Shown one piece after another: positions 1 through 64,000 of a stretch of DNA of 64,000 nucleotides. The DNA lies in the NCBI RefSeq assembly GCF_032999765.1, contig NZ_CP136051.1, forward strand, positions 4,854,501-4,918,500, in the 5' to 3' direction. This stretch comes from Imperialibacter roseus (GTDB taxonomy: Bacteria > Bacteroidota > Bacteroidia > Cytophagales > Cyclobacteriaceae). Position numbers and translations under genes: made by a program. Below the pieces are notes generated by a model. The model had not been told where the DNA came from and searched no databases. It worked only from the letters and a program-made list of their open reading frames with translations. Position 1 is the stretch's first letter. Each line of letters opens with the position of its first letter.

Positions 1-1
1 T

Positions 2-121
2 TTTGGGGAGGGTATCAAGCTCTTCGAAGGCTCTGAGGAAACATACCACCTTCGTGAGTTGAATTCCATTGTATATAAGGGTGGCGTCTTTCTTTTGAAC
101 TATGAAATAGACTACCTGTAA
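2..121 (+). CDS. C-terminal end of a dihydrofolate reductase/RibD-like protein (partial)
   Basis: The last 39 codons of a gene that begins before the window, ending in TAA at 119-121. The visible peptide has GEGIKLFEG and then a strand ending KGGVFLLNYEIDYL. This is the usual end of the RibD C-terminal/DHFR-like domain, which has a 'GxGxxLF' turn and a final 'NGVVxLxY' strand. Family members reduce pterin- or pyrimidine-type substrates with NADPH, and most small stand-alone copies are uncharacterised. A good terminator follows directly. The assignment rests on a short fragment, so only the fold is proposed, not a substrate. Confidence 0.55.
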   Translation, partial: FGEGIKLFEGSEETYHLRELNSIVYKGGVFLLNYEIDYL

Positions 122-148
122 CCATTTGTTAAACACCACCGAAGTCAG

Positions 149-194
149 CACCACGGCAGCATTTTAACCTGTTTATGCCGTGGTGTTTTTTTTT
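149..194 (+). terminator. Rho-independent terminator
   Basis: A perfect 10-bp stem (CACCACGGCA at 149-158, TGCCGTGGTG at 176-185) has a 17-nt loop and is followed at once by nine T (186-194). It ends the plus-strand gene whose tail is at 2-121. It also lies just past the stop of the minus-strand tolC-like gene, whose transcript would have the hairpin but an A-run, so it acts mainly on the plus strand. Confidence 0.9.
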
Positions 195-219
195 GCAAAA
201 CCAGGCATGCTTCACCTAC

Positions 220-1620
220 CTATTCCACTCCTCCAATCTCTTCATACAACTTACCTGTCGCCCATTTGAGTTCTCCCAGGGAGCGGTTGTATTTCGCTTC
301 AAGCTCGATCAGCTTGATCTGGCCCAGCAGCTTTTTGTTTTCCCGGCTGTTGACAAGAAAAATGGAGCTCTCCCCATTCTCGAATTTGGTGAGCTCCGCC
401 TGCAGCATGCGCTCGTAGTTGACCTGGATCTGCCTCTGCTGATCAATCATGTCGTCCAGCGTATACACCTTGTTGTAGCTCTGGTGGATTTTGTTGATCA
501 CTTCCCTGTTCTTCTGCGTGATCTTCAGGTCATACTCCTGCTGCTTTATCTTGACAATTTTAAGCTTCGCCCTCTCCTTTCTTAAAAGCAGCGGAAAGAT
601 AAAATCTACCCCTAGCTTGTAATTGTTGTCGTAGTTGGCGATCTCCAGATCATTCTGCCCGGCAAACAACATATTGTAATTGACATCAATCACAGGCTTC
701 AGCTGATCGCTGCTCAGTCTCCTGTCCAGCTCAAGCACACTGCTTTCTATGTTTAGCTTTTTCAGGTCAGGGTGGTTGGCCAAAGCCCAGTCGAGGTAGC
801 TATCCAGATCCTGGGAAATGGTGCTGTCTTGATGAAAAGGTCGCAGTGCCACTACGTCGAGGCTATCGGCCCAAACAAAGTTTTGCATGAGCAGGGTGCT
901 GTTTTGCAGGTTGAGCTCCGCCTCCCTGAGTTCGTTGGTCCATTGCTGCACTTGTATCAGCATTTCCACACTATCGATCGTGGCATTTTCTCCACTAATG
1001 GCGCCTTGCCTGATCCCCTCAAACCTCTGCCTGATCAGCCTCAGGTTGGTTTGCATGGCCTCCCTCTTTTTGTGGTTTTCGTACCACCACCAGTAGGCAT
1101 AGTTAGCATCCAGAAAAAGATTGTTGAGCACATTGTTCGCCTCGTTTTCGAAGGCCAGTGCCTCATATTTACCCTTCTGAAGCCCAATGGTTCGCTCGTT
1201 TCGGATCAAACCCTGCCCCACGGGCACCGAAACACCTGCATAGTAGAGGCCGTCCATAGGCACCGTATTTTCAGGACTGAGGTACAGGCCCTTGTTCCGC
1301 TCATAACCCGCCTTCAGGTCTACGTTGAGCAACGTGGGCACCTGCACGTAGGTGTTCCAAATGTCGTAGTAGTTCTTTCCGTCAAAGTTTTTCCGGCTGA
1401 AATCAGACACAAGCTTCGGATCGAAAGCTCCCCTGGCCTGATTGACGGCCAGGCTTCCCCGTGTATTGAGCAGCGTGGCCTGTCTGGCAATAGGATGATA
1501 CTTGTTCACCAGTTCGTAAAACTCTTCCAGGCTCAGCCAGCCTCCATCTGCAGGCTGAGACCACGCCAGGTGTGCAACAGACAAAAGCGCTAATATGATA
1601 AATAACCTCAGTTGTCTCAT
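220..1620 (-). CDS. TolC-family outer-membrane efflux protein
   Basis: About 466 aa. It starts at ATG 1618-1620, which gives a clean signal peptide (MRQLRLFIILALLSVAHLAWSQ). The longer frame upstream runs back into the HlyD gene. The body is long heptad-rich alpha-helical coiled coil, as in TolC/OEP proteins, which form the outer-membrane channel and periplasmic tunnel of tripartite exporters. The start overlaps the stop of the HlyD gene (ATGA, 1617-1620), so the two are probably translationally coupled. It is the last gene of the tetR-ABC-hlyD-tolC unit. It should dock with the HlyD adaptor next to it. The cargo cannot be read from the sequence. Confidence 0.88.
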   Translation of the reverse strand: MRQLRLFIILALLSVAHLAWSQPADGGWLSLEEFYELVNKYHPIARQATLLNTRGSLAVNQARGAFDPKLVSDFSRKNFDGKNYYDIWNTYVQVPTLLNVDLKAGYERNKGLYLSPENTVPMDGLYYAGVSVPVGQGLIRNERTIGLQKGKYEALAFENEANNVLNNLFLDANYAYWWWYENHKKREAMQTNLRLIRQRFEGIRQGAISGENATIDSVEMLIQVQQWTNELREAELNLQNSTLLMQNFVWADSLDVVALRPFHQDSTISQDLDSYLDWALANHPDLKKLNIESSVLELDRRLSSDQLKPVIDVNYNMLFAGQNDLEIANYDNNYKLGVDFIFPLLLRKERAKLKIVKIKQQEYDLKITQKNREVINKIHQSYNKVYTLDDMIDQQRQIQVNYERMLQAELTKFENGESSIFLVNSRENKKLLGQIKLIELEAKYNRSLGELKWATGKLYEEIGGVE

Positions 1621-2972
1621 TTTGATTTTTTGTCGGGATTGTAGGCTGCCTCTTCTTTGTAGAAATCGGGAGGAAACCCATTCAAATTCCTCCATAGCTC
1701 GTACCAAACCGGCACTTTTTTAAGCAGGGCTATGCCATAGGTGCCCGAGCCCAGCCGCAGCAACTGCGGCCACTCTGCAGTATTGGGGTCGGGGGCAACA
1801 AGCACCCGAAACTGCCCGTTGGGGCTGGCAGCCCTGTCGTAAGCCACAATCCTGCCAGAATAGGTGCCAAAAGACATGCCTGGCCACCCGTTGAAAACAA
1901 GGGCCGGCCATCCGTCGAATTGCAGCTGCACCTTACGCCCCTCTTCAATCAATGGCAGGTCAATTGGCCGCACATACATTTCTACTGCGAGGTCGTAGTT
2001 GACGGGAATGAAGCTAAAAACAGCCTCTCCTTCTTTCACCGTTTCCCCAATACCGGTGATCCTTGCCTTCGTCACATAACCATCCTGAGGAGCGGTGATG
2101 TAATAAAACCCAGACCTCTTTGTGTAACTGGACTGCTGTATCGAGAGCTTATTGAAGTCGCCTTCAGCTTGCAAAGCGTCAGAAAGTGCAGACATGCGGT
2201 CGGATTTAGCTTTCGCAATTTTTTCCGAAAACTCATTTCGTACGACACTTAAATTAAGCTTTGCATTGATGAATTCATTCTTGCTGGCCAGCCACTTGTT
2301 CTCTATCGAAATCTTCTTGTACAAAGCTTCCTGGAGTTTCTGCTTTCTCTGTTCCAGCTCCGTCAAAGATTTCAGGCCCTGGTCGTACAGCGTCTGTTGA
2401 CGGTCAAACTGCTTTTGTGCTATTTCATAATTGACCAGTGCCGTTTCAAAATCGATGCTGTCCGATAGCACTTTCAGTCTCGACTGATTGAAGTAGTTTT
2501 CTGCCTGCTCTGTTTTCAATATTTGGTTTTTCTCCAGGGCCGCAATTTGCTCTGCCAGCGCCTGGGCTTTGCTCACATAGGTATCAATAGACGCCTTTTT
2601 TGCATCCGTTTGATTAGTCGATCGCTCAATAAGCATGGGGTCCAAATATTCTGATTTCACTTCCGAAATAAATACGATAGTGTCCCCTTTCGTCACAAGT
2701 TGCCCCTCACGAACAAACCAGTTTTCTATTCGTCCGGTAATCATCGAATGGATGTTTTGTTCCCTGTTTTCGGGGCGGAGTGTAGTGAGTTTACCCCGGG
2801 CCCTGATGTTCTGTGTCCAGGGGAAAAACAACATCACCAGAAAAACAAAGAGAAGCGCCGACAGCAGGAAGACCAACTTCCGGGAGGCCGACGTTTCCAT
2901 CACGTCCTGATAGGCCGATTGATCCTTAAGGATCTCTTCACGGTTGATCGAATTATTTGAAATATTTAACAT
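1617..2972 (-). CDS. HlyD-family membrane fusion (adaptor) protein
   Basis: 451 aa. A short cytoplasmic N-terminus is followed by one membrane anchor (about residues 32-52, KLVFLLSALLFVFLVMLFFPW). Then comes a lipoyl half-motif (GRIENWFVREGQLVTKGDTIVFI), a long coiled-coil hairpin (about 120-270), the second lipoyl half (TAPQDGYVTKARITGIGETVKEG) and a beta-barrel domain. This is the standard HlyD layout linking an inner-membrane ABC exporter to TolC. It starts 4 bases after the ABC gene and overlaps the tolC-like gene by four, which supports one transcript and one complex. Confidence 0.88.
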   Translation of the reverse strand: MLNISNNSINREEILKDQSAYQDVMETSASRKLVFLLSALLFVFLVMLFFPWTQNIRARGKLTTLRPENREQNIHSMITGRIENWFVREGQLVTKGDTIVFISEVKSEYLDPMLIERSTNQTDAKKASIDTYVSKAQALAEQIAALEKNQILKTEQAENYFNQSRLKVLSDSIDFETALVNYEIAQKQFDRQQTLYDQGLKSLTELEQRKQKLQEALYKKISIENKWLASKNEFINAKLNLSVVRNEFSEKIAKAKSDRMSALSDALQAEGDFNKLSIQQSSYTKRSGFYYITAPQDGYVTKARITGIGETVKEGEAVFSFIPVNYDLAVEMYVRPIDLPLIEEGRKVQLQFDGWPALVFNGWPGMSFGTYSGRIVAYDRAASPNGQFRVLVAPDPNTAEWPQLLRLGSGTYGIALLKKVPVWYELWRNLNGFPPDFYKEEAAYNPDKKSK

Positions 2973-2976
2973 TGGT

Positions 2977-4722
2977 CTACTTCTTTTTAGGCTTCGTCGC
3001 TTTAGCCCTGGTTTCTATGTCCACTATTTTTCCGTACTCCATGGTAACTACTTTATCACATTTTGAAAGCATGAGTGGATCGTTGGTAACTGCCAATAAT
3101 GTCCATTTAGACTCAGGATCCGTCAGTATTGAACTGATATGCTTCCGGTCTTCAAAGTCCAGCCCATGCATCGTGTGATCCATCACAATCAGCTTAGGTT
3201 TCTCTGAAATGGTCCGAGCCAGGATAATTTTCTGTCTGGTGCTCGTCGACAGCCCCTGGCCTTCAGGTTGAATCATGGTACTGAGCCCCTTGGGAAGTGA
3301 CCTGAAATACTCCCCAAGACCAACCTCTTCTATGGCCCAAAGCATGTCCTCAAGGTTGATGCCTTCCTTCCCAACAGTGATATTTTCCTCCAGTGTGCCG
3401 TAGAAAAGATCCTGCATACCCAGGTTGTCGCCAATAAAAGAGCGAAAACTCATAATGTTGATGTCGCCCAGCGGTATGCCGTTGAAGTGGATCGACCCGC
3501 TATAGTCATTGTACAAACCTGAGAGCAACGCCAGTAATGTGGATTTACCCGATTGATTGACTCCTGTAATGCACACTTTTTCGCCCACGCCGACTTTTAG
3601 GTCTACTCCCTCCACGGCAGGTCTGTCAGTACCCGGAAACTGGTAAGTAAGCCCTGTTACTTCCAGAGAAATTCCCTTTCCTTTTGCTATTTCATTCAGG
3701 TCAATTCCTTCGTTGCTCTCCAACTCTATGTCTGTTACCTGCCCTAGCTTTTCCAGCCCTGTAAGTACATCATACACCGTTTCCATGCTGAGAATCAGTT
3801 TCTCAGATGAGTTAAGTACCAAAAGAATGATGATTTCAGAAGCAACAAATTGCCCGAGGTTGATCTCCTGATTGATAACCAGAATACTGCCCAGAATTAG
3901 AATGCCGCATGTAACAATTGTTTTGAAGGCCACAATATTTGAAAACTGCAGAATGAGGATATTAAAATGCTGCTTTCTGAACTTGAGATAGTTGCTTACA
4001 TAGTAGTTCATTTTATCGATGGGCAGGCTGGTCTTTCCGGCCAGCTTGAAAGTGCCCATCACCCTGGCCAACTCTTCAAGCCAATGGGCTACCTGGTACT
4101 TGTACTTCGATTCCATTATACTGGTCTTTAGCCCTCTGGACCCTGTAACAAGAAAAATGAGGGACATCAGCCCAATGAGTACAATGCCAAAGAAAACGAA
4201 GAAAGGGTGGTAAAAAGACAATAGAATCAACCCAAAGAAAATCTGTAGTACCGACGTGGAGGCGTCTATCAGGATCTTGGGAAGTCCCTTTTGAACGTTC
4301 AGTGTATCAAAAAAACGGTTCATCAGTTCCGGTGGGTAAAAACCGGAGATGGCTTCCATTTTGAACCTGGGAATCCGGTAGGCAAACTCGAAAGACGCCC
4401 GTGTGAAAATGCGCCGCTGTAGCAATTCAGTTAGCGACAATTGGAGAATCTGAATGATACCGGCGGTGGCCACACCCAGCACAACGATAAATATCAGCAG
4501 CCCCCAGGAAGAGGAGAATTCAGCACTGGTGACAAAACCGATGATCGCCTGAACACCAAGTGGCAGAGAAAGGTTGATCAGGCCATAGAAAATTGCATAG
4601 GCGTAAATGACGAAAATTTCTCTTTTGTCCAACGACAGCATCCTGAACAAACGCTTGACTGGCGATAATTTTGGTTCATCACCCGCATGCTTATTTTCTA
4701 TATTGAGACCGTCGCTATTCAT
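2977..4722 (-). CDS. ABC exporter (membrane + ATPase halves) with degenerate ATPase motifs
   Basis: 581 aa. About six membrane helices (residues 35-330) precede a nucleotide-binding domain (about 350-581), the layout of type I secretion/lipid exporters, with no N-terminal C39 peptidase domain. Walker A is intact (GVNQSGKST, near residue 390). The other catalytic elements are not. The signature reads LSTSTRQK instead of LSGGQ. The Walker B glutamate is replaced by His (LIVMDHT). The switch histidine is Asn (VTND). A homodimer could bind ATP but may hydrolyse it poorly. Gene order TetR-ABC-HlyD-TolC suggests an exporter under TetR control. The cargo is unknown. Confidence 0.85.
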   Translation of the reverse strand: MNSDGLNIENKHAGDEPKLSPVKRLFRMLSLDKREIFVIYAYAIFYGLINLSLPLGVQAIIGFVTSAEFSSSWGLLIFIVVLGVATAGIIQILQLSLTELLQRRIFTRASFEFAYRIPRFKMEAISGFYPPELMNRFFDTLNVQKGLPKILIDASTSVLQIFFGLILLSFYHPFFVFFGIVLIGLMSLIFLVTGSRGLKTSIMESKYKYQVAHWLEELARVMGTFKLAGKTSLPIDKMNYYVSNYLKFRKQHFNILILQFSNIVAFKTIVTCGILILGSILVINQEINLGQFVASEIIILLVLNSSEKLILSMETVYDVLTGLEKLGQVTDIELESNEGIDLNEIAKGKGISLEVTGLTYQFPGTDRPAVEGVDLKVGVGEKVCITGVNQSGKSTLLALLSGLYNDYSGSIHFNGIPLGDINIMSFRSFIGDNLGMQDLFYGTLEENITVGKEGINLEDMLWAIEEVGLGEYFRSLPKGLSTMIQPEGQGLSTSTRQKIILARTISEKPKLIVMDHTMHGLDFEDRKHISSILTDPESKWTLLAVTNDPLMLSKCDKVVTMEYGKIVDIETRAKATKPKKK

Positions 4723-4734
4723 TTTTTGTATTTT

Positions 4735-5418
4735 TTACTTCAACAGTTTAGAAATCAATGAGTCAATAAAATGGTAAACCTGAATCTCAACACTTTCTTG
4801 ACTGTCCCTCCTAATTTCTGTGAGGGAAGGTAAATGCAAAGCGAAAAAGGCTTGCTGATGAGATGCCTCCAGAATTGTGCTGGCTACGGCATGTGGGTAC
4901 TCAAAGGAAGGACTAATCGCCGAAATGGTCACAGCGATTTTGTGACAAAGCGATTTGAACCCCATGAAGAGCCCCTGATTATTGATCTCGTCTACTTTTT
5001 TTGTAAGGTATGTTTTGTCTGACTCGCTGACCACCACGTGCCTCAGACAAACTGTGTTTACGCCTGGCAAATCCATGCTCAGGTTACCCTGGTCCGCATG
5101 ACAAAGAATTTTGATGATTTCCTTCAGCTTGAGTGCTTTATCCTGGATATGGTGCGTTTGGTAGTCGATCATATATTCCAGCCAGGCCCAATACCAGGAC
5201 GTGAGGTATACCAACAGTTTCAATTTGTTTTCAAAATACCGGTAAATGGAAGCTTCAGTCGACCCAATGCTTTCTGCCAGCTTTTTGAAAGTAAACTCTT
5301 CAAATCCCAGCTGGTCAAGCAATTCGATGCTCGCTGAAATGATTTTTCTCCCTAGCTCAGTAGACTGGGGATCTTTACTATAATACCTCTCTCCAATTTG
5401 GATAGTAATCACTGACAT
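4735..5418 (-). CDS. TetR-family transcriptional regulator
   Basis: 227 aa from ATG 5416-5418. A TTG two codons upstream is also open. The N-terminal helix-turn-helix is clear (FTFKKLAESIGSTEASIYRY, about residues 44-63), and the rest is an all-helical ligand/dimer domain. It lies 12 bases before the ABC exporter gene and is first in that operon, so it probably represses its own operon in response to an exported or toxic compound. A TAnnTTTG-like -7 box (TACTTTTG, 5429-5422) ends only a few bases before the ATG, so the transcript may be nearly leaderless. Confidence 0.85.
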   Translation of the reverse strand: MSVITIQIGERYYSKDPQSTELGRKIISASIELLDQLGFEEFTFKKLAESIGSTEASIYRYFENKLKLLVYLTSWYWAWLEYMIDYQTHHIQDKALKLKEIIKILCHADQGNLSMDLPGVNTVCLRHVVVSESDKTYLTKKVDEINNQGLFMGFKSLCHKIAVTISAISPSFEYPHAVASTILEASHQQAFFALHLPSLTEIRRDSQESVEIQVYHFIDSLISKLLK

Positions 5419-5437
5419 GTACAAAAGTAAGATTATC

Positions 5438-5461
5438 CGTATCGATAGTATTACTATTACG
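5438..5461. promoter_or_regulatory. Candidate TetR operator (imperfect palindrome)
   Basis: An interrupted palindrome with outer arms CGTA/TACG and an inner TAGTA-T-TACTA lies about 20 bases upstream of tetR, in the gap shared with divergent egtB. The position fits autorepression by the adjacent TetR protein. This is inference from symmetry and location only. Confidence 0.3.
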
Positions 5462-5598
5462 AATAAAACTCCGAATTGTTTAATTATTTGCGAAAAAAAT
5501 CTTTGGCACTTTTTCGTAAAATGTCGTGACGCTTCTATTTCGCAGGAACCATAGCTGATTAAAATGGTTTTACTTTAAAGCAATACCTAAATTCATCT

Positions 5599-6864
5599 AT
5601 GGAACTGATAGAAAGGCCATCTATTCAACTGGTAGATTCATTTCAGCAGGTAAGAACACAGTCGGAAAAACTTTGCGAGCCACTCCAAACGGAAGACTTT
5701 GTCGTTCAGCCGGTTGTGGACGTGAGCCCACCCAAATGGCACCTGGGTCACACCACCTGGTTTTTCGAAACCTTCATCCTGCAACCCTATGTAAAAGGCT
5801 ACCAGCTCTTTAATGACAGCTATAATTTTGTTTTCAATAGCTATTATGAGTCCGTAGGGAAGCGGGTGGTGCGAACCGACAGAGGGAATCTCTCAAGGCC
5901 AACGGTGGCCGATGTATTCGCCTACAGAAAACATGTGGATGCGCACATGCTGGCCTGGCTGGAAAACAGCGAAAGCATACCGGAGCGGGCTGCCACCCTT
6001 CTGGCGCTTGGCCTCAATCATGAACAGCAGCATCAGGAGTTGCTCCTAACGGACATTAAGTACATTCTGGGTAACAATCCGCTGCAACCACTGTACAGGC
6101 CATCGGCGGCTGAAAAATCGACTGCTGCCAATGACGTGTCTTTTTCTGAGGTACAGGAGGGCATGCACACCATTGGCTACCAGGAAGAGGGCTTCCACTT
6201 CGACAATGAAAAAGGCGTGCACAAGGTTTTCCTTCACCCCTTCGCCATTCGCAACAGCCTTGTTACCTGCGGCGAATACCTGGAGTTCATCAGAGCAGGC
6301 GGCTATCAGAACTTCCGGTTCTGGCTGTCGGACGGATGGGCCTGGGTAAATACTGAAAAGGCAGAGGCGCCTATGTACTGGCACAAAATGGATGGTGTTT
6401 GGCACCAATACACACTCGGCGGGCTTCAGCCAATCGACCCCTCAGTTCCTGTCACACACATTAATTATTATGAGGCAGAAGCTTTTGCCCGCTGGGCTGG
6501 ACTAAGGCTGCCTACTGAGTTTGAGTGGGAGGCCGCATCTCGTCGGCTAAGTCCTTCGGCTCCCTCCACCTCCAATTTTGTTGAAAGCGAGCGCTATCAC
6601 CCGGTAGCACAAAAGCCGGGCAACTTACAGCTATTTGGGGATGCCTGGGAGTGGACTCAAAGTGCCTACCTGCCCTACCCGTATTTTAAAACTGAAGAAG
6701 GCGCTGTGGGAGAATACAACGGGAAATTTATGGTCAACCAAATGGTGCTGCGAGGTGGATCCTGTGCTACACCTGCCAACCACATCAGGGCCACTTATCG
6801 TAATTTCTTTCAGGCAAATTTACGCTGGCAGTTTACAGGCATCAGGCTCGCCAAACACATCTAA
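5599..6864 (+). CDS. egtB: Ergothioneine biosynthesis protein EgtB (sulfoxide synthase)
   Basis: 421 aa. An N-terminal DinB-like helical domain is followed by an FGE-sulfatase-type domain. EgtB is an iron enzyme that joins trimethylhistidine (hercynine) to a thiol (gamma-Glu-Cys or Cys) with O2, forming a sulfoxide. The three iron-binding histidines are visible: H51 in HLGHTTW, and H141 and H145 in HEQQHQE. The C-terminal core has WEWTQS, RGGSCATP and FTGIRLAK, as expected. The egtD gene follows after 7 bases. Length and motifs match the family. The related OvoA is less likely because OvoA carries its own methyltransferase domain. Confidence 0.9.
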   Translation: MELIERPSIQLVDSFQQVRTQSEKLCEPLQTEDFVVQPVVDVSPPKWHLGHTTWFFETFILQPYVKGYQLFNDSYNFVFNSYYESVGKRVVRTDRGNLSRPTVADVFAYRKHVDAHMLAWLENSESIPERAATLLALGLNHEQQHQELLLTDIKYILGNNPLQPLYRPSAAEKSTAANDVSFSEVQEGMHTIGYQEEGFHFDNEKGVHKVFLHPFAIRNSLVTCGEYLEFIRAGGYQNFRFWLSDGWAWVNTEKAEAPMYWHKMDGVWHQYTLGGLQPIDPSVPVTHINYYEAEAFARWAGLRLPTEFEWEAASRRLSPSAPSTSNFVESERYHPVAQKPGNLQLFGDAWEWTQSAYLPYPYFKTEEGAVGEYNGKFMVNQMVLRGGSCATPANHIRATYRNFFQANLRWQFTGIRLAKHI

Positions 6865-6871
6865 ACCATCT

Positions 6872-7852
6872 ATGGAAAAAGAACTTAATGAGGAAGTATT
6901 GCTTCCAACCGACACCTTTGCGTCCGAAATAGATGCGGGTCTCTCGGCAAACCCGAAGGCCATTTCCTCCAGGTATTTCTACGATGCAGAAGGAGACAGG
7001 CTGTTTCAAAAAATTATGCAACTGGATGAGTACTATCTCTCCAGGGCTGAGTATGCCATATTTAAAGAACACAAAGAGCTGCTTCTTCAATATTTTGCCG
7101 ACCAGAGAACTGCCTTTCATTTAATGGAATTTGGCGCTGGGGACGGGTGGAAGACCAAGGTGCTGCTGCGTCACTTCATAGAGCAACACGCAAAATTCGA
7201 CTACCGGCCCATCGACATATCAGGCAATGTACTTCAGGAATTGGAAAGCTCTCTCAAAACGGAGCTCCCTTCTTTGCAGGTACAAGGCATGGAAGGCGAA
7301 TATTTCGAAGTGCTGAACCAAATGCAAAAGACCGACGGGCAAAGAAAGGTAGTGCTATTTCTGGGGTCGAATATTGGCAACTTCAGGCAGCACCAAGCCA
7401 TCAGTTTCCTTTCTTCGCTCAGAGCAAGTCTGAACCAAGGCGACATGGTACTTATAGGCTTTGATATGAAGAAGGATCCGCACGTGATCCGAAACGCTTA
7501 CGACGATGCCAGCGGAGTTACGAGAGATTTCAATATGAATCTGCTCAAAAGGCTCAACATAGAGCTCGGTGCTAATTTTGATTTGACAAAATTCAAACAC
7601 TATCAGTCGTACGATCCCCAGTCTGGTGAATGCAGGAGCTATTTAATCAGCCTTGCCGAACAAGAAGTGACCATGCAGGCGATAGGGGTCAGCTACTATT
7701 TCAAAAAATGGGAGCCCATTCATGTGGAGATTTCCAGGAAGTTTGATTTCGAAACAATTAACGAATTGGCTGCCAGCAGTGGGTTTGGTGTCGTAAAAAA
7801 CCTCCAGGACACGGATGAATATTTCACTGATTCCCTGTGGGTGGCTACCTGA
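6872..7852 (+). CDS. egtD: L-histidine N-alpha-methyltransferase EgtD
   Basis: 326 aa. The ATG at 6872 is 7 bases after the egtB stop. The open frame extends further upstream but only inside egtB. EgtD trimethylates the alpha-amino group of histidine with SAM to give hercynine, the substrate of EgtB. The SAM-binding motif reads MEFGAGDGWKTKVLL, and FLGSNIGNF is a family hallmark. Family proteins also carry the ISRKF stretch near the end (VEISRKF). Together with egtB this forms the minimal pair seen in many bacteria. No egtA, egtC or egtE is in the window. Confidence 0.9.
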   Translation: MEKELNEEVLLPTDTFASEIDAGLSANPKAISSRYFYDAEGDRLFQKIMQLDEYYLSRAEYAIFKEHKELLLQYFADQRTAFHLMEFGAGDGWKTKVLLRHFIEQHAKFDYRPIDISGNVLQELESSLKTELPSLQVQGMEGEYFEVLNQMQKTDGQRKVVLFLGSNIGNFRQHQAISFLSSLRASLNQGDMVLIGFDMKKDPHVIRNAYDDASGVTRDFNMNLLKRLNIELGANFDLTKFKHYQSYDPQSGECRSYLISLAEQEVTMQAIGVSYYFKKWEPIHVEISRKFDFETINELAASSGFGVVKNLQDTDEYFTDSLWVAT

Positions 7853-7872
7853 TAGTTTACCGGAGAAAATCC

Positions 7873-7903
7873 TTTGCGTTTAATTAACACTGGTCTATCT
7901 TTG
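7873..7903 (+). promoter_or_regulatory. Bacteroidota-type promoter of tRNA-Leu
   Basis: TTTG at 7873-7876, a 19-base spacer, then TATCTTTG at 7896-7903. This matches the -33 TTTG / -7 TAnnTTTG consensus of the Bacteroidota housekeeping sigma factor. Transcription would begin near 7910, about 15 bases before the tRNA. Confidence 0.8.
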
Positions 7904-7925
7904 CACTCCCAATAAAGGTTTTAAT

Positions 7926-8009
7926 GCGCAAGTGGTGAAATTGGTATACACGCTACTTTGAGGGGGTAGTGGGCGTTAGCCCGTGGGGGTTCGAATCCCC
8001 CTTTGCGCA
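7926..8009 (+). tRNA. tRNA-Leu (anticodon GAG)
   Basis: An 84-base class II tRNA. The acceptor stem is GCGCAAG with TTTGCGC (one G-U pair). The anticodon arm is CTACT - TTGAGGG - GGTAG with anticodon GAG, reading CUC/CUU. The long variable arm is GGGC-GTTA-GCCC. The T-arm is GGGGG-TTCGAAT-CCCCC with discriminator A at 8009. The 3' CCA is not encoded. Confidence 0.95.
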
Positions 8010-8095
8010 CTTCTTTTCTATCTTCCCAAAACTTTTTTATTTCCACCAAAATCACTCATATTTGTGTAACAAATAACACACTGATTATTAGTGAA

Positions 8096-9148
8096 ATGAG
8101 CCTAAACATAGCCCTCCTAAAAAAAATCTGCGAGACACCAGGTGCCCCAGGATACGAAAAAAAGGTCAGAGACCTGGTAATTAAAGAAGTTGCGCCTTTA
8201 GTCGATACTTTGGAGGTAGATAACCTTGGGAATATTATTTGCATAAAAAAGGCTAGAAATAACAAGGACAATAAAAAGGTAATGGTTGCCGCACACATGG
8301 ACGAAATAGGCTTTATTGTGAAGCATATTGACGATGCAGGCTTCCTTCGCTTTCACACGCTCGGCGGCTTCGATCCAAAGACACTGACTGCCCAAAGAGT
8401 TATCGTTCACGGCAGGAAAGACCTTGTAGGCGTGATGGGCACCAAGCCCGTGCACGTAATGAGCGCTGAAGAAAAAAAGAAGCTCCCGGAGACCACCGAT
8501 TTCTTCATCGACATGGGAATGACCAAAGACGAAGTGGTCAAATATATCAGCATTGGAGATACGGTTACCAGAGAGAGAGAACTGATAGAAATGGGAAACT
8601 GCGTCAACTGCAAGTCTATTGACAACCGAATTTCGGTCTTCATTTTGATTGAAACTCTCAGAAACATCAAGGATTTTCCTCACGACATCTATGGAGTGTT
8701 CACTGTGCAGGAGGAAGTTGGCCTTCGGGGTGCACAGGTGGCTGCGCACACCATTAACCCTGATTTTGGTCTGGCTCTCGACACCACCATTGCCTTCGAC
8801 GTGCCAGGAGCGCAAGCGCATGAAAAAGTGACGGAACTTTCGAAAGGGGCAGCCATCAAAATCATGGATTCTTCTGCTATCTGCGACTACCGAATGGTGG
8901 ACTACCTGAAAAAGACAGCTGATAAAAATAAAATAAAATGGCAACCTGAAATTCTTACTGCGGGCGGCACCGACACGGCCTATGTGCAGAGAATGGGTAA
9001 AAACGGCGCTATTTCAGGCGCTATTTCCATCCCTACCCGCCATTTGCATCAGGTAATTGAAATGGCCCACAAAGAAGACGTACAATCGTGCATTAATTTG
9101 CTCTCTTCTGCGTTATCAGAGTTAGACCAGTACAACTGGAGCCACTAA
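8096..9148 (+). CDS. M42-family metallo-aminopeptidase
   Basis: 350 aa from ATG 8096 (MSLNIALLKKICETPGAPGYE). The open frame upstream runs into the tRNA and is not credible. M42 enzymes are cytoplasmic, dinuclear, usually dodecameric aminopeptidases (glutamyl/leucyl type). The metal ligands and general base are in place: H67 and D69 (AAHMDE), D176 (SIDNR), E206-E207 (QEEVG), D in LALDTT, and H316 (RHLHQ). The next gene starts 2 bases later. Confidence 0.92.
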   Translation: MSLNIALLKKICETPGAPGYEKKVRDLVIKEVAPLVDTLEVDNLGNIICIKKARNNKDNKKVMVAAHMDEIGFIVKHIDDAGFLRFHTLGGFDPKTLTAQRVIVHGRKDLVGVMGTKPVHVMSAEEKKKLPETTDFFIDMGMTKDEVVKYISIGDTVTRERELIEMGNCVNCKSIDNRISVFILIETLRNIKDFPHDIYGVFTVQEEVGLRGAQVAAHTINPDFGLALDTTIAFDVPGAQAHEKVTELSKGAAIKIMDSSAICDYRMVDYLKKTADKNKIKWQPEILTAGGTDTAYVQRMGKNGAISGAISIPTRHLHQVIEMAHKEDVQSCINLLSSALSELDQYNWSH

Positions 9149-9149
9149 C

Positions 9150-9755
9150 ATGAAAAAACTGCTTGTTCTGCTGCTTTTGACAATTGGTATTGTACTTGGC
9201 AGCTTTGCTCAGCAACCTGCCACTCTTCAAATTACCGGGAGTCTACTCGACAAAGAAAGCCTGGATCCGCTACCGTTTGCCACCGTGCTTGTGAAAGGCT
9301 CTTTCCACGGCACTATCACCAGCTCTCAAGGGCTTTTTACCTTGCTCGTCCACCCCACCGACACCGTGCAGTTTTCAATGGTGGGTTACAAAACCTCCGA
9401 GCTCATCATTCCTGCAGGCATGAAAGAAAATCGCTATGCGCTGCTAGAGCTGATGGAAAAGTCGACTGTAGTGCTCAAAGAGCTTAAAGTGTATCCGTGG
9501 CCAAGTGCCTCACAATTCCATTCTGCCTTCCTTGGCGTTACCCTCCCACCAACCGAGCAGGACAAAACCGATATGATGCAGAAAGAGCTCGAGGCCACGA
9601 TGAGAAACTCCTATGAGTCGGAAAAATACTACGACGAGCAGCTGAGGAACCGGCAAATCTATCAGCTGACAGGTCAAATCCCCCCAAATCATTTTCTTGA
9701 CCCGGTAAGGTGGCTGGACTTTATAGAAGAGTTGCGAGCGAAAAATAAAAAATAA
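9150..9755 (+). CDS. Secreted carboxypeptidase-regulatory-like domain protein
   Basis: 201 aa. A signal peptide (MKKLLVLLLLTIGIVLGSFAQ) is followed by a beta-sandwich of the CarboxypepD_reg-like type (ITGSLLDKESLDPLPFATV, TSSQGLFTL, FSMVGYKTSEL). The same fold forms the N-terminus of SusC-type receptors. The C-terminal 80 residues are polar and helical. Family members are exported structural or adaptor proteins in Bacteroidota with no known reaction. The start is one base after the M42 stop, so the two are probably co-transcribed. Confidence 0.75.
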   Translation: MKKLLVLLLLTIGIVLGSFAQQPATLQITGSLLDKESLDPLPFATVLVKGSFHGTITSSQGLFTLLVHPTDTVQFSMVGYKTSELIIPAGMKENRYALLELMEKSTVVLKELKVYPWPSASQFHSAFLGVTLPPTEQDKTDMMQKELEATMRNSYESEKYYDEQLRNRQIYQLTGQIPPNHFLDPVRWLDFIEELRAKNKK

Positions 9756-9842
9756 TTGAAGCGCAGATCGGCGAAACACCGACGCCAAGTCTGGATTCAT
9801 TCGTCAAATGCTGGTACATTGTGGGTACTAAATGGCTTTGCT

Positions 9843-10295
9843 GTGAATACTACCCAATCCTCCATTCAGTTTCGTCTAATTAAACCAAGTGAGCTGGCAG
9901 TAGCCACAGCGCTGCTGGAACAGGCCTCACTTGTTGTTTCGGACATTTCGGAAAAAGTGAAGTTATTTGGCCTTTTTAGCGACAATAGCCTACTGGCACT
10001 GGCAGGTCTTGAGGTATTTGGAAACGAGGCACTGCTGCGCTCAGTTTGTGTGCCTGCACAGGAAAAAGCAAAAGGGTATGGACAGCAGATAATAAGGACC
10101 CTCGAAAATGATGCAGCGAGGAACGGAATCACTGATCTGTATTTGCTTACCACTACAGCCAGCAAATTTTTTGAGAGAATAGGATATAAAGTGGCCGACC
10201 GGAATACTGCGTCCGATGCGATAAAAAATACTTCCGAATTTTCAGATTTATGCCCCTCCACAGCTGTTTTTATGCATAAAACATTGTGTTTCTAG
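9843..10295 (+). CDS. arsN2: GNAT acetyltransferase, ArsN2-like
   Basis: About 150 aa if started at GTG 9843. A TTG at 9819 and the frame back to 9756 are alternatives, and no ATG is available, so the start is unsure. The GNAT core is clear: ALAGLEVFGNEALLRSVCV, AKGYGQQII (acetyl-CoA loop) and LYLLTTTASKFFERIGY. The ending ending EFSDLCPSTAVFMHK is typical of the 'arsenic resistance N-acetyltransferase ArsN2' group. That group is named from its place in ars operons, and related ArsN acetylates arsinothricin. No ars gene is nearby here, so the substrate is open. Confidence 0.65.
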   Translation: MNTTQSSIQFRLIKPSELAVATALLEQASLVVSDISEKVKLFGLFSDNSLLALAGLEVFGNEALLRSVCVPAQEKAKGYGQQIIRTLENDAARNGITDLYLLTTTASKFFERIGYKVADRNTASDAIKNTSEFSDLCPSTAVFMHKTLCF

Positions 10296-10378
10296 TCTGA
10301 AGACGATAACTAATCGTATTTCTCATGGGGAATCCGCCGAAATTAGCTAAATAAGCATATTGATTTCTCATTCTTTCT

Positions 10379-11365
10379 ATGTTGAGCCAATTGCCCAAAA
10401 GCCTACTCATCTTTCTTCTCATATTTGCTTGCGGTTGCAAAAGCCTTCGCTTGCCATCTTCCGTTAAAATTCTGAAAGGCCCGACCATGCCAACCGGCAT
10501 ATTTGAGATGGGCTATGCAACCGATGGAAAAATTATCTTTTCTATTGGTGGAACCACTTTTTTAGGCAGAGGAAGGCAACCTGTCGGTGAAGTCTATTTG
10601 TTTTCGCCATTTGCCGGAGGGTGGGAAAAGGCTCATTTCAACGACAAACCACTTGTAAAAGGGCACACCAACAGCGTGTACCTGCCAGATTTCAATATTA
10701 TAGTTTCTACCGGCTTCACTGACATCCAGAAAGGTGACTTTTACACTTTCCCCCTGGAAATTCTTGACCTTAGAGACTATCATGTCGACTACCTGCGAAG
10801 CAATCCCCATTGGGCTCAGGGAAGCCAGATAGTTCACTGGAATAGTAAAGCCTATGTTTTTGGGGGGATAGCCTTCGAGGAAGACGGATCCACCCATTTC
10901 TCAAATCGGATGCTTAGCTACAATCCTGCCTCCGGTGAATGGGAAGACCTGGCGCCGATGCCTTCCACACGAGTCACCTACGGAGCCGTCGTTGGCAATA
11001 GCCTGTATACTTTCGGTGGTTTTGATAACGAACACACATACGCAGACATATGGCGCTACGATTTTGAAGGAGACTTTTGGGAAACCGTGGGATACTTGCC
11101 CTATGCTGCCAGCCATTTCTCCGTTGCAGCAAAATATCCCTACATATTCCTTTCTAACGTAGGGCAGGAAAACAACATTATCGGCCGGATAGACATCAGA
11201 GACGGCACATTCAAAGAATTTGAAACCTGGATGACCATCGTGTCGCCAGGCTCCGCTATCATAGGCGATTATTTGTACATTTTCGGAGGTACGTGGGACG
11301 ATGGGCGAACAGCCAGTAACAAAACCTTCAAAATATCATTGACCGAGTTGATGGTGCCGGAGTAA
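10379..11365 (+). CDS. Kelch-repeat lipoprotein
   Basis: 328 aa from ATG 10379. The N-terminus is a lipoprotein-type signal (LLIFLLIFACGCKS, Cys near residue 18 or 20). Kelch-type blades follow, with recurring GG pairs in IFSIGGTTF, YVFGGIAF, YTFGGFDN and YIFGGTWD, each with the usual Trp/Tyr further on. This gives a beta-propeller of probably six blades. Kelch propellers bind proteins or sugars, and some hydrolyse sialic acid derivatives. Nothing here identifies a catalytic site. It stands alone, with 83 and 146 bases of gap on its sides. Confidence 0.75.
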   Translation: MLSQLPKSLLIFLLIFACGCKSLRLPSSVKILKGPTMPTGIFEMGYATDGKIIFSIGGTTFLGRGRQPVGEVYLFSPFAGGWEKAHFNDKPLVKGHTNSVYLPDFNIIVSTGFTDIQKGDFYTFPLEILDLRDYHVDYLRSNPHWAQGSQIVHWNSKAYVFGGIAFEEDGSTHFSNRMLSYNPASGEWEDLAPMPSTRVTYGAVVGNSLYTFGGFDNEHTYADIWRYDFEGDFWETVGYLPYAASHFSVAAKYPYIFLSNVGQENNIIGRIDIRDGTFKEFETWMTIVSPGSAIIGDYLYIFGGTWDDGRTASNKTFKISLTELMVPE

Positions 11366-11511
11366 TAGCCTGCATATATCGTGGCCAATGAAAACAATTC
11401 CACCCTTTATTATCTCTCAGCGCAAATAAGTTTACCTTCTGCGTAAAAATTAAGGAACCCTGTAATTATAGCTCAAGAGCCAATACCTATTACCCAAACC
11501 AAATCAACCTA

Positions 11512-12000
11512 ATGCCCCACCTTCAGTCGGATCTTCAGGCGCAATATATGTCGCTGGTAAAAGAGAATGCCGGCATTATCTATAAGGTCATACGACTCTA
11601 TATTGATAATACTGAAGACCAAAAGGACCTGTACCAGGAGATTGTTCTCCAGGCTTGGCATTCCTTTACGAGGTTCGACGGGCGTTCAAAATTTTCTACC
11701 TGGCTATACAAGGTGAGCCTCAATACAGTGCTCACGTTCAGGAGAAAAAACAGCAGAATACCTACTGATGATTTAGAGAAGGCATCAGGCTACGCATTGC
11801 CTGGTGACAAAAATGATGATACAGAAATGCTCATGATGGCCATCAAATCGCTTGGAGAAACGGATCGGGCAATCGTTTCTCTCCATCTGGATGGCTACGA
11901 AAATGAGGAAATAGCCGAGATCACCGGTTTGACTAAGAATCATGTGGCCGTCAAACTCCACAGGATCAAGCAGCAATTGACCAAAAAATTAAACGGCTAA
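11512..12000 (+). CDS. ECF-type RNA polymerase sigma factor
   Basis: 162 aa. Region 2 is DLYQEIVLQAWHSFTRFDG...FSTWLYKVSLNTVLTF. Region 4 is LGETDRAIVSLHLDGYENEEIAEITGLTKNHVAVKLHRIKQQL, a good helix-turn-helix for the -35 element. Length and motifs fit the ECF (sigma-70 family group 4) class. It starts at ATG 11512. The downstream membrane protein begins 4 bases after the stop and is probably its regulatory partner. Confidence 0.9.
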   Translation: MPHLQSDLQAQYMSLVKENAGIIYKVIRLYIDNTEDQKDLYQEIVLQAWHSFTRFDGRSKFSTWLYKVSLNTVLTFRRKNSRIPTDDLEKASGYALPGDKNDDTEMLMMAIKSLGETDRAIVSLHLDGYENEEIAEITGLTKNHVAVKLHRIKQQLTKKLNG

Positions 12001-12004
12001 GGGT

Positions 12005-12613
12005 ATGGACTTGAAAAAAACATGGGATAAAATGCAAATGGACCAGTTCTCCATGGGGATACTGAACGACAAGGATATTCTGGAAGCCATGCACAAAAAA
12101 TCGCACGGCCCGGTTCAGAAAATTCAAACAGGATTTACCGTCAAGCTGGCTTTCATTGTCGCATTTACATTTATTTTCCTTTATATCGGCATCAAAATAA
12201 AAGAGCCTCTGGTGAGCGGCCTGCAGTTTTTTATGGCAGGCGTTTATTTCACTGCTTTCTTCCTATTCTTAAGCCAGAACAAACGAATTAAGGCGGGCAT
12301 TCCCATGGACGAAGGCCTGCTAACCAACCTAAAAAACTACCATGCATTTGTGAGTAAAGTGCTGCGACAGGAAGAAAGGATCGCACTCTTTATCTATCCT
12401 GTGGCTCTTACTGCAGGCTTTCTTCTGGGCTTTACGACTCAGGCAACCCTTGATGAGTTTTTCGAAAGTCGCACGGCCATTATTTTGCTTATCGCTTGCT
12501 GGATAGTGCTGACCCCACTCAGCCACCTGCTGGCCCGATGGATGAACAAGGTGTCCTTCGGCAAATACCTGAATGAGTTGGAGTCACATATTGCCGAGCT
12601 CGAAAAAGAGTAG
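12005..12613 (+). CDS. Membrane protein paired with the ECF sigma factor
   Basis: 202 aa. A polar N-terminal 45 residues is followed by two pairs of membrane helices (about 46-66, 70-90, 126-146 and 153-175) and a charged C-terminal tail (ELESHIAELEKE). It begins 4 bases after the sigma gene. Similar four-helix proteins often follow ECF sigma genes in Bacteroidota and are thought to hold the sigma factor at the membrane. No zinc anti-sigma (HxxxCxxC) motif is present, so an anti-sigma role is inference from gene order. Confidence 0.55.
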   Translation: MDLKKTWDKMQMDQFSMGILNDKDILEAMHKKSHGPVQKIQTGFTVKLAFIVAFTFIFLYIGIKIKEPLVSGLQFFMAGVYFTAFFLFLSQNKRIKAGIPMDEGLLTNLKNYHAFVSKVLRQEERIALFIYPVALTAGFLLGFTTQATLDEFFESRTAIILLIACWIVLTPLSHLLARWMNKVSFGKYLNELESHIAELEKE

Positions 12614-12629
12614 CACTCTTCATCGCACA

Positions 12630-14294
12630 CTAAATCTCCTCCAGGTACCTGTGCACAAAGCTGATGGCCATGGCCCCCTCTCCTACGGCTGACGCCACCC
12701 TGTTCATCGCATTCATGCGCACGTCGCCGGCAGCAAAAATGCCCGGTTGGCAAGTCTCCAGCGCAAAGGGCTCTCTTGCTTGTTTCCACTTCTTTTTAAA
12801 ATCAGGAAACTGCACCAAATCACGACCTGTGGCAATAAACCCCTTGTCATTTTTGATGATAAGATCACCCAACCATTCTGTGTAAGGCTTGGCACCAATG
12901 AAAATAAAGATCGCCCTTGCTTCGACTTTGTTTTTCTGGCCGTTCGAAATATTGGATAGCTCAAGATGGGTAAGCCGCTCATTCTCACCAAAAGCTTCTG
13001 TGACCTCAGTGCATGGCACCAGTTCAATGTTTGGTGTTGCGTTGATCTGATCGATAAGGTAAGATGACATGGTGGAAGTAAGGTCTTCCTTGCGAACAAC
13101 AATGAATACTTTTCTGGCAAATCTTGAAAGATACATGGCGCCCTGCCCGGCAGAGTTGCCTCCGCCTACCACAAACACATCGCCGTCTTTGCATGCTGCA
13201 GCTTCGGTGGTGGCAGCTCCGTAATAAACCCCCGCTCCGGTGAATTGCTCCAGCCCTTTGGTGTCCAGCTTGCGATAGTCCACACCGGTAGTAATCACCA
13301 CACTCTTCGCATGGATGACGCTTCCATTGGTCAGTGTGATAATTTTGTAGGGATCTTTCACCTCCACCTTATTCACTGCTTGTGGAGATAAAAACTCAAC
13401 CCCAAACCGGGTGGCTTGTGTTATTGCTCTCCTTGACAGGTCAGCTCCGCTCAGCCCGCTTGGGAAGCCGAGGTAGTTCTCGATTCTCGAGCTGGTACCC
13501 GCCTGCCCGCCTGGGGCACGTCGCTCTACCAGCAGGGTTTTCAAGCCCTCGGAGCCGCCGTAAACCCCGGCTGCGAGACCGGCCGGCCCGGCGCCTATGA
13601 TCACCACATCGTACAGCTCTTCCTTGGCCCGGGGATTCAGGCCGATGCTTTCAGCCAAAGTTTCGGCTGTTACTCCCTTCAGCACAGCGCCATTATCCAA
13701 AACCACGGCGGGGAAATCCTTTGCCACCAAAGCATGCAGCGCAATAAGCTCTTTGGCTTTCTCATTGGTTTCCACATCCAGCCATTGGAAGGGAAACAGG
13801 TTGCCGGAAAGAAAATCCTTCAGAGAGTGGGTTTTAGGGCTGAATTGGTACCCAAGAATCCTCAATCCGTCAAAATCCGGGATATAGCCCGCTTGCCACT
13901 CGTCCAGAAGGTCGTTGAGGATCGGAAAGAGCTTTTCTTCAGGTGGATCCCACGGCTTCATCAGGTAGTAGTCGAGCTGCACATCATTGATGGCCTTGAT
14001 GGCTGCGTCGGTGTCGGAATAGGCAGTTAACAACACTCGCTTTGCTTCAGGAAAAATTACCCTGGCCTTTTCAAGAAAAGCTACGCCCTCCATTTCGGGC
14101 ATGCGCTGGTCGGAGATAAACAAGGCCACTTCCTCCCCTGCCTTTTTGATATCCAGCAGTACCTCCAGCCCTTCATTTGCCGACTCGGTATTCATAATCC
14201 TGTAGTCGTCACGAAACTCGTTGCGCAAATCTCTGCGTATCGCTTTTAGCACTTGCGGGTCGTCATCAACCGAAAAAATAACTGGCTTCTTCAT
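12630..14294 (-). CDS. Response regulator fused to thioredoxin-reductase-like FAD enzyme
   Basis: 554 aa. Residues 1-125 are a receiver domain (VDDDPQVL, phospho-acceptor D in LFISDQRMPEMEG, LLTAYSD, MKPWDPP). A linker of about 100 residues resembling a thioredoxin-like fold follows. The rest is a low-molecular-weight thioredoxin-reductase-like flavoprotein with two dinucleotide folds (VVIIGAGPAGLAAGVYG and VFVVGGGNSAGQGAMYL) and an FAD end motif (GIFAAGDVR). The usual redox CxxC is absent: the matching stretch reads GVYYGAATTEAAACKDGD. It starts 3 bases after the histidine kinase stop, so the two form a signalling pair whose output is presumably redox rather than DNA binding. Confidence 0.85.
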   Translation of the reverse strand: MKKPVIFSVDDDPQVLKAIRRDLRNEFRDDYRIMNTESANEGLEVLLDIKKAGEEVALFISDQRMPEMEGVAFLEKARVIFPEAKRVLLTAYSDTDAAIKAINDVQLDYYLMKPWDPPEEKLFPILNDLLDEWQAGYIPDFDGLRILGYQFSPKTHSLKDFLSGNLFPFQWLDVETNEKAKELIALHALVAKDFPAVVLDNGAVLKGVTAETLAESIGLNPRAKEELYDVVIIGAGPAGLAAGVYGGSEGLKTLLVERRAPGGQAGTSSRIENYLGFPSGLSGADLSRRAITQATRFGVEFLSPQAVNKVEVKDPYKIITLTNGSVIHAKSVVITTGVDYRKLDTKGLEQFTGAGVYYGAATTEAAACKDGDVFVVGGGNSAGQGAMYLSRFARKVFIVVRKEDLTSTMSSYLIDQINATPNIELVPCTEVTEAFGENERLTHLELSNISNGQKNKVEARAIFIFIGAKPYTEWLGDLIIKNDKGFIATGRDLVQFPDFKKKWKQAREPFALETCQPGIFAAGDVRMNAMNRVASAVGEGAMAISFVHRYLEEI

Positions 14295-14297
14295 TGG

Positions 14298-15728
14298 TTA
14301 CTTGTCTTTCAATGGGATACATACGGTAAAAATAGTTTCACCCGGACGGGAGGCGGCCTTTAGTGTACCATTGTGTTGTTCAACAATATTTTTGGCTATT
14401 TCAAGCCCCAGCCCCGAGCCCTTTCCCACCTCTTTGGTAGTGAAAAATGGGTCGAAAATCTTGCCTAAAAGGTCTGGAGGAATACCAGGGCCGTTATCGA
14501 TGATATGCACTTTCACAAACTCTCCATCCTTTACCGACTGCACTGTTAGCATCGGCGAAGGCACTCCTTCCAGCGCATCAATGGCGTTGTCGATAATATT
14601 TGTCCACACCTGATTCATTTCTCCAGCCAGCAAATTAATTGGAGGAATACCCGAAGCCACGTCGATGGCCAACGAAATATTGGCTTTCCTGATTTTGTGG
14701 TCAAGCATCGTCAGCGTATCCTTGATGCCAATGTGGATATTGGTCGGGGCTTTGTCGTGCCCCCTGTCCATGTGGGAATACGATTTCACCGACTGTACCA
14801 GCTTGGAAATGCGAGTGGAGGCCTCGTTGATATCGCCAACCATGCGTTCGGTGGTCAATACATTGTCGAGCCAGAACAGCACAGGCAGAAGCTCTTTTTC
14901 TGGAATATACTCCCTAACCATATCCAGTTCCTTGGGCCCTATTCCATATTCGATAAAGTTTTCTGCAAGGTCGTCTCCCCCTTCCAGGTCATTGTCGTCG
15001 AACCAGTCCAGAATTTCTTCTTCTTGTTTATTTCTCTCTCTCAATCCCAGGTTTTGACGCCCCGCTTTGGCTTTTTCATAAAGAATTGCATTCACAGCAT
15101 CTACTTGCTCCTCTTCAAGCTTCATCGATATCACCTGCTTGAACCTTTCAGGGGTGTAGGCCAGGTGCTTTTTGAGTTCATCGGAACTTCTGACTATAGC
15201 TGCGGCAGGGTTGTTAAGCTCATGAGCGAGGCCTGCAGAGAGCTTACCAAGGGCCATCATCTTTTCATTTTGCCGCTGCATAGAAGTAAACTCCCTCACC
15301 CTGGAGGTCATTTCGTGCACAAGCTTCTCAGTCAAATCATAGTGTGTGCACACAAGCTCTTTTAACTTTTCTCGGGAAGTAAGGAGCACAGTGGTTGGTT
15401 GAACCACTTCTGCATAACCAACCGCCGTTTTTAACCTGGAAAAAGGCAGCAGCCCGCTTATATCTGGCGGCTCAAGCTCAAAAAGCTCCCTCTTTTGGTT
15501 GTTTTGTATAGCGTAGGCCCTTGCCTTTCCCGAAAGGAGAATCATCATATGATCGGCAGCATCGCCCTTTTTAAATAAGAACTCTCCTTCCTGGAAGTCA
15601 CGGCATTCAGAATTGTCGATCAGCCACTGCAACTGATTATCCGAAACCCCCTGGAGGCTAGGGTTCTCCTGTAGTGCTTTTAATAAATCCATATTGATAA
15701 ATGATGGTTCGAAAGACACCTTTGGCAT
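14298..15728 (-). CDS. Sensor histidine kinase with N-terminal cyclic-nucleotide-binding-type domain
   Basis: 476 aa. Another in-frame ATG at 15692 is possible. Residues 13-130 form a cNMP/Crp-type sensor fold (EFLFKKGDAADHMMILLSGKA). After a coiled linker comes the HisKA box (GKLSAGLAHELNNPAAAIV, phospho-acceptor His). The HATPase domain follows, with an N box (WTNIIDNAIDAL), a G1 box (IIDNGPGIP), an F box (FDPFFTTK) and a G2 box (GSGLGLEIAK). No membrane segment is seen, so it is cytoplasmic. The partner response regulator lies 3 bases downstream. Confidence 0.9.
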   Translation of the reverse strand: MPKVSFEPSFINMDLLKALQENPSLQGVSDNQLQWLIDNSECRDFQEGEFLFKKGDAADHMMILLSGKARAYAIQNNQKRELFELEPPDISGLLPFSRLKTAVGYAEVVQPTTVLLTSREKLKELVCTHYDLTEKLVHEMTSRVREFTSMQRQNEKMMALGKLSAGLAHELNNPAAAIVRSSDELKKHLAYTPERFKQVISMKLEEEQVDAVNAILYEKAKAGRQNLGLRERNKQEEEILDWFDDNDLEGGDDLAENFIEYGIGPKELDMVREYIPEKELLPVLFWLDNVLTTERMVGDINEASTRISKLVQSVKSYSHMDRGHDKAPTNIHIGIKDTLTMLDHKIRKANISLAIDVASGIPPINLLAGEMNQVWTNIIDNAIDALEGVPSPMLTVQSVKDGEFVKVHIIDNGPGIPPDLLGKIFDPFFTTKEVGKGSGLGLEIAKNIVEQHNGTLKAASRPGETIFTVCIPLKDK

Positions 15729-15785
15729 TGAAGAAGGTTTGAGGCTTCCTCCAATTTGGTATCTTTCACAAAAGATATAACCAAA

Positions 15786-18500
15786 ATGCTAAAAAGAGAT
15801 TCATTAGTTCCATTTCTTATATTTTCTGTCTGTTTCCTCCATAGCTGCGAAACCCCAAAGCCTGTCAGCGAAAACATACCCGGAATTAATGCAGATGCCT
15901 CCTCACCAATCTATACCACCTACGCTGCCGCCAGAGAGCGCTCCGCCTTTATCCTCGATGAGGGCTATGAGTTCGTTTTTAATGATGACGAAACATTCCC
16001 TGTTTTTACTTCAGACACAGGTGGAGAAATTGGGTTTTCTTTCGCAACAAAGGACAGTTGGATTTATAAAACGGGTGACTACGTACAAAAACCAGTCATC
16101 CATTCGTCGTTTCCTGATGAAGTGAACTTTTCATTTTCGCCTATTGGTGGCATTGAAGTAAAGAGTAAGTTTTTAGTGTACAGCTCTGTGTCTGCAGTAC
16201 TGGAAAGCACATTTATCAACAATACCGATTCTACCGTTTCCTTTGACTACATCCCTTTTATTCAGGGAAATAGCAGGCTTTTCAACGGCTATTGGCTCGG
16301 GGACGGAGTACTACGCTTTAACCACGAGGAATTCCCAGACACCTGGACAGTTGGACATAAAGTACCATTCACAGATTCGCTGCAGAACTTTTTCAAAATG
16401 TCGGTGGAGCCCGATCAGGCTGGTGCTTTCAGCTCTTTTTCAGAGGAAGCCAGCTATTTACCCTGGAAAGTATTACCGGGGAAAATGCCGGTGACAGAAG
16501 TAAACGGCAGACTTTACAACGAGGGTGGCCAACGGGTAATGACGCAACTTCCTGAAGTGAGGCTCCAGGCCTATGTCGACAACGACACAAAACATCTTTT
16601 GACGGAAAGCAGCCCTGTCTTTGAGAGCCTGCAGGGCGCATTGAATTCAGACGGCTATTTCCGCATGGAGCTAAGTCAACTACCGGGCGCTGGCAGGGCT
16701 GCGCAATACACACTTACCGCTGTCGATGAAACATTGGGCATCGTTGCGCAGCGAACCGACTCCATCCCGCCGGCACGCACCCAGTTTTCAGGTAGCCTGC
16801 GACCTTCTGACATCAAATTACCAGCTGCTCCACAAAGATTTGAAGTGATCATGCAGGAAAAAAACAGAGCGGCCCTTAGCTGGAGCAAACCATCGGATGG
16901 CAGTCAGGTTATCATTTACAGGAAAAAAGAAAACGATAGCTACTACACGCAATTTACCAGGCCGCTATCCACCACCAACCTGATGGTGCAACTGCCTACC
17001 GATGATATCTATTGCTTCGTGGCGGTGGGCGCTGGCACAGGTGGGGAAATTGGGATGCACACCCGGGAACGGAATACCCTGTCTGGCCATTCGCTCAAAC
17101 AGGCAGTTGTGGCCAATGACTGGAAAGATGACAGCCTGAAATACTTCAAAATAGCGGCGTACAGCAAAAGTATCACACTAGCTCCCGGCGAATCGACCAG
17201 CATTCGGGTAGCAAGGTCGGTGGCTCCTTTGAAGAAAAAAACGGACTGGAAAGAGGCGGAAAAGCTTCTGGATAAAGACTTCACCCTGGACATGGGAGGC
17301 AGGCTGGCCTACCTGGAAAGTATGCCGGAGTTGTCCGGCCTTTCAGCCGACCAACAGTTGCTATACCTGTCGGGCTGGAACATGATGCAACAGGTGTTTT
17401 ACCCCGCAGAAGGCAAGAGCAGCTACCCGTACTACGTCTTCAGCCGGGAGCCCGTGTGGGGCTGGGGCCATGGCGGGCAGGTGTTTCACGAAAGCCTGAC
17501 GATGCTGGCGCTGGCACTACAGGATCCGGAGCTGGCTATGAACTCTCAAAGGGTGTTTAAAGAGAGGCAGTATGAGAACGGTTATATCAACTACCGGACG
17601 GGTGGCTATCTGGATGAAATCATTGAGCACGAGGGTGAACTCACCTCATCGGCCCCCTGGTATGCCTGGATCAACTGGGAGGTATACAAAATCACGCAAG
17701 ACAAAGATTTTTTGGCTGAAATGTATGAATCGAGCAAAAGGTTTTACGAGTTCTATGTTTCCAACCGGGACAAAGACGGCGACGGGCTTTGCGAATGGGG
17801 CGGGCATGCCATATTGGAATCGGTGAGGGATGCCGATGTGGCCGTATGGGACGAAGTGGGCTGGCCGGCGAACTTTGAGGCAGTGGATCTCAATTCCATG
17901 CTAGTGATGGAAGCGAAGTCGCTGGAGCAAATGGCAGCTGCTTTGGGAAAAACGGACGAGGCTGCCCGATGGAAAGCTGACCATGAACAGAGAACCAGGC
18001 TCATCAATGCTACTTTCTGGGATGAAACGACTGGCTTTTACTATAATGCCGACAAAGCAGACAACGACTTTACTTTTGAGAAAACAGACGACCTGAAGCG
18101 CATGGAAATTATCGGCTTTTTGCCAATGTGGGCCGGTATAGCCTCAAAAGAACAAGCCGACAAGCTGCTGGACCACCTAACCAATCCCGATAAATTCTGG
18201 CGTCCATATGGCGTGCCCAGCCTTGCGGCAGATGACCCTTTTTACAATGACAAAGGCTATTGGAATGGCCCAGTGTGGGTAGAATGGGACTATCTGATTC
18301 AGCGGGGATTGCAAAACTATGGATACGATGCTGAAGCAAAAGAACTGGTGAACCGGGTTTCAACCAGTATGATTTACCAGTTGAAAGAGAATCACAATCT
18401 TTGGGAATTTTATAGCCCCGATGAGCCCTGGGCCGGCTATCATCGCACCTATATTTGGGCGGGTATTGTGAATAGGATGATGTGGGATGTGCACAAATGA
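15786..18500 (+). CDS. Lipoprotein glycoside hydrolase, GH63/MGH1-like
   Basis: 904 aa from ATG 15786, which gives a lipoprotein signal (LIFSVCFLHSCETPK). The open frame 10 codons upstream lacks support. The N-terminal half is beta-sandwich-like. From about residue 510 an (alpha/alpha)6 barrel follows, with hallmarks WGWGHGGQVFHES, YINYRTGG, SSAPWYAWINW, DGDGLCEWGGH, RPYGVPSLAADDP and YWNGPVWVEWDYL. These are typical of the mannosylglycerate hydrolase (MGH1)-like and GH63 glucosidase group. Acid/base carboxylates probably lie in the CEWGG and WVEWD regions. It is probably exposed on the outer membrane or facing the periplasm, cutting an alpha-linked glucoside or mannoside. It is divergent from the kinase gene, with 57 bases between. 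Confidence 0.75.
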   Translation: MLKRDSLVPFLIFSVCFLHSCETPKPVSENIPGINADASSPIYTTYAAARERSAFILDEGYEFVFNDDETFPVFTSDTGGEIGFSFATKDSWIYKTGDYVQKPVIHSSFPDEVNFSFSPIGGIEVKSKFLVYSSVSAVLESTFINNTDSTVSFDYIPFIQGNSRLFNGYWLGDGVLRFNHEEFPDTWTVGHKVPFTDSLQNFFKMSVEPDQAGAFSSFSEEASYLPWKVLPGKMPVTEVNGRLYNEGGQRVMTQLPEVRLQAYVDNDTKHLLTESSPVFESLQGALNSDGYFRMELSQLPGAGRAAQYTLTAVDETLGIVAQRTDSIPPARTQFSGSLRPSDIKLPAAPQRFEVIMQEKNRAALSWSKPSDGSQVIIYRKKENDSYYTQFTRPLSTTNLMVQLPTDDIYCFVAVGAGTGGEIGMHTRERNTLSGHSLKQAVVANDWKDDSLKYFKIAAYSKSITLAPGESTSIRVARSVAPLKKKTDWKEAEKLLDKDFTLDMGGRLAYLESMPELSGLSADQQLLYLSGWNMMQQVFYPAEGKSSYPYYVFSREPVWGWGHGGQVFHESLTMLALALQDPELAMNSQRVFKERQYENGYINYRTGGYLDEIIEHEGELTSSAPWYAWINWEVYKITQDKDFLAEMYESSKRFYEFYVSNRDKDGDGLCEWGGHAILESVRDADVAVWDEVGWPANFEAVDLNSMLVMEAKSLEQMAAALGKTDEAARWKADHEQRTRLINATFWDETTGFYYNADKADNDFTFEKTDDLKRMEIIGFLPMWAGIASKEQADKLLDHLTNPDKFWRPYGVPSLAADDPFYNDKGYWNGPVWVEWDYLIQRGLQNYGYDAEAKELVNRVSTSMIYQLKENHNLWEFYSPDEPWAGYHRTYIWAGIVNRMMWDVHK

Positions 18501-18612
18501 AGAGTAAGCCCAACCCCGAACATCTCGACCCAAGCTTGATAGGAACGATCAGTGAAGAGCACTCCATATTAAAAAGCCATTAAATCGGTGCCGTGCTATT
18601 CTAAGTCTCGTT

Positions 18613-18636
18613 AATTACTTCTAACTAGTAGTAATT
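18613..18636. repeat. Inverted repeat upstream of the antiporter gene
   Basis: AATTACT (18613-18619) and AGTAATT (18630-18636) form a 7-bp inverted repeat with a 10-base centre, ending 11 bases before the antiporter ATG. It could be an operator. No function is shown. Confidence 0.3.
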
Positions 18637-18647
18637 TACACGATCCC

Positions 18648-20648
18648 ATGATCATAGCGGAGTTATTGCCCTCAGGCTACAATCCAGTGCTGGTCTTTAC
18701 CATTGTGCTGCTGATTATTCTCCTTGCACCGATGGTCATGGAAAAGCTCCGCATGCCCGGAATCATCGGGATGATACTTGCCGGAGTGATATTTGGACCT
18801 TATGGGCTCGATGTGCTTGAGAACAATGCGGCCTTTCGGCTTTTTGGCACAGTCGGCCTTCTGTATTTAATGTTCGTGGCTGGGCTGGAGATGGACATGA
18901 ACCAATTCAGACAAAGCAGGATGAAGAGCCTCACATTTGGCCTTCTCACGTTCACCATTCCGTTGGCCATTGGTTTCCCGGTTTGCTACTACCTCCTGGA
19001 ATACAATTTTCTTGGCTCTTTGCTCATCGCTAGTATGTTCTCCACTCATACGCTGATCTCCTACCCGATCGTGCAGAAATTGGGCATCACTAAAAATGAA
19101 GCGGTGATCATTGCCATCGGAGGCACCATCATTACCGACGTTATGGTGCTTGTTTTGCTGGCCGTGATCTCAGCCACTTCCAATGGTGAATCAGACCTCA
19201 TTACCTGGGTAAAGTTCGTGGGATCCTTTGGTGCGTCATCCCTTGTTGTTTTGGCGGGTTTTCCTGCATTGGCCAGGTGGTTTCTTCGGAGAATAGAAGG
19301 AGAGAAAGTCTCTCACTATATTTTTGTACTGGCTCTGGTTTTTGTTGCCGCTTTGCTCTTTGAGTTGTCTGGAGTGGAGCCCATCATAGGTGCCTTTCTG
19401 GCTGGCCTTTCCCTCAATCGGCTGATTCCCAAAGCCTCACCTTTAATGAGCCGGATTGATTTTATGGGAAATGCACTCTTTATTCCCTTTTTCCTGATCA
19501 GCGTAGGCCTGCTGATCAATATACCCGCCATTACCTCGAGCATGGAGACTGTTACCCTCGCTGTCACGCTGACATTGGTGGCACTACTCGGCAAGTGGAT
19601 AGCCTCTTTGTTTACACAAAAAATACTCGGCCTGCAAAAAGACCAACGAAACCTGGTTTTTGGGCTAAGCAGCTCCCACGCCGCAGCCACTATTGCTGTG
19701 ATTTTAGTTGGGTTCCGCCTTGGTATCGTTGGCGAAAATGTATTGGACGCAACCATCCTCCTCATTTTTATCACCTGCCTTTTGGCATCATTGGTTACCG
19801 CCAGAGCAGGAAAAAAAATTGCCATCAAAAATTTGCCTGGTGCTACATCCGCAGCGCCATTGACGGAGCGAATACTAGTGCCAATTTCGAATCCCGCTAC
19901 CATTGAATACCTGATCGATTTTGCCATGATGATCAAAACTCCGACTTCGATAGAGCCGGTAGTGCCCTTTGCAGTTGTGCGTGATAATGAGGAGGCCCAC
20001 ACCAACCTGGAAAACAGCCGAAAAATACTTGACAGGGCAGCGAAACATGCATCGGCCAGCAACAGCCTGGTGAATTTGGTCACCAGAATCGACGTCAACG
20101 CATCAAGTGCCATCAGCAGGGCCTCCAGGGAACTCGGCATAACCGACATTGTAATTGGCTGGCATTCGAAGCAAAAAACAGCGGACAAAATATTTGGAAC
20201 CACGCTTGACCGCCTGCTGAAACAAACCGGTCAGACGCTCTTTGTGTGCCGACTTGTAACACCGCTCAATGCTTATAAGCGGCTAAAGCTTTTTATACCG
20301 GAAAATGCTGAGCTTGAAAAAGGGTTTGAGGACATCATGCTAAAGATCATTCGTATGACGAAGCATACCGAAGCGAGTTTGCTTATATCAGGCAGCCATG
20401 CCTGCAAAGCCTCCATTGAATCACTGCTCCAAAAAAATAAAATGAAGGTTTTGATGCACTGGAATGTCCCCGAAGGTCGCCTCGATACGCAGTCTTTTTT
20501 TCAGCTAATTACTCCACAAGACATGGTCGTTTTGATAGGTGCCAGAGAAGGCTCAATCTCTTACGAGAAAGAATTTGATTCACTGCCGGAGATGATCACC
20601 ACGCAGTTTTCATTAACCAATATTATTATCGTTTATCCGGCACAGTAA
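18648..20648 (+). CDS. CPA2-type cation:proton antiporter with C-terminal USP-like domains
   Basis: 666 aa. Residues 15-400 are hydrophobic with about 12 helices in the KefB/NapA-type (CPA2) arrangement (MEKLRMPGIIGMILAGVIFGPYGL, LFELSGVEPIIGAFLAGLSLNR, GKWIASLF). Residues 405-660 are soluble and resemble two universal-stress-protein repeats (RILVPISNPATIEYLIDFA and DIVIGWHSKQKTADKIFGTTLDRLL). Such proteins exchange Na+ or K+ for protons at the inner membrane. The soluble part may sense nucleotides. It is alone in its transcription unit. Confidence 0.85.
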   Translation: MIIAELLPSGYNPVLVFTIVLLIILLAPMVMEKLRMPGIIGMILAGVIFGPYGLDVLENNAAFRLFGTVGLLYLMFVAGLEMDMNQFRQSRMKSLTFGLLTFTIPLAIGFPVCYYLLEYNFLGSLLIASMFSTHTLISYPIVQKLGITKNEAVIIAIGGTIITDVMVLVLLAVISATSNGESDLITWVKFVGSFGASSLVVLAGFPALARWFLRRIEGEKVSHYIFVLALVFVAALLFELSGVEPIIGAFLAGLSLNRLIPKASPLMSRIDFMGNALFIPFFLISVGLLINIPAITSSMETVTLAVTLTLVALLGKWIASLFTQKILGLQKDQRNLVFGLSSSHAAATIAVILVGFRLGIVGENVLDATILLIFITCLLASLVTARAGKKIAIKNLPGATSAAPLTERILVPISNPATIEYLIDFAMMIKTPTSIEPVVPFAVVRDNEEAHTNLENSRKILDRAAKHASASNSLVNLVTRIDVNASSAISRASRELGITDIVIGWHSKQKTADKIFGTTLDRLLKQTGQTLFVCRLVTPLNAYKRLKLFIPENAELEKGFEDIMLKIIRMTKHTEASLLISGSHACKASIESLLQKNKMKVLMHWNVPEGRLDTQSFFQLITPQDMVVLIGAREGSISYEKEFDSLPEMITTQFSLTNIIIVYPAQ

Positions 20649-20810
20649 TCCCAAAAAAGTTATTGCTAAAATCAACTCTGGCTAACCCTTTGAAAACCTG
20701 TTTAGCAAGGTATTTGATGCCCACCTTCATCACTTTCAGCTAACGGTTTATTTCAGAATTCCTTATATTCCCAAAAAACTACTTAAACATCGATTTTAAA
20801 AGCTAGACAC

Positions 20811-21578
20811 ATGAAAAAGATACTTTTCAGCGCCCTTGCTGCCTTTGTTGCCATGTCGGCTTACGCCCAACAAAAAGGTGATCCAAAGCTCACAGAATTT
20901 TATGAGCCAGTGCCACCGGTGGTCACTCCTGGTGATACTCCATCCGATGCGCCGTCGGACGCTATTGTACTTTACAATGGCAGTGACCTGAGCGAATGGG
21001 TAAGCACCAATGATCCTTCAAAGCCTGCAGGCTGGACAAGCCTGGGCGGCGTAATTACCGTAGACAAAAGCCAGGGCAATATTCAGACGAAAAGAACCTT
21101 CACTGACTACCAACTGCACCTTGAGTGGTACGAGCCGGTGGGCATCACCGAAACCGGACAAGCCAGAGGCAATAGTGGTCTTTTCCTGGCCAGCACCGGC
21201 CCCGGCGACGATGGCTACGAAATCCAAATTCTTGACTGCTACAATAATGCTACTTACGTAAACGGCCAAACAGGAAGCATTTACAAACAAGGCGTGCCGC
21301 TTGCCAATGCGTGTAAGAAGCCCGGGGAATGGCAGATTTATGACATTGTATGGACGGCTCCCCGCTTTAATAGTGATGGTTCTTTGAAAAGCCCTGCAAG
21401 AGTGACTGCTTTTCATAACGGCGTGTTAGTGCAAAATAATTTTGAGCTAAAAGGTGGTACTGTTTACATCGGACAGCCTTCTTACAAAAAGCATGGTGCT
21501 TCGCCTATCAAACTTCAGGCCCATGGCGACCCAAGCAAGCCGATCAGTTTCAGAAACATTTGGATAAGAGAGTTGTAA
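20811..21578 (+). CDS. Secreted DUF1080 protein (3-keto-disaccharide hydrolase-like), copy 1
   Basis: 255 aa with a signal peptide (ILFSALAAFVAMSAYAQ). The fold is a laminarinase-like jelly roll of the DUF1080 family: IVLYNGSDLSEW, NIQTKRTFTDYQLHLEW, ARGNSGLFL, YEIQILDCYNN and PGEWQIYDIVW. Some DUF1080 members cleave 3-keto-glycosides made by sugar oxidoreductases, and others have no known substrate. The next gene is a paralogue in the same orientation 123 bases away, sharing most motifs and the C-terminus SFRNIWIREL/M. Confidence 0.82.
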   Translation: MKKILFSALAAFVAMSAYAQQKGDPKLTEFYEPVPPVVTPGDTPSDAPSDAIVLYNGSDLSEWVSTNDPSKPAGWTSLGGVITVDKSQGNIQTKRTFTDYQLHLEWYEPVGITETGQARGNSGLFLASTGPGDDGYEIQILDCYNNATYVNGQTGSIYKQGVPLANACKKPGEWQIYDIVWTAPRFNSDGSLKSPARVTAFHNGVLVQNNFELKGGTVYIGQPSYKKHGASPIKLQAHGDPSKPISFRNIWIREL

Positions 21579-21701
21579 AAAGCACAGAAGACCGGAGGCG
21601 GAAGGTTGAAGTGGTGCCCACAGCACTAGTTGGCGGCACCACTGAATTTTGAAAGACGCCACACAGCGCAATTTTTGATCAACACAAAAAATATTTTAAC
21701 T

Positions 21702-22442
21702 ATGAAAAACATATTATTCAGCGCTTTAGCCTTTCTGGTAGCCTTTGGGGCTTGCGCACAGGTGAAAGAGGGTGAAGACCCAAAAACAACAGAAGTTTGG
21801 GAGCCCGCCGTGAAGAAAATAACTCCCGGCAAACAGTACGGTGCTCCGCCGTCAGATGCCATCGTGCTTTTTGATGGGAAAAACCTCGACAAATGGGAAT
21901 CTGGAAAAGGCGGCCCGGCAGAGTGGACGGTAGCCGACGGTGCTGTGACCGTAGCGGCCGGCAAAGGAGTAATCCAAACTAAACAGAAATTTGACAACTA
22001 TCAGCTTCACATTGAGTGGCGTGCTCCCTCCGAAATAAAAGGCGAAGGACAGGGCCGGGGCAACAGTGGTGTGTTTATGCAGGGCATTTACGAAGTGCAG
22101 GTGCTCGATAGCTACGAAAGCCGCACCTATTCAAATGGTCAGGCAAGCAGTATTTACAAGCAATCGCCTCCGCTCGTAAACGCCACAAGGGCACCAGGCG
22201 AGTGGCAGACATATGACATCATCTACACTGCTCCTGTTTTCAACGACAAAGGGGAAGTAGTGCACGAAGCAACTGTAACGGTGCTGCACAACGGCGTGGT
22301 CACTCAAAACCATACCCGCATCTGGGGAAACACGGCCTATATCGGGTCGCCAACCTACAAAGCCCATGGCAAAGGCCCGATCATGCTGCAGGATCATGGC
22401 AACCCTGTGAGCTTCAGGAATATTTGGATCAGGGAGATGTAG
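21702..22442 (+). CDS. Secreted DUF1080 protein (3-keto-disaccharide hydrolase-like), copy 2
   Basis: 246 aa from ATG 21702 (MKNILFSALAFLVAFGACAQ, signal peptide). The frame extends upstream but without a plausible signal. Hallmarks are IVLFDGKNLDKWE, VIQTKQKFDNYQLHIEW, GRGNSGVFM, YEVQVLDSYESRTY and PGEWQTYDIIYTAP. It is a clear paralogue of the gene at 20811-21578, so a tandem duplication is likely. The two differ in a proline-rich insert near the N-terminus and in the loop after GNSG, which may mean different substrates. Confidence 0.82.
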   Translation: MKNILFSALAFLVAFGACAQVKEGEDPKTTEVWEPAVKKITPGKQYGAPPSDAIVLFDGKNLDKWESGKGGPAEWTVADGAVTVAAGKGVIQTKQKFDNYQLHIEWRAPSEIKGEGQGRGNSGVFMQGIYEVQVLDSYESRTYSNGQASSIYKQSPPLVNATRAPGEWQTYDIIYTAPVFNDKGEVVHEATVTVLHNGVVTQNHTRIWGNTAYIGSPTYKAHGKGPIMLQDHGNPVSFRNIWIREM

Positions 22443-22474
22443 TCGGCAGTGTGAAAGTAATGAGTTATGAGTAC

Positions 22475-22510
22475 GAAAGGGCTGGCTTTCTCTGAAATGT
22501 CGGCCCTTTC
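22475..22510 (+). terminator. Possible terminator after the DUF1080 pair
   Basis: GAAAGGGC (22475-22482) and GCCCTTTC (22503-22510) form an 8-bp stem with a 20-base loop, 33 bases past the second DUF1080 stop. There is no T-run after it, so it is a weak or factor-dependent terminator at best. Confidence 0.4.
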
Positions 22511-22606
22511 TATTGGATCGCAAACCTTTGCTGAGCCCCTTGTATAAATTTTCCCAACTCGAATCTCTTTTCGGAGTATCTTAAGCCTTCATAAACCTAC
22601 CCAACC

Positions 22607-23884
22607 ATGAACAGAAGGAAATTCTTCGACCAATCGATTAAAGCAACTGGTGCCGTAGCTGCCGTTGGCCTCACTGCCTGCGCAACTGAAGACAAACCCA
22701 AAGAAACAGTAGCAGAAGCAGGCCCATTCGACCACCTGAAGTCGATGGTGGACGACATGAAGCCGATCAGCAATGAGGAAAGGAAGCAGCGCATAGAAAA
22801 AGCGCAGCGGCTGATGGTGGAGAATAAAATCGACGCTCTATACCTGGAGTCAGGCTCTACGATGGTGTACTTCACAGGCATTAAGTGGGGACGTAGCGAA
22901 CGGATGATGGCAGCCATTATCCCTGCCAAGGGAGAGCTGGCCTATGTGTGTCCAGCGTTTGAAGAGGAGAGACTGAAAGAAAGAATTCTGTTTGGCAACG
23001 ACCTGAGGGTATGGCAGGAGCACGAAAGCCCTTACAAACTTGTAGGCAGCATTCTCAAAGACAATGGCATTAGTACCGGCAAAATTGGTGTTGAAGAATC
23101 TGTGCGGTTTTTCCTTTTCGACGGATTAAGAAAAGAGCTGCCGCAGATTCAGTTCGTAGACGCCTTCCCGGTAGCAGCTGGCTGCCGCATGATTAAATCT
23201 CCGACTGAGTTGGCGTTGATGAAAAGAGCCAATGAAATCACCATTGAAGCTTACAGAGCTGCGATTGCTGTCATGAAAGATGGCATGTCGCAATACGAGT
23301 TCAGCGGAAACATCTCTGCGGCATTCAAAAAGCTGGGAGTGACCGGTGGCGCCAGCGTGATGTTTGGGGAGTGGGCGGCCTACCCGCATGGCAGCCAAAC
23401 GGCTCAAAGCATGAAAGAAGGCGACATCGTATTAATGGACGGGGGCTGCAACCTGCACGACTACTCGTCGGACATTACCAGAACCACGATCTTCGGCAAG
23501 CCCACACAACGTCAAACTGACATCTGGAACAAAGTAAAAGAATCACAAACAGCCGCTATGGCAGCTGTGAAGCCTGGCGCTACTTGTGGTTCCATTGACG
23601 ATGTTGGCCGCAAAGTAATTGAGGATGCCGGCTTCGGGCCAGGCTACAAAAACTTCTTCCACCGCCTGGGCCACGGCATCGGCATGGATGGACACGAATG
23701 GCCTTATTTGGTGAAAGGGAACGAATTGAAACTACAACCCGGCATGTGCTTTAGCGACGAGCCCGGCATCTACATTTACGGAGAGATTGGCGTGCGCCTG
23801 GAAGACTGCTTCTATGTGACCGAAGACGGAGGCCAGTTGTTCACTCCGCAAAGTATTAGTATTGAAGAGCCGTTTGGGGTTTAG
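22607..23884 (+). CDS. M24-family metallopeptidase (Xaa-Pro aminopeptidase-like), Tat lipoprotein
   Basis: 425 aa. The N-terminus carries a twin-arginine motif (NRRKFF) followed by a hydrophobic stretch and a lipobox (GLTAC), so it is probably exported folded by Tat and lipidated. A creatinase-type N-domain precedes the pita-bread M24 domain. The metal ligands are visible: MDGGCNLHDYSSDITRT (two Asp), FHRLGHGIGM (His), SDEPGIY (Glu) and GVRLEDC (Glu). It would release N-terminal residues before proline or act on dipeptides in the periplasm. It is alone in its unit. Confidence 0.87.
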   Translation: MNRRKFFDQSIKATGAVAAVGLTACATEDKPKETVAEAGPFDHLKSMVDDMKPISNEERKQRIEKAQRLMVENKIDALYLESGSTMVYFTGIKWGRSERMMAAIIPAKGELAYVCPAFEEERLKERILFGNDLRVWQEHESPYKLVGSILKDNGISTGKIGVEESVRFFLFDGLRKELPQIQFVDAFPVAAGCRMIKSPTELALMKRANEITIEAYRAAIAVMKDGMSQYEFSGNISAAFKKLGVTGGASVMFGEWAAYPHGSQTAQSMKEGDIVLMDGGCNLHDYSSDITRTTIFGKPTQRQTDIWNKVKESQTAAMAAVKPGATCGSIDDVGRKVIEDAGFGPGYKNFFHRLGHGIGMDGHEWPYLVKGNELKLQPGMCFSDEPGIYIYGEIGVRLEDCFYVTEDGGQLFTPQSISIEEPFGV

Positions 23885-23966
23885 TTTCAAGATAAGGACT
23901 TTTAACTGCCGATAATTTGCCAGGGCACCCTGAAATATTTGTACCCAGACCTGCTGGTCTAGTCAA

Positions 23967-25250
23967 TTAATCTACTTCGTCTGAAAACCGGGGGTTGATG
24001 AAGCTATTGTTGATAGATCCAAAACGGTAGTTAATGCCAAACCATGTGCCGTACTCATATCCTGACGCCAGTTGTTTACGGCGGGCGAGCACGTCTTCAA
24101 CGCTCGATTCTCCTTTGGCAATGAACACCTGGTTCCTTGATAAACTTCCATAGAAGTTGACAAAGAAACTCAAGTTGCCTTTTACTCTCACATCGGCGTT
24201 TAAATCAATTTGAATACTATTTTGACTCCAATCGTGGAAGTAATTGAAATAGGAGGCTGTTGAACTCAGGTTACCCCATCTCTGCTTAAAGCTGACGACC
24301 GCCTGCGCTCTGTGGCCGTAAAGCCATTCGTTATTTTTGTCATAGATGGTTTCCTCATAATAGCTGTTGTTTCTAACGTCAGCCATATACGAAAGAGCAA
24401 AATACTTCGTATTTACCTCCGAATAGGGGAAAAAATTATACTCAATAGCTGGCCTTGCTCTTATGCTATGCTGGTAATTGGAAAATGTACTATTTCTAAC
24501 AAACAAATAGTAACCGTAGGACCAATGATCACCAAAGCTATTGACAAACAGGTGATTGAGGTACCAGTTGGAATTTCTTACAGAATAGGATTCCAGCGTC
24601 CCATCATCATTCACATATTCAAAATCTGATCGTTCCCTGCCATATCCTACTCTTAGCTCGGTCCGATTTTCCGGCACCGTCCGATTGACCGAAATATAAC
24701 TATTCAATTCAGTCTCCTTGTAGTTTTGATCCTCACTAAGGTTACCCCTTCCTCCCACACGAAAAACCCAATAGTCCCATTTATCTTCAGCTCTGGATGC
24801 CTCGTATTCGTCAGCATCCATCCCATCAGCTTTCATGGCAACCATCATTTCATTGATCCAGGCCGTTTGCGCAACGTAGGGCACCAGCCCTATCTTGATC
24901 AAGTTCAGTAGCTTTTCCCGATATTCCACGTCAGTGGCCGACGGTGGCATTGAAAAAGAAAGCGTATCCCTTTTACCGGAAAAATCATTCTGTCCAAAGA
25001 AAATGAGTTGATAGGTTCTACCGCCGTTTCCGGCACGCTGGTCTGTTAGCAGCAGATGGACGTCCGCCTGGGTTCTGTTATTCACAAAGTCGACCAGGTT
25101 GATTTCCGTTCGGATGTAGGTACGATCACATCTGGTGGAGCTACAATCCAAAAACAACTTAATTTTTTCTGTTTTTGGAGTTTGAGAAATTGATGGCAGG
25201 TAATTGGTAAGGCAAATCGAGGCAATCAGTAATACTGTCTTAAAATACAT
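23967..25250 (-). CDS. Putative outer-membrane beta-barrel protein, unknown function
   Basis: 427 aa with a signal peptide (MYFKTVLLIASICLTNYLPSISQ). The N-terminal 130 residues include a beta-domain with LFLDCSSTRCDRTYIRTEI. The remaining part has alternating aromatic strands (SYGYYLFVRNSTF, WLYGHRAQAVVSFKQRWG, NLSFFVNFYGSLSRNQVF, YGTWFGINYRFGSI), as expected for a small barrel. Family not recognised by eye. It is more AT-rich than its neighbours. The two N-terminal cysteines could form a disulfide. Confidence 0.6.
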   Translation of the reverse strand: MYFKTVLLIASICLTNYLPSISQTPKTEKIKLFLDCSSTRCDRTYIRTEINLVDFVNNRTQADVHLLLTDQRAGNGGRTYQLIFFGQNDFSGKRDTLSFSMPPSATDVEYREKLLNLIKIGLVPYVAQTAWINEMMVAMKADGMDADEYEASRAEDKWDYWVFRVGGRGNLSEDQNYKETELNSYISVNRTVPENRTELRVGYGRERSDFEYVNDDGTLESYSVRNSNWYLNHLFVNSFGDHWSYGYYLFVRNSTFSNYQHSIRARPAIEYNFFPYSEVNTKYFALSYMADVRNNSYYEETIYDKNNEWLYGHRAQAVVSFKQRWGNLSSTASYFNYFHDWSQNSIQIDLNADVRVKGNLSFFVNFYGSLSRNQVFIAKGESSVEDVLARRKQLASGYEYGTWFGINYRFGSINNSFINPRFSDEVD

Positions 25251-25372
25251 TAATAATGTTTAGGGTTGTTTAATAACACAACGCCTATAGCCACACCGAT
25301 GTTTTGAATACTTTAGGAGCGGTAAGATCACATCTTCAAAAGAAGCTCACCACCCTGCTCAGTCAACCTCGC

Positions 25373-26758
25373 TTACTCCAATCTCCAATTCTTTCTTAAT
25401 AGTTTACTCAGGCTGTCCACCACCGTTTGGTTCCCAGCGGCAATGTTTTCATTTTCCTCCAGATCGCTTCGGTGATCATATAGCATTTCGTCCTGCCATT
25501 GCAGGCTGTCGTTCACCCACTCGGTGTAAGCATAGTCCGGCGTGGTGATGGTGTAGCCGTTCGTCCATCGGGAAATGGCAAAGCCAGCGGGCGCCGTTGA
25601 TGGAGACACCAACTCGACCATCAGGCTCTCACCTTGTAACTGTGCTGGTTTTGGCAGCCCTGCGAGGTCAGCCAGGGTGGGGAAAATGTCGACGTACTCA
25701 ACGATGGCATTGGAGATGCTTCCAGCCTTTGCCTTTGGCGATTTCCAGATCATAGTTGACCGCAGGGAGTTACGGTAGTTGCAATGCTTGCACCACATGG
25801 TATGTTCCAGCAGGTTGTAGCCATGGTCACCAATGAGCACAATATGCGTGTTTTTATCGAGACCTAACTCCTTTAATTCATCGAGTACCTTTCCTATCTG
25901 GGCGTCGACATAGCTCACACTGGCATAATATCCTTGTATCAGTGTCAGAGCCAATGAGTCGCTCACGGGGCCCTCTTTGGGCACGTCAGCATAGTTTCTC
26001 AATTCACCTGAGTTGTGAACGGAGCGTGCTGGGGCACCCGCCGGCACATAATTATTATCTGGCAGGGTCACTTTGCCATCATATAGCTGCCAATACTTTT
26101 CGGGAGCGTTGAACGGCAGGTGTGGCTTTAGGAAACCAACAGCCATGAAGAAGGGCTTACCGGCCGCCGCCAGTGCCTTTAGATCGATAATGCTCTTAGC
26201 CGCAATCTTAGCATCATTATAAACGCTATCAGGCACATTGCCCCGTTCGTAAGGCCTTCCTCTGTTGGCCATATCGGTGCCGCTGTTTTCGGCTGTGTGG
26301 TAATCCAGCAAGTCAGAAGGCCTCCAGTTGATGTCCCAGGCGGCGGCGTGGTCGTCTTCATTGTGAAACACCTTGCCATTGGACACGGTGGTGTAGCCGT
26401 TGTCTTTGAAATACTGAGGCAACGAGATCGCTCCGGGCGCATCGTCCTGAGCGTAGGTCATGTAGGTGAGAAAGCGGTTTTGCATCGGCCTCAGCCCTGT
26501 GAGAAAACTGGCCCTCGACGCTCCGCAAACCGGAATATTGCAAAAGGCATTTTTGAACAAAACGCCCTCTCCTGCTATCCGGTCTATATTGGGCGACTGA
26601 ACAACGGGGTGGCCGTAGCAGCCAAGCTCAGGGCGCAGATCGTCGACAATGATGAAGAGAACGTTGGTGGGTTTGTGCACCTTCTCTTTCGGAGTGCAAG
26701 AGAAGATGGAAGAAACACCCAAGCATAAAACGCCAAAAAGTTTGAGTCTGTAGGTCAT
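25373..26758 (-). CDS. Sulfatase lipoprotein (iduronate-2-sulfatase-like)
   Basis: 461 aa from ATG 26758. The frame 27 codons upstream enters the palindromic region and is not credible. A lipoprotein signal is present (LCLGVSSIFSC, Cys21). Metal-binding DD (VDDLRPELGCYG, D39/D40) and the formylglycine site C78-G-A-S-R (PVCGASRASFLTG) mark an active S1-type sulfatase, and GDHGYNLLEHTMWCKHCNYRNS carries further metal/substrate residues. LRPELGCYGHPVVQSPNIDRI resembles iduronate-2-sulfatase. It removes sulfate esters from sulfated sugars. No other CAZyme lies next to it, and the formylglycine-generating enzyme must be encoded elsewhere. Confidence 0.87.
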   Translation of the reverse strand: MTYRLKLFGVLCLGVSSIFSCTPKEKVHKPTNVLFIIVDDLRPELGCYGHPVVQSPNIDRIAGEGVLFKNAFCNIPVCGASRASFLTGLRPMQNRFLTYMTYAQDDAPGAISLPQYFKDNGYTTVSNGKVFHNEDDHAAAWDINWRPSDLLDYHTAENSGTDMANRGRPYERGNVPDSVYNDAKIAAKSIIDLKALAAAGKPFFMAVGFLKPHLPFNAPEKYWQLYDGKVTLPDNNYVPAGAPARSVHNSGELRNYADVPKEGPVSDSLALTLIQGYYASVSYVDAQIGKVLDELKELGLDKNTHIVLIGDHGYNLLEHTMWCKHCNYRNSLRSTMIWKSPKAKAGSISNAIVEYVDIFPTLADLAGLPKPAQLQGESLMVELVSPSTAPAGFAISRWTNGYTITTPDYAYTEWVNDSLQWQDEMLYDHRSDLEENENIAAGNQTVVDSLSKLLRKNWRLE

Positions 26759-26821
26759 GTCTAAATATATCGATCTTATTCCATTTTCAGGAATACTGGC
26801 TCGACATCTTCGACAGCTCGA

Positions 26822-26867
26822 GCCCCTATCATAGCCCATGGTTTAAACCATGGGCTATGATAGGGGC
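26822..26867. repeat. 46-bp perfect palindrome (REP-like), downstream of transposase 1
   Basis: A perfect inverted repeat: the left half GCCCCTATCATAGCCC + ATGGTTT is the exact reverse complement of the right half, and the centre is GTTTAAAC. The last codons and TAG stop of the adjacent Y1 transposase lie inside it. A sister palindrome of the same length and design sits on the other side of the gene at 27311-27356. Confidence 0.95.
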
Positions 26868-27298
26868 ACTCCACCTAACTTATGTAATTGGTTCAGGCCG
26901 TCAAGTTCCACTTGAAATGATCTCGTCTTATGATGTCTCTTTTGATTCTTTATATATTGAAAAACTGTTTCCATAACGGATTCACTCACTGAATACACCG
27001 CATAACCAGTTTGCCACGAAAATCTGTCCTTAATTAATTGTTGTTCATTGATCCAATGGGAGGAACTCCCCTTCACTTGCTTTATGACCTCTGCAATACT
27101 GGTCTGAGCATTTAACAAAAACAAACAATGAACATGATCCTCCATTCCGTTGATGATTCTCACAGCGCAACCCATTTCTGTAAATTGGCCCGTCATAAAA
27201 TCATATATCTTCCGTTCAACCGACTGATGAATCAAGGGCTGCCGTTCTTTGGTAGCCCAAATAGCGTGAATCCAAATACGATGATATGAATGAGGCAT
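26855..27298 (-). CDS. REP-associated Y1 transposase (RAYT/IS200-like TnpA)
   Basis: 147 aa. The HUH motif is H55-V-H57 (MEDHVHCLFLL) and the nucleophile is Tyr115 (QYIKNQKRHH). These are the marks of single-strand DNA transposases of the IS200/IS605 and RAYT type. No tnpB is present. It is framed by two 46-bp palindromes and its TAG stop (26855-26857) lies within the first one. RAYTs are usually single-copy and act on REP palindromes around the genome, which is the best reading here. Confidence 0.88.
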   Translation of the reverse strand: MPHSYHRIWIHAIWATKERQPLIHQSVERKIYDFMTGQFTEMGCAVRIINGMEDHVHCLFLLNAQTSIAEVIKQVKGSSSHWINEQQLIKDRFSWQTGYAVYSVSESVMETVFQYIKNQKRHHKTRSFQVELDGLNQLHKLGGVPLS

Positions 27299-27310
27299 GG
27301 CTGATTCGTT

Positions 27311-27356
27311 GGCCCTGCCATAGCCCCGGGTTTAAACCCGGGGCTATGGCAGGGCC
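27311..27356. repeat. 46-bp perfect palindrome (REP-like), upstream of transposase 1
   Basis: Half-site GGCCCTGCCATAGCCC + CGGGTTT and its exact reverse complement, with centre GTTTAAAC. Compared with 26822-26867 it differs at five positions per arm, and every change is matched on the other arm so that pairing is kept. It lies 12 bases upstream of the transposase ATG. Confidence 0.95.
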
Positions 27357-27508
27357 CCTACATTTCCAATATAAAAATCCTCAAGAACGAATGCAAAACG
27401 TGCCTAATCAGATCGAGCCATGTCAATTTTTTTTAAACCCGATGACATAGGGTTGACACTCCCGCTCCCTACATTTAAATTCAAAAGATCAAATCACCGG
27501 AGGGAATA

Positions 27509-27922
27509 ATGAAGCACACTACGAATTATGTCAATACATTCATAGAAATCGCTGATGACAGCCCGAATGAGCGGGGTGAAATGCCCCCAGTAAAACCCGA
27601 CAAAAAAACAGTGGCCAGTCTGCACTTCGATATGGTGTATGGCAATCCCTACAAATACACTTCTGACGACGTCATATTTGGTGTTTTTGCGCTCAGAAAG
27701 GAGTTTGAAAAGAATGAAATCGAAGAGCAGCGTGAGCACTACTTCTCCAAAGGGCAAGCCTGCTTTCGGGCCTCGCCGCTTACCAAACAGTACGGTTGGG
27801 GCGTTCACGCCAATGCTGAAGGGAAAATTGCCATCTATGGTGCCGAAACGGAGGAATACAAAAAGTTTATGGCTGACGACTCTGTCAAAAAAGTGAAGGC
27901 TATGCGGTCAAAGAGGAGCTGA
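27509..27922 (+). CDS. DUF6157-like protein of unknown function
   Basis: 137 aa from ATG 27509, with a good ribosome site (GGAGGG) 7 bases upstream. The sequence matches my memory of the DUF6157 group (TTNYVNTFIEIADDSPNERG, NPYKYTSDDVIF, FRASPLTKQYGWGVH, VKKVKAMRSKR). Soluble, small, no signal peptide, no catalytic motif that I recognise. It stands between the first RAYT element and a YehS-like gene. Confidence 0.65.
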   Translation: MKHTTNYVNTFIEIADDSPNERGEMPPVKPDKKTVASLHFDMVYGNPYKYTSDDVIFGVFALRKEFEKNEIEEQREHYFSKGQACFRASPLTKQYGWGVHANAEGKIAIYGAETEEYKKFMADDSVKKVKAMRSKRS

Positions 27923-27976
27923 GTTTTCCAGCGACGATCCTATTGACAATGGTTTTCTTTTAGATTTGTACTCGAT

Positions 27977-28447
27977 ATGACCAACAACGACATCCTACGC
28001 CGATTGCGCTACCTCCTTGATGCCGACGACTCGCAAATGATCAATCTATTCGCACAGGCTGGTCATCATGTAACACGGGCTGAAGTGAGCGACTACATGA
28101 AAAGAGAAGATGAGGAAACTTATCAGGAAATGCCGGACATAAAACTGGCCATCTTCCTCAACGGGCTCATCAACGAAAAACGAGGCACAAGAGAGGGCGA
28201 ACAACCGGCGCCAGAGCAGCAACTCAATAACAATATCATCCTCAGAAAGCTCAAGATAGCCTTCAACCTAAGCTCAGAAGATATCCAGGCTATTTTTAAA
28301 CTGAAGGGCAAAAGCATCGGCCCCCACGAGCTGAGCGCCTTCTTCCGCAACCCCAAGCAGAGCCAATACCGGCCTTGTAATGACCAATACCTGCGGTATT
28401 TTTTGAGTGGTATGCAGATTAAGTATAGGTCGAAGGAAGAGGAGTGA
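27977..28447 (+). CDS. DUF1456/YehS-like protein
   Basis: 156 aa. Two copies of an about 65-residue helical unit are visible: MTNNDILRRLRYLLDADDSQMINLF...DYMKRED and NNIILRKLKIAFNLSSEDIQAIFKL...AFFRNP. This doubled unit defines DUF1456, whose E. coli member is YehS. The function is unknown. It starts 54 bases after the DUF6157-like gene and could share its transcript. Confidence 0.78.
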   Translation: MTNNDILRRLRYLLDADDSQMINLFAQAGHHVTRAEVSDYMKREDEETYQEMPDIKLAIFLNGLINEKRGTREGEQPAPEQQLNNNIILRKLKIAFNLSSEDIQAIFKLKGKSIGPHELSAFFRNPKQSQYRPCNDQYLRYFLSGMQIKYRSKEEE

Positions 28448-28495
28448 GAGGGCTGAATAAGCAGCTATCTAACCACAAAATTGTACACCCGAACC

Positions 28496-28525
28496 TTTGA
28501 TAATGAATGATTGTTCTTAAATTGA
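28496..28525 (+). promoter_or_regulatory. Possible promoter of the Xre/RES toxin-antitoxin pair
   Basis: TTTG at 28496-28499, 18 bases, then TAAATTGA (28518-28525), close to the TAnnTTTG box. The antitoxin ATG is at 28554. The -7 match is imperfect. Confidence 0.35.
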
Positions 28526-28553
28526 GTTTCAAATAGGAAGTTGAAAGTACCAA

Positions 28554-29048
28554 ATGAAACAAAAAGAGCGGTCGGATTTAAAAAACGTCACCCGGTATGG
28601 TGCCGTTCAGCGAAAATATCAGCATGTTCAGCTGAACAAATGGCGAGCCAGCCGCAACGATGTAAAAGTCGGAATTGAGCAACTTCTGAGCTATGGAGGT
28701 ATAGGAAGGTTGCAGTTGCAAGGCTCATTTCTTGGCGAGGTTCCCGGTTTAACAAACCTGCCCGTGGCCAGAGTGGCAGAGCTGCTTGACATGAGCAAAA
28801 CTACTTTCTACAGGGCCAAAGATGAGCCGGAACTTGACATGGGCACGGTGGATCGACTTTCAAGCTTGTTCAAGATTTACCAGAGAGGAATGGAAGCCTT
28901 TGAAGGGCTGGAGCCGTTTGAAGAGTGGCTTCAATCAAAGATTGTCAACCTGGGGGACCAGCGTCCGATTGACCTTTTGATGACCGAGAGTGGTAGAACA
29001 GCTGTTTTGGAAGCTATTGACCGGGTAGAGTATGGAGTGTATGGCTAA
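28554..29048 (+). CDS. Antitoxin of Xre/MbcA/ParS type (DUF2384)
   Basis: 164 aa. The N-terminal half has basic/helical character. A helix-turn-helix (LPVARVAELLDMSKTTFYRAK) is followed by the DUF2384 part (LSSLFKIYQRGMEAFEGLEPFEEWLQSKIVNLGDQRPIDLLMTESGRTAVLEAIDRVEYGVYG). It is paired with a RES-domain toxin whose ATG overlaps the TAA by one base. These antitoxins cap the toxin active site with their C-terminus and repress their own promoter. Confidence 0.87.
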   Translation: MKQKERSDLKNVTRYGAVQRKYQHVQLNKWRASRNDVKVGIEQLLSYGGIGRLQLQGSFLGEVPGLTNLPVARVAELLDMSKTTFYRAKDEPELDMGTVDRLSSLFKIYQRGMEAFEGLEPFEEWLQSKIVNLGDQRPIDLLMTESGRTAVLEAIDRVEYGVYG

Positions 29049-29503
29049 TGCTGGTTTTTAGAATAGAAAAGAAGAAATACCAGTCTACTTACCCTCCTCT
29101 TGGTTCTCGTTTTGCAAACGGACGCTGGAGCACTAAAGATATGTGGGTGGTGGATACCTCAGAAAACATCGCCCTTGCTAAATTGGAGACACTGGCTAAC
29201 AGCGGGTCGAGAATACCTCAGAACAGGTACGTACTGACGCTTGAAATAGACGATGACACTCCACTGGCAGAAATAGCCATTAACGACCTGCCTCAAAACT
29301 GGCACGATTACCCCTACCCAAAACAACTAGCGGAGATAGTGAAAGATATAATGGATAGCCGACTGTATGTTGGGGTGGTTGTTCCATCGATCCAATCACC
29401 CAGGGAGAAAAATATCCTATTATTTCCCGAACATCCGGAGTTCGGGAGGTATGTGTCCAAATTGGATGAAACAGACGAATACTTTGATCCACGATTGAAA
29501 TAG
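29048..29503 (+). CDS. RES-domain toxin (NAD-degrading family)
   Basis: 151 aa. The RES domain takes its name from conserved Arg, Glu and Ser. Here candidates are R in FRIEKKKYQS and in NGRWST, E in ALAKLETLA, and S in VVPSIQSPREKN. Characterised relatives (for example MbcT and Res) deplete cellular NAD+. The gene overlaps the antitoxin by one base. Its last ten codons and stop region (29471-29502) are repeated exactly at 31113-31144, beyond the neighbouring transposase segment. Confidence 0.87.
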   Translation: MLVFRIEKKKYQSTYPPLGSRFANGRWSTKDMWVVDTSENIALAKLETLANSGSRIPQNRYVLTLEIDDDTPLAEIAINDLPQNWHDYPYPKQLAEIVKDIMDSRLYVGVVVPSIQSPREKNILLFPEHPEFGRYVSKLDETDEYFDPRLK

Positions 29504-29656
29504 AATTTCACCATTTGTTTTGAAAACCGCATTGGATAACAGCCTAATTTCCTTGGTTCGTGTCCCACCATAGCCGTAGAAGTAAGCCTCAATGTTTGTT
29601 TCGAAATCCACATCGGTAAACTGCTTCTCAATTTTCCCAAATCTTCACGATAATAG
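29471..29656. repeat. Direct repeat, copy A (interrupted)
   Basis: Two blocks, 29471-29502 (end of the RES toxin gene) and 29583-29656, match the contiguous segment 31113-31216. The first block is identical over 32 bases. The second has two mismatches in 74. Between them copy A holds 80 extra bases, which include half of a TTGGTTCGTG palindrome (29553-29568). Confidence 0.9.
29553..29568. repeat. Half copy of the TTGGTTCGTG palindrome
   Basis: TTGGTTCGTG-TCC-CAC is present, but the right arm then breaks into CATAGCC. TCCTTGGTTCGTGTCCCAC is shared exactly with the full copy at 29684-29706 and its flank. Confidence 0.8.
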
Positions 29657-29683
29657 GCCATAGCCATTCAAAACTCCATCTCC

Positions 29684-29706
29684 TTGGTTCGTGTCCCACG
29701 AACCAA
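29684..29706. repeat. REP-like hairpin, left of transposase 2
   Basis: Perfect 10-bp arms TTGGTTCGTG and CACGAACCAA around the loop TCC, ending 10 bases before the stop of the Y1 transposase at 29717. Confidence 0.92.
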
Positions 29707-29716
29707 TTCATTACCA

Positions 29717-30274
29717 CTAAAACTCATTTCTCAAATCACTCAAAAAACCAAATGGGCTGACACCCTGATCATAAAACGAAGCAGAGGACCAATAGTAATC
29801 ACTTGGCTCCTTAGCTAGCTGCCAATGTTCTGCAAGTGGATTGCGATGAAGGTAGTCGAGCTTTTGCAACGCCACTTCTTTTGAGTATAGATGAATAGCA
29901 AGGGAATCTCTTTGCCAAAATTCGAATTGTTTGTTTTTGGCAACCACTGAGTACTTTCTAAGCTCCGCCGGGTCGTCGTTCATCAGCATTCTTCTAAAAC
30001 AATGGGCCGTATATTTCAAAAATGAGCCCTGTACTGTTTCCTTCCCATTTAACGACAAAGTTCTCCAAATCACGTGGATGTGATTAGGCATAATCACAAA
30101 GGCAAATATATCAGCCAGGCTACGGCTTTTGAGGTTTTCTAAACTATCGACCACCACCTGCTTATAATTGTCGGCGGCCAAAAGGTACATCCAACTGTTG
30201 ATGGTCGCAGTGAAAAAGAATATTTCACCGATATCCATGTATGATTTACGCCTGTCTATAAAAATGTCACTCAT
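29717..30274 (-). CDS. REP-associated Y1 transposase (RAYT)
   Basis: 185 aa. The HUH motif is H65-I-H67 (MPNHIHVIW) and the nucleophile Tyr141 (LDYLHRNPLAEHW), with WQRDSLAIHLYS before it. This is the REP-associated transposase type of the Y1/HUH superfamily, distinct from the IS200-like copy at 26855. It is bracketed by perfect 23-base hairpins (29684-29706 and 30355-30377), with further damaged copies at 29553 and 31089. This matches the known RAYT/REP arrangement. Confidence 0.88.
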   Translation of the reverse strand: MSDIFIDRRKSYMDIGEIFFFTATINSWMYLLAADNYKQVVVDSLENLKSRSLADIFAFVIMPNHIHVIWRTLSLNGKETVQGSFLKYTAHCFRRMLMNDDPAELRKYSVVAKNKQFEFWQRDSLAIHLYSKEVALQKLDYLHRNPLAEHWQLAKEPSDYYWSSASFYDQGVSPFGFLSDLRNEF

Positions 30275-30354
30275 AGTGATTCATTGCTAGCAATAAATTA
30301 CGAAACCCCATTCAATTTACATGTGTAATAGATATTTTTATGTTGCGTTGTCGG

Positions 30355-30377
30355 TTGGTTCGTGAGACACGAACCAA
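30355..30377. repeat. REP-like hairpin, right of transposase 2
   Basis: Perfect 10-bp arms TTGGTTCGTG and CACGAACCAA around the loop AGA, 81 bases upstream of the transposase ATG. The arms are identical to those at 29684-29706. Only the 3-base loop differs. Confidence 0.92.
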
Positions 30378-30448
30378 GGCCGAAGCAAAATAACAATTTG
30401 ACCGGCCAGATTAACTATATCGCTAAACCTAGACTGAACACTCGGGAT

Positions 30449-30928
30449 ATGCTACAATTAAATAGACTGCCAAGATTCCTCACCTTGTTTTCTGTAATGG
30501 TACTCCTAGCAAGCAGCAGCTCGATAAAAGACACCGAGGAAATTACAAGAGCGAGCAGACAAGACGACTCAAAAAAAAATCTACTCCATGATTTGATCAA
30601 CGAAGTTGGTTTTGTGTCACTCCCGTATAAGGCACTTTTTAATGCCTCAACAAACGGCACTTACAGAATTCAATGTTGGGGCAAAGACTCAACTCTATGT
30701 GCGGATTTCAGAGGAACTGCTAGCTTTGTCATTGGAGCACTTCCCGACACTTCGAGCTTCTACTCGTTTATCTTCATTACCATTTCAGCAATAAGCAAAC
30801 CCAATTTGGTGACCTTTGATAAACAGGGCAAACGTATTTCCTGTGAGCCACTTACTGAAGAGAACAGTGTAATATATGCCGGAGAGATCTTGGAGTGCGA
30901 AGAATATGCAGTCATCGATGCAAATTAA
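30449..30928 (+). pseudogene. Orphan exported protein, probably frameshifted at its 3' end
   Basis: 159 aa from ATG 30449 with a hydrophobic N-terminus (MLQLNRLPRFLTLFSVMVLLASSSS), possibly a signal peptide. Not recognised. The frame stops at 30928, but an overlapping frame (about 30907-31080) goes on with protein-like sequence (RVVYEKGAIDEFDTVCTHFE, NGVIVLGEKEKYDCK). A single indel near 30915 would join the two into an about 210-residue protein. It is AT-rich and lies between two REP-like hairpins, so it was probably brought in or damaged with them. Confidence 0.45.
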
Positions 30929-31088
30929 AAATCCATTCTTTCTTCAAGTCGAGAGTGGTATATGAAAAAGGTGCGATTGATGAATTTGACACGGTTTGCA
31001 CCCACTTCGAAACCAACGGTTACATTCAAAAAAATGGCGTAATAGTATTGGGAGAAAAGGAAAAATACGATTGCAAATAAGGTGCCTA

Positions 31089-31108
31089 GTTTGTGAAACA
31101 CGAACCAA
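31089..31108. repeat. Degenerate REP-like hairpin
   Basis: GTTTGTG-AAA-CACGAACCAA: the right arm matches the full copies at 29684 and 30355 exactly, while the left arm has changed, leaving an imperfect hairpin. It abuts direct-repeat copy B. Confidence 0.75.
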
Positions 31109-31112
31109 GGAT

Positions 31113-31216
31113 ACAGACGAATACTTTGATCCACGATTGAAATAAGCCTCAATGTTTGTTTCGAAATCCACATCGGTAAACAGCTTCTCAATTTTCCCAA
31201 ATCTTCACGATATTAG
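31113..31216. repeat. Direct repeat, copy B (contiguous); remnant of RES toxin 3' end
   Basis: 104 bases matching 29471-29502 plus 29583-29656. Bases 31113-31145 still encode the last residues of the RES toxin (TDEYFDPRLK, stop TAA) with no gene body before them. The repeat ends just before the ATG of the next gene (31220). Confidence 0.9.
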
Positions 31217-31219
31217 TGC

Positions 31220-33931
31220 ATGCGAAAACTGCTCATCCTTTTTTTGTCGCTGGCTACTTTTTCTGCCAAAGGCCAGCTGTTTGAATACAACAATAATGGT
31301 ATTCAAAGGGTGTCTTTGTCGTCCGGCACCAAGTACCAGGCGCAATATCCCTTTATCTCTTTCCGGGTCAATGGTGAGGTAATCAGCAGCCCTGCGCAAG
31401 AAGGCGCCGACAAAAGATTTGAAACTGTTTACACCCATCCGGCAGCCAAAAGCGCTCTGCCATACAAAATTACTTTCACCCTCAAAAACACCTCGACTAC
31501 AGATACCCTCACCATCGAAAATGTGGTGCCTTTTGGTGAAAATCCCGACCATGTCTACATCACCGGTCTGGGCGAACACCGGCTGTCACGCAGTGTCATT
31601 TACCGGCCTGGCTTTGGCCCCATCGGCGTCATCCTGCCCGACAATGCCTGGGAATTGGGGTTTGGTATTTTGCCGCTGCCAGATGGAAATGCCGTAGCTG
31701 GTTTAGCCCGCCGCAAAAGCTGGGAGAAGGCACAGCGCAAACGCTTCGAAACTATTCTGTATCCAGGCGGAGAGGTCACCTACGAGCTTTGGTATGAGCC
31801 CTTTGCCGGTGACTGGCAGGAAGGACTCAGGCTAATGTTCCAAAAGCATTTCCTGTTTGACCTGGAGCAATTCGACAACAGCCTCTTCGACCGCCCGGAT
31901 CTGGCCTGGATCAGAAAGGCCTATGCCATCAACCTGATGATGGCCTGGGATAAGGACTTTTACAACCCACGATATGGCATTTACTATCTGCCCAAAACCA
32001 TCGAAAAGGCAAAGCCTCTGCTCGGCGGCTGGGATGTCATCGGCTTCTGGCCTACCTGGCCAGCTCTGGGGCTTGACCAACGCAACCAATGGGACATGTT
32101 TCGCAACCTCCCGGGAGGCTTGAAAGAGTTGAAACGCATCACCACCGATGCGCACAAAGCCGGGACGAAAATCTTTCTGTGTTACAACCCCTGGGATGAA
32201 AGCACTACAGCCACTACCTTCGCCGAGCAAATGGCCGGTATGACCGACATGCTTAAAGCCACTGACACCGACGGCGTGGTGCTCGACACCCGGGGCAGTA
32301 GCAGTGCCGAGATACAGGGGGCAGGAGATGCAGCGAAAGAAGGAGTGATCATGTACAGCGAAGGCATGGCCATTCCTAAAGACATGCCTGGCATTATTTC
32401 CGGCAGGGTGCACAATGCGCTGGAGTACCCACCCCTGCTCAATCTCAACAAATTCATCAAGCCCGACTTCGCCATTTTCCGGGTGGCAGAGCTGGCCTAT
32501 GAGCCCATTTTGCGGGAATACAACCTAAGCCTGTTTAATGGCCACGGCGTAGAAATCAACCAGTTCCAACCCGGCCGTCCAGAATGGGTAGACGAGCAGT
32601 ACAAACACCTGGGCAGGATACTGATGGTGCTCCGCAGCAACAGCGATGCTTTCAATTACAGCGCCTACACACCACTTATACCGACACTCCGGGACAGCGT
32701 ATATGTGAACGAGTGGAAAAGCGACACCAAAACCATTTACACCATTTACAACGCCAACCCTGAAGGCTACACGGGGCCTCTGTTTGACCTGAAACTTCCC
32801 GACACCCATCACGCCGTCAATTTGTGGACGCACCAACCGGTGAGCGTGGACAGTGGAAAAGCGCTTGTTTCCATCGATGGTTTTGCTCCGGGAGATTTGG
32901 ACACCAACAACGAAGGAACCGTAAGCGTAGTGGCGGTATTTCCCAATGTATTGCAGGTCAGCCGCCGGGGTGATGAAGTGATAATAGAAAGTCCGCCGGG
33001 AAAGATCACCTTGTCGATCAATGGCCCCAGCTACGACAAAAAGCCCTATGAGTTGGAAGGCGGAAAGCATAGTTTGTCCCTTAGAAAGACGTTTGGCTGG
33101 CAGGAAGGCAGCGTGGTCATCCAGTACTTGACTGAAGGAGAGCTAAATGATGAAGTGGTATTCGAACTAAAAGCTTCGGATCCCTGGCTGATTTCCAGTA
33201 TCACCAGCACAGCGGGCAACAACATCGACCCTACCTCGGTGCGGGTGCCCGGCGGCAACTATCACTACAGAGTGGACGCCAGAGAGGGAGAATTTATCCC
33301 CTATCCCAAACAAGTCGAGAAGGACACGCTGATGCCCGGTTTCTGGATGGATCGCTACCCGGTGACTAATGCGCAGTACTACGACTTCCTGGCTGCCACC
33401 TGCTACCGACCCAACGACGACACAAATTTTCTCAAACACTGGCCGGGCGGCAAGCCAAAAAAGGGAGAGGAAGACTTTCCGGTAGTCTACGTCGATATTG
33501 AAGATGCCCGGGCCTATGCAGAATGGAAAGGCTACCGGCTACCTACGGAGCTGGAATGGCAATATGCCGCACAGGCGGGTGACGGCAGCCGTACTTGGCC
33601 CTGGGGTGCCGAAATGGACAGCACGAAAACCAATCGTGGTGATGGAAAACCTTATGCTGTTGGGCAATTCCCCGAAGGAAAAAACCTGCTGGGTATTGAA
33701 GACCTGGTGGGCAATGTGTGGCAACTGACCAACGATGTCTACTTCAATGGCACCAGCGAATTTGTGATCCTGAAAGGCGGCAGCTATTTCAACCCCACCT
33801 CCAGCTGGTGGTACGTAAAAGGCGGCCCTCAGCCGCTGCCCTGGCGGCAAATGCTGCTGCGGGTGTCACCGGGCTTTGAGAGAAGTGCGACTGTGGGGTT
33901 TAGGTGTGTGGTGGAGGAGAGGGGTGAGTAG
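31220..33931 (+). CDS. Secreted TIM-barrel glycoside-hydrolase-like protein fused to FGE-sulfatase-fold domain
   Basis: 903 aa with a signal peptide (MRKLLILFLSLATFSAKGQ). Residues 20-200 are a beta-sandwich. About 230-470 look like a TIM barrel with WDVIGFWPTWPALG, GTKIFLCYNPWD, TDGVVLDTRGSSSAE and VIMYSEGM; the Asp of VLDTRG and Glu of YSEG are candidate catalytic acids. A C-terminal beta-domain leads to an FGE-sulfatase-type module (about 690-900: FWMDRYPVTNAQYYDF, YRLPTELEWQYAA, LVGNVWQLTND, LKGGSYF, TVGFRC). The two-cysteine active site of true formylglycine-generating enzymes is not seen, so this module is probably binding or structural. Substrate unknown. Confidence 0.65.
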   Translation: MRKLLILFLSLATFSAKGQLFEYNNNGIQRVSLSSGTKYQAQYPFISFRVNGEVISSPAQEGADKRFETVYTHPAAKSALPYKITFTLKNTSTTDTLTIENVVPFGENPDHVYITGLGEHRLSRSVIYRPGFGPIGVILPDNAWELGFGILPLPDGNAVAGLARRKSWEKAQRKRFETILYPGGEVTYELWYEPFAGDWQEGLRLMFQKHFLFDLEQFDNSLFDRPDLAWIRKAYAINLMMAWDKDFYNPRYGIYYLPKTIEKAKPLLGGWDVIGFWPTWPALGLDQRNQWDMFRNLPGGLKELKRITTDAHKAGTKIFLCYNPWDESTTATTFAEQMAGMTDMLKATDTDGVVLDTRGSSSAEIQGAGDAAKEGVIMYSEGMAIPKDMPGIISGRVHNALEYPPLLNLNKFIKPDFAIFRVAELAYEPILREYNLSLFNGHGVEINQFQPGRPEWVDEQYKHLGRILMVLRSNSDAFNYSAYTPLIPTLRDSVYVNEWKSDTKTIYTIYNANPEGYTGPLFDLKLPDTHHAVNLWTHQPVSVDSGKALVSIDGFAPGDLDTNNEGTVSVVAVFPNVLQVSRRGDEVIIESPPGKITLSINGPSYDKKPYELEGGKHSLSLRKTFGWQEGSVVIQYLTEGELNDEVVFELKASDPWLISSITSTAGNNIDPTSVRVPGGNYHYRVDAREGEFIPYPKQVEKDTLMPGFWMDRYPVTNAQYYDFLAATCYRPNDDTNFLKHWPGGKPKKGEEDFPVVYVDIEDARAYAEWKGYRLPTELEWQYAAQAGDGSRTWPWGAEMDSTKTNRGDGKPYAVGQFPEGKNLLGIEDLVGNVWQLTNDVYFNGTSEFVILKGGSYFNPTSSWWYVKGGPQPLPWRQMLLRVSPGFERSATVGFRCVVEERGE

Positions 33932-33948
33932 TTGATAATAGCATCGTA

Positions 33949-33979
33949 TTGTTTTCAAATCTGTTATCGTTTATTTTTG
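33949..33979 (+). promoter_or_regulatory. Promoter of the ParE-type toxin-antitoxin pair
   Basis: TTG at 33949-33951, 20 bases, then TATTTTTG at 33972-33979, a full TAnnTTTG match. The antitoxin ATG is at 33984, so transcription would begin at about the start codon, giving a leaderless message unless translation starts further in (ATG 34023). Confidence 0.6.
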
Positions 33980-33983
33980 AAAC

Positions 33984-34214
33984 ATGAGTATCGAACAAAG
34001 AAAAATTCAACTGGTTCAAACCATGCTTCGCCTTGAAGACGAGCAGATCATCGATAGCGTGGAAAAACTAATCAAAGATCTTCAGTTGAAGTCATTAGAA
34101 AATGACTTTAAGCCGCTAACGCAAAAGCAGCTCAACGCACGAATTGATGCTTCCGAGGCCGACTTTGCCAATGGTAGGTTTACATCAGCAGAAGCACTTC
34201 TGAAAAAATTCTAA
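33984..34214 (+). CDS. Antitoxin-like protein of a ParE-type module
   Basis: 76 aa, mostly helical (RKIQLVQTMLRLEDEQIIDSVEKLIKDLQL), then a polar tail (KQLNARIDASEADFANGRFTSAEALLKKF) of the sort that wraps ParE/RelE toxins. It has the typical size of such antitoxins in Bacteroidota. The toxin gene begins at the base after the stop codon. There is no obvious ribbon-helix-helix, so the DNA-binding part, if any, is unclear. Confidence 0.7.
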   Translation: MSIEQRKIQLVQTMLRLEDEQIIDSVEKLIKDLQLKSLENDFKPLTQKQLNARIDASEADFANGRFTSAEALLKKF

Positions 34215-34532
34215 GTGACCTTCAAAGTAATTTGGTCACACTCTGCCGAAAACCGACTGATAGATATTTACAACTACTACTCGGAAAAAGCAAGTCCAAA
34301 AATTGCTAAAAAGCTGGTGAGAGAGTTGATCCAGGCGTCCATAAACTTAAAACATACTCCCTTTATTGGACAGATTGAGCCCTTACTCACCCACCGTTCT
34401 AATGAATACCGATATTTAGTGGTCAGGAGCTATAAAATCATTTACTCACCATTTCCGGAGATAGGAGAGATACAAGTTGCTGATGTCTTTGATTGCAGAC
34501 AGAATCCTGAAAAAATAAAAAGGGCTCAATAA
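34215..34532 (+). CDS. ParE/RelE-family toxin
   Basis: 105 aa starting with GTG directly after the antitoxin TAA. Typical features of ParE/RelE toxins are present: FKVIWSHSAENRLIDIYNYYSEKAS, then ELIQASINLKHTPFIGQ, and the beta-strands YRYLVVRSYKIIYSPF and QVADVFDCRQNPEKI. The first reading is a gyrase-directed ParE toxin, with an mRNA-cutting RelE type as the alternative. Abutting genes give coupled translation. Confidence 0.82.
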   Translation: MTFKVIWSHSAENRLIDIYNYYSEKASPKIAKKLVRELIQASINLKHTPFIGQIEPLLTHRSNEYRYLVVRSYKIIYSPFPEIGEIQVADVFDCRQNPEKIKRAQ

Positions 34533-34585
34533 AGGGTTGCTTCATTTAACACCCAGCCAAAAAAACACTTTATTAAGAAGCATCA

Positions 34586-35032
34586 ATGAAAAAACTTATC
34601 GGCCCTATAGTTCAGGTGTTTTTCATTACATTAATATTAGCTTGGACATTTTTCCCTCATTTTAATAGGTCAGAATTTGTAACGGGTCTTTATCAAGATA
34701 TTGGACTACTACTAATCTCGCTGGCAATAGTTGGAAGCGTTGGATTTTTCTGGAAATCTAAACTGGGTTTTTGCCTTGCTCTTATTTACTACTTTACCCT
34801 TGTTTTTCTTGCCATTTTTTCAATGTCTTTTATAATCGTCCTTAGGTTTGGTCTTCAGATTGTCCCAATGGCTTTTCTTGCCTCTTCTCTATTCGTTATT
34901 ATTAAAATCAATAGTAAGGAGTCGCTTGAGACCTTCCATTTTCATGGAAGAGCCATCGCAGCAAATGTTGGCTCAGCTACCATTGCCGCTATCATTGTGA
35001 TGTTCATTTTCGTTTATCTGCATGTCACCTAG
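34586..35032 (+). CDS. Small integral membrane protein, unknown
   Basis: 148 aa with four strongly hydrophobic segments (about 7-24, 34-54, 60-100 as two, and 122-146). Few charged residues. It is AT-rich compared with the metabolic genes around it. Not recognised. It follows the ParE-type pair by 53 bases in the same direction and could be part of the same accessory segment. Confidence 0.5.
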   Translation: MKKLIGPIVQVFFITLILAWTFFPHFNRSEFVTGLYQDIGLLLISLAIVGSVGFFWKSKLGFCLALIYYFTLVFLAIFSMSFIIVLRFGLQIVPMAFLASSLFVIIKINSKESLETFHFHGRAIAANVGSATIAAIIVMFIFVYLHVT

Positions 35033-35051
35033 CATCCCACTCAAGGGTAAA

Positions 35052-35105
35052 TTTCAGATGGAGAGTCGTTCGGACTGACTCTCTAATTCGCCATCAGAAA
35101 TTTTT
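35052..35105. terminator. Long hairpin between convergent genes, probable bidirectional terminator
   Basis: Nested stems: TTTC/GAAA, GATGG/CCATC and AGAGTC/GACTCT, followed on the plus strand by TTTTT (35101-35105). It sits between the stops of the plus-strand membrane protein (35032) and the minus-strand phosphoesterase (35121). Confidence 0.55.
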
Positions 35106-35120
35106 AACCTCAAATTCATC

Positions 35121-36992
35121 CTACTTCCTCAACTCCAAAAAGTCCTTCAGCCTCCCTTCCGTGTCATACATCTTGAACGAAAGGCTTCCGCCATTCACGC
35201 CCACGATGCAGTAGTGGTGTCCCCGGTAGGTCTTTGCACTGAACCACGCCCGGGTAGGCGCAAAGTCCTCCAGATTGCCACCCGCACCACCCGCCTGAAT
35301 GTATACCACACCGTTTTGCTCGCTTACTTTATTGGCTTCAATAGGCATGGTGCGCTGGTAAGTATGCAGGTGGCCAAAGAAGACCATGTCCACGCCATAT
35401 TTCTCGTACAGCGGCACGATCTCCCTTACTTTCTTGTCGCCCAGGTCGGTAGGGCCTTCCCAGCTATTGCCGTAGTCGTCTTCATCAGCGGAATAAGGAG
35501 CATGGTGATGTGCAACAAATTTCCATTTCGCTGTTGAGGCCTTTAATTTTTCCTCCAGCCACACATACTGCTTTTTACCAGGAGCAAACTCATCCCGCTT
35601 GTTACTGTTGAGCATGAAAAACTCTGCGTTGCCATAAGTGAAAGAGTAGAACCCTTCAGGTTCTGGCAGGGCATGGTATTGATTGTACCAATACAGGTCC
35701 GACTCACCGTTACCCGCCACTGGAAATACCGGCACCCTGCTGGTGAGCTGCGTCATCGCTGCGAAGTACTCGTAGTTCCATTCAAACTTGTAGTGCTCCT
35801 GGCCACCATCTGTCAGGTCTCCCACGATCATCAAAAAGTTGGAGCGCTCATCCCACAGCATTTTGGCCACCCGGTCGTTCACGTGAGGCCGGGCTTCGGT
35901 ATCCCCAATGATTCCGAACGCAAATGGAGCATCAGGCTCAACGGCCGTAGCAAAAGTCAGCACACCAGATTCCATTTCCTGTCCATCTTCGGCTACCACT
36001 CTCACATTGTAAAAGTAGGTGGTGCCCGGCTTCAAATTGTCGATTGTCAGCTCCTGTATGTATTTACCTTCAGCGCCAGGGCCATCTTTTTTCAAGCTTG
36101 CGACAGGCAATTCTTTCTTTTGTTTCAAAGGCAGCGACTCACCATATTCCACAACGGCCCTTGTCGGCCTGTCAGTTTCCCACAACACATTGATGCTTGT
36201 AGTGGTAGCATAGTTGAGATACGGCCCTGCGTTAAAGTGGAAGGTATCTGGCCAGAGTTTGCCCTCCTCCACCAGCTTTTGCAGGTAGCTATTACGCTGT
36301 TTGATTTCCGTCACGGTCAGCGCCCGGTTGTACAGCCTGAAGTTCTTCAGCAGGTTGCCCAACTGCATGTAGGGCTCATTGTGCATGTAAGCCGCTAACT
36401 CCAGTTCTTTGTCTTGAGTAGAAGCAGCCATCGCCCCAACCTTTTGCTCTCCCAAAAGTTCCCCGTTCAGGTATAGCTTCATAGAACTTCCGTCGTACAC
36501 CCCCACCAGGTGTCCCCAGTAGTTTTTCCAGCCTCTTGCCTTTATCTCGTGGCTGACAACAGCGGCAAAGGGCTCCTTTTCTGGCTTCAGAGAAAATATA
36601 ATCTCTCTTTCGTACAGTCCCAGCAGCCATTGTGGCTCCGCTCCGGTGTACTTAGGCTTCACAGCGGCCAGCATTCCCACCGGTTGGTTCACATGGTTCA
36701 CCAGCCAGCATTCAACTGTAAAAGCAGCAGTCGGCAGTTGATTTTGAGGCAAAATACCAGTCAGTCTCTGGGTGAGTTCCTCCCCTTTCAGCACCAGAGG
36801 AATGCTGCGGCTGTCGACATCAGCAAAAACAGATGCCGGAGCCTTGGGCTGATTGCCAGGTGTATTGTTAGCCCTGGCTGGTAAGCTGTACTCAGGCCAA
36901 AGCCACCAGTCACCCAGCAGGCCGGTCTTGATGTCCTGTGAAAAAACCAACGAGGTCTGCAACGCAAAAAGAAGAACTAGACGGTATTTCAT
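35121..36992 (-). CDS. Secreted metallophosphoesterase with LamG-like and FnIII-like N-terminal domains
   Basis: 623 aa with a signal peptide (MKYRLVLLFALQTSLVFSQ). Residues 60-235 look like a concanavalin-A/LamG sandwich. About 250-345 is a purple-acid-phosphatase-type FnIII domain (GPYLNYATTTSINVLWETD ... GTTYFYNVRV). The calcineurin-like core follows: GIIGDTEA, MIVGDLTDGG, PVAGNGES, VAHHHAPY and FFGHLHTYQR. The usual GNHE/GNHD reads GNGE, so the acid histidine is missing. It is last in the SusC-SusD operon and overlaps the upstream phosphoesterase gene by four bases. It should hydrolyse phosphate esters in the periplasm or at the surface. Confidence 0.82.
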   Translation of the reverse strand: MKYRLVLLFALQTSLVFSQDIKTGLLGDWWLWPEYSLPARANNTPGNQPKAPASVFADVDSRSIPLVLKGEELTQRLTGILPQNQLPTAAFTVECWLVNHVNQPVGMLAAVKPKYTGAEPQWLLGLYEREIIFSLKPEKEPFAAVVSHEIKARGWKNYWGHLVGVYDGSSMKLYLNGELLGEQKVGAMAASTQDKELELAAYMHNEPYMQLGNLLKNFRLYNRALTVTEIKQRNSYLQKLVEEGKLWPDTFHFNAGPYLNYATTTSINVLWETDRPTRAVVEYGESLPLKQKKELPVASLKKDGPGAEGKYIQELTIDNLKPGTTYFYNVRVVAEDGQEMESGVLTFATAVEPDAPFAFGIIGDTEARPHVNDRVAKMLWDERSNFLMIVGDLTDGGQEHYKFEWNYEYFAAMTQLTSRVPVFPVAGNGESDLYWYNQYHALPEPEGFYSFTYGNAEFFMLNSNKRDEFAPGKKQYVWLEEKLKASTAKWKFVAHHHAPYSADEDDYGNSWEGPTDLGDKKVREIVPLYEKYGVDMVFFGHLHTYQRTMPIEANKVSEQNGVVYIQAGGAGGNLEDFAPTRAWFSAKTYRGHHYCIVGVNGGSLSFKMYDTEGRLKDFLELRK

Positions 36993-38740
36993 TGCTTCTT
37001 AAAATCAAATTGATCGATGATATTTTGATCGGGGTCTTTCACTTCTAAATGGATGGAGTCGCCCTGCACAAACATTCTAGCCAGGTGATGCCGTTTGACG
37101 ACAACATCCATTACTGGTTCTTCCGACATCTCACCTTCAGGCTCCAGACCTCCTCCGGCCCCTCCAACAATCAGAAAGTTGACCTTCTGGTCGCCGTAAT
37201 TTCTCGTTAACCTTTCATAATCATGGGTGTGCCCGGCGACAACAAAATCGATGCCCGCCGACTCGTACACAGTGTCTAGCAGCTGCCGAACCGCTTCGTC
37301 GCCATGGTAACCAGGCCAACCCTGGGAAACAGGAGGCTGGTGAAGCACTACAAAATGCCAGGTGGCTGCTTTCCATTCCGCTGTTTCTATCTCATTTAAA
37401 AACCATTCCTTTTGCCCACCTGAGTCAAAACCAATTGGAAAGGCTTCATTTGGGTCGATGGCAATGAAAGCGCAATTGCCATACTGCCACGAGAAATAGT
37501 TTTTGCCAGAAGGAGTGGTAATGTACTGATTAAAATTTTTAGGGTTGAGGTCGTCGTAATAACCATCGTAGTCATGGTTGCCCGGCACGAGGTAAAAAGG
37601 GAAGCGGCCTTTGGCCTGGCCAAGACTGGTCAGCAGGCTTTTCCATTGCAGTGAATCGGAGCCGTTGGCCACCAGGTCGCCAGCACCAAGGCTAAACTTG
37701 TCATCATCATCCTTGGTCTGAGCCATCAGTTGGCTGAAGGTGTTCCAACCGCCCTGGCTGTCGGCCCAGAGTGTAAAGGAAAAGCTTTCGGGGTTGGAAC
37801 TGTCGGTTACCCGAGGCACTTCGAATATTTCTGTCCAGGTATCGAGCTGACGAATCCTGTAAAAGCTGGCCTCGCTTAGCTGCTCCAAAGGAAACCTGAA
37901 TGGCTGCTGTTGGGCAGTCACAGTAAATTCGCTGGCAAGCTGGTCCGGGCTTTCGCCTGACAAAATTGTTGCCTCACCACTGGCAGTGCTTAGCCAGTTG
38001 ATCTCAAAGTGTCCCTCGTTATTCAGCAAAACCGGGCCACTAAGCATCGGGTAAGCACTTAAGAGCGCATTCAGCTTCACTGCATTCTCATCGGCTATAT
38101 TTTCCGCAAGCTGGTTCGCAGCTTCCATCACCTCAGCCGAAGGGTTGTTCAGCCTTTGCACCTGTTGAAGCAAAGCGGCTGCTTTGTGGTAGAGTGTTGA
38201 CTGGTTTTGGAATGTCCGATAATCTGCCAGCGGAACAAGCCTCACGCTACGCAGGCCTCCTGCCATGGCGTTGTTCAATACCCGAATGACCAATGTGTCT
38301 CCTGCATCAGCTTTTAAGTAAAAGCGGTCACCAGCAACTCTTTTTAGCTTTTTGCGATTCAGAAAAGCTTGAGCACCATCGTCTGCATTTACAAGCATGA
38401 CGACAGAGTCAATATCATTGGTCACCTTCCATTGGTACCACATTGGGGAATTGGGGAGCGTGACCCTGTGAGGCAGGTCTAGCAGTTCAGCATTGTCCCA
38501 GTCTGGAAAACTGAATGTTGTGAGAGTCTCATTAGCTCCTGCAAAATAGAGCCAACTGGTGTTGGCAGTTTGAAAGTTCGAAAGTGTTGGCGCTTCTACT
38601 TTATTCCACTCTTGCGCAAGCGCCACCCTGGCGGGGTCGGTTGCGGGCGCTTCTGTATAGGTTGGGGAAATAATTGAGTCCTGCTGCCGACAACCAAAGG
38701 CCGCCAGCAACAGGAGCACAATTACCCTTTTGAAATCCAT
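36989..38740 (-). CDS. Metallophosphoesterase lipoprotein
   Basis: 583 aa from ATG 38740 (a GTG one codon upstream is possible). A lipoprotein signal is present (VLLLLAAFGCRQQ). The N-terminal 270 residues contain a beta-sandwich like the sugar-binding part of GH2 (WYQWKVTNDIDSVVMLVNADDGAQAFLN). The phosphoesterase core is complete: WADSQGG, GAGDLVANG, VPGNHDYDG, VLHQPP and VAGHTHDYER. Its stop overlaps the next gene (ATGA) and its start overlaps the previous stop (TGATG), so it is tightly coupled in the SusC-SusD-phosphatase operon. The substrate is a phosphomono- or diester. Which one cannot be told. Confidence 0.84.
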   Translation of the reverse strand: MDFKRVIVLLLLAAFGCRQQDSIISPTYTEAPATDPARVALAQEWNKVEAPTLSNFQTANTSWLYFAGANETLTTFSFPDWDNAELLDLPHRVTLPNSPMWYQWKVTNDIDSVVMLVNADDGAQAFLNRKKLKRVAGDRFYLKADAGDTLVIRVLNNAMAGGLRSVRLVPLADYRTFQNQSTLYHKAAALLQQVQRLNNPSAEVMEAANQLAENIADENAVKLNALLSAYPMLSGPVLLNNEGHFEINWLSTASGEATILSGESPDQLASEFTVTAQQQPFRFPLEQLSEASFYRIRQLDTWTEIFEVPRVTDSSNPESFSFTLWADSQGGWNTFSQLMAQTKDDDDKFSLGAGDLVANGSDSLQWKSLLTSLGQAKGRFPFYLVPGNHDYDGYYDDLNPKNFNQYITTPSGKNYFSWQYGNCAFIAIDPNEAFPIGFDSGGQKEWFLNEIETAEWKAATWHFVVLHQPPVSQGWPGYHGDEAVRQLLDTVYESAGIDFVVAGHTHDYERLTRNYGDQKVNFLIVGGAGGGLEPEGEMSEEPVMDVVVKRHHLARMFVQGDSIHLEVKDPDQNIIDQFDFKKQ

Positions 38741-39837
38741 CACTTAGTGATCATTGAGCCAACAACTGCTCCTGGCTCAGGAGTATTAACATATTTAAGC
38801 CCCAGTAAGGTGGCTGCAGTGGCTGCTACCTGATTCTGGTAGAGCTGCCCATCCTGCTTCACCTCGCCCAACGCTGGGGTATCCGGGCCAATCGCCATCA
38901 TCCAAATCTCTCCCCCACCTTCGACCTGGCTACCATGACTTCTCCATGTGTCTTTCGGCACGGTGCCTCTTCCGTGATCGGTGGTGATCAGCAGGGTGGT
39001 TTTGTCTTTGTATTTTGGGCTGGATTGGATGTACAGCCAAAGCTCTTTTATAAACTGGTCGGTGCGGCGGGCTGAATGTAAATATTCATCATACTCGCCA
39101 TCGTGCGCCCAGTCGTCTGTTTCTCCATAGCTAATGTATACAAGTCTTGGGTTGTTCTTTTTTACATATTCCATCATAAAATGATGAGTGAAGGCGTCAA
39201 GCCTCACTCCTCCCCAGGGGCCGGGGATTTCGTCCTGTAGTTGGTTCAAAAACTTTTCTCTATCCGTCAGGCTGCTTCCGGTCGCTTTCATAAATCCTGC
39301 ATTTACAGGAATACCGCTTCGTTCAGCATTGATGATGGACGGAAACACATCCCACGAACCAAAAGCGGCTACCTTGCCTTTGTATTGAGGCTGGTTGTTG
39401 ACGAACTCAAGCACAGTTTTATTGGGGTTGGGAACCTTGTCGTTGCTGGTAATCCTATTGTCATCAGCAAATCCGGATAAAATTTCGTTGTAGCCGGGAT
39501 AAGAGAACCACATGCCATTAGCGCAGTTTACTTTGTTTCCCTCGTTGCGGTTGCCATGCATCTGCCCCTTTGCGGCAATCTCAGACCAGAAAAAAGGGAA
39601 TAACTTTTCTCTTCGTATCTTCGCATCTTCTGCCCAAAATTCTTTCTTCAGACTTTCTACATTCTCCACATAATCTTTGTCGCCGATCAGCTCTGCGTCG
39701 GCTCCTCCATAGAGCTCCTGCCAGCGAAGGCCATCAAAGGTAATAATGAAGACATTCTCTGTTTTCAGGTCTTTCGTCTGAGCAAAAGTGCCCAGAGAAA
39801 ACGCTAAACCTGCAATAAGAAGTAAGGTGTTTTTCAT
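38740..39837 (-). CDS. Exported alkaline-phosphatase-superfamily hydrolase
   Basis: 365 aa from ATG 39837 (signal peptide MKNTLLLIAGLAFSLGTFAQ). The alkaline phosphatase/NPP fold is marked by IITFDGLRWQELYGG (metal Asp), a nucleophile region WFSYPGYNEILSG (Ser or Tyr neighbourhood), ISYGETDDWAHDG (Asp and His), TTDHGRG (Asp-His) and SHG near the end. Relatives include phosphodiesterases, phosphoglycerate mutases and phosphonoacetate hydrolase. With SusC-SusD upstream and two phosphoesterases downstream, phosphate or phosphonate ester cleavage in the periplasm is likely. A hairpin separates it from susD. Confidence 0.8.
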   Translation of the reverse strand: MKNTLLLIAGLAFSLGTFAQTKDLKTENVFIITFDGLRWQELYGGADAELIGDKDYVENVESLKKEFWAEDAKIRREKLFPFFWSEIAAKGQMHGNRNEGNKVNCANGMWFSYPGYNEILSGFADDNRITSNDKVPNPNKTVLEFVNNQPQYKGKVAAFGSWDVFPSIINAERSGIPVNAGFMKATGSSLTDREKFLNQLQDEIPGPWGGVRLDAFTHHFMMEYVKKNNPRLVYISYGETDDWAHDGEYDEYLHSARRTDQFIKELWLYIQSSPKYKDKTTLLITTDHGRGTVPKDTWRSHGSQVEGGGEIWMMAIGPDTPALGEVKQDGQLYQNQVAATAATLLGLKYVNTPEPGAVVGSMITK

Positions 39838-39864
39838 TGTCAATTGGGTTGCTCCAAAAGTTGA

Positions 39865-39882
39865 GGGGGACAAAAGTCCCCC
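39865..39882. promoter_or_regulatory. Intercistronic hairpin between susD-like and phosphatase genes
   Basis: GGGGGAC (39865-39871) and GTCCCCC (39876-39882) form a perfect G/C-rich 7-bp stem with a 4-base loop in the 84-base gap. On the transcribed (minus) strand no long T-run follows. It may slow RNA decay or cause partial termination, so that SusC/SusD are made in excess over the enzymes. Confidence 0.55.
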
Positions 39883-39921
39883 TTACTTCCAGATAGGTTT
39901 GAGGCAAAAATTACTTCTTAT

Positions 39922-41478
39922 TTAGTTTACATCCCACCAAACACGTGTGGTAATTGCATCGACACCCTGGCGGGCAACAGCGGCCTTATAATTGTCAGCA
40001 TTTAGTGCCTGAGCGTCGCCTGGGTACATAAAGCGAACCGGTACGGTAGGAATCACCGCACCAGGGCCAGGTGTAATTGCTGGTATGCCGGTTCTTCTCC
40101 AATCGAACCAGGCCTCCATGCCATTGAAGAAAAGAGCGACCCATTTTTGCGTGCCTATTTTGCGTAGCTTCTCATCAGTAGTTCCTGTGTAGGCTACATC
40201 TTCCTGAGCGAAATAAGAAGCATCAGGCGTGGCCACTTCGATAATCTCAGGGTAGCTACCAACTGCAAGTCTTTCCAGATAGTAGTCAAAAGATGAGTTG
40301 ATGCCGTTGAGGTAGTAGGTTTCTGCAGTACCTGTTGAAATAAAGCCCCGTTCCCTGGCCTCAGCAAGAATAAACTGAAGTTCAGCATAGCTCATTAGCA
40401 TGGCTTCTGCGGCTGTTGGTGAAGCTCTGTCAGGGTTACAAGCACGGCATGCGAACATTAAGCCAATTCTTGAAATGAAATTGGAACCAACTTTTTCAGG
40501 GTCACCGCTTGGCGAATAAGCCAAAGCCTGTGCATCAGCCAGGCCGTTAGGCACGCCTGCATAGTCGGCATGGCTGCCCACAACCCCAGCACCTGAGTCA
40601 TTGGTTGGCTGCGCATACACAAACAGCCTTGGGTCGTTCAGGTCTTTCAGAATGGTCTCCATGTTGACACTCAGTCTGTACTCATCAAAAGAGCCTGAAC
40701 GATTGGTATACTGCGGCTGCTGATTAGGCGCATCTGACAGGTACTCCAACGCTACATTATCGTCGTTGCTTTCAAGAATCGGGTTGGCATCAGGGTTGCT
40801 AAGAATCGCCTGCATACCCGACGAGGGATCATTTCTATCCGACAAACGCATGTAAATTCTCAGGCGTAGTGAATTGGCAAATTTTCTCCACTTCATCAGG
40901 TCACCACCAAAAAGGATGTCGCCACTTACCGAACCAGTAGCACTGGCCAGAATGGTATTGGCTTCCGCCAGCTCAGCCAACACTCCCTGATAAACAGACT
41001 CCTGTGTATCAAACGCAGGAAGATTGGTGCCTTCTTTTGCACTTGTTGCTTCCGAATAAGGAATATCGCCGTAAGCGTCTGTCATGAAAGAATACATCCA
41101 TGATCTCATGATTTTGGCGATACCAATGTATTGCGGCTGCCCGGCTTCTTCTGACAAAATGATGATGTTATTCACATCACGCATGGCATTATAGAAGCTG
41201 TTGTAAGGGTCACCTTCGGGGCCCCAAAGGTATCTGTCCTCGCTGGTGAACTGAATTTTTGCTGAATACTGCATCACCACGTTACCATACCCCCACGCCA
41301 GTCCGGCTACTTCGTTCACCGGGTTTCTAATGATGGTAGGCAGAAGGAGTGCTGTTGGCACAGACTCAGGGTCATTCGGGTTGGTATTCACCTCCTGGAA
41401 GTCCTTGTCGCATGATGTAGCCACAAAAAGACCTGTCAGCAGCGCTATTGATTTTATAGAATTGCTTTTGATTTTCAT
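39922..41478 (-). CDS. SusD/RagB-family outer-membrane lipoprotein
   Basis: 518 aa from ATG 41478, giving a lipoprotein signal (SIALLTGLFVATSCDKDF). The open frame 12 codons upstream has no signal. Features of the SusD-like_2 group: FQEVNTNPNDPESVP after the Cys, SWMYSFMTDAYGDIPYSEA, FGGDLMKWRKFANSLRLRIYMRL, SYAELQFILAEARERG and GMEAWFDWRRTG. It forms the lid that captures ligand for the SusC barrel. The SusC gene is 37 bases upstream. Here the downstream enzymes are phosphohydrolases instead of glycosidases, which points to a phosphorus-containing ligand. Confidence 0.92.
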   Translation of the reverse strand: MKIKSNSIKSIALLTGLFVATSCDKDFQEVNTNPNDPESVPTALLLPTIIRNPVNEVAGLAWGYGNVVMQYSAKIQFTSEDRYLWGPEGDPYNSFYNAMRDVNNIIILSEEAGQPQYIGIAKIMRSWMYSFMTDAYGDIPYSEATSAKEGTNLPAFDTQESVYQGVLAELAEANTILASATGSVSGDILFGGDLMKWRKFANSLRLRIYMRLSDRNDPSSGMQAILSNPDANPILESNDDNVALEYLSDAPNQQPQYTNRSGSFDEYRLSVNMETILKDLNDPRLFVYAQPTNDSGAGVVGSHADYAGVPNGLADAQALAYSPSGDPEKVGSNFISRIGLMFACRACNPDRASPTAAEAMLMSYAELQFILAEARERGFISTGTAETYYLNGINSSFDYYLERLAVGSYPEIIEVATPDASYFAQEDVAYTGTTDEKLRKIGTQKWVALFFNGMEAWFDWRRTGIPAITPGPGAVIPTVPVRFMYPGDAQALNADNYKAAVARQGVDAITTRVWWDVN

Positions 41479-41515
41479 TTCTGTTTTCCTTTTAATTTTT
41501 AAAAGATGAACCATC

Positions 41516-44500
41516 TTAAAGTTTGAAGCTCAGGTTAAAGCCAAAGCTTCTGGCTGAAGGATAAGCCATGTTTTCAACACCTGGCTGAAGTGTACCACCT
41601 GACATGGAAAGTGTTTCCGGGTCGAAGTGAGGGTTTTCAGTCCAAAGCATCAGGTTTCTACCCACTACAGAGAAGCGAACATCTCTGAAAGGAAGGCGAC
41701 CCATCATAGTGTTAGGGAAGCTATATCCCACTCTTACTTCACGAAGCTTCACAAAAGACGCATCGTACTTGGCAGCCTCTACGTTGTTACGCTCGTAGTA
41801 ACGGTTATGCCAGTCACGGCTAGCTATTTTGATCTCGTTAGGGATATAGTTTCCATCTCCAGTATCAATCACACCTGGGCTAACAATGCCATTGCCTTCC
41901 AGTGAAAGGTCGTATCCATTGGCTCTTCCATAAAGTGTTTCTGCCAGCTGACCGGAGGTGCTACCGATAGTCTTGGTTCTTGACACCACAATACCGCCCT
42001 GACGGATATCGAATAAGAAGCCAGCGTAAATGCCTTTGTACGAGAAGTTGTTGTTGATACCCACCATAAAGTCTGGGTTGTAATTGCCTTGTAGTTTCAA
42101 TTCCGGATCTCTCAAAGGAGTACCTTCAGCCGAGTGGATGATCTGACCAAAATATGGGCTGTTTTTGTCTTCTACCCTGGCAAAGCCAACACCGTAAATG
42201 TTGCCCATTCTTTCTCCTTCACGAGCCTGGATATAAGCACCATTTCTCTCAGTTAAAGTATAAGCCTCGATACCTTCGGCCAGCTTGATCACTTTGCTGC
42301 GGTTGCTGGTAAAGTTTACATTGACATCCCATTTGAAGCCATTGTCCTTCTTAATAGGCGTTCCCATCAACATCAATTCCTGCCCGTAGTTTTGGATTTC
42401 ACCGGCGTTGATAATCCTGCTGGAATAACCAGTGGCGATGTCCAGCGTAATCGGGATGATCTGGTCTCTCGTTTTGTTGTCGTAATGAGTGAAATCGACT
42501 CCCAAGCGTCCTTCAAAGAACCGTAAGTCAACACCCAATTCGTAAGACGATGTCCTTTCAGGCTTCAGCTCAGCATTTCTCAGCACAGAAGATTCTGATT
42601 TGGTTTGCACCGAACCCCATGCAGTTCCGGAGCCATATACATTAGAAAGGCTATATGGATCGGTATCGTTACCCACCTCAGCATAAGCCGCTCTTACCTT
42701 TGCAAATGAAAGGAAATTGGGCATAGTGAACATATCACTTACTACTCCGCTCAATGTTACTGAAGGATAGAAGTAGCTGTTGTTATCAACAGGCAGCGTA
42801 CTGGACCAGTCGTTACGGCCAGTAACGTCCAGGAAGATCATGTTTTTGAAGGCCACCTGACCGTAGCCGTAGAGGCTGTTGATTCTCTTCTCCGACCTGC
42901 TTTGACTTACCTGAAGCTGCACGGCGGAGTTAGAGAAGTTGTAGATGCCAGGGATCAGTAGCTGAGGTGCCACTGTTGACTGAAACCTGTTGTTCTGACG
43001 CATTTGGTTACCACCCACTGACACGGTAAAGGCCCAGTCGTCATTCACATTTTTGTTGTAAGACAAAAGGAAGTCAGTATTTCTTTCCTGAAAATACACC
43101 GCATCTTCTCTGTACATCCCCAACGGGAAGCGTTGAGTAGAGAATGCCCTCCGGCGATCTCTCAAGTCGTTGTACAAATCGTTACCGGTACGCACCAACA
43201 GACTCAACTCCTTCGTAAACTTATAAGTAGCAGAGAGGTTGCCAAAAATCCTGTCCTTGTCCTGTCCGTTGGTATTCTCGTAAGTCGTGAAATAAGGGTT
43301 ATCGTGGTAGTTGTAGTTGTAGTTGAACTGCTGAATGCCCTCAAGTCCCGGCATCCAGTAGTTGGCCAGTTGTTTGGTATCAATTCCACGACCATACCAA
43401 ATCCACAGGTACATCAGGCTTTCTGTACCATAGCTGATCGCCGGTCTGTTGTCGCTTTGGCTTTTGATATAGTTAATCGTGGAATTGATGGAAAGTTTGT
43501 CTGTCAGGTTCAGGCCGCCTTTTAACGATACAGAATTTCTTATCAGGTCGGTATTAGGAACCATGCCTTTCTGATCCAGATTGGTGTATGACAAACGAAC
43601 ATTGCCCCAGTCATTGGAAGTACTGAATTCAATATTGTTTGTACGGGTTACACCAGTTTCGAAGAAATCATTGATGTTGTCAGGATGTGGTGACCAGGCA
43701 GTGGGGGTGATAGTGCTTCCCGCAGGAGCATTGAGATCACCACCACGAAAGCCAGGAACATTTCTAGGGGAATCGAACTGGGGAATAAGCTGCCCATTCA
43801 ATTCGGGACCCCAGCTCTCATCTACACCGTCGGCAATGCCCGCACCAGCTCCATCAACAAATGAAAACTGACCATTGTTACCTTGCCCGTACTTGTTCTG
43901 CCAGTCGGGCATTACGAGTGGGTTTTCAAAGGTCAGATTGCTATTAACGGCTATGCCAATACCCTTTTGATTTTTACCTGATTTAGTAGTGATCAGGATA
44001 GCGCCGTTCGCAGCTCTTGAACCATAAAGCGCCGCCGCTGCCGGTCCTTTCAACACAGTCATTGAAGCAATGTCATCAGGATTGATTTCGCCGGCTGCGT
44101 TGCCATAGTCAACTTCGAGGTTACCTGACCCTGACGCACCATTTACATTATTGCTTATTGGAATTCCATCCACTACAAACAGCGGCTGGTTGGCATTGAT
44201 ATTCAAAGACGACTCGCCACGGATAGTGATCCTGGCAGAACCACCTACTCCAGCAGCCGCATTGGAAACCTGCACGCCTGCTACTTTGCCGGAGAGAGAA
44301 TTAACCACGTTAGTCTCACGAGCTTCGGTAATGTCCTCGCCGTTTACCTGCTGCACCGAGTAGCCAAGCGCCTTCGTTTCTCTTTCAACGCCAAGTGCGG
44401 TTACAACCACCTCTGACAAACTTTTTACGTCGAGTTGCATGGCTACGTCGATCACCGACCGACTGCCAATGGCAACCTCTTGTGAGGTGTAACCTACAAA

Positions 44501-44761
44501 TGAAAAAACTAAGGTTGGCTCCTGAGTAATCAGGTCGAGGCGATAGTCGCCGTTCACCCCTGTAATGGTTCCGTTGGAGGTACCCTTTTCTAATACGGTA
44601 AGCCCAATGAGCGGCTCCCCGGCTTCATCTTTCACAACACCACTTACAGTACGTGACTGTGCCAGTGCGTTGAAAGAAAAAGCCATCAACAAAAGCAGGG
44701 AAAGAAAAGCGCTCCCAAAAGCTTTTTGATAAGGTCTTTTTTCTGGTAATGGTTTTTTCAT
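41516..44761 (-). CDS. SusC/RagA-family TonB-dependent outer-membrane transporter
   Basis: 1081 aa with a signal peptide (FLSLLLLMAFSFNALAQ). The parts in order: a carboxypeptidase-regulatory-like domain (VSGVVKDEAGEPLIGLTVLEKGTSNG), a TonB-box region (SEVVVTALGVERETKALGYS), a plug (VSNAAAGVGGSARITIRGESS, PLFVVDGIPISNN, AALYGSRAANGAILITTKSG) and a 22-strand barrel to the C-terminal aromatic FNLSFKL. Energy comes through TonB. It is the first gene of the operon SusC-SusD-three phosphohydrolases. A 170-base leader with hairpins precedes it. Confidence 0.94.
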   Translation of the reverse strand: MKKPLPEKRPYQKAFGSAFLSLLLLMAFSFNALAQSRTVSGVVKDEAGEPLIGLTVLEKGTSNGTITGVNGDYRLDLITQEPTLVFSFVGYTSQEVAIGSRSVIDVAMQLDVKSLSEVVVTALGVERETKALGYSVQQVNGEDITEARETNVVNSLSGKVAGVQVSNAAAGVGGSARITIRGESSLNINANQPLFVVDGIPISNNVNGASGSGNLEVDYGNAAGEINPDDIASMTVLKGPAAAALYGSRAANGAILITTKSGKNQKGIGIAVNSNLTFENPLVMPDWQNKYGQGNNGQFSFVDGAGAGIADGVDESWGPELNGQLIPQFDSPRNVPGFRGGDLNAPAGSTITPTAWSPHPDNINDFFETGVTRTNNIEFSTSNDWGNVRLSYTNLDQKGMVPNTDLIRNSVSLKGGLNLTDKLSINSTINYIKSQSDNRPAISYGTESLMYLWIWYGRGIDTKQLANYWMPGLEGIQQFNYNYNYHDNPYFTTYENTNGQDKDRIFGNLSATYKFTKELSLLVRTGNDLYNDLRDRRRAFSTQRFPLGMYREDAVYFQERNTDFLLSYNKNVNDDWAFTVSVGGNQMRQNNRFQSTVAPQLLIPGIYNFSNSAVQLQVSQSRSEKRINSLYGYGQVAFKNMIFLDVTGRNDWSSTLPVDNNSYFYPSVTLSGVVSDMFTMPNFLSFAKVRAAYAEVGNDTDPYSLSNVYGSGTAWGSVQTKSESSVLRNAELKPERTSSYELGVDLRFFEGRLGVDFTHYDNKTRDQIIPITLDIATGYSSRIINAGEIQNYGQELMLMGTPIKKDNGFKWDVNVNFTSNRSKVIKLAEGIEAYTLTERNGAYIQAREGERMGNIYGVGFARVEDKNSPYFGQIIHSAEGTPLRDPELKLQGNYNPDFMVGINNNFSYKGIYAGFLFDIRQGGIVVSRTKTIGSTSGQLAETLYGRANGYDLSLEGNGIVSPGVIDTGDGNYIPNEIKIASRDWHNRYYERNNVEAAKYDASFVKLREVRVGYSFPNTMMGRLPFRDVRFSVVGRNLMLWTENPHFDPETLSMSGGTLQPGVENMAYPSARSFGFNLSFKL

Positions 44762-45215
44762 AGTTTTAAATGGTTAAGACGATTTTCGTTTTAGCACAAA
44801 GCCTCCACTCCCTTCCCTTTCGGGAAAGTCTTTGCGGACGTAGGAAGAGGTACTAGCCGGGAATGTTAGCGCATTTCCGGCTTATTTTTTTATCGGGATC
44901 TGGCAATCGGATTACCTTCTTCGATACATCAAAGGTAGCAGGGTGATATTTACCTATATTAAACTAATATTTAATTCATTGTTAAATATTAGCTTCCGTT
45001 GTCATAATATTTACAAATAGTAAACAAATGGCGAAATTGATAGCTGAATAGAACGGGGAGTGGAATCGTTGGACCAAATTTCAGAAATGCAGCACAAAGT
45101 GCAATTCTGGCTGGTTATCAAATGTTGACCTCATCGTTATCTTTCCTTCATTCTCACTCGATTTGTTGATTTTGAAAATGTCACATGTTTTTTTGACCCC
45201 TCAACCGCTTGGATC
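44762..45215. other. 454-bp divergent intergenic region (susC-like leader and Xre-cupin promoter)
   Basis: No gene. From the susC side (minus strand) it holds a GAAA-capped hairpin at 44813-44830 (CTTTCCC/GGGAAGG on the minus strand) and a second hairpin at 44855-44882. A TAnnTTTG match (TACCTTTG, 44937-44930) follows that could start a 170-base leader. No -33 TTTG is found at the right distance. From 44940 to 45215 it is AT-rich, with no further element that I can support. Confidence 0.5.
44855..44891 (+). terminator. Terminator-like hairpin in the susC leader region
   Basis: AGCCGGGAA (44855-44863) pairs with TTTCCGGCT (44874-44882) with one G-U pair, followed by TATTTTTTTAT on the plus strand. 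It would end a plus-strand transcript antisense to the susC leader. Read on the minus strand the same element is a hairpin with one A-C mismatch inside the leader. Which strand matters is not clear. Confidence 0.4.
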
Positions 45216-45800
45216 ATGACAGATAACATCATAGGGCAGCTCGGACGCAAGTTGAAACAGACCCGCCTATCAAAAGCACTGAAGCTTTACGAAGTGGCCG
45301 CCGAAGCCCATGTGAGCAAGGGTTTGCTATCGAGGATTGAAAACGGCCGCACCATCCCATCGCTACCTGTCCTCATCTCAATAGTTCATGCCCTTAAGGA
45401 AGAAGTGGGGACATTCTTTCACGACATCTACAGAATGCAGGAAAAGCCTTATCTACTGTTCAAAAAAGATGAGTACAATGAATTTGAAAAAGAAGGCACC
45501 AAGGGCTTCAAGTACCACCATATTCTAACACGCACCATCTCCACTATCACGGTCGAGACCGTCCTACTCATCCTGGAGCCTGGGGCCGAAAGAGAAATGA
45601 TCACTACAGATGCTATTGAATTCAAATACATGATCAGTGGGTCTGCTCTTTATCATATTGGAAACGAGGCTGTGATGCTGGAAGAGGGCAATAGCCTTTA
45701 CTTCAACGGGAAGACTCCACACGCTCCATCCAATCCCTCAGCCATGCCATGCACAATGCTGGTGGTCTACTTTTTCTTTAATGATGAGCTAACATCATAG
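45216..45800 (+). CDS. XRE-family regulator with C-terminal cupin domain
   Basis: 194 aa. The helix-turn-helix is LGRKLKQTRLSKALKLYEVAAEAHVSKGLLSRIENGRTIPSLPVLISIV. The C-terminal half is a small cupin (FKYMISGSALYHIGNEAVMLEEGNSLYFNGKTPHAPSN). Proteins of this type sense a small metabolite through the cupin. It diverges from the SusC operon and precedes the FAD oxidoreductase and transporter genes, so it is the natural candidate to control the phosphorus island. A 15-base direct repeat lies at both ends of the gene. Confidence 0.88.
   Translation: MTDNIIGQLGRKLKQTRLSKALKLYEVAAEAHVSKGLLSRIENGRTIPSLPVLISIVHALKEEVGTFFHDIYRMQEKPYLLFKKDEYNEFEKEGTKGFKYHHILTRTISTITVETVLLILEPGAEREMITTDAIEFKYMISGSALYHIGNEAVMLEEGNSLYFNGKTPHAPSNPSAMPCTMLVVYFFFNDELTS
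45224..45238. repeat. 15-base direct repeat, copy 1
   Basis: TAACATCATAGGGCA within the first codons of the Xre-cupin gene. An exact second copy lies at 45790-45804 over its stop codon. It may be a binding site for the regulator or chance. Confidence 0.5.
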
Positions 45801-45804
45801 GGCA
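45790..45804. repeat. 15-base direct repeat, copy 2
   Basis: TAACATCATAGGGCA, identical to 45224-45238, placed at the end of the Xre-cupin gene and upstream of the FAD oxidoreductase gene (ATG 45886). Confidence 0.5.
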
Positions 45805-45885
45805 CTTCGTAATAAACAGATAAAGGCAGCTTCATCATGTCTTCACTGCTGACTTTCATTTTAGAAGTTGTAACGAACTCAGAGA

Positions 45886-47016
45886 ATGAAGGAGAAAAGT
45901 GCGGACGTAATTGTGGTGGGCGCTGGCATTGTAGGCCTGGCGATGGCTTATCACTCAGCCAAAAAAGGGAAGAAAGTTGTTGTTATTGAACGGTCGCAAC
46001 AGGCCCAGGGAGCCAGCATCAGAAACTTCGGTCTGATCTGGCCAATTGGTCAGCCCGGCGGACCACTGCTCGACCGGGCTTTGCGAAGCCGAAGCACCTG
46101 GCTGGAAGTAGCCGGAGAAGCAGGGATATGGCTCAATCAAAATGGTTCCCTCCAGCTAGCCCATCATCAGGACGAATGGGATATCATCAATGAGTTTTAC
46201 GATACGAACTCCAACGAACGCTTCCAGATAGAGATAGTTGCCGCTGACAAAGCAAAGCAGCTAAGCCCGGGGACTAGGACTGCGGGGCTAAAAGGCGGGT
46301 TGCTCAGTTCCACTGAGTGCTCACTTGACCCAAGAGAAGCAATCAGCAAATTGCCCGGCTACCTTGAGAAGAAATACGGAGTTGAAATGGTGTTCGGAAC
46401 CGCCGTGACACAGATAGCAAAAGACCGGGTTGCGACGGCTGATATCACCTGGCGGGCGGAGAAAATATTCGTTTGTAGCGGCGCCGACTTTGAAACGCTC
46501 TTTCCGGAAACCTTCCAGCAAAGTGGCATTACCAAATGCAAACTGCAAATGATGCGCACAGGTACTCAACCTCATGCCTGGAAAGTGGGGCCTTCGCTGT
46601 GCGCCGGGCTCACTCTTCTGCATTACGGTGCTTTCAAAGATTGCAAGAGCCTGCCTGCATTGCAGTCCAGAGCCCAAACGGATATGCCTGACCTGATCAA
46701 GTGGGGCATCCATGTGTTGGTGTCACAAAACGGAAACGGGGAGCTGGTGCTGGGCGATTCACATGAATACGGCTTGTCCCTTTCGCCCTTCGACCGAGAA
46801 GAAATCAACGAGCTTATCATGTCTTATCTGGGCACATTCTTTGAAGCACCCAATATGGCTATCAACGAAAGGTGGCACGGGGTTTACCCAAAACTGGCGG
46901 GCAAAACTGAATTCGTTGCCCGGGTGAGCGACCATACTACCATTGTTAATGGGCTGAGTGGAGCAGGCATGACATTGTCGTTTGGGTTAGCAGAGGAGCT
47001 TACAAACACCCTGTAG
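45886..47016 (+). CDS. TIGR03364-type FAD-dependent amine oxidoreductase (phosphonate-associated)
   Basis: 376 aa, DAO fold. The FAD-binding motif is VIVVGAGIVGLAMAYHSAKKGKKVVVIE. It is followed by GASIRNFGLIWPIGQPGG, which I recognise as characteristic of the TIGR03364 family. The end is VNGLSGAGMTLSFGLAEE. The family is known from gene neighbourhoods with phosphonatase-like hydrolases, exactly the sort of gene found here at 49611. A likely role is oxidation of an aminoalkylphosphonate (for example N-methyl-AEP) to the aldehyde. This is inference from family context. The transporter gene begins 3 bases after its stop. Confidence 0.82.
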   Translation: MKEKSADVIVVGAGIVGLAMAYHSAKKGKKVVVIERSQQAQGASIRNFGLIWPIGQPGGPLLDRALRSRSTWLEVAGEAGIWLNQNGSLQLAHHQDEWDIINEFYDTNSNERFQIEIVAADKAKQLSPGTRTAGLKGGLLSSTECSLDPREAISKLPGYLEKKYGVEMVFGTAVTQIAKDRVATADITWRAEKIFVCSGADFETLFPETFQQSGITKCKLQMMRTGTQPHAWKVGPSLCAGLTLLHYGAFKDCKSLPALQSRAQTDMPDLIKWGIHVLVSQNGNGELVLGDSHEYGLSLSPFDREEINELIMSYLGTFFEAPNMAINERWHGVYPKLAGKTEFVARVSDHTTIVNGLSGAGMTLSFGLAEELTNTL

Positions 47017-47019
47017 CCA

Positions 47020-48342
47020 ATGAGTACCTCCACCAACAAGCATCTTGAAGCCAAAGTGACTAAATGGCTGCAGTCGACCAACAGGGTAGCATTTTCTGTC
47101 TTCTGCATACTGGCGGCGTTCTGCACTTACTCCTGCATGTATGCTTTCCGAAAGCCCTTTGCGGTAGCCGTTTTTGAAGATGAAGCCTTCTGGGGGATCG
47201 ACTATAAAATACTATTGATTACCGCACAAGTGCTTGGATATACACTATCGAAGTTCATAGGCATACGGGTAATCTCGGAGATGAAAAACAACCGAAGATC
47301 CATTTTCATCCTTCTTTTGATCGTTTCCGCTGCACTGGCTCTCCTTGGCTTTGCCCTGGCTCCAGCTCCCTGGGGCATCCTCTTCCTCTTTCTTAACGGC
47401 CTTCCACTCGGCATGGTGTGGGGCCTGGTCTTCAGCTTTCTTGAGGGCAGGCAAACTACTGAGGTGCTCGGTGCGGGCCTTTCGGTAAGCTTTATCTTCT
47501 CTTCCGGTTTTGTAAAAACTGTCGGCAAGGTGGTAATGCTCAACTGGGGTGTGAGCGAAGACTGGATGCCTTTTGTTACAGGCAGCCTCTTTTTGCTTCC
47601 GCTGCTCGGTTTTGTTTGGTTGCTTGATCGTATTCCAGAGCCAAGCCCCGAGGATGTAGCGATGAGAACCAAACGGGAGCCCATGAGTAAGAATCAGCGG
47701 CGCCAGTTTTTGGTGGACTTTGGCGGCGGTATGTTTCTACTCACGCTGGTTTACATCCTGCTCACAGCCTTCCGAGATTTCAGAGATAACTTTTCCGCTG
47801 AAATATGGCAGGTGCTTGGCTATGGCGACAATGCGGAAATTTTTACGTTGACAGAAATTCCGGTCTCCATAGCAGTGCTTGTGCTACTCGGTCTTATGAT
47901 GGGGATCAAACAAAACTATAAGGCTTTAAATGCGAACTACCTGATCATTATAGGTGGTTTTACGGTCAGCGGCATCAGCACACTGCTTTTCCAAAACCAT
48001 CTGATTTCACCTCCTCTTTGGATGATTTTGGTAGGGTGCGGTCTCTACCTTGGCTATGTCCCTTTTAACAGCATCCTTTTTGACAGGCTCATCGCAGCCT
48101 TTAAGGTGACTGGAAATGTCGGGTTTCTTATTTACCTGGCCGATTCGTTCGGTTACCTTGGCAGCGTGGTTATTCTGTTCTACAAGAACTTCGGCTTCGC
48201 CAATTTGAGCTGGCTTGAGTTTTTCACACAGTCGATTTATGTAGTCTCCATTTCGGGAACCGTACTGATGGGAATTTGTATGGTCTATTTCAGAAGGAAA
48301 TATGAGAGCAGGGATGGTGTTGCCGTTCTTTCAGTTAGATGA
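47020..48342 (+). CDS. MFS-type transporter (DUF5690-like)
   Basis: 440 aa with about 12 hydrophobic segments. The first helix contains FSVFCILAAFCTYSCMYAFRKPFAVAVF, reminiscent of the organophosphate:phosphate antiporter (GlpT/UhpT) N-terminus with its YxxRK(P) element. Other marks are NGLPLGMVWGLVFSFLEGRQTTEVLGAGL and YLGYVPFNSILFDRLIAAF. The assignment to DUF5690 is from memory. It is tightly coupled to the FAD oxidoreductase (3-base gap), so it probably imports the same substrate. It converges on and overlaps the next gene by 12 bases. Confidence 0.75.
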   Translation: MSTSTNKHLEAKVTKWLQSTNRVAFSVFCILAAFCTYSCMYAFRKPFAVAVFEDEAFWGIDYKILLITAQVLGYTLSKFIGIRVISEMKNNRRSIFILLLIVSAALALLGFALAPAPWGILFLFLNGLPLGMVWGLVFSFLEGRQTTEVLGAGLSVSFIFSSGFVKTVGKVVMLNWGVSEDWMPFVTGSLFLLPLLGFVWLLDRIPEPSPEDVAMRTKREPMSKNQRRQFLVDFGGGMFLLTLVYILLTAFRDFRDNFSAEIWQVLGYGDNAEIFTLTEIPVSIAVLVLLGLMMGIKQNYKALNANYLIIIGGFTVSGISTLLFQNHLISPPLWMILVGCGLYLGYVPFNSILFDRLIAAFKVTGNVGFLIYLADSFGYLGSVVILFYKNFGFANLSWLEFFTQSIYVVSISGTVLMGICMVYFRRKYESRDGVAVLSVR

Positions 48343-48987
48343 GGCCAAACGGGTCAGTTCAAGGCTTTCCTTACATCCGGTGTTGCCCGAAGAGCAATTT
48401 AGGTAGTTAATCATCATTACTATGTCGTAGCTGTCCCTCCAGCTTAGTCGGTGTGTGTCTGCAAAATTGTTCAAATCTTCAAACAGGCCTTGCTCTTTCA
48501 TGTACTTTTTGAAACTACTAAGAGGCACTATGTTATTGTTGTGACAGAAAAAGAAGTCAAAACCAGCTACCTGTTCCCTTAGCATTTGATCCTTGATTGA
48601 ACTGGCGGATGATGCTATATCATCGTACACAGGCTCAATGGATTTTTCTTTCCTCAGTAAGCCATAGTCGCCCTTGATGACAACTTCGTAGAAAACCGGC
48701 TGATTAAATCCCCTTTTATTGGCGATATAAGTGTAGAACTTTCTCCATACCTCAATATGGTCATCAAAAAAACTGAACTGAGATAGTTTGTTAGCGGGGA
48801 AAGTCTCAACTGCACCTTCTTTCTCTTCTCCCTTGAATGACACAGCATCCCACCTCGGGTGGTACTGGAGCAGTCCCACCTTCACTTCTCCTGACGTCAA
48901 TACAACAACCCCCTGAGACCATTTTTGGTCTGCAAAAGAGTGTAAACAGGAAAAAACTACAATAAATACTGTTGCCAGTATTTTCAT
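48331..48987 (-). CDS. Secreted protein of unknown function
   Basis: 218 aa with a signal peptide (MKILATVFIVVFSCLHSFADQ). A first beta-rich part (GVVVLTSGEVKVGLLQYHPRWDAVSFKG) is followed by a helical C-terminal half with several cysteines (FFFCHNNN, NCSSGNTGCKES). Not recognised. It is downstream of the PhnZ-type gene on the same strand, 63 bases away across a hairpin, and its 3' end overlaps the transporter gene by 12 bases. Confidence 0.55.
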   Translation of the reverse strand: MKILATVFIVVFSCLHSFADQKWSQGVVVLTSGEVKVGLLQYHPRWDAVSFKGEEKEGAVETFPANKLSQFSFFDDHIEVWRKFYTYIANKRGFNQPVFYEVVIKGDYGLLRKEKSIEPVYDDIASSASSIKDQMLREQVAGFDFFFCHNNNIVPLSSFKKYMKEQGLFEDLNNFADTHRLSWRDSYDIVMMINYLNCSSGNTGCKESLELTRLASSN

Positions 48988-48990
48988 TGG

Positions 48991-49031
48991 GTGTTAAATA
49001 AGCGTTAACTAAGTTAACATTAATTTAACAC
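48991..49031. repeat. Nested inverted repeat (possible operator or terminator)
   Basis: Outer arms GTGTTAAAT (48991-48999) and ATTTAACAC (49023-49031), inner arms GTTAAC (49004-49009) and GTTAAC (49013-49018). It fills the gap between the PhnZ-type gene and the downstream secreted protein and reaches to 4 bases from that protein's ATG. AT-rich, no T-run. Confidence 0.5.
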
Positions 49032-49050
49032 ACCATTGTCATTTCCAATG

Positions 49051-49614
49051 TTAAGTTTTCAGGAGATGCCGGACTGCCATTTGCTCGAAATGGCTTAACG
49101 GAGGCATAGGCTGATTTTCGAGTTTTGCTTCTTCGTCCCAGTGGCGGAGTGCAATGCTTGGCTCGAATAGTGGATCACTCTTAAAGGCAGCAGCCTCATC
49201 GGCGGTCATTCGACCGCCCTGATACTCAAGTGTTCTTTTGCTGGCCTCAGAAAGTTTGTTGTAATAAAACTCATCAGCGAAAGTGAGGTACCGCTTGGCC
49301 GCCACGTGGTTTTCTACCAGCTGGCAGATTTTTCGGGAAAAGCCCTTTTCTCTGAGGAACTTCGACCCAATCTCTTCGTGGCTTTTGACACCGTAAAGCC
49401 CCATTTTTTCAACCTGGCCATCCATTTCGCATATATGTCCGATGTCGTGAAAAAATGCGGCAAGAATGACCTCCTCATCGTAACCAGCCCTTTCTGCAAG
49501 CAAAGCAGCCTGCACAATGTGCTCAACCTGGGAAACCGGCTCGCCTATATAGTCTTCGTCGCCGTAAGTCCGATACAGATCAAAAATCTCTTTCGCTATT
49601 TGTTGGGCACTCAT
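49051..49614 (-). CDS. phnZ: PhnZ-like HD-domain phosphonate oxygenase
   Basis: 187 aa. PhnZ is a mixed-valent di-iron HD-domain oxygenase that splits 2-amino-1-hydroxyethylphosphonate into glycine and phosphate. The family signature is complete: DYIGEPVSQVEH with Tyr22 and Glu25 (substrate-gating pair) and His32, HDIGH with His56-Asp57 (and His60), His79-Glu80, ENHVAAKRYL with His103 and the phosphonate-binding Lys107, and a final metal Asp in RHWDEEAK. KTLEYQGG is also typical. Its ATG overlaps the stop of the HAD gene (ATGA), so both are co-translated. The usual partner PhnY (2-oxoglutarate dioxygenase) is not in the window. Confidence 0.85.
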   Translation of the reverse strand: MSAQQIAKEIFDLYRTYGDEDYIGEPVSQVEHIVQAALLAERAGYDEEVILAAFFHDIGHICEMDGQVEKMGLYGVKSHEEIGSKFLREKGFSRKICQLVENHVAAKRYLTFADEFYYNKLSEASKRTLEYQGGRMTADEAAAFKSDPLFEPSIALRHWDEEAKLENQPMPPLSHFEQMAVRHLLKT

Positions 49615-50303
49615 TTTTCAAGAATTATTTGTAAAACTTCAGGTAGACTGTCAGCGATATGCGTGTGTGGCTCCTTCTCCAAATCCTCTCTGCTGTAGGC
49701 GCCGGTCGTCACTCCAATTACCAGCCCGCAGCCCGCAGCGGTTCCCTCCCCCAGATCGGATGCCGTATCCCCCACTTTTGCTACGAAAGAAGCTTCTGTC
49801 ACCTTGCTTAGCTTCATGGCTTTGAAAATCATATCAGGATGGGGTCGGCCGCTCTCCACCTCGTCGCTTGTAATGCTGCCATCCAACAGCTCCTGTTTCA
49901 ACCAGCCGAGTCTCTCAATCAAAGCGTCCGTCGTTTTTCGGTCAAACCCAGTGTCAACATATACACTGATGCCAGATTCCTTCAGCACTTTAAATGTGTC
50001 AGAAGCGCCGGCCATCTCCCGCACTGACGGATCCTCTTCATAAAAACTGACCATGTCTGAGACGAATGCATCGTGGAGCTCGTCAATCATATCATCAGTC
50101 ACTTTGATACTCTCCGGAAGATGGTACTCAAGAAGTTGCCTCAATGCAACTGGCTTTGGAATACCCATTACTTTGGCAGCCTCGTCCATGGTGATCGAAA
50201 CACCCTGGCGCTGCAATGTTTTTCTGAGCACCTTTTGCACATCCTGATCGTCCTGAACGGTGGTGCCCGCCAGGTCAAAAACTACTAGCTGAATTGATCC
50301 CAT
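49611..50303 (-). CDS. Phosphonatase-like HAD hydrolase
   Basis: 230 aa from ATG 50303 (ATG 50312 also possible; the TTG further up is unlikely). The nucleophile motif is D10-L-A12-G-T-T (VVFDLAGTTV). The Ala where most HADs have a second Asp is the mark of phosphonoacetaldehyde hydrolase (PhnX). A Lys50 in VMGIPKPVALRQL sits where PhnX carries its Schiff-base lysine (MGLLK). Later motifs are VYVDTGFDRKT, ESGRPHPDMIFKAM and VAKVGDTASDLGEG. It corresponds to the TIGR03351 phosphonatase-like group. It would cleave a phosphono-aldehyde to Pi and the aldehyde. It is co-transcribed with the phnZ-like gene. Confidence 0.85.
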   Translation of the reverse strand: MGSIQLVVFDLAGTTVQDDQDVQKVLRKTLQRQGVSITMDEAAKVMGIPKPVALRQLLEYHLPESIKVTDDMIDELHDAFVSDMVSFYEEDPSVREMAGASDTFKVLKESGISVYVDTGFDRKTTDALIERLGWLKQELLDGSITSDEVESGRPHPDMIFKAMKLSKVTEASFVAKVGDTASDLGEGTAAGCGLVIGVTTGAYSREDLEKEPHTHIADSLPEVLQIILEK

Positions 50304-50413
50304 CTTTAGCATTGATTCAAGCGTCAATTTTACAACTGAACACCCATTTCAAAGTAAGCTGGGGATTAAGATATGGTTAAGTTTTTCAATGAAGGCGGTA
50401 TGGCACCTGAAGG

Positions 50414-51682
50414 CTATATACCTCCAGCAATCACCTGAAGCCAATCTTCTTCCTTAAAAGAATCATTGGCTACTCTCAGCAGGTCTTCCGAAGTGGCACT
50501 TCGAATTGAGGTCAGCAGCCTGTTGTAATACTCATAATCTAATCCAGCGAAGTGAATGGATCTGAATTTGTCCATCAGGCTGAAAGAGGTGCTGATACTT
50601 GACAGAAAGGTGCCAATCATGTAGTTCTTCACTGTTTCAAGTTCTTCAAAAGGTATCGGCTCAGTCCTGAGCAGCCTCATTTCCTTTAAAATTTCGTCAA
50701 TGGAAGCAATAGCCACTTCTCGTTTCACGTCGGTTCCAACCACCCAAAAAGCGTCATGTTGGAGGTAAGAGAGCGAAGAATAAATACCGTAGGTATATCC
50801 TTTGTCCTCTCTGATGTTTTTCATCAACCTTGAACCAAAGTATCCACCAAAAACCTCGTTGAGAAGCATCAGATGGTAGTGATCCGGGTGATGTTTGTCA
50901 TGAGCCATTTTCCCCAGCCGAAGCGAAGCCTGCACCGACTCATCCACTGGCAGTATTTCCCTCACCGCAGGGGCGGTAACCACCGGATAGTTTGGCAACG
51001 AAACAGCGCTTGAGGGGAAGTCTACAAAAAAGCCTTTTAGCTTCGAAAGCTCCTCGCTGGAAAGCTTGCCAGACACAAACACTTCTGCCCGGCTCAGCAA
51101 CCTGTTCTTGTGGTATTCCTTCAAATCAGCGGAGGTCACTTTTCCAACCTCTTCCTCCGAAAGCTCCTTCCCGTAAGGGTGGTTCCGTCCGAAAAGAAGG
51201 TGTCTTAGCCCTGACGATGCAAGCGCAGACGTCTTTTGCTTGTTTACCCTTATCTGTTGTATCCGTACCTTTTTAATGGTCTCAAGTTCCTTTTCCGGAA
51301 ATGAGGCATCAACAACGACACTCAGAAAAAACGGCACAACCTCCTCCAGGTACTTGGTTAGGGAATAAACGGTAAGGGTCACAAAGTCCATTCCGGATGT
51401 TACTTCCCAATACGCTCCGTAGTAGTCAAGCCTGTCCGCAATTTGCCGACCTGAGAGCTTCTCTGTTCCCTCAAGCAGCATTTTGGTTGTGAAATAGGAA
51501 ACGCCCTCCTTTTCCTCCAACCAACTGCCTGATTGGAGGACTATCTCTATTCTGCAGACTTCCTGGTCTCCCAGTATCAGTTCATGGAATCGAATTCCAT
51601 TACGAAGCGTACTGCTTGTAACATGCTTTAAATCGGTGCGGGTAGGAATATGAAATTCGGGCGCTGCGGTTCTGTCTAACAT
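50414..51682 (-). CDS. M16-family peptidase homologue lacking the zinc motif
   Basis: 422 aa from ATG 51682. It has the two-lobed M16 (pitrilysin/MPP-like) fold: LRNGIRFHEL, VLQSGSWLEEKEGVSYFTTKMLLEGTEKLSG, then the C-lobe EVFGGYFGSRLMKNIREDKGYTYGIYSSL, including the substrate-binding Arg-x-x-x-Gly-Tyr region. The zinc motif HxxEH should lie in the first lobe but reads SYFTTK, so it cannot hydrolyse alone. In M16B pairs such a subunit supports an active partner. No partner is adjacent, as the next gene is porV. Confidence 0.85.
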   Translation of the reverse strand: MLDRTAAPEFHIPTRTDLKHVTSSTLRNGIRFHELILGDQEVCRIEIVLQSGSWLEEKEGVSYFTTKMLLEGTEKLSGRQIADRLDYYGAYWEVTSGMDFVTLTVYSLTKYLEEVVPFFLSVVVDASFPEKELETIKKVRIQQIRVNKQKTSALASSGLRHLLFGRNHPYGKELSEEEVGKVTSADLKEYHKNRLLSRAEVFVSGKLSSEELSKLKGFFVDFPSSAVSLPNYPVVTAPAVREILPVDESVQASLRLGKMAHDKHHPDHYHLMLLNEVFGGYFGSRLMKNIREDKGYTYGIYSSLSYLQHDAFWVVGTDVKREVAIASIDEILKEMRLLRTEPIPFEELETVKNYMIGTFLSSISTSFSLMDKFRSIHFAGLDYEYYNRLLTSIRSATSEDLLRVANDSFKEEDWLQVIAGGI

Positions 51683-51697
51683 CAAAAACTTGGAGGA

Positions 51698-52969
51698 TCA
51701 GGAGTCAGGAGTGGTGGAAGTGGGCGTTGCTTTGTCGAAATTAAACAGCAAGCTAAACCTAAGAGTTTCAGCCAACGGATGATTTTGCACCTGAGGCACC
51801 AGATAGGCAAAGTCTATTCCGAATACCTGATAACGGAAGCCAATACCCATAGTAAAATACTTCCTGTCGCCCTTTTGTGGGGTTTCGTAGTGGTAGCCAG
51901 CACGGGCAGCAAACACATCCTTGTACCAGTATTCCACGCCAATTGAAGAGATAATCTCATTTACCTCCTCCGAGAAACCATCAGGTGCGTCACCAAACGA
52001 CCCAAACATGCCGCTTAGTAATGGGCGGTCAGGATCATTGCCTCTCTTGATCTTATTCTTGGTAGGGTCGTTAGGGTCGGGAATAAAATTACCATCGGCA
52101 TCTGTTTCGTAAATCGGCGGCGACGGTACCATTAATTTATTGAAATCCAAAGCGATAGTGATGGTGTTAAAGGCATCCAAATCGGTCTTAAAAGCCGCTC
52201 CCAACCGCAAATTGATTGGAATGAAATCTTCGTTGTCGACACTGCTATATGTAAGCTTCTGTCCGATATTTGAAATGTGAGCACCTGCCGATATGTTGGA
52301 GTTGCGCCCGCTAAGCACCAGGTCCTTTGTGTAATAGGAGCCTACATCCACAGCCACACTCGTGCCTGCTTTGGCATCCGGCGATGAGGAAAAGCTTCCT
52401 GAGAGATTAGAATGAATAAAACGGCCTGTGACACCCAGCCCCAACTCTTCGCTCAGCTTCCTTGAATAGGTGGCATCTACAGCAAATTCTCTTGGATTGA
52501 AGGTATTAAGAGGCGCACCTGTATTGTCAGTCAACTGTATCTCGCCAAGATCAAAATACCGCATGCTTAACGCCACTGCCTGCACCCGGTCTATTTTTTT
52601 ATAACCCGACAGGTACGACAACGACATGTCATTCACAATTTTGGCCAACCAGGGAGTGTAAGAAATGGCAAACCCCATGTCCTGTTCAATGAAGGCAAGC
52701 TTACCGTTGTTCCAGTGTACTGAGTTGGCGTCGGTGGAAGTGGCTACCCCAACATCACCCATGGCAGCCCCTCTCGCATCAGGCGCAAACCCGAGAAAAG
52801 GCACTGCTGTGGAAATAACCCGCCGACTTGTGTCCTGACCAGAAATAACTGCACCAGGCTGTGCATAGCTACAAAAGCTTAAAAAAATTAAGCCAAAAGC
52901 AACAAATACACCTGCATTCACGTGCCTGGAAGAATTCAGGGAAGGCTTTTCTATTGTATGTATCTTCAA
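51698..52969 (-). CDS. porV: Type IX secretion system outer-membrane protein PorV
   Basis: 423 aa if started at TTG 52969; GTG 52918 is the alternative and no ATG is available near the start. Signal region VFVAFGLIFLSFCSYAQ, then a FadL-like beta-barrel with PFLGFAPDARGAAMGDVGVATSTDANSVHWNNGKLAF, the PorV hallmark. The C-terminal strands are YFTMGIGFRYQVFGIDFAYLVP and ETLRFSLLFNF. PorV shuttles T9SS cargo from the translocon to the sortase PorU, whose gene lies immediately upstream (10 bases). The two form the cell-surface attachment complex. Confidence 0.9.
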   Translation of the reverse strand: MKIHTIEKPSLNSSRHVNAGVFVAFGLIFLSFCSYAQPGAVISGQDTSRRVISTAVPFLGFAPDARGAAMGDVGVATSTDANSVHWNNGKLAFIEQDMGFAISYTPWLAKIVNDMSLSYLSGYKKIDRVQAVALSMRYFDLGEIQLTDNTGAPLNTFNPREFAVDATYSRKLSEELGLGVTGRFIHSNLSGSFSSSPDAKAGTSVAVDVGSYYTKDLVLSGRNSNISAGAHISNIGQKLTYSSVDNEDFIPINLRLGAAFKTDLDAFNTITIALDFNKLMVPSPPIYETDADGNFIPDPNDPTKNKIKRGNDPDRPLLSGMFGSFGDAPDGFSEEVNEIISSIGVEYWYKDVFAARAGYHYETPQKGDRKYFTMGIGFRYQVFGIDFAYLVPQVQNHPLAETLRFSLLFNFDKATPTSTTPDS

Positions 52970-52979
52970 TGTATAAAAA

Positions 52980-55900
52980 TCAATTGGTGAGTATTAGTTT
53001 GCCAAAAGCAATATTTTGATTTAAATCTTCTTCGTCAACTACAATCAGTCGGTAAATATAAATACCATTTTCGATTCTTCGGCCATTATAGTTCCTGTTC
53101 CACTCCGGGCTTTCGACAAAACCCCCTGAATTGTTGGCTTGCCACTCCATTTTGTCGACTACCGCTCCACGTTGATCCACCAACTCCATGCTTATGCTCA
53201 GCAAATGATCGCCCCTGTCGTGTTCCAGCCTAAAGGTAATGGATTCTGTGGCCGGGTTAGGAAAACTGAGAACGTTCTTTATCCTCACTTTAGTGTCTTC
53301 CGAAACTACAAAATCTATGATATTTTCAGCAACATTGGAAAAAGTATCAAAAGCTCTCACCTTGAGGCGATGCTTTCCTTTGGTTAGTGTTCCAAGAGGA
53401 TAGAGGACTGTTCCACTGGTGAAATCGTCCAGATTTGAAACATAATAGTCGTTCAGGATAACTGGCTCCTGTTCGTCTATTTGATAAGTGATGTTCTGCC
53501 CTATAGCCTTCCCTGAAATATTAATTCCGCTCTCATCTGCCAATTTTACCATCAGCAATGGATTGGCATTTACCCTGTCGCCGGATCGAAATGAGTCGTC
53601 ATTGATAAAAGCCTGTATGGCCGGACTTTTAGCGTCGGCGAAAGCTGGGGGCTTCGACCCGCCAAGGTAAAAATCAATTGTAGCACCGTTCCCATCCAAA
53701 AGGCCGCTTTCGGGCTGGGCATACATAGTAATTTTTCCCCTTGTCTGCTGGTATGAAATATTTTTTGGCACAACAAATTCGTATGAAAACTCCCCTTGCG
53801 TGATTGACACCTTTCCTCTGTACACTACATTGTTCCATAGCTCATAATTCGTCGGCTGGCTTTCGTCGCCCAGGGTGGCAAACGTGGTCGGCTTGTCGTA
53901 CATGTTGACCGTCAGCTTCCCATTATAATCGGTTACCTTCTGATCAAATCCATCCTCCACAATTCCTTTCACCACTACCTTGTTCATTGCCGACACGGTA
54001 TCGGGCACGCCATCTATTGGCACGCCGTTCAGTTCGGTTATTTTTAGGTTGTAGGCCGGATAGTTGAGTCTCATAGATGGGTCGCCTAAGAGCGCAAAGT
54101 TGCGATTGACCGGCCCCCGGAGACTGTTATTCTTGGTCTCCCTGATAACGTCGCCCAGGCGTGGATACTCTCCATTTATTTTTGAGAATATGGAAAGGTA
54201 AAAAGCCTGGTTTAGCACATAGTTGGTGTGAGCATACACTGGCCGGGTGGTAGTAAGCAAAGCAATCGCTCCTCCCTGCGGATTGAGTAGCAACTCCTCA
54301 GCCCCGCTGGCAACTGTTGGGTCGTCGTACCTGCCAAACTCACAGGTGGCGGTCACGAACAAAGCTAATCTTGAGCCGTTCTTCCATTTGACCAGCGAAT
54401 CGTAGACAACTATTCTCTCATCTGTCAGCACCGTTGCATTGCCATGGCCACTGTAGTTGATGATAAAGGCCCCGTTGTCCACGGCCTGTCTGATAGCTTC
54501 GTAAGTCTCCGGGGAGCGGGGTTTGCTTTCTATCAATACCTGCTTAAAGGCATCGAGGTAAATCTTTTTTATGTTGAACTGAACATAGGCAGTGTCCACA
54601 TAGTCCGCCAGCCGGTCGGCATCCCGAAGATGGATATTGAAGTCGCCATCGTCTGCCACAAAGTAGAGGTCATTCCGCCAGCTGCCTACCCCGGCGGGAT
54701 CGGTACTATAGCCAATAATTTTATCAACCACCTCCGCAGCCTGCTTCGCCGTCCACACTGGCAGCCTCCCCACGCCTATATCGGCTATATGGTCTCCGCT
54801 GGTTTGCTCAACCCATTCACCCTCATGGTCGTCCAGAAATGCAAAGTAGTCGTCAGAAGAAAAGCTCAGAATCTGATCCAGCGATTCCCTGGATTCGTAC
54901 ACAGGCACAAAGTTGTGATTTTCAGTTCTTGCTTTGTAGTCAAAAGAAGCGTCTCCAAAAAGCAATAGGTACTTCAGCTTTCCCGGCACCGCATCATACA
55001 AGTACTTCATATAGTCCCTGATGGCTGAAATATCCTGCATGCCCGATGAAAACTCATTGTACACTTGCTGGACAGTAACAACCCTCACATCCAACCCACC
55101 ATTCGACCGCCGGAAGTTGGCCAGCCGATTCGCCTCCGACAAAAAGTTCTTGTGTGCGACAATTACCAGATCCGGAACCTGCCCGTTTTTCAACTCCTGG
55201 TTCAATAGCTTTTTGGCAGAAGCCGGTGATTTCAACGAGGCCGGATCAACTGCTATGAACTCAAGCTGGTTAGTTTGATCAACCGTAAAGCTGGCCACAC
55301 CATTCTCCTTGCTGAACTGCTGATTGATTGGCTGGGTAGGCTCGGTCACATCCCAAATTCTGTCCACCGCCGCAGCATTGCCAAGGCTATAAGAAGCAGT
55401 GCCCTGAGCGTCTTTATTTCTGAATATCAGCCCACCCTGGCGGTAATTGAGCTTCTTTTTCCCCTGTAAAAAGAAGTAGTCGAGGTAGCCCAGCGACGTC
55501 TTCCCAAAAAAACGATTGTAAGTATATTCAACTGAGGTGTTCTCCGCCGAACCAATAGCAGAAGCAGATAGCCGGATTGTATCAACCCGCTGAACCCCCA
55601 ATGGGTCATAGTCGCCTTCGCCCCTGGCGCCAACAGCCTGATTGAAAATGGCATTTCCGTTTACCCTGATATCGAAAGAGCTGGCTCCAAAACTTTGCGT
55701 GACAACTGAGGAGATCATCGTTACCTCAGTGCCTGCCAGGTAAGCGCCTTTTCCTCCCTCAAAGGTTAAGGTGGCGTTGCCCGATGAACTAAAAATCTCA
55801 CCCTGCCAATGCCTGCCCGACTTCCCAAGTTTATTGATGTCAACCTCATGAGCAAACAGGTCGTCGTAGGCTTCGATTTTCACTCCCGGGGACCCAAGCG

Positions 55901-56369
55901 ACTCCCGGGTGAGCATTCTCTTTCCTTCCGCACCATCAATCCTGAGAAAGTAGTAGGTGGTGTCCGAATATAGATTTCTTTCGTATCGAAAACAGCTACA
56001 TCCAGTTTCAAAAGAGTATTCATGGGGAGAGTTGCCATAAAACAGCAGGTAGTCAGAGGCATCGAAACGCCCGTCCTCCTCCCCTATGATCTGAACGCTG
56101 TTTTCAATCAAGTCAAACGGCCTGAGAGTAGCATTCTTTTGGGGCAGCATACCGCCGCCGCCGTTGCCGTACATCGCCAGTTTCCCCGGGTCAATCGCCG
56201 ACACATCAACACCTGCCTTTTGAAGGAAGTCACGGTCGATTTTATAGACTCCTTTCTCCGTCACACCAATCTTAAGCCACTGCCCCTCGCTTAGCACACT
56301 TTGCCCAAAGCCTGCACGGCAGGCAAGGAAAGTAATCAGTGAGGCAATAAGGATGATCGGTTTTTTCAT
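52980..56369 (-). CDS. porU: Type IX secretion system sortase PorU
   Basis: 1129 aa with a signal peptide (ILIASLITFLACRAGFGQ). A central C25 (gingipain-type) cysteine protease domain has the catalytic His near residue 640 (INYSGHGNATVLTDERI) and Cys near 674 (LFVTATCEFGRYDDP). The C-terminus is a FlgD/CTD-type Ig domain (SFPNPATESITFRLEHD ... NGIYIYRLIV). PorU removes the C-terminal signal domain of T9SS cargo and joins the protein to a surface anchor. It is followed by porV and preceded by pssA on the same strand (74-base gap). Confidence 0.92.
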   Translation of the reverse strand: MKKPIILIASLITFLACRAGFGQSVLSEGQWLKIGVTEKGVYKIDRDFLQKAGVDVSAIDPGKLAMYGNGGGGMLPQKNATLRPFDLIENSVQIIGEEDGRFDASDYLLFYGNSPHEYSFETGCSCFRYERNLYSDTTYYFLRIDGAEGKRMLTRESLGSPGVKIEAYDDLFAHEVDINKLGKSGRHWQGEIFSSSGNATLTFEGGKGAYLAGTEVTMISSVVTQSFGASSFDIRVNGNAIFNQAVGARGEGDYDPLGVQRVDTIRLSASAIGSAENTSVEYTYNRFFGKTSLGYLDYFFLQGKKKLNYRQGGLIFRNKDAQGTASYSLGNAAAVDRIWDVTEPTQPINQQFSKENGVASFTVDQTNQLEFIAVDPASLKSPASAKKLLNQELKNGQVPDLVIVAHKNFLSEANRLANFRRSNGGLDVRVVTVQQVYNEFSSGMQDISAIRDYMKYLYDAVPGKLKYLLLFGDASFDYKARTENHNFVPVYESRESLDQILSFSSDDYFAFLDDHEGEWVEQTSGDHIADIGVGRLPVWTAKQAAEVVDKIIGYSTDPAGVGSWRNDLYFVADDGDFNIHLRDADRLADYVDTAYVQFNIKKIYLDAFKQVLIESKPRSPETYEAIRQAVDNGAFIINYSGHGNATVLTDERIVVYDSLVKWKNGSRLALFVTATCEFGRYDDPTVASGAEELLLNPQGGAIALLTTTRPVYAHTNYVLNQAFYLSIFSKINGEYPRLGDVIRETKNNSLRGPVNRNFALLGDPSMRLNYPAYNLKITELNGVPIDGVPDTVSAMNKVVVKGIVEDGFDQKVTDYNGKLTVNMYDKPTTFATLGDESQPTNYELWNNVVYRGKVSITQGEFSYEFVVPKNISYQQTRGKITMYAQPESGLLDGNGATIDFYLGGSKPPAFADAKSPAIQAFINDDSFRSGDRVNANPLLMVKLADESGINISGKAIGQNITYQIDEQEPVILNDYYVSNLDDFTSGTVLYPLGTLTKGKHRLKVRAFDTFSNVAENIIDFVVSEDTKVRIKNVLSFPNPATESITFRLEHDRGDHLLSISMELVDQRGAVVDKMEWQANNSGGFVESPEWNRNYNGRRIENGIYIYRLIVVDEEDLNQNIAFGKLILTN

Positions 56370-56443
56370 TGAGCGTTTAGGCCATGGAGAAACGCTGGCT
56401 TAGCGAAATTATTCTTCAAAAATAAAAGCATTCAGCTAAGAAA

Positions 56444-57136
56444 TTAGCTTGCAGACGACTTAGTTTGAAATAAATGACTCAGGATGGATGTTAGAACATA
56501 CAGCAAAATGGCCAGCGGAAGTAGCGTATAGCCACCAATAACAATCACCAGCATGGCCATTAGAATGACAAGGTATTTCGGTTGATTCCCCGCCCATCCA
56601 AAACTTTTGAACTTGAGCGCTATCATCTCAAAAGGTGATACCAGCAACCAGGAAAAAAGCAGGGTCAAGCCAACGAGCACATATGTATTAACAACGATTG
56701 GGAAAGCGCCAGCCGTCCAAACCAGGCAAGTGAAAAAAAGCGCATTTGCCGGCGTGGGCACTCCTATGAATTTGTCCGACTGCCTAGTATCTATATTGAA
56801 TTGAGCCAGCCTAAAGGCCGAAAAAACGGCAATTAAGAATGCGATGTAGGGGAGAAACTCGTTGGTCTGACTTGTTTTAAGCAGTTGGTAAACAGTGACG
56901 GCGGGCAACACACCAAAACTTACCATATCAGCCAGTGAATCCAGTTCCTTGCCAATAGCACTCGACACTTTTAGTGCTCTTGCGGCAAAACCGTCGAAAA
57001 AATCAAACACCGCCGCCATTACCACGGCAACAGGTGCCATTTCCACTTTACCTGACAGCACGATCACAATGCCTATACAGCCGCAAACCAGGTTGCCGGC
57101 AGTGAGAATATTAGGTACCTGGGCTTTTATCTTCAT
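56444..57136 (-). CDS. pssA: CDP-diacylglycerol--serine O-phosphatidyltransferase
   Basis: 230 aa from ATG 57136; the frame five codons upstream starts with TTG. It is an integral membrane enzyme that makes phosphatidylserine from CDP-diacylglycerol and serine, the precursor of phosphatidylethanolamine. The CDP-alcohol phosphotransferase motif is complete: D45-xx-D48-G-xx-A-R53 ... G62-xxx-D66-xxx-D70. VPNILTAGNLVCGC at the N-terminus is typical of PssA. It overlaps the MBL hydrolase gene by four bases (ATGA). Confidence 0.9.
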   Translation of the reverse strand: MKIKAQVPNILTAGNLVCGCIGIVIVLSGKVEMAPVAVVMAAVFDFFDGFAARALKVSSAIGKELDSLADMVSFGVLPAVTVYQLLKTSQTNEFLPYIAFLIAVFSAFRLAQFNIDTRQSDKFIGVPTPANALFFTCLVWTAGAFPIVVNTYVLVGLTLLFSWLLVSPFEMIALKFKSFGWAGNQPKYLVILMAMLVIVIGGYTLLPLAILLYVLTSILSHLFQTKSSAS

Positions 57137-57780
57137 CTTTTCAAGCCACAAAAAGGGTTATAAACTTTCTCATATCCGATAGTGGTCGTTTCACCGTGGC
57201 CGGGAAAAACCTCCACATCGTCACTCAAGGTAAATAACTTTTCATGAATGCTTTTGATGAGCGTATTATGGTCGCCTCCGGGAAGATCGGTTCTTCCTAT
57301 GCTTTGACGAAACAGCACGTCCCCTCCCATGAGCTGCCTGGTATCGGCGTGGTAAAATGCCACATGGCCAGGTGCATGGCCAGGCACAAAAAGAACATCC
57401 AGGCTAGTCGAGCCAAATTCCACAACATCGCCTTCATCAATATAGTGGTCGATCTCACTTTCCTCGTAGCCAGCAAACCCATAATTGGAGGCATATGCCT
57501 TTACGGCCCTGAGCACAGGCTCGTCCTTTTTGTGGGCATACAGCTCAATGCCAAAATTCCTTTTACAATAAGCATTGCCCAACACGTGGTCAATATGGCA
57601 ATGGGTGTTGAGTAGCTTAACTGGTCTTAGTCCATTAGAAGCAATAAAATCGGTCAGCTCGAGTTTTTCAGATGTGTCGAAGCAACCCGGATCGATGATT
57701 ACACATTCCTTTGTCTCGTCGTGTAACACATAAGTGTTTTCCTGAAACGGGTTGAAGGCAAAGGCTTTTATTTTGAGCAT
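57133..57780 (-). CDS. MBL-fold hydrolase (glyoxalase II-like)
   Basis: 215 aa. The metallo-beta-lactamase motif is T-H60-C-H62-I-D64-H65, with further ligands in FVPGHAPGHVAF (His), MGGDVLF (Asp) and VFPGHGETTT (His). This is a complete two-metal site. The single-domain length suggests a hydroxyacylglutathione-hydrolase-like or general thioester hydrolase of Bacteroidota. The true substrate is unknown. It is first in a unit with pssA and divergent from the DAO-type oxidoreductase (56-base gap). Confidence 0.85.
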   Translation of the reverse strand: MLKIKAFAFNPFQENTYVLHDETKECVIIDPGCFDTSEKLELTDFIASNGLRPVKLLNTHCHIDHVLGNAYCKRNFGIELYAHKKDEPVLRAVKAYASNYGFAGYEESEIDHYIDEGDVVEFGSTSLDVLFVPGHAPGHVAFYHADTRQLMGGDVLFRQSIGRTDLPGGDHNTLIKSIHEKLFTLSDDVEVFPGHGETTTIGYEKVYNPFCGLKR

Positions 57781-57836
57781 GCGAGGTTTGCTTTAGGAGG
57801 CAAATTTGTAGGTTTGAGGCTCAAAATACAAAATTG

Positions 57837-58907
57837 ATGGAAGTTGATTTTCTTATTATTGGCCAGGGACTGGCCGGCACCACGCTGGCATTTGAACTGC
57901 TGGACAAAGGTAAGAAAGTAATGGTGATGGCAGACTCAAAGCAGCCATGTGCTTCCAAAGTGGCAGCGGGACTTTACAATCCCATAACAGGCAACAGGCT
58001 GGTAAAAACATGGAAAGCAGATTCACTTTTTGAAATCGTCGAGCCCTATTATCAAAGCCTGGAGTCGATGCTCGACGCAAAGTTTGTTCACCCAATCGGT
58101 ATCTACAGGCCTTTTACCTCCATCGATGAGCAAAATGACTGGATGGCCAAGTCAGCCGATCCACAGTTCTCAGCCTACGTTGCCAAAGTGACCAGCCATC
58201 CTCACGACTCTCATTTGTTTCACGATCCATACGGCGGGGTTCATCTCAGGAAGGCTGGATTCATCGATACCACAATATTTTTGGAGGCTTCAAAAAAATA
58301 CCTGGAAGCTAAAGGGTGTTTTACCGAAGAAATGTTTCATGAAGACAACCTTTCTATTGCAAACACTAGTATAAGTTATAAAGGCCTGAAGGCAAACAAT
58401 TTGGTTTTGGCGCAGGGAGTTGGGGCACAACATGGGAATTTGTTCTCATGGTTGCCACTGCATGAGCTAAAGGGGGAAATTCTCGAAGTCAGCACCTCCC
58501 TTGGCAGCAACACTATTTTTAACAGGGGTTGTTTCATGCTACCAGCAGGTAATGAACGTTGGAGAGTGGGGTCGACTTACAATTGGCGGCAACCGGATTA
58601 TTTGCCGACTGAACAAGGAAAAAAGGAGATATTGGAAAAGTTGAACTACTTATACAAAGGGAGCGTTGAAATAACCAATCACATGGTGGGGATAAGACCC
58701 TCTACCAAAGACAGGCGTCCTTTTTTAGGAAAACATCCTGCTCATGAAAACATTCATATTTTCAATGGGTTAGGAACAAAAGGCGTATCTTTAAGTCCCT
58801 TTTTTGCCAGGGAAATGGCAGACTACCTTGTCGGCCAAAAACCATTGAGCAAGGAAGTCAGTATTGAAAGATATTTTTCTTTATATTTTGAGAGAAATGT
58901 AGGATGA
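57837..58907 (+). CDS. DAO-family FAD-dependent oxidoreductase
   Basis: 356 aa from ATG 57837. FAD motif at the N-terminus (DFLIIGQGLAGTTLAFELLDKGKKVMVMA), then SKVAAGLYNPITGNRLVKTW, HELKGEILEVS, GIRPSTKDRRPFLGKHP and FNGLGTKGVSLSPFFAREM. This is the D-amino acid oxidase/glycine oxidase superfamily, in a subgroup common next to outer-membrane genes in Bacteroidota. It resembles the FAD module of MnmC, but no methyltransferase part is present. Substrate unknown. Its stop overlaps the next gene's first ATG. Confidence 0.82.
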   Translation: MEVDFLIIGQGLAGTTLAFELLDKGKKVMVMADSKQPCASKVAAGLYNPITGNRLVKTWKADSLFEIVEPYYQSLESMLDAKFVHPIGIYRPFTSIDEQNDWMAKSADPQFSAYVAKVTSHPHDSHLFHDPYGGVHLRKAGFIDTTIFLEASKKYLEAKGCFTEEMFHEDNLSIANTSISYKGLKANNLVLAQGVGAQHGNLFSWLPLHELKGEILEVSTSLGSNTIFNRGCFMLPAGNERWRVGSTYNWRQPDYLPTEQGKKEILEKLNYLYKGSVEITNHMVGIRPSTKDRRPFLGKHPAHENIHIFNGLGTKGVSLSPFFAREMADYLVGQKPLSKEVSIERYFSLYFERNVG

Positions 58908-61900
58908 TGAACAGGCAACTGGAGCGTTATTGGAAAACTGGCTTATTAATTGGCTTTATTCTTTTTTGTTCTGATCTGTCGGCCCAGAATATTTCGGGTG
59001 GATTTGGAAAAAACAGGGTTCAGTACAAAAACTTCGAGTGGTTTTTTTACAGCGCCGAAAATTTTGATATTTATTTCTACCAGGGTGGTGAAGACTACGC
59101 CAAGGCAGCTGCGGAGTTTCTCGAAGTTGAGTTCGACAAGCTTACCGACATTCTTGGCTATGCCCCGTATGCTAAAACAAAAATTTTCCTCTACAATTCA
59201 GTAGCCGACCTTCAGCAAAGCAATATTGGCGTCAACGATGAGACGTTTGCCGTAGGCGGAAAAACCAATTTCATAAAACTACAAGTAGAAGTTGCTTACC
59301 CTGGCACCATGCTGGGCTTTAAAGAAGAACTGCTGCATCAGATTTCCCGCATGCTCATCAAAGACATGATGTTTGGCGGGAGCCTTACCGACATGTTCCA
59401 AAACACCTATCTGCTCAGCTTGCCCGAGTGGTTTATCGAAGGTGCCGCCATGTATGTGACCAATGGCTGGTCCATCGAAATGGATGACTTCATGCGTGAC
59501 TTCCAACAGAAAAACGGGCGATTCAAGAAGCTGAACAAGTACTCTTACGACCAGGCAGGCCTCATTGGGCAGTCGATTTGGAACTACATAGTAGTAAAAT
59601 ACGGCCGAAGCAATATCTCCAACATCCTGAACCTCACCAGAATCATTCGGAATGAGGAAAACAGTATCGCCAGCACGTTGGGCGTGCCCTTCAAAACCTT
59701 TCTCTCCGACTGGCAAAATTATTACCTGAATGCTAACACAACCATTGAAGGTGAGTACCGGTCGCCTGAAGAAGACAGTTTTATCACTCACCGCAAAAAA
59801 GACAAAGACTTTACCACCGTTTCAATCAGTCCCGACGGCAAGCACCTGTCGTACGTAATCAATGACAACGGTAAATACCGGGTTTTTGTAAAGAATTTGG
59901 AAACTGGAAAATCCACAAGAGTTATGACCGGTGGCTACAGAATGATCAATCAGGATGTAGATTTGAAAGTGCCAATGCTCAACTGGGTGGACAATGTGAC
60001 CCTGGGAATTGTGGATGTCAAGTACGGCCTTTATGAGTACGTGCAGTACGATATCCTAGGCAAATCATTGATCAGAAGGCCGCTGGAAAGGTTTTCGCAG
60101 GTGCACAATATTGCCTTCAATAGCAACGGCAAGCTGGCTGTCATCAGTGGCGACATCAACGGCCAAAACGATCTCTACCTGGTGTCGCTAACCAGAAACG
60201 CCCTAAGGCGCCTTACCAACGACGTGTGGGACGACATTACGCCGAGCTTTCTGCCTGGTACCGATGCCATTGTGTTCAGCAGCAACCGACCAACAGATTC
60301 TCTGAAGTCGGCATCTAAAACTTTAAAAGACCTTCCAAGCCACTACAACCTGTTCCTGTACGACCTTGACACTACCAAAAATGTGGTGGTGAGGCTAACG
60401 AACAACATTAGCAGCAACTACCTTCCCAAGCCGCTTGATACTTACAACATCCTGTACCTAAGCGACCAAAAGGGAATTATTAACCTTTACAGATACAACA
60501 GGGAAGACAGCATTTACAGCCAGGTATCAAACTTCAATACAAGCATCAAGTCGTACGATGTTGATCCGGCGAGCAAGACTTTGACGGCCATTATGCTGAA
60601 CGATGGCGTAGACAAAATTTACAAGACTGAGGGCTTCGACTACCGAACCCCGACCTTTACCCGGCAAACATTACGGCAAGACGTTCAACAGGCTCGCTTT
60701 TTAACGCAGCGGCTAGGAGAACGGAAGGCAGCTCAGCAACAAATAGTGGATAGCGTAAAGAGTGAAAAAGCGGAACAAATCCAAAAAGAGGCTGAGAAAA
60801 AAAGCGTTTTGAATGACCCAGCTCTGGCCGGAAGGTCAGACCTCATTGATACTGAAAATTACCAATTCGACAATGATGTGATTAAGGAAAGGAGTGAGTC
60901 GAGCTCCTTCCTTTCCAACTTCAGGGGCGTGGAGAGAAAAAGCAAAATATTGGGCCCGATTCCTTACGAGCCACGTTTTAGCGCCAACAACGTAACAACC
61001 TCATTTGTCATTGATCCATTGCGAAAGTTTGGCATGCTACTCGAAACCCGCATGAATGACATGACCGAGGATCATCATTTCTATGGCGGAGCACTGGCCA
61101 TTGCCAACCTGAGGCAAGGCGATATTTTTGGCGAGTACCAGTTCCTGAAATACAGAGTCGATTTTAAGATGCGCTATGACAGAAAAGTTATTCGCAGAGA
61201 ATCCAATGGAAATAATCAACTGGAAGCCGCCAACCAAAAATATGTACTTAACACATACACGGTTGGTGCAAGTCTGCCACTGAGCGTATATACACGGATA
61301 GCGTTTCAACCCTTCTTTTCTACCACAAGATTTCTGGAGCTGGACTACCGGACGCTGAGCACCTCTCCACCGAGCTTCCCCACCGACATAAGTACATCTT
61401 ATGCCGGCTTCAAGTCGGAAATAGTGTTTGATAACACGATTTCGCATGGCACAAATATCATTGAGGGGACAAGAGCAAAAGTTGCATTTAACCTCTCGCA
61501 AAACCTGGGCTCTACGGCGCAAAGTTTCAACAACATTGAGGTAGATGTAAGGCACTACCAGAAGATTTACCGGGAGCTGATCTTTGCTACCCGCTTCATG
61601 TATGGAAGATTTTTTGGCAACGATGCCAAAACATACGTTTTGGGCGGTATGGACAACTGGCTTTTCAACAGGACCGACACCACCGGTCAGCGTGACCCTA
61701 TACTACCCATGTATGGAGTAGACAATAGCGACATTCTCTTTTTACGCTACGTCACTAACTTGAGAGGTTTTAATTATAACAAACTAAATGGGAACAATGT
61801 ATTGCTGTTCAATGCAGAGCTTAGATTCCCCGTCGTACGGTTTTTCCACCGGGGCCCTATTTCATCTAACTTTCTCAGAAACCTTCAATTTACTTCTTTC

Positions 61901-62158
61901 TACGACCTTGGCTCAGCCTGGACCGGTGCCTCTCCCTTTAACGAAGACAATAACGTAAACACTATTACGTACAAGGTTCCCGGATCTCCATTCCAGGCAG
62001 TCATCCGTAATTCGAAATCAGCATGGCTGGCCAGCTACGGATTTGGTGTGAGAACCTACCTGCTGGGGTACTACATTAAGCTTGATATGGCTTACCCTAT
62101 TGAAGACTACGAAGTTCAGAGGAAGAGATTTTACCTTACACTCGGATTCGACTTTTAA
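58904..62158 (+). CDS. Peptidase-MA-like / beta-propeller / outer-membrane barrel fusion protein
   Basis: 1084 aa (ATG 58904 or the next codon) with a signal peptide (TGLLIGFILFCSDLSAQ). Residues 30-280 resemble a gluzincin (peptidase MA) domain, with LPEWFIEGAAMYV as usual, but the HExxH site reads LLHQISR, so it is probably inactive. Residues 290-600 are TolB-like propeller blades (VSISPDGKHLSYV, IVFSSNRPTDSL). The C-terminal 370 residues look like a BamA/Omp85-type surface barrel (GTNIIEGTRAKVAFNLSQNL, YVLGGMDNWLF, YVTNLRGFNYNKLNGNNVLLFNAELRFPV). It sits at the outer membrane. Function unknown. Co-transcribed with the DAO gene. Confidence 0.75.
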   Translation: MMNRQLERYWKTGLLIGFILFCSDLSAQNISGGFGKNRVQYKNFEWFFYSAENFDIYFYQGGEDYAKAAAEFLEVEFDKLTDILGYAPYAKTKIFLYNSVADLQQSNIGVNDETFAVGGKTNFIKLQVEVAYPGTMLGFKEELLHQISRMLIKDMMFGGSLTDMFQNTYLLSLPEWFIEGAAMYVTNGWSIEMDDFMRDFQQKNGRFKKLNKYSYDQAGLIGQSIWNYIVVKYGRSNISNILNLTRIIRNEENSIASTLGVPFKTFLSDWQNYYLNANTTIEGEYRSPEEDSFITHRKKDKDFTTVSISPDGKHLSYVINDNGKYRVFVKNLETGKSTRVMTGGYRMINQDVDLKVPMLNWVDNVTLGIVDVKYGLYEYVQYDILGKSLIRRPLERFSQVHNIAFNSNGKLAVISGDINGQNDLYLVSLTRNALRRLTNDVWDDITPSFLPGTDAIVFSSNRPTDSLKSASKTLKDLPSHYNLFLYDLDTTKNVVVRLTNNISSNYLPKPLDTYNILYLSDQKGIINLYRYNREDSIYSQVSNFNTSIKSYDVDPASKTLTAIMLNDGVDKIYKTEGFDYRTPTFTRQTLRQDVQQARFLTQRLGERKAAQQQIVDSVKSEKAEQIQKEAEKKSVLNDPALAGRSDLIDTENYQFDNDVIKERSESSSFLSNFRGVERKSKILGPIPYEPRFSANNVTTSFVIDPLRKFGMLLETRMNDMTEDHHFYGGALAIANLRQGDIFGEYQFLKYRVDFKMRYDRKVIRRESNGNNQLEAANQKYVLNTYTVGASLPLSVYTRIAFQPFFSTTRFLELDYRTLSTSPPSFPTDISTSYAGFKSEIVFDNTISHGTNIIEGTRAKVAFNLSQNLGSTAQSFNNIEVDVRHYQKIYRELIFATRFMYGRFFGNDAKTYVLGGMDNWLFNRTDTTGQRDPILPMYGVDNSDILFLRYVTNLRGFNYNKLNGNNVLLFNAELRFPVVRFFHRGPISSNFLRNLQFTSFYDLGSAWTGASPFNEDNNVNTITYKVPGSPFQAVIRNSKSAWLASYGFGVRTYLLGYYIKLDMAYPIEDYEVQRKRFYLTLGFDF

Positions 62159-62203
62159 AAAGCTAAAAGCTTACCATTTTAGATAATTGTCATAAATTTC
62201 GGG

Positions 62204-63082
62204 ATGATAAAATCCATGACCGGGTACGGAAGTGCCTCCTTTGAAAACAGCGAGTGTAAGCTATCCATCGAAGTAAAAACACTTAATTCTAAATTTCTGG
62301 ATTTATCGCTAAAGCTTCCAAAGGCTATTCAGGAGTACGAAATGGAGGTGAAGACTTTAATTTCAGAAATCCTCATCAGAGGGAAAGTCAACATCAACTT
62401 TGATTACGAAGAGAACAAAAAGGAAGAGGTTCGTTACTCTGTAAACAGTGTTTTCTTCGAACAATACTTCCAGCAGTTAAAGAGCATTTCAGCAAATCTG
62501 GTTGTTTCTGATGAGTCACTTTTCAGGCAAACTATGCAGATGCCTGAGGTGTTGCAGCAAAAGGAAGATACAGAAGATGCAAGGATTTCATTGGAAGAAG
62601 TTCTTCAAACAATGAGAAAGGCCCTTGAGGCCTGCGATAAATTCAGGGACAGAGAGGGTGAAGTGCTCTATGGCAACTTCGTATCGTACATCGGCGTCAT
62701 CCGTCACAACCTTGCCGAAGTAGCTAAAAGAGACCCTGAACGAATCAAGGGGATCAAGGAAAGAATTGAAAAGAACCTCATTGACGTGGTAGGCAAGGAA
62801 AAGGTGGACCAAAATCGCTTCGAGCAGGAATTGATCTACTACATAGAAAAGCTCGATATAGCCGAGGAAAAAGTCAGGCTGGAGAGTCACCTCAACTTTT
62901 TTATTGAAGCACTTGGCAGCCCAGATTCGAACGGTAAAAAGCTGGCCTTCATTTCACAGGAGATCGGCAGAGAGATAAATACTATCGGTTCCAAAGCCAA
63001 CGATGCCATCGTGCAACGGCTTGTAATAGAAATGAAAGAAGAGCTGGAGAAAATCAAAGAACAGCTTCTTAATATTCTCTAG
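62204..63082 (+). CDS. yicC: YicC-family protein (stress-induced endoribonuclease family)
   Basis: 292 aa. The N-terminus MIKSMTGYGSASFENSECKLSIEVKTLNSKFLDLSLKLP and the C-terminus RLESHLNFFIEALGSPDSNGKKLAFISQEIGREINTIGSKANDAIVQRLVIEMKEELEKIKEQLLNIL define the YicC/YloC family (with DUF1732). E. coli YicC acts on the small RNA RyhB as an RNA-processing factor. The protein is cytoplasmic and of the usual length. It starts 45 bases after the barrel fusion gene and converges on the TonB-family gene. Confidence 0.92.
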   Translation: MIKSMTGYGSASFENSECKLSIEVKTLNSKFLDLSLKLPKAIQEYEMEVKTLISEILIRGKVNINFDYEENKKEEVRYSVNSVFFEQYFQQLKSISANLVVSDESLFRQTMQMPEVLQQKEDTEDARISLEEVLQTMRKALEACDKFRDREGEVLYGNFVSYIGVIRHNLAEVAKRDPERIKGIKERIEKNLIDVVGKEKVDQNRFEQELIYYIEKLDIAEEKVRLESHLNFFIEALGSPDSNGKKLAFISQEIGREINTIGSKANDAIVQRLVIEMKEELEKIKEQLLNIL

Positions 63083-63096
63083 CTCTCTTGCGGGTT

Positions 63097-63936
63097 TTAC
63101 TGCCCGAGACTAAAAAAGATGGGTATAGTCATCCGAACCTTCACGGGCAAGCCACGCTGCTTTCCAGGGTTCCAGGGTGGCGCCCCGGAAAGCACCCGAA
63201 CTGCCTCTTCATCGCAGCCACCGCCAATACCTTTAGCCACCTCAATATTGCTGATCGACCCGTCTTTCTCCACAACAAATTGGAGGTAAACCCGACCTGA
63301 AATGTTCATTTTTCTGGCATTCTGGGGATAAACCAGGTTTTCTCCCAAATACTTGTAAAACGCCTGCATGCCACCTTTTGGCTCGGGCTTGTTTTCCACA
63401 ATGACAAATATTTCCTCGGCCTCCTCTTCGGGCAGCTCATCCATCACCGCTGGCAGAGGATCAGTGATCCGCATGTCCTGGGTGATCTCCACATCAAGGT
63501 CGAGATCAATATCCTCAAGCTCAATTTCATCGCTGATCTCAGTGATAACTACCGGCTGGTTTTGTAGCGGAGGAGGTGGGGGAGGTTGGTCAGTTGGTGG
63601 AATTTCTATCAAATCCTCAAATTCATCTCCCGTAAGACAGGACAACTCAATTTGGTCGCCTGAGTCATAGAATTTCCATTCAAATGCTACTATAACAAGC
63701 AATAGCGAAATAGCGAGCCCCAGCACAAAGAAAAGATTGCTCAAATCGTGGTCTCTTAATGCCTTACTCCTTTTGTGGTCCAGTAACTCACCAATCAGGT
63801 TTGCCTGCTTCTGCTTCCTGATAAGGGCATCTGCCTTGGGCGATCTGAGAAAATAGTTTTCGGGGTTATCTACCGTGCCTCGAATGTTGCTGCTTGAATC
63901 ACGGCTTTCTGCGGGTATGGGTTGTGAAATTTTCAT
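63097..63936 (-). CDS. TonB-family energy-transducing protein
   Basis: 279 aa from ATG 63936 (MKISQPIPAESRD); the longer frame starts at TTG. A cytoplasmic N-terminus of about 75 residues is followed by one membrane helix (LSNLFFVLGLAISLLLVIVAFEW), a proline-rich and acidic periplasmic stretch (PPTDQPPPPPPL, then EDIDLDLDVEITQD) and the TonB C-terminal domain (GGMQAFYKYLGENLVYPQNARKM, VYLQFVVEKDGSISNI, VRVLSGAPPWNPGKQRG). It transmits proton-motive force to outer-membrane receptors, such as the SusC-like one in this window. The N-terminal extension before the helix is longer than in classical TonB. Confidence 0.9.
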   Translation of the reverse strand: MKISQPIPAESRDSSSNIRGTVDNPENYFLRSPKADALIRKQKQANLIGELLDHKRSKALRDHDLSNLFFVLGLAISLLLVIVAFEWKFYDSGDQIELSCLTGDEFEDLIEIPPTDQPPPPPPLQNQPVVITEISDEIELEDIDLDLDVEITQDMRITDPLPAVMDELPEEEAEEIFVIVENKPEPKGGMQAFYKYLGENLVYPQNARKMNISGRVYLQFVVEKDGSISNIEVAKGIGGGCDEEAVRVLSGAPPWNPGKQRGLPVKVRMTIPIFFSLGQ

Positions 63937-63938
63937 GG

Positions 63939-63986
63939 CTTTGGGTATTAAATTGATTGGCCATTCGCCAAACTTCAATACCAAAG
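63939..63986. repeat. Inverted repeat upstream of the TonB-family gene
   Basis: CTTTGGGTATT (63939-63949) pairs with AATACCAAAG (63977-63986) with one bulged base, enclosing a second hairpin TTGGC-CATTC-GCCAA (63957-63971). It lies immediately before the TonB-family ATG and could be a leader structure or the end of the next gene's transcript. Confidence 0.4.
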
Positions 63987-64000
63987 TCCTCCATTTTCAG

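Follow-up and report, generated by a model that had tools for sequence, protein, structure and literature searches.

A small transposase gene framed by two long, perfect palindromes lies in the window (the whole stretch of 64,000 nt analysed here), and the locus is probably a REPtron-like unit, consisting of a class 1 Y1/HUH transposase (TnpA) and two copies of its own putative recognition hairpin, here called P, while secondary palindromes (S), interpreted as accessory parts, are absent. The case bears on how REP-like palindromes arise and spread and on whether their makers are domesticated. In a class 1 group that has been listed as REP-free, palindromes occur across much of one clade, and their architecture of three palindromes with near-fixed spacing and fixed order is stricter. 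A repeat-spreading system of a kind so far overlooked is thus suggested, whose small enzyme and defined, symmetric substrate would allow direct tests of recognition, strand choice and the origin of perfect palindromes.

The transposase and its two flanking palindromes

The two palindromes, P1 (26822–26867) and P2 (27311–27356; both without an assigned strand), are each 46 bp long, with 23-nt arms (GCCCCTATCATAGCCCATGGTTT and GGCCCTGCCATAGCCCCGGGTTT), a spacer of 0 and 100% complementarity. P1 lies at the 3′ end of tnpA (26855–27298, minus strand) and covers its last codons and its stop codon TAG (26855–26857, minus strand), which falls inside the ATAGCCC element of the palindrome, while P2 is found 12 bp upstream of the start. 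The ATAGCCC element and the centre GTTTAAAC are common to both, and the arms of P1 and P2 are mismatched at positions 2, 7, 8, 17 and 18, counted from the outer end, each change being compensated on the opposite arm. The palindromes, their common elements and matched differences, and the transposase gene between them had been described in an initial annotation of the sequence, which did not mention the stop codon within P1, and were confirmed at the same positions. With arms of 23 nt P1 and P2 are the longest perfect palindromes in the window, and they were not made by chance, because the next arm in the window is only 7 nt long and the longest perfect arms in 100 windows simulated with a first-order Markov model measured 6–11 nt. 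Folding as single-stranded DNA yields energies of −25.5 (P1) and −30.1 kcal/mol (P2), with z-scores of −9.81 and −9.53, respectively. An assembly artefact as their source was also considered; it is unlikely, since the genome is assembled in one contig and a related palindrome is present at the same place in a sister species. No Rfam family reached its gathering score at the locus (15 matches, all below) or at eight relatives (28 matches, all below).

On the coding strand, a GTAG ends 1 nt before P2 and a GTGG 3 nt before P1 (window 27357–27363 and 26868–26874, respectively), and the GTAG is retained at the single P of the sister species. RAYT substrates have such a motif at this side as well. 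Within 8 nt of the other P palindromes described below, GT[AG]G was found in 0 of 86 cases on the coding strand and in one of 88 on the other strand (background 2.7%), and near the core of one of 58 modules. The motif is no general trait of the P group; beside the window palindromes it may be due to chance or act as a local guide.

The 147-aa product of tnpA matches the Pfam family Y1_Tnp with an E-value of 1.6e-27. Its HUH motif (H55-V56-H57, codons at 27128–27136, minus strand) and the presumed catalytic tyrosine Y115 (codon at 26954–26956, minus strand) correspond to the catalytic residues of IS200/IS605 enzymes, and H55, H57, Y115, Q119, K120 and H123 are invariant in an alignment of 19 rows. 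Judged by its sequence, the protein is an IS200-like (class 1) enzyme and not a RAYT, the identity suggested initially: it reached 72.2 with the NCBIfam model NF033573 (IS200/IS605; cut-off 55), but only 30.6 bits with NF047646 (RAYT; curated cut-off 80), and it carries Y115-IKNQK-HH in place of the class 2 signature. This signature at the catalytic tyrosine is given as Y---NP, and that of subclass 1.2 as Y---Q--HH, in the classification of Quentin et al. (2018; PMC6006769). The further marks of subclass 1.2 were found as well, namely DHVH (for DH[IV]H), WQ, a motif of the YIKNQKEHH type, a length of about 148 aa and a low, divergent copy number in the own genome. The predicted structure (mean pLDDT 85.5) was matched best by the TnpA proteins of ISDra2 and IS608, with the RAYT structure 4er8 at rank 30. 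Four TnpA-like matches exist in the own genome; the other three are 34–39% identical to TnpA, one of them is broken, and the 39%-identical gene (L002) is without P. No near-identical second copy of tnpA was found in this genome, so that the gene is single-copy, unlike IS200/IS605 elements with several near-identical copies per genome. Adjacent genes for an Xre/MbcA/ParS-type antitoxin and a RES-domain toxin are located about 1.2 kb from the tnpA locus (28554–29503).

P itself is no repeat family in the window's own genome (6.75 Mb), where a search with up to three mismatches returned only two places, the P1/P2 pair, without a third close copy; a looser pattern added one further palindrome with the GTTTAAAC centre, and a decayed copy is located near G000:C1:6622750 (G000 being the own genome). 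The search for further copies with paired changes, suggested in the initial annotation, gave hardly any here, but was positive in relatives. The absence of a repeat family in the own genome weighs against the REPtron-like reading. Another GTTTAAAC palindrome, AGCGATGGGTTTAAACCCATCGCT, is identical in three genomes of two genera (G000:C1:4559747–4559770, L120; G001:C44, L119; G098:C12, L071).

P in relatives and the three-palindrome module

At an E-value of 0.001, TnpA had matches in 121 of the 196 genomes searched within the family, and at 1e-15 in 163 of 395 genomes of the phylum. We examined 143 tnpA loci, including the best 80 loci of a species collection, the titles of which are mostly Bacteroidota, with a few Balneolia, Ignavibacterium, Cloacimonadota, Deferribacteres and Neomarinimicrobiota. 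Palindromes with at least 11 net pairs and an A+T-type centre within 450 bp of tnpA were taken as candidates for P. This rule yielded 94 candidates in 57 loci, from which four of a Flavobacterium kind and two long S copies were taken out, leaving 88 P's in 52 of the 143 loci, found on one or both sides of the gene and with widely differing arms (e.g., CATAGCCCACGG, CCATAGCCAGCGG, CATCGCCCATGG, CCTAGGTGCGG and CCAGCCATGGG). In the two genomes G171 (C1:281283, 282199 and 283115, 916-bp spacing) and G145 (C17:12942 and 13820, 878-bp spacing) Y1 transposase genes with equal scores stand in tandem.

Other palindromes were also encountered. Loci L043, L044, L047, L048, L172, L174, L179 and L180 of a Flavobacterium branch have a TAAATTAGCATAAA-like palindrome near the gene start instead, while L041, L163 and L173 contain a AAGTTCTTCTC..GAGAAGAACTT palindrome within the gene. 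The palindromes of L142 and L021 have very long arms (31 and 37 nt) built of repeated CATCGCC- or CTCCATAG-like units and look as if they had grown stepwise.

A tree was made of 133 proteins, ten incomplete ones of the 143 having been dropped; it rests on few columns and its bootstrap had not settled. In it the window TnpA falls within a supported clade of 90 (97/96). Under labels that disregard palindromes of the AATTAG type in the Flavobacterium branch, P and S occur together at 29 loci of this clade and P alone at 15, the window locus among them, while nine have S only and 37 neither; 28 of these 37 form one branch, mostly named Flavobacterium and in some cases equipped with another palindrome. 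When this branch is set aside, 62 loci remain, among which only nine have neither, and these nine and the nine with S only count against the REPtron-like reading. Among the 43 rows outside the clade, one was scored as having both (L050, really S only), three P, seven S and 32 neither. The comparison of P sequences was restricted to 77 P's of 50 loci (one of them, L050, being really an S copy), after dropping those of odd length, those with arms below 14 nt and those lying beyond 300 bp. Copies of the same locus differed at 1.34 of 14 positions on average and those of different loci at 3.71 (p 0.0005), and P distance tracked protein distance with a Mantel r of 0.66 (n = 45), or 0.61 (n = 34) in a thinned set, from which near-identical proteins and, in one subclade, five rows had been removed, a coupling that co-inheritance alone could produce. 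Of the initial suggestion that the palindrome is recognised by a RAYT, it is the going together of P and transposase in one protein clade that stands, with an enzyme of a different class.

Copies of the P core were detected in 14 of 15 chosen genomes, with 0 hits for the reversed control in 14 of 15. Relatives contain up to 18 copies per genome; those away from tnpA amount to 16 of 18 in G015, 7 of 9 in G117 and 3 of 5 in G123. P is also present in G057 and G082, for which no close tnpA was found in the homology searches of family and phylum genomes, and G170 has seven exact modules and a sole Y1 match of 36% identity, findings that complicate the REPtron-like reading. An exact-pattern survey of the phylum, positive in 4 of 395 genomes, says little, as arm sequences differ from one lineage to another. 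Open frames of at least 80 aa cover P in 5 of 34 solo-module loci, compared to 16% of control positions, a figure uninformative on an extragenic position because the flanks are short.

The S palindromes were counted within 120 bp of 80 P's across 138 loci (five short or broken loci were dropped), and they cluster 38–47 bp from P, with 63 of 95 in the 40- and 45-bp bins. The module thus described has the plan S_L – 43 bp – P – 43 bp – S_R, about 100 bp in total, of which P is often the centre in relatives. P copies away from the gene in one genus illustrate it: AATGGTTAAAACCATT (S_L), about 43 bp from centre to centre, P, again about 43 bp, and AACCGTTTTAACGGTT (S_R). The order is fixed on the coding strand, S_L being on the left in 30 cases versus 1 and S_R on the right in 31 versus 1; modules flanking one gene therefore point in the same way. 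At least one S accompanies 42 of the 94 P candidates (19 have both) and 52 are without S, which also speaks against the REPtron-like reading.

The least circular test was a search for S_L plus S_R without P, which gave 40 matches in 8 of 390 family genomes, six of the eight being already known from earlier analysis, and 0 for the reversed control. P was found between S_L and S_R in all 28 distinct stretches (30 loci retrieved), compared to 2 of 600 control stretches. Among 60 modules found by S alone in fetched loci, all 14 central pairs of P are formed in 47 and at least 11 in 56, with complementarity at background from about the nineteenth pair outward; these figures are biased upward, because 36 of 61 modules are known solely through loci that had been retrieved for containing P or a module. 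In the open-access articles consulted, no record of S_L-P-S_R modules or of REPs of subclass 1.2 was found.

At the window locus, no S remnants above chance were detected beside P1 or P2 (best match 10/16, p 0.08); the locus has P without S, presumably by loss. Both palindromes are closer to the gene than usual (centres at −35 for P2 and +10 for P1, compared to medians of −75, n = 37, and +44, n = 31), so that the gene-side positions of S_R and S_L fall inside tnpA here.

Orthologous places, paired changes and competing explanations

In the sister species (G001) the same flanking genes enclose one P and no tnpA. This solo P is an imperfect mixture, in which the inner left arm is of the type seen in P2, the right arm of that seen in P1, and the outer arms come close to P1. 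The state is explained by exchange between palindromes together with a gain or loss of tnpA, and the direction of change we can only infer. At +43 bp, the side where S_R would be expected, 11/16 positions match S_R (background 1.8%), which is only suggestive. A comparable case is found in the genus of G117, where at the same place G170 has a module without gene, G117 the gene between two P's, and G593 a module with an adjacent, intact tnpA frame of 144 aa, followed by the contig end. A neighbouring module has been shortened by 40 bp in G593 compared with G170 and is broken at the centre of P (L265, 4929–4937; L264, 2058–2099), as though cutting had taken place at the hairpin tip. Comparisons made to find a clean empty site did not yield one: L117 against the window's own genome proved an old shared copy, and L113 and L110, compared within their genera, led to no place with both flanks and to a length difference of 1.3 kb. 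Movement of P is therefore something we infer.

Solo copies are also expected if the locus is an ordinary insertion sequence of the IS200/IS605 type, with P1 and P2 as its end hairpins and solo P's as decayed or internally deleted copies. The enzyme exceeds the NCBIfam cut-off for IS200, its fold is nearest to the TnpA of ISDra2 and IS608, a solo P is left where the gene is missing, and the modules have the same direction on both sides of the gene, as IS200-type ends would. Such ends are not inverted repeats. This explanation is nevertheless unlikely: the genome contains a single copy and no near-identical one, the dispersed units are S_L-P-S_R with P central and not two joined ends, and in G015, G117 and G170 modules outnumber close tnpA genes. 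Moreover, subclass 1.2 has been described as not sharing the properties of insertion sequences (PMC6006769).

The 770 pair-sites compared in 55 of 61 modules (six were dropped as too far from the common core or with fewer than 10 pairs) contained 17 complementary double changes, 13 one-arm changes and one unpaired double change, where independent change of the arms at the per-arm rate predicts fewer than one double change; the 17 are not an event count, because some are inherited, and the high share of modules retrieved as copies (36 of the 61) biases pairing upward. Across 22 modules of one genus the P arms are 97% identical and the neighbouring spacer 51%, and the arms found in three species at one orthologous place, AACATAGCCCACGGTTT, TATCATAGCCCACGGCTT and ATAACAAAGCCCACGGTTT, each belong to a perfect palindrome. 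Pairing is thus kept while letters change, as proposed initially, but the conclusion drawn from it, that the hairpin is under selection, goes further than paired changes allow, because hairpin-templated correction of one arm gives the same pattern. Selection or templated correction, or the two together, may maintain the perfection of P. A mainly mutational process, in which the sequence of one arm is rewritten from the other through template switching or hairpin-primed repair, would need neither hairpin selection nor a function of TnpA. It would fit complementary doubles at least as frequent as one-arm changes, arms whose sequence outside the 14-nt core is frequently particular to the locus and still complementary, and long perfect arms without spacer. 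It leaves unexplained, however, why S palindromes stand about 43 bp from P in a fixed order and why they concentrate in one protein clade, and imperfect P's persist (the G001 solo and L122); as the main cause it is quite improbable. Least probable are transcription terminators or attenuators insulating the transposase gene and its neighbours, which would accord with strong hairpins, with P1 spanning the stop and P2 preceding the start of tnpA and with one solo copy between convergent open frames (L117), but not with the lack of a T run directly after P1 or P2 on either strand, with the position of the sister solo between the starts of divergent open frames, or with a three-part module of fixed order that is linked to one protein clade.

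Proposed mechanism and comparison with known systems

If the locus is a REPtron-like unit, P would fold into one long hairpin whenever the DNA is single-stranded, e.g., on the lagging-strand template, and both strands would form the identical hairpin because P is perfectly symmetric. A TnpA dimer would bind this hairpin, and His55/His57 and Tyr115 would cut and rejoin the DNA beside it. P would spread to new places, in relatives often within S_L-P-S_R, with tnpA sometimes carried along, and recombination between the copies at the two sides could delete the gene so that a solo P stays behind, as in the sister species. It is conceivable, though doubtful, that these loci constitute a separate class of palindrome-spreading system, in which a class 1 (IS200-like) HUH enzyme would act on an S_L-P-S_R unit with a near-fixed spacing of about 43 bp (about four helical turns), the symmetric P would be usable on either strand, and hairpin-templated copying during the reaction would keep the arms identical, so that P drifts yet stays perfect.

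With the TIRtron/TIRYT systems, described by Di Nocera et al. (2013; PMC3733652), the locus shares a Y1 gene framed by repeats that may be self-complementary and belong to dispersed families. However, the TIRYT examples belong to subclasses 2.1, 2.2 and 2.5 (PMC6006769), many TIRYT repeats have a GGGGWSAS motif, and no three-palindrome unit was found in the available text of that description (PMC3733652). The IS200/IS605 elements IS608 and ISDra2 resemble it in fold, catalytic residues and hairpins adjoining the gene, but differ in that the own genome is without near-identical further copies, that P is perfect and symmetric, and that a palindrome module is dispersed alone. Shared with subclass 1.2 are DH[IV]H, WQ, YIKNQK-HH, a length of about 148 aa, a low copy number and Bacteroidetes among the hosts (PMC6006769). 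In the table of that paper this subclass carries a "no" under REP, and it is described as "generally without" IS200 end structures, whereas many of the members examined here have palindromes.

REPtrons (TnpA_REP/RAYT with REP/REPIN) share with the locus a palindrome-framed Y1/HUH gene, dispersed palindromes without the gene, and the co-variation of protein and palindrome (PMC2817692; PMC8266576). They differ in several respects: the window TnpA belongs by its signature to class 1, with Y---Q--HH and not Y---NP, a GT[AG]G foot is no trait of the P group, P is longer and has no spacer, the modules have one direction at both sides of the gene where REPs are inverted, and P is part of an S_L-P-S_R triplet. 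The published biochemistry consulted here concerns class 2 enzymes of Proteobacteria. TnpA_REP of E. coli requires a bulge in its REP and loses its activity on perfect stems, while enzymes of group 3 cut short perfect stems (PMC8266576). As a spacer-less hairpin of at least 14 pairs with two-fold symmetry, P is unlike the substrates of both.
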